Notes under the pieces: model-generated
What the model was told of the DNA's origin: nothing
The model's database searches: none
Seen by the model: the letters and a program-made list of their open reading frames with translations, nothing else
Made by a program: the position numbers and the translations under genes
From: a candidate division TA06 bacterium SM23_40
GTDB lineage: Bacteria > LJUI01 > SM1-40
Assembly: GCA_001303705.1 (NCBI GenBank)
Contig: LJUI01000015.1
Coordinates: forward strand, 1 to 30,138
DNA length: 30,138 nucleotides
Direction: 5' to 3'
Shown: one piece after another, positions 1 through 30,138 of the stretch
How positions within the stretch are numbered: position 1 is the first letter of the stretch
How the letters are laid out: each line of letters starts with the position of its first letter

Positions 1-182
1 ACTGAGAAGAGCGGGCCCCTTAAACGTGGCCTCGAGACCTGAACAGTGAGTATCTCCGGCATTTGCCCGAACTAATGGATCCCCGAATTCCTGGTGGACA
101 GGACAGAGGGGATGATGTATTCTTGGGGCCAACCGGAAACCTAAGTGGGGCAGGAGATTGTTCATTATCTGAGAACGTGAGC
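1..182. other. Non-coding leader before tRNA-Sec
   Basis: I see no convincing coding frame on either strand here. A promoter for the tRNA is expected close to its 5' end. The AT-richest stretch, around 160-170, could hold a -10 element, but no matching -35 is evident. The gene upstream of the window cannot be inferred. Confidence 0.4.
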
Positions 183-278
183 GGAAGCGGATAGGGGCTG
201 GTGTCCCTGCTGGACTTCAAATCCAGTTGTCCCGGTCGGTGCCGGGATGGTAGGTTCGATTCCTACACGCTTCCGCCA
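183..278 (+). tRNA. selC: tRNA-Sec, anticodon TCA, CCA encoded
   Basis: This is the selenocysteine tRNA that decodes UGA. The acceptor stem pairs 183-189 with 268-274, followed by discriminator G275 and encoded CCA 276-278. The D stem is six pairs (193-198 with 203-208) around a four-base loop, a tRNA-Sec hallmark. The anticodon stem is 210-214 with 222-226 and the loop 215-221 carries TCA at 217-219. A long variable arm pairs 230-235 with 242-247. The T stem is 250-254 with 262-266. The 96-nt length is much longer than an ordinary tRNA. The eighth acceptor position appears as a G190/A267 mismatch instead of a pair. It lies 148 nt upstream of selD, a functional pairing. Confidence 0.96.
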
Positions 279-295
279 TTCTGACTGGAAATGAG

Positions 296-310
296 CCCCC
301 GCTCCGGGGG
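296..310 (+). terminator. GC hairpin after tRNA-Sec
   Basis: A perfect six-pair hairpin, CCCCCG at 296-301 with CGGGGG at 305-310 and a three-base loop, begins 18 nt after the tRNA CCA end. There is no following T run. It could be a processing or partial termination signal between tRNA-Sec and selD, but it may only be a GC-rich stem. Confidence 0.3.
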
Positions 311-426
311 ACAGGAGGCCCTGCGGGGCGGCAAAGGGCAGTGGCACGCATCTGACAGGTATCCGATGGGTATCAGACAGATATCGGAACGGTGAAGACC
401 ATGGATCAGCAGAAACGGAGGGCGTA

Positions 427-1470
427 ATGTCCCGAGTGCGCCTCACTCAGCTCGTCACGTGTGCGGGGTGAGCATCGAAAGTAGGTCTACAAGACCTCGT
501 GCAGGTTCTGCACGACATGCCTACTTCGGACGATCCGCACGTCATCGTCAGTTTCGATATGGTCGATGATGCCGGCGTGTACGAGCTCGACGACGGGACG
601 ATGCTCGTTCAGACCGTCGACTTCTTCACGCCGATCGTCGACGATCCATACACGTTCGGCCGGGTCGCGGCCGTGAACGCGCTGAGCGATGTCTATGCCA
701 TGGGAGGGGTGCCGAAGACCGCACTCAATATCGTCTGTTTCCCGGTGAAGACACTCGATCTGGCGATCCTCGGCGCGATCCTGAGGGGTGGAGCTGAGGT
801 GCTGGCCAGGGCCGGGGTGGCCCTGCTCGGGGGACATACCATTGAGGATGCCGAACCCAAGTACGGGCTCTCCGTTACCGGGATAGTAGAAGCGGAGGAG
901 ATGGTGACGAGCGCCGGGGTAAGGCCCGGCGACAAGCTCGTCCTTACCAAGCCGCTCGGCTCCGGCGTCATCACCACCGCGATGAGAACAGACCAGGCTC
1001 CTGAAGGAGCGGGCGAGAGGGTGATAGCCATGATGCTCGAGCTCAACCGGTCTGCCTCAGAGGCGATGTGTGCAGTCGGCGTCGATGCATGCACTGATAT
1101 CACTGGATTCGGACTGCTGGGGCATGCTCACGAGATGGCCCTTGTGAGCGGCGTGGGTCTCCGATTCTTCATGAACGCCATACCGCTCATCTCAGGCGCG
1201 AGGGAGTGTGCGGAACAGGGTTCTGTGCCCGGAGGGTCGGAGGCGAACAGGCTCTACGTAATGCCCTATCTGAAAATAGGAGAGGGGATATCCGAGATCG
1301 ATGTCGTGCTCCTCGCCGATGCCCAGACGTCAGGTGGCCTTCTCATCGCGGTCCCGCCGGAGCGGGAACAGGACCTGCTGGACGAGTTGCGGGCGCGAGA
1401 TGTCCATGCGGCAGTGACAATAGGAGAGGTGGTCGAGGGGAGGGTGGGGGAGATGGAGCTCGTCGCCTGA
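427..1470 (+). CDS. selD: Selenide, water dikinase, itself a selenoprotein (Sec15)
   Basis: SelD makes selenophosphate from selenide and ATP, the selenium donor for Sec-tRNA synthesis. An open frame without readthrough would start only at GTG 499, lacking the N-terminal catalytic motif. Reading the in-frame TGA at 469-471 as Sec extends it to ATG 427, which has GGAGG at 417-421. The product is then 347 residues, the length of E. coli SelD. The N-terminus reads TCAGUASK, placing Sec15 and Lys18 where E. coli has catalytic Cys17 and Lys20. Other family motifs are VDFFTPIVDDP, GGHTIEDAEP, DITGFGLLGH and DAQTSGGLL. Neighbours are tRNA-Sec upstream and a second Sec gene downstream. Candidate SECIS hairpins follow the UGA. 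Automatic callers would probably truncate it at 499 or call it broken. Identification is very secure; Sec decoding is inferred. Confidence 0.96.
481..515 (+). promoter_or_regulatory. Candidate bacterial SECIS hairpins in selD
   Basis: Two hairpin options lie just after the UGA at 469-471. The first, 481-490, has a four-pair stem GTAG/CTAC whose apex GTAGGTCTAC closely resembles the E. coli fdhF SECIS apex, including GGTC; its first loop-region G is 12 nt past the UGA. A competing fold pairs 483-488 with 492-497. The second option, 497-504 with 508-515, is an eight-pair perfect stem with apex GCAGGTTCTGC, also fdhF-like, with its loop about 33 nt past the UGA. SelB binds such a loop to deliver Sec-tRNA. 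Which fold is used cannot be decided by eye. Confidence 0.6.
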
Positions 1471-1490
1471 TGGAGTGAGCAGATCGAGTC

Positions 1491-1515
1491 GCGCCGGGAC
1501 TTCGCGGCGCCCGGC
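1491..1515 (+). terminator. GC-rich hairpin after selD
   Basis: About 20 nt after the selD stop, GCGCCG (1491-1496) can pair with CGGCGC (1505-1510), or GCCGGG (1493-1498) with CCCGGC (1510-1515). No T tract follows. It may attenuate transcription ahead of the separate promoter at 1609. Confidence 0.3.
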
Positions 1516-1608
1516 ATATGGGCTGGGCACATGGGCTGGACAACGGGGAAACACAGGTCCTGGGGGCAGTGGCGGCGGGGGTCCGGCCTGCGGGAGCGGC
1601 GAAAACCA

Positions 1609-1638
1609 TTGACATCGCGGGTCGATTTCGGATATAGT
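1609..1638 (+). promoter_or_regulatory. Sigma70-type promoter for the selenoprotein gene
   Basis: A consensus -35 TTGACA at 1609-1614 and a -10 TATAGT at 1633-1638 are separated by 18 bp, about 128 bp upstream of ATG 1766. The rest of the 295-bp gap after selD shows no other supported element besides the hairpin at 1491. This suggests the selenoprotein has its own transcript. Confidence 0.65.
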
Positions 1639-1765
1639 ACTAGTCTATCCATCAGGAGCGGCCGAACCGACGCTGTGGGGAGCGGAGGCCGCTTTTGGCT
1701 GATGGGCTGCCGATTTGCGGAGCCGAACGGCGACAGAACCGATCCTGAAGGAAGTGGGCGCATCG

Positions 1766-3964
1766 ATGGACCGAGGTTGGCTGAAGATATCACGTTGGAG
1801 CTTTGCTGCAGCGAGCGGTGCCCGAGGCCCGCTGGTCGCCGGCCTTGTTGCGCTGGCCGTCTGTACAGTCGGGGCGTCGGACGCGGCTGCAGCCGACCGA
1901 GTCGTTCTGGCCGAGCTCTTCACCAACTATGCGTGAACGGGTTGCACTACCGCCAACAGGGTGTTGGACGACGTCATTGTTTCACTCGACTCGGTCTTCG
2001 CGGTCGTCAGGTACCACACCTGGTGGCCGAGCGCGAATGATCCGTTCTATCTGGCCAACATCGAGGAAAACACGGTCAGGACGCGCTATTATCAGCCAGA
2101 TACTGCGCATTACGTGCCTCGTCTGTTCATCGACGGCCTGATCGATGGGGAGTTCAGCGGGCCGTGGGAGGAGCTGATCGCGGCGCGTGATACTGTTGGG
2201 AGCCCGCTCGAGCTGGTAGGAGAGGTCATGCCGAGCGGCGGCATCGATGTCGATGTCGTGCTCGTCGGGACGGAAGAACCGCTCGACCTGGAGGGGCCTC
2301 TTCGCATACGGTATGTCCTTACGGAGTCCGATGTCTATGTCGCCTCGCCGACAGGACCGCACTGGTATGACCAGGCGATGCGCGACATGGTGCCTGACGC
2401 GGAAGGTGTTGAACTCGAGATCGGGCTCGGGGATACGATCTACGAGAGCCGGACCTTTCCGGTAGACGAGGAGTGGGATATCGAGAACCTCGAGGTCGTT
2501 GTCTTCGTCCAGAGGGATGATTCTACAAAGGAGGTGCTCCAGGCCGGGAAGTGGCCCGTGCCGGCGGATGTTCCCAACCTGAGTATCGTGGATGTGGCTC
2601 TTCTCGATCCGATGGGCGACGGCGACGGGAGGGCGGAAGAGGGCGAGGAAGTTGAGCTCATACTGAGCCTTATTAACAGTGAGCCCTGGCTCGATGCGAC
2701 GGCCGTCACTGCCACACTTCGGGAGGCCGATGCGTCGCTCACGCTCGTCGATTCCACGGCTGACTTCGGGGCTGTCGCGGCAGGGGATACGGTCGACAAC
2801 GCGGGGTCCCCGATCACCCTCTCGGTCGCAGACTACCTCGTTCCTCACCGGGCCGTGTTTACGCTCCGAATAGAGGCTGAACCGGGGGGGTATGCGGCGG
2901 ATGACACATTCTCTCTCGTCATAGGTCATCCGCAGATCCTGGTCGTTGATGATGACGATGGGGCGACGTGCGAGACGTCATACTCCGACATTATGGCCGA
3001 GAGCCTCGATCTCTTCTTCGAGCAGTGGGAAGTCGCCGAGCAGGGGAGTCCGATGGAGTGGCTTCTCAACTCCGAGCTCGTCGTCTGGTTCACGGGCGAT
3101 GACTCGACCCAGACGCTCACTGCAGATGATCGCGAGCACCTCGGTGCCTTTCTCGACGGAGGGGGGAAGCTGTTCCTCGCCGGCCAGAACATCGGCCAGG
3201 ATATCGGGGATGAGCCGTTCTATCATGACTAGGATATCGGGGATGAGCCGTTCTATCATGACTACATCCATGCCACGTTCGTCGATTCGGCGACGAGTGA
3301 TATCGCCATCTTCGGCGTGGCGGGCGATCCGGTCTGGGGGGGTGGGATCATCATCAATCAGGCCCAGCAGTCGATGGACGTGGTGAGCGCTACCGAAGAC
3401 GCCGATTCGGTCCTCGTCTACCAGAATGGGGGCGTAGCCGGTATCACCTATGAGGGGGAGTACAGAGTCATCTACTTCGCGTTCGGCGTTGAGGGTGCGG
3501 ACGAATCGTCTCCTCTCGTCCTGCACCGGCACCAGGTGCTGTCGAAGGCCCTGGGCTGGCTCGGCCTTCCCGTGGAGGTGTCAGGAGGAGAGCCTGTTGG
3601 GCCGGAATCGGCGCTGCCGCTCTGCCTTGTCCATCAGAACTACCCGAATCCCTTCGCCGAGATGACATCGCTCAGCTATGTCCTCGGCGGAGGAGAGGGC
3701 TATCTGTCGGCCCGAGGCGTGTGGGACGGCTCCGGCGGGGGGCGCGATGCCTCATATCGGGACGCTCATGTGAAGCTTGCGATCTATAACATACAGGGGC
3801 AGCGTGTGCGACTCCTCGTCGATGAGCCGCAGGAGGATGGCCGGTATGCCGTGGGCTGGGACGGCAGGGATGAGCGGGGAGAGACGGTCTCTTCCGGTGT
3901 TTATTTCATGAGGCTCGATGCGCGCGGGGAGAGATCAGTCCGGAAGATGGTTCGGCTCAAGTGA
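1766..3964 (+). CDS. Secreted thioredoxin-fold selenoprotein (U-x-x-C), interrupted by an amber codon
   Basis: One frame runs from ATG 1766 to TGA 3964 across TGA 1934-1936 and TAG 3230-3232. Residues 1-43 resemble a signal peptide. The next segment, ELFTNYAUTGC, places Sec57 and Cys60 in a U-x-x-C arrangement, the selenium form of the thioredoxin CxxC. A later YVPRLFIDG stretch fits the cis-proline region of the fold. Residues about 270-385 form an acidic GDGDGRAEEGE-type beta domain. Residues about 388-600 look like a glutamine-amidotransferase-like alpha/beta domain starting LVVDDD. The end has YPNPF and a FlgD/T9SS-like Ig domain. It is likely an exported redox protein; the substrate is unknown. 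The amber codon comes from a 33-bp duplication, so the gene is a recent pseudogene, a variant or an assembly error. Sec reading is supported by the nearby tRNA-Sec and selD. Confidence 0.85.
1953..1967 (+). promoter_or_regulatory. Candidate SECIS hairpin after UGA 1934
   Basis: CCAAC at 1953-1957 pairs perfectly with GTTGG at 1963-1967 around loop AGGGT, with G as the second loop base. The first loop G lies 23 nt after the UGA. Stem size, loop and spacing fit the usual bacterial SECIS description. It sits inside the coding frame, as bacterial SECIS elements do. Confidence 0.55.
3199..3264 (+). repeat. Exact 33-bp tandem duplication creating TAG
   Basis: The 33-bp unit at 3199-3231 is repeated without any mismatch at 3232-3264. 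The length is a multiple of three, so the frame is kept, but the junction turns the GAC-TAC of the ancestral reading into GAC-TAG. Removing one copy restores an uninterrupted frame through the amidotransferase-like domain. Zero divergence points to a very recent slippage event or an assembly artefact. Confidence 0.97.
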
Positions 3965-3991
3965 CGCAGGGGAGCCGGCGGACGATATAAT
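3961..3991 (+). promoter_or_regulatory. Possible promoter upstream of the M28 peptidase
   Basis: A perfect -10 TATAAT at 3986-3991 lies in otherwise GC-rich DNA just after the stop codon. The best -35 match is weak (TGACGC at 3962-3967, 18-bp spacing). It could drive the peptidase gene 160 bp downstream. Confidence 0.4.
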
Positions 3992-4150
3992 CGACATTCA
4001 TGTTGGAGTTGGACGAATTGGTGTTCCTCCGGGAGCAGAACGAAAGCAAAGGGAATCGTCTACCTGCCGACGTGGCGCGGCGGATAGGACTCAGCGGTCC
4101 GGGAGTTGTGTTGGTTGTCTGAGGTGGTTTACAGGAAAGGGAGAGAGGCT

Positions 4151-6880
4151 ATGCGACGGTCATGGGTGAGCGCAGTATTCGAAACGGTGCATGCTCACAC
4201 CAAGGTGAAGGCGCGGCATGTCAGAGCGTTGCCGGTGGTGCTGGTCGCATCAGTGACGGCGATCGCCATCCTCGGTGCTGCGACCGTTTCGGCAGGTACG
4301 GGGATGCTCGCTTCGATCGAAGTTGGGGAAGACGGAATCGGCTCCCTCGGCTGGCTGGCCGACGAGCCGGTGGAGATCTACTACTGGACCCTGGAATATC
4401 TTCTTGTCGGCGCCGATGAAGGTACGGCGGAGAGGATCCGGGAGCGCGGGAACGAGGTCGAGGTTCTCGACCTCGTTCCGTGGAGTGAGCCGTACTATGT
4501 CATCTCGCGCCCGCAGGGTGAGCCACTCGGGGTGCTGCCTGCGGTGGGACTGGTGCTGTACCGCACGGAGCGCGAGGCAGTGGTGAAGGTGCAAGACGGA
4601 CTCGTCGAGGAATTCGGGGAGGCCGGATTCATGTTCGCCCGGATCTTCCAGCAGCCGCTGCCGTGGCCGCCGCGCCACGTTGAGCGGCTCGGCAGGATCG
4701 AGCAGTTCGGGCCCCTGGAGAGCGACACGCTGATAGCGCGTCTGGTCGGGGAGATCTCTGCCGATACCATCGAGGCGTATATCCAGCGGATGCAGGACTA
4801 CCAGACGAGGTACACCCCTACCGACTCGTGCTGGGCCTCGGCTCAGTGGATTCAGGATAAATTCCTCAGCTACGGGTATGTCGATGTCGAACTCGACTCG
4901 TTCTGGGTGAACTACAATCCGTGGTCGAGCTGGGCCGTCGATGTCGTGGCCGTCAAGTCCGGCACCCTCTACCCGACCAAGTACATCGTCATTGGAGGTC
5001 ACTACGACTCGGTCACCTATGGGTGGGAACCTGGTCCGTGGGAGTTTGCGCCCGGGGCCGACGACAACGCGACTGGTGCAGCCTCGACCATGGAGATCGC
5101 CAGGGCACTCGCCGATGAGGATATCGGCACCTCTGTCGTCTTCATCGCCTTCAGTGCCGAGGAGCAGGGCCTGTTCGGGAGCTGGCACTACGCCTCCTGG
5201 GCAGCGGGTATGGGCATGGACATCGTTCTGATGCTCAATATGGACATGACCGGTCGCTATGTGAGCGGGCCCAGATATGTCGACATGGGCGTCGGCCCGA
5301 CAGCCGAGGTCTTCGGAGAGCTCTGCGAGGCGATGGCCCTCGAGTACACGGACGCCATCCCTCTGGCAGGACCAGCCGGCGCGAACAGCGACCACTGGCC
5401 GTTCATTGCGAACGGCTTCGATGCGCTCATGCTCATCGAGAACGACTTCAACTACTTCGGCTGGCACTCGAACCATGACTCGCTCCACTATCTCGATATG
5501 ACGTATTGCCAGGACGTCGCGCAGACAGTTGTTGCCACGGCAGTAGCGCTCGGTGACGGGCGGGTCGGACTGGTCTCGGCATCTGATCACATGATCGACG
5601 AGGCAGTCGGCGACGGCGACGGGCGCGCCGAGCCGGGTGAGACGATCAATTTCATCGTCATCCTCGACAACGACGCGACGTGGACAGGGGCCACGAATGT
5701 CTCGGCCGTGCTGCGAACCGACGACCCGACGATCACGATCACTGACTCGATTGCCACATTCCCCGACATCCCGATCGGGGGTTCGGTCGATAACTCGCTC
5801 GATCCGTTTGTAGTGGAGATCGGTGCGAGCGATCCGCATATGGCCGAGTTCACGGTCGAGATCACGTCGACGCCTCCGAGCTTCGTGAGCGAACATACGC
5901 TAGAGGTCATCATCGGCCACCCCGCCATCATGGTCGTCGACGACGACGAGGGCGACGAGTACGAACATCGGTACCAGGCGGTACTCGGCGACTCGTTTGG
6001 GCTGTTTGTGGAGATCTGGGAGGTCGCGACCCAGGGATGCCCGGAGGATTGGCTCCTGAATGCTGAAGTCGTCATCTGGTACACGGGCGATGCGACCGAG
6101 AACACACTCACACCGGACGACATCACTGCGTTGAGCAACTTCCTCGATGGCGGAGGTAAGCTCTTCATCACGGGAGAGAACGTGGCTGAGGATCTGGATG
6201 GGTCCAACTTCCTCTCGGACTATCTGCACACCGCGCTCATCGATCCGAACTCGCCCGATTACTACATGGAGGGCGTGCCGGGTGACACGATCGGAGACGG
6301 TCTGCTCGTCATCGACGATACGCAGACGTCGATGGACATCATCTCTCCGGTCGGTGCGGATAGCGTACTCACCTATTCTTCGGGCGGCGCCGCGGCCGTG
6401 AGGTATGAGGGTGCGTACAAGGTCGTCTTCTTCGGATTCGGGTTCGAGTGGATCAATGACCAGGTCCCGACGTCCAGCCATCGCCACGAGGTGATGGCGA
6501 GAGTACTCAACTGGTTCGGCATGCCGGTGGTAGGAGTGAGCGACGGCGATGACGATGCCATCCAGAGGGATGCTGTCTTCTGGCTGGGGCAGAGTTATCC
6601 CAATCCTCTGCGCGGGTCGGCAGCGATCCGCTATGTCGTGCCCGGGGCGTCAGCGGCAGCAGGTGAGACCGCATCCGGGCAGCCGGTTACGCTGAAGGTG
6701 TACAACGTCCTGGGGCAGGTGGTGCGCACTCTTGTCGATCGGACTGAGGCGCCGGGTGACCACGTTGTAACCTGGGATCGGCGCGGTGACTCCGGCCGCG
6801 CGGTTGCACCGGGGATCTACTTCTATCGGCTCGAGGTTGGAGACGAGTCTGCGACACGCAAGGTTGTCGTGCTGAGATAG
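4151..6880 (+). CDS. Secreted M28-family zinc peptidase with sorting-type C-terminus
   Basis: The 909-residue product begins at ATG 4151, preceded by GGGAGAG. A long cationic signal sequence precedes a hydrophobic stretch (about residues 28-46). The M28 aminopeptidase-like domain covers about 245-480 with all expected metal and catalytic residues: His284 in GGHYDS, Asp304 in GADDN, Glu337-Glu338 in SAEEQG, Asp365 in NMDM and His439 in WHSNHDS. A GDGDGRAEPGE-type acidic beta domain starts near 480, an amidotransferase-like alpha/beta domain near 590, and a FlgD/T9SS-like Ig domain ends the protein after SYPNP near 816. The last three modules match those of the upstream selenoprotein, indicating domain shuffling or duplication. 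It probably cleaves peptides outside the cell or at the surface. The in-frame TTG 4106 is a less likely start. Confidence 0.93.
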   Translation: MRRSWVSAVFETVHAHTKVKARHVRALPVVLVASVTAIAILGAATVSAGTGMLASIEVGEDGIGSLGWLADEPVEIYYWTLEYLLVGADEGTAERIRERGNEVEVLDLVPWSEPYYVISRPQGEPLGVLPAVGLVLYRTEREAVVKVQDGLVEEFGEAGFMFARIFQQPLPWPPRHVERLGRIEQFGPLESDTLIARLVGEISADTIEAYIQRMQDYQTRYTPTDSCWASAQWIQDKFLSYGYVDVELDSFWVNYNPWSSWAVDVVAVKSGTLYPTKYIVIGGHYDSVTYGWEPGPWEFAPGADDNATGAASTMEIARALADEDIGTSVVFIAFSAEEQGLFGSWHYASWAAGMGMDIVLMLNMDMTGRYVSGPRYVDMGVGPTAEVFGELCEAMALEYTDAIPLAGPAGANSDHWPFIANGFDALMLIENDFNYFGWHSNHDSLHYLDMTYCQDVAQTVVATAVALGDGRVGLVSASDHMIDEAVGDGDGRAEPGETINFIVILDNDATWTGATNVSAVLRTDDPTITITDSIATFPDIPIGGSVDNSLDPFVVEIGASDPHMAEFTVEITSTPPSFVSEHTLEVIIGHPAIMVVDDDEGDEYEHRYQAVLGDSFGLFVEIWEVATQGCPEDWLLNAEVVIWYTGDATENTLTPDDITALSNFLDGGGKLFITGENVAEDLDGSNFLSDYLHTALIDPNSPDYYMEGVPGDTIGDGLLVIDDTQTSMDIISPVGADSVLTYSSGGAAAVRYEGAYKVVFFGFGFEWINDQVPTSSHRHEVMARVLNWFGMPVVGVSDGDDDAIQRDAVFWLGQSYPNPLRGSAAIRYVVPGASAAAGETASGQPVTLKVYNVLGQVVRTLVDRTEAPGDHVVTWDRRGDSGRAVAPGIYFYRLEVGDESATRKVVVLR

Positions 6881-7124
6881 TATCATATGGCCCTGTGAGG
6901 CAGCAGATCGAGGCTTTTCCGGCAGTCACGTGATGGCCTCCATGAGAAAGGGTCCACTCTTCACAGTGAGCTCACATAGCACGTGCCTTCCGTGGGGTCA
7001 GATGATAGGAACATAGGCAATCAGGGATGTGATGCGCGTCGACACAGGACTTGTTGTGTGAGAATCGTGGCTCCAGGGTGACGCCCCGAATGGACAAACA
7101 TGGGTGGTTCGCAAGGAGGGTTCG

Positions 7125-7763
7125 ATGTTAGCCAGCGGCAAAAGGTTGCAGGTGGACGTTGGGTGGAGGCGTACTATCAGCGGTGCGGCAGTGCTGGGGG
7201 TTCTTCTTACGTTCGCGGCAGGATGGGTCGTAGCAGGCGAGCCCGGCGACGGCGAAGAAGACAACCCGAAGGTGGAGTTGATAGACGCAGCGGATGCATG
7301 TGTCGTCTCTGACTTCACGATGGAGAATGTCGATGGTGAGCGGGTGTCGCTCGATGATCTGCTCGAAGATGGGGTCGTTCTCATCGATTTCTGGGCACTC
7401 TGGTGTCGGCCGTGCCTGAGGGAGCTCGACTACCTCAATGATTTCAATAACAAGCGTGGGAAAGATGGGTTCGCGGTAGTGACTGTCAATATCGACACTC
7501 CTGAGTCGATAAGTCGGGTGAAGAGCTACGTCCAGAGTCGGGGATATGGCTTTGAAGTCCTGCTCGACCCGGAGAAGGAGCTGTACTACGATCTGAATGT
7601 TCCTGCAATCCCGTACTCCGTTCTCATCGATAGGGAGGGGCGGATCCGGTCGGTGCACATAGGGTTTCAGCTGGGCGATGAGAAGATCATGGAGAGAGAG
7701 ATAGCGGCCCTGATTGAGGAGGGGGTGGCCAATGAAACGGGAGAGGAGACGAGTGGCGAGTAG
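7125..7763 (+). CDS. TlpA-like exported thioredoxin
   Basis: This 212-residue protein starts at ATG 7125, five bases after AAGGAGGG; the in-frame GTG 7104 lacks such a site. A hydrophobic segment at about 21-39 ending in AGE is a signal peptide or anchor. The thioredoxin fold begins with VVLIDFWALWCRPC, giving the redox pair Cys94 and Cys97, followed by VVTVNIDTPES and the cis-proline region VPAIPYSVLIDREG, as in TlpA/ResA. It would handle periplasmic disulfide or cytochrome thiols. The 3' end overlaps the next gene by 32 bp, implying translational coupling and a joint role with that envelope protein. The 244-bp gap upstream shows no clear promoter. Confidence 0.93.
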   Translation: MLASGKRLQVDVGWRRTISGAAVLGVLLTFAAGWVVAGEPGDGEEDNPKVELIDAADACVVSDFTMENVDGERVSLDDLLEDGVVLIDFWALWCRPCLRELDYLNDFNNKRGKDGFAVVTVNIDTPESISRVKSYVQSRGYGFEVLLDPEKELYYDLNVPAIPYSVLIDREGRIRSVHIGFQLGDEKIMEREIAALIEEGVANETGEETSGE

Positions 7764-9216
7764 ACGTAGCGTCAAGGAGGCCTGTCCGTTCTGTCGGCGC
7801 ACGATCTCTCTGCTCCTTGTGGCGATCGCCGTCTCAGTGCTCGCACGGCCGGCAGGCGGGGAACCGGCACCTCCGCGCGGGAGCGAGGGGATTTCGCTCA
7901 GGTCGATCCGCGGCAGCAACGAGATGATCTTCTCACGCGATGTCGAGGACACGCTCGATGAACTGGAGAACTGGTTCGACGTGTCGATCGACATGGGTGA
8001 GGTGACCGCAGGGTTTCGCTATCAGATGTATGAGACATCGGCGCGGGGTGCAAACGAGTCTGCGGGATTCAGTCAGCGATTCGCAGAATTCCGTCGCGAT
8101 TGGCTGACGCTCCGGGCGGGAAACTACTACGAGACCTTCGGAAGAGGGCTGGTGCTGCGGGTGTTTGAGGATCGGGAGATCCGGCAAGAGACGTCGCTCG
8201 ATGGGGTCGCGCTCGAGGCCAGACTTGAGGACTTCATGGACCTGAAGATGACCGGCATCACGGGCAGGAGTGGCGACGACTTCGTGCGGGGCGGAGATGT
8301 CGAAGCTACCCTGCTGCCTGGTGTTAAGCTGGGGGCGGCATACGCGATGAGCAATCGGAGCTACACGGATCGCACCGAGATGGGCGGGATCAGGAGCGAC
8401 GTGTCGCATGGCCCATTGGGCGTGTACGCGGAATTCGCCACGCGCGACGGGTTCCACGAGTTCGAAGGTTCCGGGTTCTACCTCTCGACGACTCTGTCAG
8501 TACCCAAGCTGGGGGTGGTGGCGGAATACAAGGACTATGACGACTTCGAATTCGCATATCACAATCCTCCTGCTGCGCTGAGAGACCATAGTGTCAACCT
8601 CCTGGCGCGTCATCCGAGGGTCGTCCAGCCGGACGACGAGCAGGGATTCCAGGTGGAGGCGACCTACTCGCCGTCATTCTCGACGACTATTATCGGGAGC
8701 GACAGCTATACGGCACAGCATTCGGGTGATGCTCCGTTCCACGAACAGTACCTGGAGATCCGTCAGGATATCGGAGACCGTCTGTTCACGATCCTTGCGG
8801 GGGCCAGGAGTCGAGAGATCCCTTCCGGCCGCGATGAGGCCAACGCGGTCTATCGCTATACGGGAGCAGGCGAACTGGACTTCAGGATCACGGATGAGAG
8901 GAGTATATCGCTCATATACGAACATCAGCTGACGGAATCTGCCTACGGGGATGTGACTGATCAGTACGGCGTGGTAGGGTTCAGCTGTTGCAGCATCCTC
9001 ATGTTCAGTCTGCAGGCAGAGAGGACCTCGGAAAAGGACCCCGTCACCGATAAGGACTTCTGGCTGATGGGGTCGCTCGGGCTCAAGTTCGCACGACGAC
9101 ATGACGTCTCTCTGAGCGTGGGCACGAGACGGAGCCGGTTCATCTGCTCCTCCGGTATGTGCCGGTTCGAGCCAAAGCTCGAGGGGGCGGAGCTGCGCAT
9201 CGTCTCGACGTTCTAG
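7732..9216 (+). CDS. Putative outer-membrane beta-barrel protein (DUF6029-like)
   Basis: The 494-residue product starts at ATG 7732, behind GGAGGGGG inside the tlpA-like gene. The N-terminus is a basic signal peptide with a hydrophobic core near 26-42. The mature protein is rich in alternating-residue, aromatic beta strands (FRYQMYETS, LTLRAGNYYETFGRGL, LGVVAEYKDYDDFEF) and ends with a terminal Phe, typical of a barrel inserted in the outer membrane. The 'NYYETFGRGL' region resembles DUF6029 proteins, often found beside TlpA-like thioredoxins; this is from memory and not searched. Four cysteines sit in the C-terminal part (a CC pair and C-SSGM-C), possible partners of the thioredoxin. A GC-rich hairpin follows the stop. 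Confidence 0.75.
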   Translation: MKRERRRVASRRSVKEACPFCRRTISLLLVAIAVSVLARPAGGEPAPPRGSEGISLRSIRGSNEMIFSRDVEDTLDELENWFDVSIDMGEVTAGFRYQMYETSARGANESAGFSQRFAEFRRDWLTLRAGNYYETFGRGLVLRVFEDREIRQETSLDGVALEARLEDFMDLKMTGITGRSGDDFVRGGDVEATLLPGVKLGAAYAMSNRSYTDRTEMGGIRSDVSHGPLGVYAEFATRDGFHEFEGSGFYLSTTLSVPKLGVVAEYKDYDDFEFAYHNPPAALRDHSVNLLARHPRVVQPDDEQGFQVEATYSPSFSTTIIGSDSYTAQHSGDAPFHEQYLEIRQDIGDRLFTILAGARSREIPSGRDEANAVYRYTGAGELDFRITDERSISLIYEHQLTESAYGDVTDQYGVVGFSCCSILMFSLQAERTSEKDPVTDKDFWLMGSLGLKFARRHDVSLSVGTRRSRFICSSGMCRFEPKLEGAELRIVSTF

Positions 9217-9247
9217 CACACGGATGTCCCCGCAGCATAGATGCATT

Positions 9248-9276
9248 CCGCCGGGAGGTTGCTCTGCCGGCGGTTT
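9248..9276 (+). terminator. Rho-independent-like terminator
   Basis: CCGCCGG at 9248-9254 pairs perfectly with CCGGCGG at 9267-9273 across a 12-base loop and is followed by TTT. It lies 32 nt after the barrel gene stop and just before the promoter at 9290, so it probably ends the tlpA-barrel transcript. Confidence 0.55.
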
Positions 9277-9289
9277 GGCGTGATGTCTA

Positions 9290-9318
9290 TTGACAGGGCC
9301 GGGGCGGGGATGTAGAAT
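9290..9318 (+). promoter_or_regulatory. Strong sigma70 promoter 1 of 3
   Basis: Consensus TTGACA at 9290-9295, 17-bp spacer, TAGAAT at 9313-9318. The predicted start is near 9325, directly before a stretch able to form several long-range stems. No start codon with a convincing gene follows within 150 bp, which suggests a non-coding transcript. Confidence 0.7.
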
Positions 9319-9325
9319 CCGGGCT

Positions 9326-9486
9326 GAGGATTATGGCCTCATGCCCCGAGGGCTTCCCTACACCTCCCAGCCACTCTTGAGCCGACCTCCGGGTGGCTGT
9401 GGGATGTCTGGCTACCCCGGTGGCCTTCTCGGGGCTTGTCTCCCGCGGCACTCCATCTTCGGGGTTCTTGCCGTTCGGGCGTTTTT
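9326..9486 (+). ncRNA. Candidate structured small RNA, about 160 nt
   Basis: Starting at the predicted transcription start, perfect or near-perfect stems are: TGAGG/CCTCA at 9326-9342, GCCCCGAG 9343-9350 with CTCGGGGC 9428-9435, CCCAGCCAC 9366-9374 with 9393-9403 (one bulge), and GGCTACC 9410-9416 with GGTGGCC 9419-9425 (one G-T pair). The last lies on the 3' side of a large internal loop, a layout reminiscent of 6S RNA. A weak hairpin and TTTTT at 9482-9486 could end it. I cannot assign a family; the 6S idea is only architectural. Confidence 0.4.
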
Positions 9487-9491
9487 GCGAC

Positions 9492-9519
9492 TTGACAGCG
9501 TAGCGATATTGGCTATATT
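9492..9519 (+). promoter_or_regulatory. Strong sigma70 promoter 2 of 3
   Basis: TTGACA at 9492-9497, 16-bp spacer, TATATT at 9514-9519. It starts right after the T run at 9482-9486. No ORF or structure I recognise begins before the third promoter at 9581. Confidence 0.6.
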
Positions 9520-9580
9520 TATGTAGGCAGGTGGGGGGAGTCTGGGTTGGCGGACTGGCGGAGAATCGCGCAGACCTGGT

Positions 9581-9609
9581 TTGACATGCTCACACAGCAG
9601 GAGTAAAAT
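9581..9609 (+). promoter_or_regulatory. Strong sigma70 promoter 3 of 3
   Basis: TTGACA at 9581-9586, 17-bp spacer, TAAAAT at 9604-9609. The predicted start near 9616 falls at the foot of a hairpin in which GGGCCCA (9615-9621) pairs with TGGGCCC (9635-9641). It probably drives the 9964-18532 operon through a leader of about 350 nt. Confidence 0.65.
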
Positions 9610-9714
9610 TGGGGGGCCCACTGCATATTGTGCTGGGCCCTTATCTGTACCTGGCCCTCTGGCTCGACAAAGCTCGGCTCGATGAGCGCTGGCGTTCGAC
9701 GCGCCCGAGTGGCG

Positions 9715-9801
9715 CGGTCGGGCGCGTGGCTCAGCAGGCGGCGTGGGTCGGCAGGCGGCGTGGCTCGGTCGGGCGCGTAGCGCGACAGGCCGCCCGGCGC
9801 G
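9715..9801 (+). repeat. GC-rich direct repeats in the operon leader
   Basis: CGGTCGGGCGCGT occurs at 9715 and again at 9766 (51-bp spacing). Between them CAGGCGGCGTGG is repeated about 18 bp apart near 9735 and 9752. Both strands are very GC-rich and open in several frames, but none has a plausible start site or domain, so I treat the stretch as a leader repeat. Confidence 0.6.
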
Positions 9802-9963
9802 ATTAATCCCTGTCGCCTGATGAGCTCGCTCACAGAAGAGCTCCGGGCGCCATCGGTCGGCGGAGTGTTGAGCCCAGCATGGGTGCGGGTTCTCGACCGA
9901 GATGTGCGGCGAGATGAGCCGCCGCAAGTGGCTGACGGCCACGCGGACGCGAGAAAGACAATC

Positions 9964-11490
9964 ATGCCTGCACGGCGTTCCATTCTCTGGCCCGTTTTCA
10001 GTATCGTCGCAGTATTCTGGATACTGATGATGGGGACTCTCGTCCAGCGGATGAGATCAGGTGTCCCGTCTATGATGCCGGAGCGTCCTCCCGGGGTATT
10101 CGAGGGCATCGGCAGAGAGACGAGATGGATGGGGGTCTATCTCAGGGGTAAGAAGATCGGGCATGCCGTCACCTCGAGCGAGAGACGCCCTGATGGCACG
10201 GTGCGCCTATTCGACCGATCGGTGATGAGACTCACGGTGCAGGGGACGGTCGAGGAGATCACCACTAAGCTGGATTGCGTTGCGCGCGGTGATTACTCGC
10301 TCGAATCGCTCTCCTTTGAGATGAAGAGCGGGGATCACCAGCTGGAGGTAGAGGGGCGGGTCGAGGGGGGACGCCTGTTCGTTACGCTCATAACTGCAGG
10401 AGATACATCAGACCTGACGTTTACCCTTCCCAAAGAGACCTTTCTGCCCGCCTCCATGGAGCTCCTTCTCGGGGGGAAGGACCTCCGCCCGGGGGAGACG
10501 TATGCCTTCCCGCTCTTCGATCCGATGACGCTCACTCAGGAGCAGGCTCGCGTCACAGTGATCGGCACCGAACCACTTTCCATCGAAGGAGAAGAGGTCG
10601 TCGCGACTAAGCTGGATGTCTGGTTCCTCGGGATCAGCCAGTCGGTCTGGCTCGACGATCTCGGTCGGATCCTCAAGGAAGAGGCGCCCATGGGCCTGGT
10701 GATGGTGCGGGAGTCACCGGAATCCGCGGTAGCCTGGGGTCCTGAGACCGGTTCGGTCGATCTCCTCACACTCTACTCAGTCCCCGTCGATGAGACTATT
10801 GCTGTACCCCGGGATCTCATCTATGTTAAGGCAGAGATGTCTGGGTGCGATCCTGATCGTCTTGAGCTCGAACGGGGGAGACAGCGGGTCCTCTCCGAGG
10901 ATCCCTGCGTGGTGGAAATCACGGCGGCGCAACCATCGAGCGTGGACGGTCCGGAGGCGAAGTACAGTATCCTTCTGTACGGGGACGCTCTCAGGCCAAC
11001 TCCCCTGATTCAGGCGGCTCATCCCGAGATCGTGGCGCGCACGATGGCGATCCTCGCCCAGGATCCTAAGACCCAGGGGCTGGCAACGCCGGCTCTGGAC
11101 CCGTGGTCCAAATCGAAGCGATTGGCGACCTGGGTGCATCGTCATGTCCGTAAGATTCCGACTGCATCGATGCCTTCTGCGCTCGATGTGCTCCACACTC
11201 TGGAGGGCGACTGTAACGAACATGCTGTGCTTCTCGCTGCTCTGACCCGCGCCGCCGGGATACCGGCCAAGGTCATCCTCGGTGTTGTGTACCAGGACGG
11301 GGCATTCTACTATCATGCCTGGAATCGAGTCTATGTCGGCGAGTGGGTCGATATAGATGCAGCCTTCGGGCAAGAGGTTGCCGATGCGAGCCACATCGCC
11401 CTGCTCGAAGGTGATGCGGAACAGCTCCCGCAATTGCTCGGCCTGATCGGCCAGCTCGACATCGACATTCTGGAGTACCGTTACCGATGA
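9964..11490 (+). CDS. Membrane-anchored transglutaminase-like protein
   Basis: From ATG 9964 the product is 508 residues. An N-terminal hydrophobic segment (about 8-25) suggests an uncleaved anchor with the rest outside the cytoplasm. A C-terminal transglutaminase-like domain carries the Cys-His-Asp triad: Cys417 in GDCNEH, His451 in YHAW and Asp465 in WVDIDAAFG. Such domains act as proteases or acyltransferases; substrate unknown. The middle is beta-rich without a motif I recognise. It opens a compact operon, overlapping the ABC ATPase gene by 4 bp (ATGA). An in-frame ATG at 9820 would add 48 polar residues before the anchor; I prefer 9964 because the anchor is then N-terminal, although its ribosome site is weak. 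Confidence 0.87.
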   Translation: MPARRSILWPVFSIVAVFWILMMGTLVQRMRSGVPSMMPERPPGVFEGIGRETRWMGVYLRGKKIGHAVTSSERRPDGTVRLFDRSVMRLTVQGTVEEITTKLDCVARGDYSLESLSFEMKSGDHQLEVEGRVEGGRLFVTLITAGDTSDLTFTLPKETFLPASMELLLGGKDLRPGETYAFPLFDPMTLTQEQARVTVIGTEPLSIEGEEVVATKLDVWFLGISQSVWLDDLGRILKEEAPMGLVMVRESPESAVAWGPETGSVDLLTLYSVPVDETIAVPRDLIYVKAEMSGCDPDRLELERGRQRVLSEDPCVVEITAAQPSSVDGPEAKYSILLYGDALRPTPLIQAAHPEIVARTMAILAQDPKTQGLATPALDPWSKSKRLATWVHRHVRKIPTASMPSALDVLHTLEGDCNEHAVLLAALTRAAGIPAKVILGVVYQDGAFYYHAWNRVYVGEWVDIDAAFGQEVADASHIALLEGDAEQLPQLLGLIGQLDIDILEYRYR

Positions 11491-12344
11491 ATACATCAAG
11501 AGAAGTCCCCATCGTAGAGTTGAAACATGTGACCAAGAGATTCGGAGATACCGTTGCCGTTGACTCGCTCGATTTGTCGCTCCCGCCGGGGACGCTATTC
11601 GGCTTCATCGGGCCGAACGGAGCGGGGAAGACGACGACCATCAAACTGATCACGGGGCTGCTGCAGCCCACGGCCGGCCGCGTCTTCGTCAACGGGATTG
11701 ATATCCGGCACGAACCGGAGCGGGCGAAGCGTCTCATTGGCTACGTGCCGGATAACCCATTCCTCTATGATGTCCTCACCGGCCGCGAGTTCCTTCGCTT
11801 TGTGGGTCGACTCTATCGTATGGATGCGTCACTCGTCGAGCGGCGTATTGGCGAGTTATTCGAGCTCTTTCAGGTTGGATCATGGGGCGACTTCCGGGCC
11901 GAGGAATACTCACACGGGATGAGACAGAAGATCGTGATCTCGGCCGCGCTGCTCCACCAGCCGAAGCTCATCGTGATCGACGAACCCATGGTGGGACTCG
12001 ATCCGAAGTCGATCCGCCTGGTCAAGCGGATACTGGAGTATCAGAGCCGAATGGGCACTGCGATCTTCATGTCGACCCACACTCTGGCAGTCGCGGAGGA
12101 GATATCGAGTCTGGTCGGGATCATCGATCGAGGTCGTGTGATCGCGCAGGGGACGGTCGCGGAACTGCGTCGCCTGTCGCGAGAACGGCACCGGACGCTC
12201 GAAGATCTCTATCTCGAACTGACGACCTCCCCGGAGGAGTCGCAGCGTGAGGTGGAAAGGTGGCTCAACATGGCGCTTCCTCCCTTGTTGAGGGAGATGC
12301 TGAGACCGGAATCGCGGAATGAACGTGTCCTGCTCGATCAGTAG
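11487..12344 (+). CDS. ABC transporter ATP-binding protein (exporter type)
   Basis: The 285-residue ATPase powers the permease encoded next. Walker A is GPNGAGKTT at 42-50, the signature is YSHGMRQK around 141-148, Walker B is LIVIDEP at 161-167, and the switch His198 is in STHT. The usual Q-loop Gln is replaced by the VPDNP type seen in ABC-2 exporters. The last 70 residues form a polar tail beyond the core. ATG 11487 overlaps the stop of the transglutaminase gene, so translation is probably coupled. The substrate cannot be told from sequence. Confidence 0.94.
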   Translation: MNTSREVPIVELKHVTKRFGDTVAVDSLDLSLPPGTLFGFIGPNGAGKTTTIKLITGLLQPTAGRVFVNGIDIRHEPERAKRLIGYVPDNPFLYDVLTGREFLRFVGRLYRMDASLVERRIGELFELFQVGSWGDFRAEEYSHGMRQKIVISAALLHQPKLIVIDEPMVGLDPKSIRLVKRILEYQSRMGTAIFMSTHTLAVAEEISSLVGIIDRGRVIAQGTVAELRRLSRERHRTLEDLYLELTTSPEESQREVERWLNMALPPLLREMLRPESRNERVLLDQ

Positions 12345-12365
12345 GTTGAGACCTGCAACGAGGGG

Positions 12366-14054
12366 ATGATGAGCGAGTTCCTGACTCTGATGCGGCTCGC
12401 CGTGAGCATGGCGGCGAAGCGCATTTTCGATCGACGACCCCGGTCGGTAATCCAGCACATCAGCTACGTGGTCGTCCTCTCGATATTCTTTTCGGGCGCG
12501 TTCTTCTTCTTCTATCGGATCTTCCTCTACCTCTATGCCACTCCGCCCGTGGGCCCGGCCCTGGTGGATCGTATCTTCTCGGCTGCCTTCATCGTCTTCC
12601 TCACCATGCTCTTCATGAGCGCTGTCATCGCCTCGCTATCGACATTCTATCGGTCGGAAGAGCTCGAGTTCCTCATGTCGCGCCCCCTTGAGGTCAATGC
12701 GATCTTCATGGGCAAGTTCGTTGAGAATACCGTCTATAGCTCGTGGGCGACACTGCTGGCCGGCGTTCCTCTCGTGGCCGCCTACGGCATAGCGAGCAGG
12801 GCGGGGTGGGTGTTCTATCCGGTAGCGATGGTCGGACTGCTCCTGTTCGTACTCATTCCCGGAGCCCTGGGAGCGTCGTGCCTGCTCGTCCTTGCCAGGT
12901 TTTTCCCGTTGCTCAAGCGAAGGGAAATCGTTCTCATTCTGGGTGGCCTGGTCGTCATCGGGCTCTTTCTGTTCGTACGTGTCGTCCAACCGTACGGGTT
13001 CAGCATCGCAGAGACCGAGGACATCGTTCGGCTCGAACAGTACCTGAGCGGCCTCAAGGGCATGTCGTCGCCCTATCTTCCCAGTACCTGGATGGTTCGC
13101 GTGGCCGTCAACGCCAGGAGCGGATGGTTTGGCGAAAGCCTGTATCACATCCTTCTCCTCTTCAGCTCAGCTGCTATGGCCATCGCAATTGCCGCCGCCA
13201 CGGCGTCCCTGGTCTACTACACCGGATGGACCCGCTCTCTCGAATCCTCATCAGAGCGGCGCGGGTCCCGCCCTCAGAGAGCCGCCTCGCCGGGGGTGGT
13301 AGATCGCCTCTGTCGCGAGGTGGGGTCGGTCCTGTTCGATAAAGACATCCGGCTCTTCGTGCGCGATCCGAGTCAGTGGGCCCAGGCAGCAATACTCATC
13401 GTTCTCCTCGGTGTATACGTCGTCAGTCTGCGTGACGCACGTTTGCACTTCTATAGCATCTTCTGGCGGACAGTCATCGCCTTCGTCAACTTGGCATTCA
13501 CCGGATACATCATGGCAACGCTCGCTATCCGTTTTGTCTTCCCTGCAGTGAGTATGGAGTCGCGCACATTCTGGATCCTGCGCTCCTCCCCTCTTTCGGC
13601 AAAAAGATTTCTGACAGAGAAGTTCCTATTGAACGGAGGGATTTCACTTGTGCTGGTGGAGATTCTGGCGATCTGCTCGAACCTGTTGCTCGGAGTGGAG
13701 GGACTGATCATCGTAATCTCGGCGATCGCTGTCTTCTTCTTCGCCGTCTCGCTGACGAGTGTCTCGATAGGTCTGGGCACGCTCTTCCCCATGTTGGGAG
13801 AGCGAAACGCCTCGAAGATCGCGTCCGGACCTGGGGGCATCCTGGCAGCTATCGCGAGCCTGGCCTACGTGGCTCTTGCGGTGAGCATCCTGGCGAGGCC
13901 TGCGTACATCTACTCGATGGCGAAGCTGCTCGGCCGATCGCTGCCCTTGTCAACCTTCGGAATCTTCGCGCTGCTGTTTCTCGCGATCAATGCAGTTGCG
14001 ACGACTATGCCATTGACACTGGCTGTGCGTTCGCTGAAATTCCGAGATCTGTAG
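12366..14054 (+). CDS. ABC exporter permease, multi-spanning
   Basis: The 562-residue protein starts at ATG 12366 (ATG 12369 is equally possible) after GAGGGG and lies 21 bp behind its ATPase. I see many hydrophobic segments: pairs near 35-55 and 72-100, four between 130 and 225, and at least six in the C-terminal half. The family motif-like LEFLMSRPLEVNAIFMGK lies in an early cytoplasmic loop, resembling putative ABC exporter permeases that carry two fused repeats. With the ATPase it would form a complete exporter. It contains no periplasmic domain large enough to suggest a lipoprotein or MacB-type role. Confidence 0.88.
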   Translation: MMSEFLTLMRLAVSMAAKRIFDRRPRSVIQHISYVVVLSIFFSGAFFFFYRIFLYLYATPPVGPALVDRIFSAAFIVFLTMLFMSAVIASLSTFYRSEELEFLMSRPLEVNAIFMGKFVENTVYSSWATLLAGVPLVAAYGIASRAGWVFYPVAMVGLLLFVLIPGALGASCLLVLARFFPLLKRREIVLILGGLVVIGLFLFVRVVQPYGFSIAETEDIVRLEQYLSGLKGMSSPYLPSTWMVRVAVNARSGWFGESLYHILLLFSSAAMAIAIAAATASLVYYTGWTRSLESSSERRGSRPQRAASPGVVDRLCREVGSVLFDKDIRLFVRDPSQWAQAAILIVLLGVYVVSLRDARLHFYSIFWRTVIAFVNLAFTGYIMATLAIRFVFPAVSMESRTFWILRSSPLSAKRFLTEKFLLNGGISLVLVEILAICSNLLLGVEGLIIVISAIAVFFFAVSLTSVSIGLGTLFPMLGERNASKIASGPGGILAAIASLAYVALAVSILARPAYIYSMAKLLGRSLPLSTFGIFALLFLAINAVATTMPLTLAVRSLKFRDL

Positions 14055-14076
14055 CAAAAGAAGGGGCCCTAGTCTC

Positions 14077-14676
14077 ATGGCAAAGAAATCAGACTCAGAG
14101 AAGACAGATGTGACAAGAGCGCTCCAGAGGAGGAGGGTCTGGAAGATCAAGCCGTTCACTCGAGTCAAGGATGATGAGAAGCGGTATGAGCGTCTGTCGC
14201 GGCGCAAGGTCATGGAGCGCGCGCAGGACGATCTCGATGAGCTGGATGGTACGGAGGAGCGCGTTCTAGCCGTCGATCTCGGCACCAAACGCTGCGGCCT
14301 CGCGATCAGTGATCCGCTCGGCGTCATCGCCTCCGGCCTTGGTACGCTCGAGCCGCAAGACGAAGAGGAACTGTTGAAGCGGCTCGGCAAGATCATCCGG
14401 GACAAAGATGTCGGGAGACTCGTCGTCGGGCACCCGCTCATGCTGTCCGGGGATCGGGGAGAACGTGCGCTGGATGCTGAGCGATTTGCCGAAGAAGCGG
14501 GGAAGCATCTCCGGATTCCGGTCGAGCTGTACGATGAACGACTCACTTCTGTCGCTGCTGAGAGGTCGCTCCGGGAGATGGGTATCGAACCGAGTCGCGC
14601 CAAGGGCAAAGTCGACGAGATATCCGCCGTGCTGCTGCTTCAGAGCTATCTCGACCGGCGGGCGAGGGAAGAATGA
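14077..14676 (+). CDS. ruvX: Holliday junction resolvase-like RuvX/YqgF
   Basis: An RNase H-fold protein implicated in 16S rRNA 5'-end maturation. The core begins at about residue 63 with AVDLGTKRCGLAISD (Asp67), followed by VVGHPLMLSGDRG, LYDERLTSVAAE and the acidic VDEISAVLLLQSYL helix, so the three acidic catalytic positions are present. The 199-residue length exceeds the usual 140 because of a basic, charged N-terminal extension of roughly 58 residues (KKSDSEKTD..., then RRKVMERAQDDLDELDG). ATG 14077 is 22 bp after the permease gene. The gene overlaps mltG by 4 bp, a common ruvX-mltG pairing. Confidence 0.93.
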   Translation: MAKKSDSEKTDVTRALQRRRVWKIKPFTRVKDDEKRYERLSRRKVMERAQDDLDELDGTEERVLAVDLGTKRCGLAISDPLGVIASGLGTLEPQDEEELLKRLGKIIRDKDVGRLVVGHPLMLSGDRGERALDAERFAEEAGKHLRIPVELYDERLTSVAAERSLREMGIEPSRAKGKVDEISAVLLLQSYLDRRAREE

Positions 14677-15704
14677 GCAGCCGAGAGCGAGAGCGGGTGA
14701 GACGAGCCGGATCGAGGTTGATAGGTGGATTCCTCGGCGTCCTCACGGTGTCCGTACTTCTGGTTGGAATGTACGAGGTGTTCATTGCACCGCCGAGGAA
14801 TGTTAACGACCTGAGCGAGGTTGAGATCATTATACCTCCAGGGCTTGCGGCCGATGAGATCGGCAGCCTGCTCGATCGGGAGGGGCTGGTCGATAACGCC
14901 TGGGCATTCAAGCTGCTGGGCAAGGTGGGTGGATATGAGCGCCGCCTCCAGGCCGGGCGGTACTGCCTGGGGCCGGAGATGCGCGACCTGGACGTGCTTA
15001 AGGTGCTGGCCCGCGGCCGGACCGGAGAGGAGCGCGTCACACTGCCTGAGGGGCTGACGGTCGCGCAGATCGCTCGGCTACTGGCGGAGCGGGCGGGCAT
15101 CGACGGCGACAGGTTTCTGACGTTCGCCAGGGACCCCCGTCTCGCAGACAGCCTGAGGGTTCCCGCGGGATCCCTTGAGGGATATCTGTTTCCTGATACG
15201 TACAATATCTTCTGGCAGATGGACGAGAGAACGATTCTACGGCAACTGGTGCAGAACTTCTGGAACCACTTTGAGGCATCCCGGGATGAGCGCGCCGCCG
15301 CCCTGGGTATGAGCGTGCATCAGGTTGTCACTCTCGCCTCCCTCATCGAACGGGAGGCGAAGAGCGAGGAGGAACGTGTACTCATTTCAGGTGTCTTCCA
15401 TAACCGGCTCCGGTTGAGGAGACCCCTGGAATCGTGCGCCACGGTCGCGTTCATTCTTCCTGAGCGGAGAGAGAGACTTACGTATGCCGATCTGCGCACA
15501 CCGTCTCCGTACAACACCTATCTCCGCCCCGGTCTGCCTCCGGGACCGATCTGTAGCCCGGGGATCTCCTCTATTGATGCGGCGCTCTATCCGGCCGAAA
15601 CCGACTATCTCTACTTCGTCTCTCGCGGAGATGGGACGCATGAGTTCACGAAGACAGCGCGGGAGCACATTAGGGCCAAACGCAAGTATGGTGCGACTCC
15701 ATGA
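14673..15704 (+). CDS. mltG: Endolytic murein transglycosylase MltG
   Basis: MltG cleaves nascent peptidoglycan strands at the inner membrane. The 343-residue product has a short cytoplasmic head, one transmembrane segment near 14-33, a LysM-like N-terminal lobe (PEGLTVAQIARLLAE) and the YceG domain with LEGYLFPDTYNI, SLIEREA (likely catalytic Glu226), ISGVFHNRL, SPYNTY and GLPPGPICSPG. The start overlaps ruvX by 4 bp and the stop overlaps the next gene by 4 bp, so these three genes are likely co-translated. No feature departs from the family. Confidence 0.95.
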   Translation: MSSRERERVRRAGSRLIGGFLGVLTVSVLLVGMYEVFIAPPRNVNDLSEVEIIIPPGLAADEIGSLLDREGLVDNAWAFKLLGKVGGYERRLQAGRYCLGPEMRDLDVLKVLARGRTGEERVTLPEGLTVAQIARLLAERAGIDGDRFLTFARDPRLADSLRVPAGSLEGYLFPDTYNIFWQMDERTILRQLVQNFWNHFEASRDERAAALGMSVHQVVTLASLIEREAKSEEERVLISGVFHNRLRLRRPLESCATVAFILPERRERLTYADLRTPSPYNTYLRPGLPPGPICSPGISSIDAALYPAETDYLYFVSRGDGTHEFTKTAREHIRAKRKYGATP

Positions 15705-18532
15705 AGGCAGGAACTACAACTCTCGACACTATAGAGCGAGCTGCTGAGTCGGTCAGCAGGTACACCAAGCGCCTGTCCAAGACGTTTGGCCAGAAGGAAG
15801 CTTTCTGCCGTCACCTTGCACGTATTAGCGAGTTTGCTCGTCTCAGGCGACTCTCCGATGCCTCATACGAAGTCCTCAGGGAGCACGAGCCGTACGGTAT
15901 CATATATGTCGAGGTGGAGCGGCGATTCCGCGACCTCCACCACACGGCTGCGGCAAACCTGCTTCAGCTGTTGCTCGACACAGTGAGCGATGAGCCGAGT
16001 GAGGCGAGCTATTCACGCTGGCGACAGTTCTTCCAGAGCGAGTTCGCCCCCGCGATGCGGAGCGCCTATGAGCGATGGGTCAAGCGGAAGCCGAGCTCGG
16101 CGCTTGTGTTGGAGATCACCAGCCGCAAGCTCCTGGCTGAGGGAGCACAAACCTGGTGGCGCCAGGCTCCAGGCTGGGCCGCTCCTCTGCGGGAAGAGAT
16201 CACACGTCGTTTCTCACGTGAGCTCAACGGGTACTTCCACCACATCAGGAGTTCAGTCTGCGCGAAGCTCCCTGTGAACGATGCACTCATCGCAGAGAGC
16301 ATCGGCAAGACCTATATTACGGCCATCCCTCTGGAAGATATCAAGATCCAGACCATCGCCGGAGAGATCAGGCAGTGTGGGATCCCCGCGCTGCTCTTCG
16401 AACGCACATCAGCCCTTTTCTTCCAGACCCTGCGCGACCGAGTGGAGGCGGACTTGCTGGAGTCCATCAAGAGAGCAACCGTCGCCTCACGGTCCGATCT
16501 GGCGAATGTCTCGTCGACACGACTCGTCGATCTCTCCGATAGGGCCGCGGAGCGGATAGAGACGGAGCTGCAGGTTCGCGGTCGGCTCATGGCTGAGCAG
16601 TGCACAAAGCGAATTGCCGAGCTGTCGCAGGAGTTGGACGACGGGAGGAAGCGTCTGCGGCACGAGCTGCGGAAGGGCTTTCACGACGCCGAAGAGTTGC
16701 TCGCATTTGTCGACGAGTCCCGGTCCCTCGAGAGCCTGGCGCAGAGGGTGCGGCAGAGATCGACATGGCTTGGTGAGTCGCTGGCGAAGGAGCTCGCATC
16801 GTTGGAGAACGTGAGGCGCTCTCTGGACACGGCGAAGCGATCACTCGCCAACGCCGAAAGCCTGGAGCGCATCACCGCTGCCGACGTCAGGGAGCTGCTT
16901 CTCGGCAGCGCCCGTTCTCGTGAGTCTGATCTCGGGGCCTTCATTGACCAATTTGGCATGCTCCTTCAGACCGTCGGGTCGTCGTTCGAGAACATCCCTG
17001 AGGAGACGCTCAAATCGCTCGAGAACCTGATCGCCAGCACGCAGAAGGAAATTCGTCTTGAACTACGGAACCTGACCGATCTCAATCGGAGTTCGGGAGC
17101 TCTGCGTGCTACAGTCGTCTCGTGCGAGCAGGACATACAGCTGCTCGAAAATCTTGGAGGGGACCGAGATTTTCTGGGGAGAAAGAGATACCATATCCGC
17201 ACGCTGCTCGATAGATGGCGACATGTGATGGAGGAGGTCGTTGCACCGTTCGTCGTCTCACGGGTCCTCGATGAGATGGTCAAGTTCTGGCCTCCCACGA
17301 TACGCGGGCTCGAGACGTTGACGGGATCGGCGATGATGGACGAGGCGCGCTACGTAGGGGAGGCACTGGAGTACAACAATCTCTTCTATCGACTGACGCT
17401 CGATGGAGAGGGAACGCCTGAGCCAGGTGCAAAGGTGGCGGTGAAGGTCAAGGAGCCGGCCGAGACGAGTGAGGAGAGAGAGCAGTTGGGCGGGATGCTC
17501 GTGCGTCATTTCTCGCGTACTGTCGCCGTCATCGTGTACGACATTCGTGGTTCGTCGTTCATGGGTGCGAAGCTGTTCGATGCAGACAAGGAGAGTCAGA
17601 TCAGGATACAGTTCAACAGGCTGATGATGAAGATCGCGCGCCGAAACAACGCATTCGTCCTGAAAGACACTGGTGATGGTGGGATACTCTGGTTCGGTGG
17701 GAACTCGAGGGAGCTGTACGATGCATCGTATGAGATGAAGCAGACGAGGTCAGGGGAACTAGTGCGGCAGGCGACTGGTGAGCGGAACGAGGTGGGGATC
17801 GAGCCGTCCGAACGCAGTGGAGAGTGGGCTCTTCGCTGCGCCCGCGATATGGTGCTTGGAGCTGAGGAGTTCGTTGCAGTCAATATTCAGAACTATGGGG
17901 ACTGGTTCAAGGATGTAGATAAGCGTGAGCTCAGCTTCGCCGGCGTCGCCTTCGCCTCGCTCCCGCCCGAGTACAAGCGGATATTCCAGATCGGAGTCGG
18001 CATTGCCTCGGGTCAGCCCGGCCGCGACCTCACATTCCACTACAACGCTTTCGGCGATCCCGATCTGACGGGCCAGCTCGTGCGAGAAGCGAATGTCTAC
18101 TCGACAGCGCGGGATCCGTCGCGATCGGTGATCCTCTGCGATGGGGCAACGTTACTCAACTTCTTGCTCAACTGCGAGGAGTTCGCAGCCCGTGACGTGA
18201 AGTCCGTGAGGCTCGAAAACCTGCCTCCACAGCACATCGAGGACCTGTTGAAACGTGAGGTGACGAGGCGGGCGGAGATCAAGAAGACGAGTGTCGGCTA
18301 TCAGTTCGAGTCGCTCGGCATCGGTGTCGATCGCATCGGCCTTCGGCTCATCTACCAGGGAAAGCACGAGAGCCCGTACCGACTGACCACGGGGACCGAT
18401 GATATCCAGATCGACGAGTACGCCAAGTTGTACGATGCAAGTGGCGGCACTACCAAGCTCCTGTACGAAGTGTACCCCATACGGCGCGGCCCTCAGGACC
18501 GCACAACGAGGGACGGGGGGCCCTCGACGTAG
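15701..18532 (+). CDS. Large helical protein with C-terminal class III cyclase-like domain
   Basis: I do not recognise the full 943-residue protein. Residues 1-600 are helical and charged, with coiled-coil-like runs around 280-480 and no signal peptide or membrane segment. Residues about 605-830 resemble a class III nucleotide cyclase fold: VIVYDIRGSS (Asp614), KDTGDGGILWF (Asp659), then IGVGIASGQ and YNAFGDPDLTGQLVREA. The two metal Asp positions are kept, but the Asn/Arg transition-state pair of true cyclases is not evident in the GDPDLTGQL segment, so activity is doubtful and a sensor or scaffold role is possible. The gene overlaps mltG by 4 bp, ending the operon. A 60-bp repeat follows the stop. 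Confidence 0.6.
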   Translation: MKAGTTTLDTIERAAESVSRYTKRLSKTFGQKEAFCRHLARISEFARLRRLSDASYEVLREHEPYGIIYVEVERRFRDLHHTAAANLLQLLLDTVSDEPSEASYSRWRQFFQSEFAPAMRSAYERWVKRKPSSALVLEITSRKLLAEGAQTWWRQAPGWAAPLREEITRRFSRELNGYFHHIRSSVCAKLPVNDALIAESIGKTYITAIPLEDIKIQTIAGEIRQCGIPALLFERTSALFFQTLRDRVEADLLESIKRATVASRSDLANVSSTRLVDLSDRAAERIETELQVRGRLMAEQCTKRIAELSQELDDGRKRLRHELRKGFHDAEELLAFVDESRSLESLAQRVRQRSTWLGESLAKELASLENVRRSLDTAKRSLANAESLERITAADVRELLLGSARSRESDLGAFIDQFGMLLQTVGSSFENIPEETLKSLENLIASTQKEIRLELRNLTDLNRSSGALRATVVSCEQDIQLLENLGGDRDFLGRKRYHIRTLLDRWRHVMEEVVAPFVVSRVLDEMVKFWPPTIRGLETLTGSAMMDEARYVGEALEYNNLFYRLTLDGEGTPEPGAKVAVKVKEPAETSEEREQLGGMLVRHFSRTVAVIVYDIRGSSFMGAKLFDADKESQIRIQFNRLMMKIARRNNAFVLKDTGDGGILWFGGNSRELYDASYEMKQTRSGELVRQATGERNEVGIEPSERSGEWALRCARDMVLGAEEFVAVNIQNYGDWFKDVDKRELSFAGVAFASLPPEYKRIFQIGVGIASGQPGRDLTFHYNAFGDPDLTGQLVREANVYSTARDPSRSVILCDGATLLNFLLNCEEFAARDVKSVRLENLPPQHIEDLLKREVTRRAEIKKTSVGYQFESLGIGVDRIGLRLIYQGKHESPYRLTTGTDDIQIDEYAKLYDASGGTTKLLYEVYPIRRGPQDRTTRDGGPST

Positions 18533-18548
18533 CTTCCCTACCTAGGGT

Positions 18549-18663
18549 GCAGTCCTCAGGCTCCAGATGAGGGCGGGTGATCCCCGACATACCATCACTC
18601 CTCAGGACGCAGTCCTCAGGTTCCGGATGAGGGACGGGTGATCCCCGACATACCATCACTCCA
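18549..18663 (+). repeat. Two-copy direct repeat, about 60 bp
   Basis: The blocks starting at 18549 and 18609 share about 54 bp with few differences and one inserted base in the second copy; the final 25 bp (GTGATCCCCGACATACCATCA) is identical. CCTCAGG recurs within and between the copies, and a related CCTCAGGACCGCAC lies in the last codons of the upstream gene. The rest of the 237-bp gap shows no clear promoter for the helicase gene. Confidence 0.9.
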
Positions 18664-18769
18664 TACGACACGGTCATCGGGCAACTAGACACAGTCCGGC
18701 CACGGCCGATTGCGTCTCCACTTCATGCCGGTCGGCCCCCTAGTGGCCCCTTTATCAGAAGACGGATCG

Positions 18770-21703
18770 ATGACAACTGGTGCAGGACAGTCAGGATCGG
18801 CCGGCCTGTTGGATGACCTCAGTCCGCTCCAGCGCCAGGCTGTAGAGCACACCGAGGGTCCGCTACTCGTCATCGCAGGAGCTGGCACGGGCAAGACTAC
18901 TGTCATCACTAGACGGATCGCCTACTTGATCGACGTCCGGAAGGTACACCCGGACCAGATCCTTGCGCTGACGTTCACGGACAAGGCGGCGGGGGAGATG
19001 CAGGAGCGGGTCGATCTGCTCGTGCGCTATGGCCTCGTCACCACATGGATCAGTACATTCCATGCATTCGGCAACCGGATCCTCAAGGACTACGCGCTGG
19101 AGATCGGCCTGACGCCCGATTTCCGGGTGCTTACCAGAGCTGAGCAGGTCGTCTTCCTTCTCGATCACCTGTTCGCGTTCCCGCTCGACTACTACCGCCC
19201 GCTCGGGAACCCCGCACGCTATGTCGGCGCCCTCGTCTCACTCTTCAGTCGGGCCAAGGATGAGGACGTCAGTCCGCAGGAGTATATCGCCCACGCCCAC
19301 GTTGTCGGATCACGATCTAAAGCGGATCCCGACAACAGAGAACTTGAGGATCTCGCCAGCCAGCAGATGGAGATCGCCCAGTCCTATGCCGTATACCAGG
19401 CGCTCAAGGCAGAACACGGGTTCATCGATTTCGGCGATCAAGTCATGCTCACTCTCAAGCTCTTTCGTGAGCGACCGGCGGTTCTGGCACGATACCAGGA
19501 ACGGTTCCGTTACATCCTCGTCGATGAGTTCCAGGATACGAATATCGCGCAGTTTGAACTCGTCAAGCTGCTCGCCGGGCAGCACCGCAACCTCGCGGTC
19601 GTGGGGGACGACGACCAGTCGATCTACAAATTCCGCGGCGCGGCGGTCAGCAATATTCTGGGGTTCGCCGAGACATATCCCGATGCGACGACGGTCGTGC
19701 TGACGGAGAACTACCGTTCACCGCAACCGGTGCTTGACGCCGCATATCGGCTCATCTGTCACAACAACCCTGACCGTCTCGAGGTACAGCAGAAGATCGA
19801 TAAACATCTCGTAGCGCAGCAGAGAGATTCCGCGCCGCCGCAGCATCGCCACTACGACACGCTCTCTACTGAGGCTGACGAGGTGAGCAGCCTCATCGCG
19901 GAGATGGTGACTTCCGGGAAGAGGCGATACGGCGACATTGCGGTTCTCGTGAGGAGCAACAATGATGCCGAACCGTTCCTCCGCTCATTCAACATGTGCC
20001 AGATCCCGTGGCGATTCTCGGGCAGCCAGGGGCTGTATAGCCAGGAGGAAATCCGGCTCCTCATCTCGTTTCTCAAGACAGTTGCGGCTCCCGATGACAG
20101 TGTGAGCCTATTCTACCTGGCAGCGTCAGAGATATACCAGTTTCCTATGCTAGAGCTGACACAGATCATGAGGTTCGCCGATCGTCGGAACCGGCCGCTC
20201 TTCTACGTTCTCAAGGATCTCGATGATGTCCCCGAGCTGGGCGAGATCGATGAGGAGACGCGTGCGCTGGCGAAGCGATTGGTAGAGGAAATAAGATCAT
20301 ACGTCGAAGCTTCTCGCACCGTGGGGACCGGCCACGTTCTGTATGACTTCCTGACGCGAAGCGGGTACCTGGACCGGCTTGCCCGGTCCGAGGTTCCGCA
20401 GGCCGAGATGAGGATGCAGAACATCGCGCGGTTCTTCGACATCGTGGCGAATACTGGGCCGCTTCTCGTCCACGACAGAGTGCCTCGATTCATTGATCGG
20501 CTCGATGCCCTGATCGCCGCGGGTGATGATCCGGCCACAGCTGCGCCCGATCTGGAGGCCGAGGCAGTGCACGTGCTGACCGTACACAAAGCGAAGGGAC
20601 TGGAATTTCCGGTTGTGTTCATGGTGAGTCTGGTCGATGGGCGGTTCCCCTGGCCGAGGCGTCGTCATCCGATCGAACTCCCCGATGAGCTGATCAAAGA
20701 GATCCTGCCGACGGGGGACTACCACATCCAGGAGGAGCGGCGACTCTTCTATGTGGGAATGACGCGGGCAGAGGAGGAGCTCTATATGACGAGTGCGTAT
20801 GACTACGGGGGAGCGCGCTCGCGCAAGGTGAGTCGATTCGTGCTTGAGGCACTCGATCTCCCGCGTGCGGATCGGATCACTGTTCGGCCATCGGCCCTGG
20901 AGACGATCCATCGCCATGCTCCTCAGGTACGAGAGTCGGTTGCCGAATACGAACCGATCCCCGACGATCAGATAATCAGCCTCAGCCACTATCACATCGA
21001 CGACTATCTGACATGCCCGCTCAAATACAAATACGTCCACATACTGCGGGTGCCGGTCATGCAGCACCACAGTGTGATCTACGGGAAGGCCATTCACGAC
21101 GCGATCAACGCCTACCACGTGCGGAAGAGAGACGGCCGGCCGATGTCGAAGGAGGAGGTCATCGATGTCTTCTACGCACACTGGCTGAGCGAGGGATTCC
21201 TGAGCCTGGAGCACGAGGAGCGGAGGAAGCGTGAGGGGGAGGAGCTGCTGTCGCGGTTCTATGACGAACAGGAGGCGTCGGGCCTGATCCCCTGGGAGGT
21301 TGAGAAGGAATTCAGCTTTCTCCTCGGGACAAACCGTGTGATCGGTCGCTGGGATCGCATCGACCGGGAGGGTGAGGACGCCGTCATCATCGACTTCAAG
21401 TCATCGGACGTGCGGCGCCTCGAGGATGCGGCGAAAAGGGCGAAGGACAGCATCCAGCTCGCGATCTATGCCCTCGCCTACCAGCGGGTGTACGGCGTAC
21501 TCCCGGCACGCGTCGAACTCCACTTCCTCGGGTCCGGTCTCGTCGGCTGCGCCGAGAAGACAGCCGCCGACCTCGCCAATACAGAAGAGCGGATACTACA
21601 GGTTGCCCAGGAGATTAGAACCCGCCGGTACGAACCCCGACCCCGGTACCAAGCCTGCCAGTACTGCGCCTACAACCAGATCTGCCCCCACACCGCCCGC
21701 TAA
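18770..21703 (+). CDS. UvrD/PcrA-type helicase fused to Fe-S PD-(D/E)XK nuclease
   Basis: The 977-residue protein unwinds DNA 3' to 5' and probably cuts it. Helicase motifs are in order: AGAGTGKT at 36-43, VDEFQDTN, GDDDQSIYKFRG, LTENYRS, VLTVHKAKGLEFP and RRLFYVGMTRAEEEL. The C-terminal 230 residues form a PD-(D/E)XK nuclease with GKAIHD, GRWDRID and IIDFKSS (Asp875, Lys877). Cys749 plus Cys963, Cys966 and Cys972 match the iron-sulfur staple of AddB and Cas4-type nucleases. This resembles AdnB/AddB-type end-processing enzymes in one chain. ATG 18770 sits right before the family start; TTG 18710 would add 20 non-conserved residues. It is followed by rmuC, another recombination gene. Confidence 0.93.
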   Translation: MTTGAGQSGSAGLLDDLSPLQRQAVEHTEGPLLVIAGAGTGKTTVITRRIAYLIDVRKVHPDQILALTFTDKAAGEMQERVDLLVRYGLVTTWISTFHAFGNRILKDYALEIGLTPDFRVLTRAEQVVFLLDHLFAFPLDYYRPLGNPARYVGALVSLFSRAKDEDVSPQEYIAHAHVVGSRSKADPDNRELEDLASQQMEIAQSYAVYQALKAEHGFIDFGDQVMLTLKLFRERPAVLARYQERFRYILVDEFQDTNIAQFELVKLLAGQHRNLAVVGDDDQSIYKFRGAAVSNILGFAETYPDATTVVLTENYRSPQPVLDAAYRLICHNNPDRLEVQQKIDKHLVAQQRDSAPPQHRHYDTLSTEADEVSSLIAEMVTSGKRRYGDIAVLVRSNNDAEPFLRSFNMCQIPWRFSGSQGLYSQEEIRLLISFLKTVAAPDDSVSLFYLAASEIYQFPMLELTQIMRFADRRNRPLFYVLKDLDDVPELGEIDEETRALAKRLVEEIRSYVEASRTVGTGHVLYDFLTRSGYLDRLARSEVPQAEMRMQNIARFFDIVANTGPLLVHDRVPRFIDRLDALIAAGDDPATAAPDLEAEAVHVLTVHKAKGLEFPVVFMVSLVDGRFPWPRRRHPIELPDELIKEILPTGDYHIQEERRLFYVGMTRAEEELYMTSAYDYGGARSRKVSRFVLEALDLPRADRITVRPSALETIHRHAPQVRESVAEYEPIPDDQIISLSHYHIDDYLTCPLKYKYVHILRVPVMQHHSVIYGKAIHDAINAYHVRKRDGRPMSKEEVIDVFYAHWLSEGFLSLEHEERRKREGEELLSRFYDEQEASGLIPWEVEKEFSFLLGTNRVIGRWDRIDREGEDAVIIDFKSSDVRRLEDAAKRAKDSIQLAIYALAYQRVYGVLPARVELHFLGSGLVGCAEKTAADLANTEERILQVAQEIRTRRYEPRPRYQACQYCAYNQICPHTAR

Positions 21704-21732
21704 CCCCACCCAACCCCGAGGAGGGAATGCGC

Positions 21733-21760
21733 TTGACACCCGTCATAGGGGTTATATACT
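21733..21760 (+). promoter_or_regulatory. Sigma70 promoter for rmuC-era
   Basis: Consensus TTGACA at 21733-21738, 16-bp spacer, TATACT at 21755-21760, in the 119-bp gap after the helicase gene. It is 62 bp upstream of ATG 21823, so the leader is short. Confidence 0.75.
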
Positions 21761-21822
21761 CTTACCTGTGAGTGTGATACGTGTAGATCACGTACCGATC
21801 GGGGAAATCGGAGGATAGACTC

Positions 21823-23001
21823 ATGTCCGTTTGGGTGGCGATTCCGCTCGCGTGCTTGGCCGCGCTCGTCATCTGGATTCTCCTGGAGACGAGGCGCCAG
21901 CGTCAGGTCCTGAGAAGGGCGCAGGAACGGGAGCAGGCGGCGCTTCTGATGAAGCAGGAGATCGACGCCCTCCGGGGGGAGTTGCGCACTAACCTGGACG
22001 GGAATACCCAGTTGATCAACCAGCAGCTGGGGCATGTGATGACGAATCTCGTCACCCAGTTGGGCCAGATCAGCACTCAGGTGAATCAGCAGCTCCAGGC
22101 CAGCAATGAGCTCATGGCGCAGGCAAACCAGACCATCGGCGAGCGCCTCGACAGTGCAAGTCAGGCGGTGGGGCAGGTCCAGAAAGGATTGGGCAGACTG
22201 GAGGAGGTCAACAAACAGGTATTCGAAGTTGGGAAGGACATCGCGAGTCTCCAGGAACTGCTGAAGGCGCCGAAGCTGAGGGGAGCGATCGGTGAATTCC
22301 TCCTCGGCGATCTGTTAGGTCAGATACTGCCGCCCGATCACTACACGCTGCAGCATACCTTCAAGAGCGGGGAGCGCGTCGATGCCGTGGTCAGACTGGG
22401 CGACCATCTCGTGCCCGTCGATGCCAAGTTCCCCCTCGAGAACTTCCGCCGGATGGTCGAGGCGACAAACGATGAAGACCGTCTTGCCAACCGTAAGCGA
22501 TTCAGCAGCGATGTCAAGAAGCACGTCGATGCGATTGCAGATAAGTACATCCTTCCGGACGAAGGCACATTCGACTTCGCACTCATGTATATTCCCGCCG
22601 AGAACGTGTACTACGAGACGATCATCAAGGATGAGCAGTTCGGCGAGGAGAAGAGCATCAATACATATGCTGTTTCGCGAAGGGTGATCCCCGTCTCGCC
22701 GAATTGCTTCTATGCATACCTCCAGGCGATTGTCCTCGGGCTGAAGGGCATGCGCATCGAGGAGCGAACTCAGGAAATTGTTGCCACCATCGCACGCCTG
22801 TGCGAGGATTTTCGACGACTTGAGGGTGACTTCCGGAAGCTCGGCACCCATCTCACGCATGCGAAATCGAGCTATGATGCCACTGACCGCCGGATGGAGC
22901 GGTACGCCGGCCGCCTGGCACAGATCGAGTCGCTCGAGGATGAATCAGCTCCCGAGGCGCTGCCCGGCGGCACCACACCTGATGACGAGGATTCCGCCTA
23001 A
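21823..23001 (+). CDS. rmuC: DNA recombination protein RmuC
   Basis: RmuC limits inversions at repeats and carries a nuclease-like fold. The 392-residue product starts at ATG 21823, nine bases after GGAGG. Residues 3-20 are a hydrophobic anchor, then a coiled coil to about 145. The RmuC domain includes RGAIGEFLLGDLL, GERVDAVVRLGD and VPVDAKFPLENFRRM (Asp200, Lys202), then MYIPAENVYYE and SPNCFYAYLQAI. Length and order are normal. It lies 15 bp upstream of era, so the two share the promoter at 21733. Presence next to a long repeat array region may be coincidental. Confidence 0.95.
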   Translation: MSVWVAIPLACLAALVIWILLETRRQRQVLRRAQEREQAALLMKQEIDALRGELRTNLDGNTQLINQQLGHVMTNLVTQLGQISTQVNQQLQASNELMAQANQTIGERLDSASQAVGQVQKGLGRLEEVNKQVFEVGKDIASLQELLKAPKLRGAIGEFLLGDLLGQILPPDHYTLQHTFKSGERVDAVVRLGDHLVPVDAKFPLENFRRMVEATNDEDRLANRKRFSSDVKKHVDAIADKYILPDEGTFDFALMYIPAENVYYETIIKDEQFGEEKSINTYAVSRRVIPVSPNCFYAYLQAIVLGLKGMRIEERTQEIVATIARLCEDFRRLEGDFRKLGTHLTHAKSSYDATDRRMERYAGRLAQIESLEDESAPEALPGGTTPDDEDSA

Positions 23002-23016
23002 CGGGTCAACCTGCCG

Positions 23017-23946
23017 ATGGATCATCCCGAACACCTCTCCCCCGAACATATGCCGTCTGACCAGCCATACCACCGAGGGTATGTCGCCATCATCGGCAAG
23101 ACGAATGTCGGCAAATCCACTCTGATGAACCGTCTTGTCGGGGCCAAGCTCTCGATCGTCACCTCCAAGCCGCAGACAACGAGGCGCCGCATCATCGGCA
23201 TTGCGAGCGGCCCGTCCCATCAAATCATATTCCTCGATACACCGGGGATTCTCACGCCCCGGTATGGCCTGCAGAAGCGGATGCTCGTTGCCGCGACGCG
23301 GGCGATAAAGGAAGCCGACCTCGTTCTCTGGATGATCGATGTGTCTGCCGGGACTTCCGCTGCCGAGGAGTGTGGTCTCGTTCTGCCCAGAATAGGAAAG
23401 GGGAAGGCCGTCGTCCTCGCCCTCAACAAGATCGATCTTGTCCGAAAGGAGAAACTTCTCCCCCTTATCGACGAGTATCAAAAACGCGTGGGTCCTGAAT
23501 CGATCGTTCCCATGTCGGCACTCACAGGGGACGGGGTGGATCGGCTCGTCGGTGAAATGGTGGTTCGTCTCCCGATCGGCCCTCCCTACTATCCGCCAGA
23601 CACACTCACTGAACATCCGGAACGGTTCTTCGTTTCCGAGATCATTTTAGAAAAGATCTTCGAGCGTTATGGCGAGGAGATACCGTACTCCTCGTGCGTC
23701 GAGATAGAGGAATTCAGCGAGCGTCCGGAGCGCAAGGACTTCATCCGCGCCAACGTGTATGTAGAGAAGAAGTCACAGAAGGCGATCCTCATCGGGAGGG
23801 GAGGCACGGCCCTCAAGAAGGTAGGCGAGCTGGCCCGCCGTGACATCGAGGAGCTTCTCGGGCGGCCTGTGTATCTGGAGTTGTGGGTCAAGGTGAGACC
23901 GGGCTGGCGGAAGTCAGAACGGGATCTGCGTCGGCTTGGGTACTAG
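23017..23946 (+). CDS. era: GTPase Era
   Basis: Era binds 16S rRNA and helps 30S assembly. In the 309-residue product G1 is GKTNVGKS (27-34), G2 lies in PQTTRRRI, G3 is DTPG, G4 is NKID and G5 is SAL. The C-terminal KH domain has AILIGRGGTALKKVGELARRDIEELLG and ends SERDLRRLGY. ATG 23017 is used here because it lies 15 bp after rmuC; ATG 23050 would remove 11 non-conserved residues and is also possible. No departure from the family is seen. Confidence 0.97.
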   Translation: MDHPEHLSPEHMPSDQPYHRGYVAIIGKTNVGKSTLMNRLVGAKLSIVTSKPQTTRRRIIGIASGPSHQIIFLDTPGILTPRYGLQKRMLVAATRAIKEADLVLWMIDVSAGTSAAEECGLVLPRIGKGKAVVLALNKIDLVRKEKLLPLIDEYQKRVGPESIVPMSALTGDGVDRLVGEMVVRLPIGPPYYPPDTLTEHPERFFVSEIILEKIFERYGEEIPYSSCVEIEEFSERPERKDFIRANVYVEKKSQKAILIGRGGTALKKVGELARRDIEELLGRPVYLELWVKVRPGWRKSERDLRRLGY

Positions 23947-24042
23947 GCCAGCACTGGGTTGCTTCTCTTGTCGGAAAAGGGAACATCCAGCAGGAACGGG
24001 CGTATAGAGTCACGGAGGCTCGAGTCGGAAAGTCAACCCTCC

Positions 24043-24240
24043 AGTCAGGAAGCTTAACCTGGAGCCGAGGAGGGGAGCTCCGATCGGGGAGGAGAGCCGT
24101 CAGTCATGGAGGGGACAGCCGGTCAGGGTGGTGAGTCTCCAGTCAGGCAAGGGAACCGGCAGTCAGGGAGGCGAGCCTTCGGGCCGGGAGATGATCCTGC
24201 GATCAGGAAGGGAAGCACCTAGTCAACGAAGGGAGCACCG
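24043..24240 (+). repeat. Degenerate 20-bp tandem array, about 10 units
   Basis: Units begin near 24043, 24063, 24083, 24102, 24122, 24141, 24161, 24181, 24202 and 24221, a period of 20 bp. A rough consensus is AGTCAGGNAGGGGAGCCNNC; weaker units extend left to about 24008. The last unit ends exactly at ATG 24241 and provides its ribosome-binding sequence AAGGGAG at 24229-24235. Nothing else is seen in the 294-bp gap after era. Confidence 0.85.
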
Positions 24241-24561
24241 ATGCTTGTTGTCACAACGCCGAACATCGAAGGGAAAAAGGTCGCCCGCTATCTCGGGATC
24301 GTGACGGGCGAGGCGATTATGGGTGCGAACCTGTTTAAGGATCTCTTCGCCTCGATCACCGACGTGATCGGCGGGCGCGCGGCCGCGTACGAGCGAGAGC
24401 TGACTAAGGCGAAAGAGATCGCAGTCAAAGAGATGGAAGGACGGGCGGCAGAGTTGGGGGCGAACGCCATTCTCGCTGTCGATCTCGACTATGAGGTATT
24501 AGGTGACAAGGGATCGATGCTCATGGTGAGCGCGAGTGGAACGGCCGTAGTAGTGCAGTAG
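24241..24561 (+). CDS. YbjQ family protein
   Basis: A 106-residue protein of the YbjQ (PF01906) family, whose role is unclear though sometimes described as heavy-metal-binding-like. Characteristic features are [39 protein letters not shown] and [19 protein letters not shown], ending [10 protein letters not shown]. Length is normal. It starts at the edge of a 20-bp repeat array that contributes its ribosome site, and converges with the hydrolase gene 46 bp away. No partner is evident. Confidence 0.92.
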
Positions 24562-24606
24562 TCCCGGCGGGACAGGAGACGAGCGTCCGCACCAGCGCGC
24601 CGGGAC
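24561..24606. terminator. Bidirectional hairpin between convergent genes
   Basis: GTCCCGGCG at 24561-24569 pairs perfectly with CGCCGGGAC at 24598-24606, with an inner GGAC/GTCC pair at 24570-24573 and 24585-24588. It fills the gap between the stop codons at 24561 and 24608 and could stop transcription from both sides, though there is no clear T run. Confidence 0.55.
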
Positions 24607-24607
24607 A

Positions 24608-25453
24608 TCAGCCGCCCTCGCCTACGCAGCGCGCGATGAACTTCGGCAGTTTCGTATGGTACTCCTCGCCAGCCGTGGCGGGGCTGTCGTTGTGATAGCC
24701 GTAGGTGGTGATGAACTCCTTCGGAGGTGCTGCCACATCGAACAGGCGCTGCCCGTGCGCATAGGGGATCATCTCGTCATTTCTGCTGTGGATGATTAGG
24801 ACCGGCATCTCAGTCTGACCGATCTTATTGATCGCCTCATAGCGGTTTGATGCAAGGCGTGCGACGGGAACGAAAGGGTAGAGCTTCCTTCCCATTTCGA
24901 CTATCGATGTCGGACAGCTCTCGGAGATCAGACCTGCACATTCCACGCGCGTGGCCAGATCAATCGCTATCGCACCTCCCAGCGACCTGCCGTAGATGAC
25001 GGTCTTGCGGGCGTCCACTTCCTGCCGTCCACAAACGTAGTTGAACGCAGCCAGCGCGTCCCTATACGTCCCCTCCTCATTGGGCGAACCCTCGCTCTGC
25101 CCATAGCCACGATAGTCAAATATGAACGTGTTGAACCCAAGACGGTAGAGGAACTCGATCATCTCGAGCCGATGGCCGATGTTACCGCCGTTTCCATGGC
25201 AGAAGAGCACTGTGGCCAGGGGATCGTCTGCGGGGATGAACCAGCCGTTCAGCTTCAGCCCATCAGATGTGAGGAAGTAGATATTCTCGTAGGGGAGGCC
25301 GATCTGGCCTGGGGTAGCGTCGATGGCGCGGATGGGGAAGTAGAGCTGCCGCCTCTCGAAGGCGCGAAACAGGATTCTCACGGCTGGCCGTGCGAAAACG
25401 AGGAAGAGTACAATCGCTACAAGGGCGATGATGGCTATGGTTGAGCGCGGCAC
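24608..25453 (-). CDS. Alpha/beta hydrolase, membrane-anchored
   Basis: This 281-residue serine hydrolase resembles the BEM46/ABHD12-13 group. An N-terminal hydrophobic segment (5-21) suggests an anchor or signal. The oxyanion motif is CHGNGGN at 85-91, the nucleophile Ser157 is in GRSLGG, the acid is Asp226 in HSRNDEMIPY and the base is His254 in GYHNDS. The start is GTG at 25453. No upstream promoter was identified in the 208-bp gap before the next gene. Substrate is unknown; lipid-like esters are a family guess. Confidence 0.88.
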   Translation of the reverse strand: MPRSTIAIIALVAIVLFLVFARPAVRILFRAFERRQLYFPIRAIDATPGQIGLPYENIYFLTSDGLKLNGWFIPADDPLATVLFCHGNGGNIGHRLEMIEFLYRLGFNTFIFDYRGYGQSEGSPNEEGTYRDALAAFNYVCGRQEVDARKTVIYGRSLGGAIAIDLATRVECAGLISESCPTSIVEMGRKLYPFVPVARLASNRYEAINKIGQTEMPVLIIHSRNDEMIPYAHGQRLFDVAAPPKEFITTYGYHNDSPATAGEEYHTKLPKFIARCVGEGG

Positions 25454-25661
25454 GATCGGGTCATCTCCGTGTCAATTCGGACGGGACCTGGCGGTTTGAG
25501 GTTGCGAGCATAGGGCGATAGCGTCGGCACTCCTCGGGCGCCAGGACGCTCCGGAGAGCGTCTCCCATGCTCGTGTGATTGTGCGCTACTCGTGTGCCCG
25601 TATGCGCCGCCCACGAGTCGGTGTAGCGGCTGGCGCCAGGTGATCTAGCGCCACCCCCCCG

Positions 25662-26855
25662 TCAGCCGGGAACGATGATCATTTCTGTCGGATATTCGGT
25701 GAGCTTCTCGCAACCGGTGGCCGTGACGACGTAGGTATCCTCGATGCCGACGCCGCCGGTGTCGGGATAGAAAAATTTCGGCTCAACCGCCACCGTCATA
25801 CCTGTCTCGAGCGGGGCATCGAAACCATGCGCGAGCACAGGGAGTTCATCGATCTCGAGTCCGATCCCATGGCCCACGAACCCTACTCGATTCTCGTCCC
25901 ACCCCATGAAGTGGTCGGCATAGGGAGTCTCGGCCACCAGCTCGATCGTCTCATCATAGATGTCGCCCGGGACATTTCCCGGGCGCAGACGTTCTTCGAT
26001 GTGGCGCTCGACCGTGAGGGCAAATTCGTACAGCTCCCTGAGCGCAGCATCCGGCTCGCCGATACAGAAAATCCTCGTCTTGTCGACGAGGTACCCTCCA
26101 TGCCCGCCTACGATGTCGATGACGATAGGTTCCCCGGCGTTCACGTGCCGCTCTCCTCCGCTCTGTGGCACAGCGGGATAGAGGCCGGTCACGCCGACCG
26201 GACCCTCGAAACTGATCGGGTACGACGCGCTTGCCCCGGCCGATACCGCTCCGTACCAGAGTTCCATGTTCCACCGCCGGGCGCGAACGATTCCCTGATG
26301 ACCTTCGCGTCGGAGAATGCCTTCCAGCTGGGCACAGATGTCTATCTCTCTCATTCCTTCGCGGATCGCGGTCCGGAGTGCATCGAAGCCGGCCGCGAGT
26401 TGCCCCGCAGCCTTGCGCATCATCTCGATCTCATAGGGGGATTTGCTCGCACGCACCTCCCGTACGAGGCCTGAGGCGTCGACGATGCTGGCATTGCCGA
26501 ATGCCTTGCGTGTCCGGTCGTACAGGGACACCGGCAGGACGTCGAGTTCCATGCCGAACCGTCCATCTACACGATGCCCATGAGACTGAATAAGGTCGGG
26601 GGCCTTCCGTACGCTTTCGAGGGGGACAACCTGATCAAGGGGAGATTCGATGCGGGCGCGCGTCACACTCTTCTTTACCATGAAGAGTGGTTCGCCGGAT
26701 GATGGTATGAAGAGGATTCCGTTCTGTGCGGTCCCCGTGAAGTAGAAGATATCCACGTTCTGCATGAGGAGCACGCCGTCCAACTCACCCCTGCGTAGTT
26801 TTTCCTGAAGGGCATGGGTCCGCTGGCTCAGCTCCTCGCGTGCAACGAATTCCAT
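25662..26855 (-). CDS. M24 family metallopeptidase (Xaa-Pro peptidase type)
   Basis: A 397-residue creatinase-type protein. Residues 1-130 form the N-terminal domain; the pita-bread domain follows with the full two-metal ligand set Asp247, Asp258, His329, Glu358 and Glu372, in IVIDIVGG, DKTR, GHGIGLEIDE, VEPKFF and GIEDTY. It should be a cytosolic Xaa-Pro aminopeptidase or dipeptidase; the exact specificity is not visible. It lies 22 bp after the lipoate ligase-like gene on the same strand, so they probably share a transcript. Confidence 0.93.
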   Translation of the reverse strand: MEFVAREELSQRTHALQEKLRRGELDGVLLMQNVDIFYFTGTAQNGILFIPSSGEPLFMVKKSVTRARIESPLDQVVPLESVRKAPDLIQSHGHRVDGRFGMELDVLPVSLYDRTRKAFGNASIVDASGLVREVRASKSPYEIEMMRKAAGQLAAGFDALRTAIREGMREIDICAQLEGILRREGHQGIVRARRWNMELWYGAVSAGASASYPISFEGPVGVTGLYPAVPQSGGERHVNAGEPIVIDIVGGHGGYLVDKTRIFCIGEPDAALRELYEFALTVERHIEERLRPGNVPGDIYDETIELVAETPYADHFMGWDENRVGFVGHGIGLEIDELPVLAHGFDAPLETGMTVAVEPKFFYPDTGGVGIEDTYVVTATGCEKLTEYPTEMIIVPG

Positions 26856-26877
26856 CGCGTGCCCCAGCGGCGAGCGC

Positions 26878-27927
26878 CTACTCTTTGATGTTCATCGCCT
26901 TGATGAAGTCTTCCGAATCGACACCGGGGGATTCGACTCGTTTGCGCTCATAGAAGTCGTCGATCTTCGGGATCAACTCTCCTTCCCTGCGGACCGTCTC
27001 CCTGAGGTCGTCCTCCAGTTCTGAGAGCGATCTCTTCGGGTAGAACGTGAAGTCGCCGGAGATCCCGATCTCCTTGATCCGTTCCTCGGCGACCTCCTGG
27101 ACCGTGCGTATCAGCCCGCCGCGCGCTTTATGCATTCCGTAGTGGAGTTCCACTCCTTCTCTGATCTTGACGCTCGTGGGCGTATGGTGCCGCTTCATGA
27201 GAAGGAACTCATCAGTACCCATCACGCCATTGAGTTCATCCATCTTCTGACGGAGGGATGACGTTATCGTTGCGGGTTCGAGAGGTCCGAGAAGCTTGCG
27301 AAACTCCTCGATGAGTACCCGTACAATCTCTGAACGCGGAGGCGGCTCTCCCAGCTCTCGCCGCATCGTAGTCAGGTTCTCCTCCATCGTCTTATACACT
27401 TTGTCCCGGAACTTCTCATCCGGGACCTTGAGGAGTTTTGCCATCCGCTCATAGTCGAAATCCATGAGAATCCCGCCGACGAAGACAAGACATTCGCCGA
27501 TATCCCCCCCTCCCTCACCGGCGATCTTCCGTCCTTCCTTTGTGACGATGTCGTTTATCGGCCGAAAGTCTGTCTCGATGCCGAAACGCGAGTACGTTCT
27601 GACGGGGGCCTGAGAGAACCATTGATAGATATCGGCGATCTTCCTCGGAGCAACAGGATTGTCACTCCGCATGATTATCTGGTAGAAGATCTGGTTCTTG
27701 TCCAGGTACGTAGCGCCGCCTCCGACCTCGCGACGCATCACTGGCAGCGCGGACTCCCTGCAGTAGTCGAGGTCAACCTCTTGCTCTGCATCCTGGAAGT
27801 ACCCGACGCTGGCCAATGGGATCTGTGGAGAGACGATGACCAGTGCCTCCTGACCTATGCGAGCCAGGGCGTGGAATATGAGCATCGAATCTTGATCGGG
27901 GAGCATGCCGAGATTGAAGAGGTACAT
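26878..27927 (-). CDS. Lipoate-protein ligase-like (LplA/BPL-LPL family)
   Basis: This 349-residue protein has the BPL/LPL ligase fold: RREVGGGATYLD at 65-76, and GRKIAGEGGG with the catalytic-type Lys134. Such enzymes attach lipoate or octanoate to E2 or GcvH proteins using ATP. The C-terminal region, with MHKARGGLIRTVQEVAEERI and a beta-helical LSELEDDLRET stretch, resembles the LplB-like accessory domain. ATG 27927 follows AGGAG by seven bases. It overlaps the upstream ORF by 155 bp and precedes an M24 peptidase gene by 22 bp. No E2 substrate gene is nearby. Confidence 0.87.
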   Translation of the reverse strand: MYLFNLGMLPDQDSMLIFHALARIGQEALVIVSPQIPLASVGYFQDAEQEVDLDYCRESALPVMRREVGGGATYLDKNQIFYQIIMRSDNPVAPRKIADIYQWFSQAPVRTYSRFGIETDFRPINDIVTKEGRKIAGEGGGDIGECLVFVGGILMDFDYERMAKLLKVPDEKFRDKVYKTMEENLTTMRRELGEPPPRSEIVRVLIEEFRKLLGPLEPATITSSLRQKMDELNGVMGTDEFLLMKRHHTPTSVKIREGVELHYGMHKARGGLIRTVQEVAEERIKEIGISGDFTFYPKRSLSELEDDLRETVRREGELIPKIDDFYERKRVESPGVDSEDFIKAMNIKE

Positions 27928-28477
27928 AGTGAAGCTCCTGTCGGGGTCGGTATGGGGCTATCCGATAATCTGAAGCTACGGAATCGGAGTCTTTGCCCTG
28001 CATCCAGGATGGTCCAGGGGCGTGGGGAGCGATCGTCCAGCGGGCACCAGCGGGCATCCTTCCAGACATGATCTCCGTCTTCAGGGGGAGTCCGAGATCT
28101 GCTTCTGCCCCCGCCCGCAACTGCTTGTATCTTTCTGTGTCGTTCCGGTATCGAACAAAGGTGTAGCCGGTGACGACGAGCGCAAGTGCCGTCGTTCCTA
28201 AACCGATATTTCTCCACGTATCGAACTTCTCGGTATCATTGCGATATTCCTGAGCATCTGCGTAGGTCGTCGCATTTTGATACTTGTTGTAAGCGTCGTT
28301 GCCGGCCCTGTGGAATAGCAGAGTGATGGCTCCGCTCAACAGTGTAACCGCACCAGCAATGATGACGCCGTACACATTCGGCTGGGGCGCGGGGGTCGTC
28401 CCATCATCCTCCTGTGCGAAGACGGGGCAGGCGGTGAGAAGATGAACCACTATTATAGCGAGAGCCAGCGGCTTCAC
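27773..28477 (-). CDS. Putative membrane lipoprotein of unknown function
   Basis: I do not recognise this 234-residue product. GTG 28477 follows AGGAGGG by nine bases. The N-terminus has a hydrophobic stretch ending in a lipobox-like LTAC (Cys17), or a signal-peptidase site after FAQ. Two further hydrophobic segments lie near 36-56 and 93-110, separated by a polar NKYQNATTYADAQEYRN loop. The final 51 residues run over the start of the ligase gene in another frame, an unusually long 155-bp overlap, so the true end or an upstream frameshift is uncertain. A good promoter lies upstream at 28569-28597. Confidence 0.55.
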   Translation of the reverse strand: MKPLALAIIVVHLLTACPVFAQEDDGTTPAPQPNVYGVIIAGAVTLLSGAITLLFHRAGNDAYNKYQNATTYADAQEYRNDTEKFDTWRNIGLGTTALALVVTGYTFVRYRNDTERYKQLRAGAEADLGLPLKTEIMSGRMPAGARWTIAPHAPGPSWMQGKDSDSVASDYRIAPYRPRQELHYVPLQSRHAPRSRFDAHIPRPGSHRSGGTGHRLSTDPIGQRRVLPGCRARG

Positions 28478-28568
28478 TATACTATCCCTCCTTGGCGGGG
28501 CGAATGGAACGGGGATTCGCTCTTGGTCCCGGGAGTTGAGCGACGAGATGAGAGTCTTCTGTCCATCG

Positions 28569-28597
28569 ATGGTATCGGAAGTCAGAGGCGATGTCAA
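28569..28597 (-). promoter_or_regulatory. Sigma70 promoter for the lipoprotein-ligase-peptidase group
   Basis: On the minus strand, TTGACA at 28597-28592 and TACCAT at 28574-28569 are separated by 17 bp. It lies about 90 bp upstream of GTG 28477. The remaining 28478-28731 gap shows no other gene. Confidence 0.65.
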
Positions 28598-28731
28598 GGG
28601 TGCCGCCGAGATCCCCGCGACCTGTCGCTCAGGGCGACCGTCGCCATGGCCTGTACCAGACGGGCTCCGTCAGTTCGGCGCCAGATGCCCTCCAGGCCGC
28701 AGGGCGTCGGAGGAGGAGATCCGTGGGACTG

Positions 28732-29208
28732 TCATTCCTCGTTTGCGCCGCTCCCGAACTCCATTCCCAGCAGTACGTGTTCCTCGTCGAAACCGCACCG
28801 CCTGTAGAAGGTCCGCGCGTCCTGATTGTCCGTCTCAGTTGAGACCTCCAGTTCATCGAGGCCTCGGGATTGCGCCTCCTCCTTTGCCCGCTCGATCAGC
28901 ATCCGGCCAACGCCGCGGTCCCGATGGCGGCGCCCCACCACCAGCTCGCTCACGAGGGCCGTACCAGCTCGATGGAAGAGCGAACGATAGAAAACGATAG
29001 AAAGGAAACCTGCAATATCTCCCTCGCAGGTGGCTACCAGGTTGAGATAGAAGTCCGTGAATCGTTCCATGTGCCCGAAGATCTCTGTCAGATGGTCGAG
29101 TGATAGATCGGGCTCCGGGCCGTGCGTCACCTCGACAAGTTCCGAAAGAAGCTCCCTGATCGCCGGTAGGTCCTCCTGTCTCCATAGTCGGATATCGAGA
29201 TCCATCAT
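28732..29208 (-). CDS. GNAT family N-acetyltransferase
   Basis: A 158-residue acetyltransferase. The acetyl-CoA motif A is VSELVVGRRHRDRGVGRMLIERA, with RGVGRML matching the R/Q-x-x-G-x-G/A loop, followed by LEVSTETDNQDARTFYRRCGF and LLGMEF in motif B. The N-terminal IRLWRQEDLPAIRELL is typical. ATG 29208 (or 29205) follows AGAGGATGAG; a frame extension upstream to 29325 is not needed. The substrate is unknown. A repeat-containing leader and a promoter lie upstream. Confidence 0.9.
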   Translation of the reverse strand: MMDLDIRLWRQEDLPAIRELLSELVEVTHGPEPDLSLDHLTEIFGHMERFTDFYLNLVATCEGDIAGFLSIVFYRSLFHRAGTALVSELVVGRRHRDRGVGRMLIERAKEEAQSRGLDELEVSTETDNQDARTFYRRCGFDEEHVLLGMEFGSGANEE

Positions 29209-29354
29209 CTCATCCTCTGGACAGTATCTGGTGGATAACATGTGGCCCGGCGGCCACCGCCCCGGCAGGAACCCGACTCGCCGGTGCGGTGATGCGATGC
29301 CGTCGTCCTCTCCGGCTGACCGCACATTCGCATGGCCGTTCTCGGTCTAACACG

Positions 29355-29496
29355 ACGAGCCTGATAGATGCCCGTACAGCGAGTCCGGCTGAAGCCCGCG
29401 CAGCGAACCTGCCGGATTCCTGGGCGGCGAGCCCGAGCGGTGGATGCGCGATCATGCCGATAGATGCCTGAGCATGAGTCCGACAGATGTACAAGC
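29355..29496. repeat. Degenerate 24-bp tandem array, six units
   Basis: Units of 24 bp start at 29355, 29379, 29403, 29427 and 29451, with a 22-bp last unit at 29475. Shared pattern on the plus strand is roughly GCGAGCCNGATAGATGCCNGNGCA. It lies between the GNAT start and a minus-strand promoter, so it would be in the GNAT leader. Eight-residue repeats appear in minus frames but no start or domain supports coding. Confidence 0.8.
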
Positions 29497-29509
29497 GATG
29501 AACGGTGGG

Positions 29510-29538
29510 AGTGTAACCCAAAACGAACTTTCTGCCAA
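29510..29538 (-). promoter_or_regulatory. Promoter for the GNAT gene
   Basis: Minus-strand TTGGCA at 29538-29533, 17-bp spacer, TACACT at 29515-29510. The transcript would start near 29503 and carry the whole 24-bp array in a leader of nearly 300 nt before the GNAT start. Confidence 0.55.
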
Positions 29539-29678
29539 CCCAGAATCTGGCTCCTCAGAGATCCCGGGGGCCGAAGAGATGTGCACAATCGGCGCCCTCT
29601 CTGCCTGCTCGAAACTGCGTGTCCGGCGCGGGGGCCGAAGATACACAGGAATCCTCATGCACATCGGGAGTGTTCCTG

Positions 29679-30000
29679 TTCCGAATCAGGCCGTGGTTAT
29701 GGGAACCGATCGCTCCAGCTTGGAATGAGCCCACGTCCATGGGGACCGATGGCTCCAGCTTGGAATGAGGCCAGGTTCATGGGAACTGATTGTTGCTGTT
29801 TCGAATCAGGCCACGATCCCAGGAATCGATCGTCCCTGTTTCGGATCAGGCCGTGGTCACACGGATCGATCGTTTCTGTTCCGGTTGAGGCCACGGTCGA
29901 GGGCACCGGTCGTTCACGTTTCGGGTCAGGTCACAGTCGGAGGCACCGATCCGGGACATTTCCGGGGCCGGTCACCGTCGAAGGTGCCAATCGTTTCGGT
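29679..30000. repeat. Degenerate 40-bp tandem array, eight units
   Basis: Units start at 29679, 29720, 29760, 29800, 29840, 29880, 29920 and 29960, exactly 40 bp apart after the first (41 bp). A typical unit begins TTCGGATCAGGCC and contains ACCGATCG near position 30. Copies differ at many positions but keep length. The period is not a multiple of three and the ORF across it has no recognisable domain, so it is taken as non-coding. The final 130 bp of the window shows nothing further. Confidence 0.9.
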
Positions 30001-30138
30001 TCCTGATGCGATCACACGCAAGGCGCGACCAGTCGGGTGCGGATTGTAATTGTGGGTAGCTCATGCTGCCCTTCTTCGGTTAAGGCGACGCCATTGCCGG
30101 AACGATTCCCAGTGTTCATTCAATATGCAGATGCGCAG

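Follow-up and report, generated by a model that had tools for sequence, protein, structure and literature searches.

The window analysed here is the stretch of 30,138 nucleotides read on the forward strand of contig LJUI01000015.1 (assembly GCA_001303705.1) from the candidate division TA06 bacterium SM23_40. Near its beginning, a gene for tRNA-Sec, the selD gene and a third gene follow each other on the same strand. The third gene starts with a signal-peptide-like N terminus and carries an in-frame TGA as codon 57, within the motif ELFTNYA-U-TGC. The initial annotation, made from the letters of this DNA, had proposed this order and this reading of the gene start; the first was borne out by ARAGORN, Rfam and TIGRFAM models and the second by inspection of the sequence (Table 1). 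An additional observation, absent from the initial annotation, is that selD encodes a selenoprotein as well.

Table 1. Features of the tRNA-Sec/selD/selenoprotein locus (window coordinates).
Feature	Position	Strand	Basis
tRNA-Sec (selC), anticodon TCA	183-278	+	ARAGORN; Rfam RF01852, 77.7 bits
selD, encoding selenophosphate synthetase, a Sec protein in its own right (CAG-U)	427-1470	+	TIGR00476, 380.7 bits with TGA read through
selD in-frame TGA (Sec codon), stable hairpin behind it	469-471	+	Fold of -19.6 kcal/mol over 60 nt
AAGGAAG, putative ribosome-binding-like site 5' of the ATG	1748-1754	+	Sequence, inferred
Selenoprotein coding sequence from ATG to TAG in the assembly, 488 residues, Sec as residue 57	1766-3232	+	
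Signal-peptide-like N terminus, residues 1-40	1766-1885	+	Sequence; directly before the domain in most Sec homologues
Thioredoxin fold of the Omp28/HBP35-type domain	1886-2200	+	AlphaFold2 model; match to HBP35 (5y1a)
TGA, probable Sec codon for the first redox residue in U-x-x-C	1934-1936	+	Homologue column
bSECIS-like hairpin, loop GGG	1951-1970	+	-6.7 kcal/mol; synonymous re-coding control
Beta sandwich of the Omp28/HBP35-type domain (Pfam Omp28 region)	2201-2575	+	PF11551, 31.6 bits; 2r2c, Z 9.6
Beta domain in common with the adjoining M28 peptidase gene	2600-2910	+	
Alpha/beta (DUF4350 / class I amidotransferase-like) domain, with the TAG inside	2912-3575	+	Weak basis
Perfect 33-nt tandem duplication (3198-3230 / 3231-3263)	3198-3263	+	Two paralogues without it
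In-frame TAG created by the 33-nt duplication	3230-3232	+	
FlgD_ig / T9SS type A sorting-domain tail, 3' of the TAG; stop TGA 3962-3964	3600-3964	+	PF13860, 35.1 bits (cut-off 27); TIGR04183, 25.5 bits (cut-off 23)

Homologues of the protein were searched with TGA read as Cys, a setting that leaves TGA in the column of interest unpenalised and does not forbid it elsewhere. The pattern scan was run on the tighter alignment A2, alignment A1 being too diverse. Among 105 distinct domains from 29 genomes, the column of residue 57 contains TGA in 56 cases, Cys in 48 and Asn in one; the Cys or Sec that the initial annotation expected in relatives at this position is therefore found at 104 of the 105 sites. 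The second redox residue, the Cys at +3 of U-x-x-C, is present in 56/56 TGA homologues, coding sequence is conserved on both sides of the window TGA, and the 21,648 read-through codons of the homologous domains do not contain a single TGA beyond the Sec column. In a tree calculated with this column masked, changes between Sec and Cys amount to at least five on well-supported branches and to 19 by parsimony. As the selenium/sulfur swap recurs in more than 100 related genes of uncultured bacteria, the Sec reading is almost certainly real, and we consider it very highly probable that TGA 1934-1936 itself encodes Sec.

The distribution of the Sec form across genomes agrees with that of the Sec machinery, defined as SelB or SelA over the cut-off, mostly accompanied by tRNA-Sec. 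The Sec form occurs in 21 of the 22 genomes possessing this machinery and in none of the remaining seven, where SelA, SelB and tRNA-Sec all score below cut-off and only Cys forms are encountered (Fisher p 5e-6); in this comparison set, the window genome and genome G058 are each the sole representative of their phylum. Both selA and selB, which the initial annotation had recommended looking for, were found in the source genome (SelA 558 bits, SelB 392 bits), in addition to tRNA-Sec and selD. The same genome carries three Sec paralogues of the selenoprotein gene (contigs C38, C124 and C19) and Cys paralogues on contigs C121 and C5. A Cys-form Omp28 paralogue is located directly upstream of selA and selB (L160, contig 5 of G000, 4238-8706, minus strand), and the Omp28-type family thus adjoins the Sec machinery at each of the two places where the source genome encodes it. 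A particular case is the Phycisphaerales bin470 genome (G077, CP070718.1; loci L086, L152, L154 and L155), which encodes four Sec forms and SelA; neither SelB nor tRNA-Sec was found over the cut-off in its chromosome-scale assembly, the best two tRNA candidates being tRNA-Ser, a result that matches either divergent machinery or a gap.

Two other ways of reading the TGA can be set against these data. A genome-wide reassignment of the codon (to Trp, for instance, as in code 4) or random readthrough, for which no support was found, was dismissed as having a negligible probability since TGA is confined to Cys columns in the homologue table, selD and the selenoprotein gene both terminate at a normal TGA and the genome possesses a complete Sec machinery. 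Reading TGA 1934-1936 as an ordinary stop would leave a 56-codon gene or pseudogene and an independent gene beginning at GTG 1961, and an open reading frame spanning 1961-3232 can indeed be delineated mechanically. This reading was also dismissed on the homologue table and is extremely improbable: the TGA falls exactly at the Cys column in homologues from 21 genomes and nowhere else, the signal peptide is encoded upstream of it, and a stop at this place would break up the thioredoxin strand and redox motif.

Decoding of a TGA as Sec in bacteria calls attention to the SECIS-like loop noticed earlier behind the codon, which was recovered as the hairpin CGCCAACA-GGG-UGUUGGACG at 1951-1970 (6 bp + 2), a distance of 22 nt separating its loop from the TGA. 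Minimum-energy folding of the window SECIS region performed no better than shuffles (z +1.3, single sequence); as this folding was uninformative, a rule-based hairpin search was adopted, with synonymous re-codings and Cys sites as controls. Taken alone, the window hairpin reaches -6.7 kcal/mol, an energy matched by 1.3% of 150 synonymous re-codings (p 0.013). It slightly misses the published bSECIS limit of -7.5 kcal/mol (PMC13188914), which is passed by 57% of the Sec sites and 6% of the Cys sites. The mean hairpin energy at Sec sites is -7.6 kcal/mol versus -2.8 in their synonymous re-codings, and the corresponding values at Cys sites are -1.4 and -1.8 kcal/mol. SECIS-type hairpins are accordingly found behind TGA sites and not behind Cys sites (Mann-Whitney p 7e-13, a value that overstates independence since the homologues are related, the re-coding contrast being valid within each sequence).

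The domain following the signal peptide was modelled by AlphaFold2 with a pLDDT of 93.2 and a pTM of 0.91 and consists of a thioredoxin fold succeeded by a beta sandwich, Sec being residue 17 of the model, directly before the first helix (18-33). The closest solved structure is that of HBP35 from Porphyromonas gingivalis (PDB 5y1a; Z 24.5, 221 residues, 2.6 A). Atu2684, of the DUF1223 family (PDB 2axo), is matched with a Z of 20.4 and, in the profile alignment, the Sec column coincides with the first Cys of its CASC motif. The beta sandwich part matches P. gingivalis Omp28 (PDB 2r2c, Z 9.6). With the Pfam models, the window protein obtains 31.6 for Omp28 (PF11551, gathering score 34.9), the best match lying behind the redox motif, and 15.6 for DUF1223 (PF06764, gathering score 30.7); the former threshold is exceeded by 7 of the 10 relatives scanned and the latter by some paralogues. 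The earlier proposal, an exported protein with a thioredoxin fold whose first redox residue is Sec, is strongly supported, and the two checks named as able to refute it, on the homologue column and on the presence of selA and selB, both turned out favourable.

An exported thiol redox protein is likely, and the best explanation of the gene, in which we place considerable confidence, would be an exported selenoprotein of Omp28/HBP35 fold whose most probable activity, outside the cytoplasm, is that of a thiol-disulfide oxidoreductase. SelB, guided by the SECIS hairpin just behind the UGA, would insert Sec at residue 57, and the signal peptide would lead the product through the inner membrane. The active site of the thioredoxin fold would consist of U57-x-x-C60, a thiol-disulfide (selenenylsulfide) redox pair in which the selenol would attack a disulfide or another oxidised substrate, to be released by the resolving Cys60. 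For HBP35, thioredoxin activity has been measured and disappears on mutation of the two active-site Cys (PMC2907840). HBP35 also binds hemin (PMC2907840), so that a role other than disulfide reduction can be envisaged, in which the Sec domain would mainly bind haem or a metal, or would sense or detoxify oxidants or metals at the surface. Besides the rank of HBP35 as best structural match, a weak hint in this direction comes from the inspected translations around the C38 paralogue, which include haem-export-like and CopA-like copper-ATPase products. We regard such a role as rather unlikely, given that both redox residues (U/C-x-x-C) are kept in nearly all members and that Sec at the matching place of thioredoxin folds is usually catalytic (PMC13188914). 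In its broader neighbourhood (L161, contig 38 of G000, about 1100-9089), the C38 paralogue is placed between cytochrome c maturation (ccm)-like and DUF302-like genes and the gene for the CopA-like copper P-type ATPase.

Whether the exported oxidoreductase outlined above is a new selenoprotein, as had been suggested initially, requires a nuanced answer. A Sec form of the fold is already known as the NCBIfam family NF045500, 'Omp28-related selenoprotein', which equals the hypothetical protein GOS_C that Zhang and Gladyshev reported in 2008 from ocean metagenomes; it has UxxC in a Trx-like fold and was represented by 74 sequences with Sec and 312 with Cys (PMC2398784; PMC13188914 Table 1). The claim of novelty holds to the extent that the window protein scores 22 bits with this model, far below its cut-off of 200, and that none of the homologues from 21 genomes exceeds the cut-off, the best reaching 97. 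Judged by these scores, the window protein is a divergent sister of the NF045500 family and not a member. Both share an Omp28-related domain with a Trx-like fold, a single Sec in UxxC and Cys homologues; they differ in that the proteins described here belong to other lineages, occur as several Sec paralogues per genome and in tandem arrays, and have tails of T9SS/FlgD type as well as middle modules specific to each lineage. HBP35 resembles the window protein in its 221-residue fold, its T9SS-type C-terminal domain and a profile match over the redox-motif region; unlike the window protein, to which it is about 12% identical, it has Cys in place of Sec and lacks the beta and alpha/beta middle module. 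The fold is likewise the same in Atu2684, whose ELFT-x-x-GC-x-x-C active site is aligned column for column, but this protein has Cys and its solved chain lacks a sorting tail, and the window protein remains below the DUF1223 cut-off. The likeness to Pfam Omp28 (2r2c) concerns the beta-sandwich half, the window protein staying under the gathering score of that family. A literature search for Omp28 or DUF1223 with selenoprotein found none, and the known relative came to light via NCBIfam.

What appears to be new is the breadth of lineages, the multiplicity of Sec paralogues within a genome, in part as tandem arrays, and the T9SS-type tails. The Sec family extends over Zixiibacteriota, Gemmatimonadota-labelled genomes, Neomarinimicrobiota, Phycisphaerales metagenome-assembled genomes and the single-genome phylum of the window itself. 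In Zixiibacteriota genomes, two to four Sec paralogues were observed in tandem, each with a signal peptide and a tail of its own (L068, 3774-8475; L071; L076; L092). A viral source was considered and is unsupported, the viral scan having yielded no relative; plasmid tblastn gave no match. Because annotation with TGA as a stop would cut these proteins at their active site, a widespread exported redox family of uncultured bacteria is easily missed. The matched Sec and Cys paralogues found in one genome offer a natural test of the benefit of selenium in one fold.

Behind the Sec domain, the window gene encodes a beta domain, an alpha/beta domain and a FlgD_ig/T9SS-type tail. The module order read initially (thioredoxin fold, acidic beta domain, amidotransferase-like domain, FlgD-like tail) is supported for the thioredoxin fold with its beta sandwich and for the tail, and weakly for the amidotransferase-like domain. 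The latter label corresponds to a weak DUF4350 match of the adjoining paralogous cassette (E 0.013) and to an alpha/beta fold in a model of pLDDT 80. The Foldseek matches of the cassette model were mostly glycoside hydrolases and glycosyltransferases and had low TM-scores, so that the domain was left as alpha/beta, DUF4350-like. The modules from the beta domain to the tail make up a cassette that also occurs in the adjoining M28 peptidase gene and in many other proteins of the source genome. In the M28 peptidase (window 4106-6880), the C-terminal cassette is 44% identical to that of the selenoprotein over residues 275-486. Many other Sec homologues are shorter and are made of a signal peptide, the Sec domain and a tail. 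Models for a UshA-like (seleno)protein, a multihaem cytochrome, thrombospondin repeats and dockerin were each matched by single Sec proteins of alignment A5 (47 proteins), a pattern pointing to the shuffling of other domains around the one with Sec.

The T9SS type A sorting domain (TIGR04183) is matched at E 0.001 by 33 of the 47 complete Sec proteins, and the source genome encodes a translocon and a sortase of this system, with SprA (504.6 bits, with its neighbours) and PorU (631.5 bits) over cut-off. HBP35 itself uses the type IX (Por) secretion system to reach the surface of the cell (PMC3120885). In most relatives, the C-terminal sorting domain would direct the protein to type IX secretion and hence to the cell surface; for the family as a whole we give such delivery about even chances or better, and for the window copy it is uncertain. 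A fuller picture, which we hold to be as probable as its contrary, would be that of multi-copy Sec thioredoxins displayed by type IX secretion on the surface of uncultured FCB-group phyla, carrying out redox reactions outside the outer membrane, with tandem paralogues each endowed with U-x-x-C. If most members are indeed T9SS cargo, Sec is placed at the cell surface, which raises the questions of selenol upkeep, of re-reduction outside the cytoplasm and of the target. A search of a full-text library found no relevant paper linking selenoproteins with type IX secretion.

The uncertainty regarding the window copy stems from an interruption of its frame. The unbroken run of more than 600 codons stated in the initial annotation proved incorrect: starting from ATG 1766, the frame is open for 488 codons and breaks at a TAG 431 codons past the TGA, and 243 more codons then lead to the terminal TGA. 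The TAG stands at the junction of the two perfect 33-nt copies of the tandem duplication. In the M28 peptidase gene of the window and in the C38 paralogue, the corresponding place has no repeat and stays open, which indicates that the repeat was added to the window copy, either in reality or by the assembly. Since the TAG precedes the tail, whose TIGR04183 score is above the cut-off but which is encoded 3' of it, the sorting signal would be lost in the window copy as assembled. The most serious competing view therefore accepts the family as real and holds that the window copy is decaying or mis-assembled, so that the TAG truncates it and no full-length surface selenoprotein is made from it; we rate this view slightly below even. 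The perfect duplication with its in-frame TAG, the two paralogues devoid of it and the position of the tail all speak in its favour. Against it, the window copy shows neither a frameshift nor a further stop in 732 codons, and the Omp28 domain with its Sec site is intact upstream of the TAG. Past the TAG, the frame moreover picks up again without a shift and runs to an ordinary stop, and any damage must consequently be recent or confined to the assembly. Present data fit an assembly error, decay or a switchable copy alike; the window copy may lack surface delivery or be mis-assembled, and a damaged or mis-assembled copy is quite possible and compatible with the rest of the interpretation as an exported Sec oxidoreductase. 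Further downstream in the window, at 7104-7763, a gene encodes an AhpC-TSA/TlpA-type thioredoxin-like protein with a WCRPC motif, a possible redox partner.
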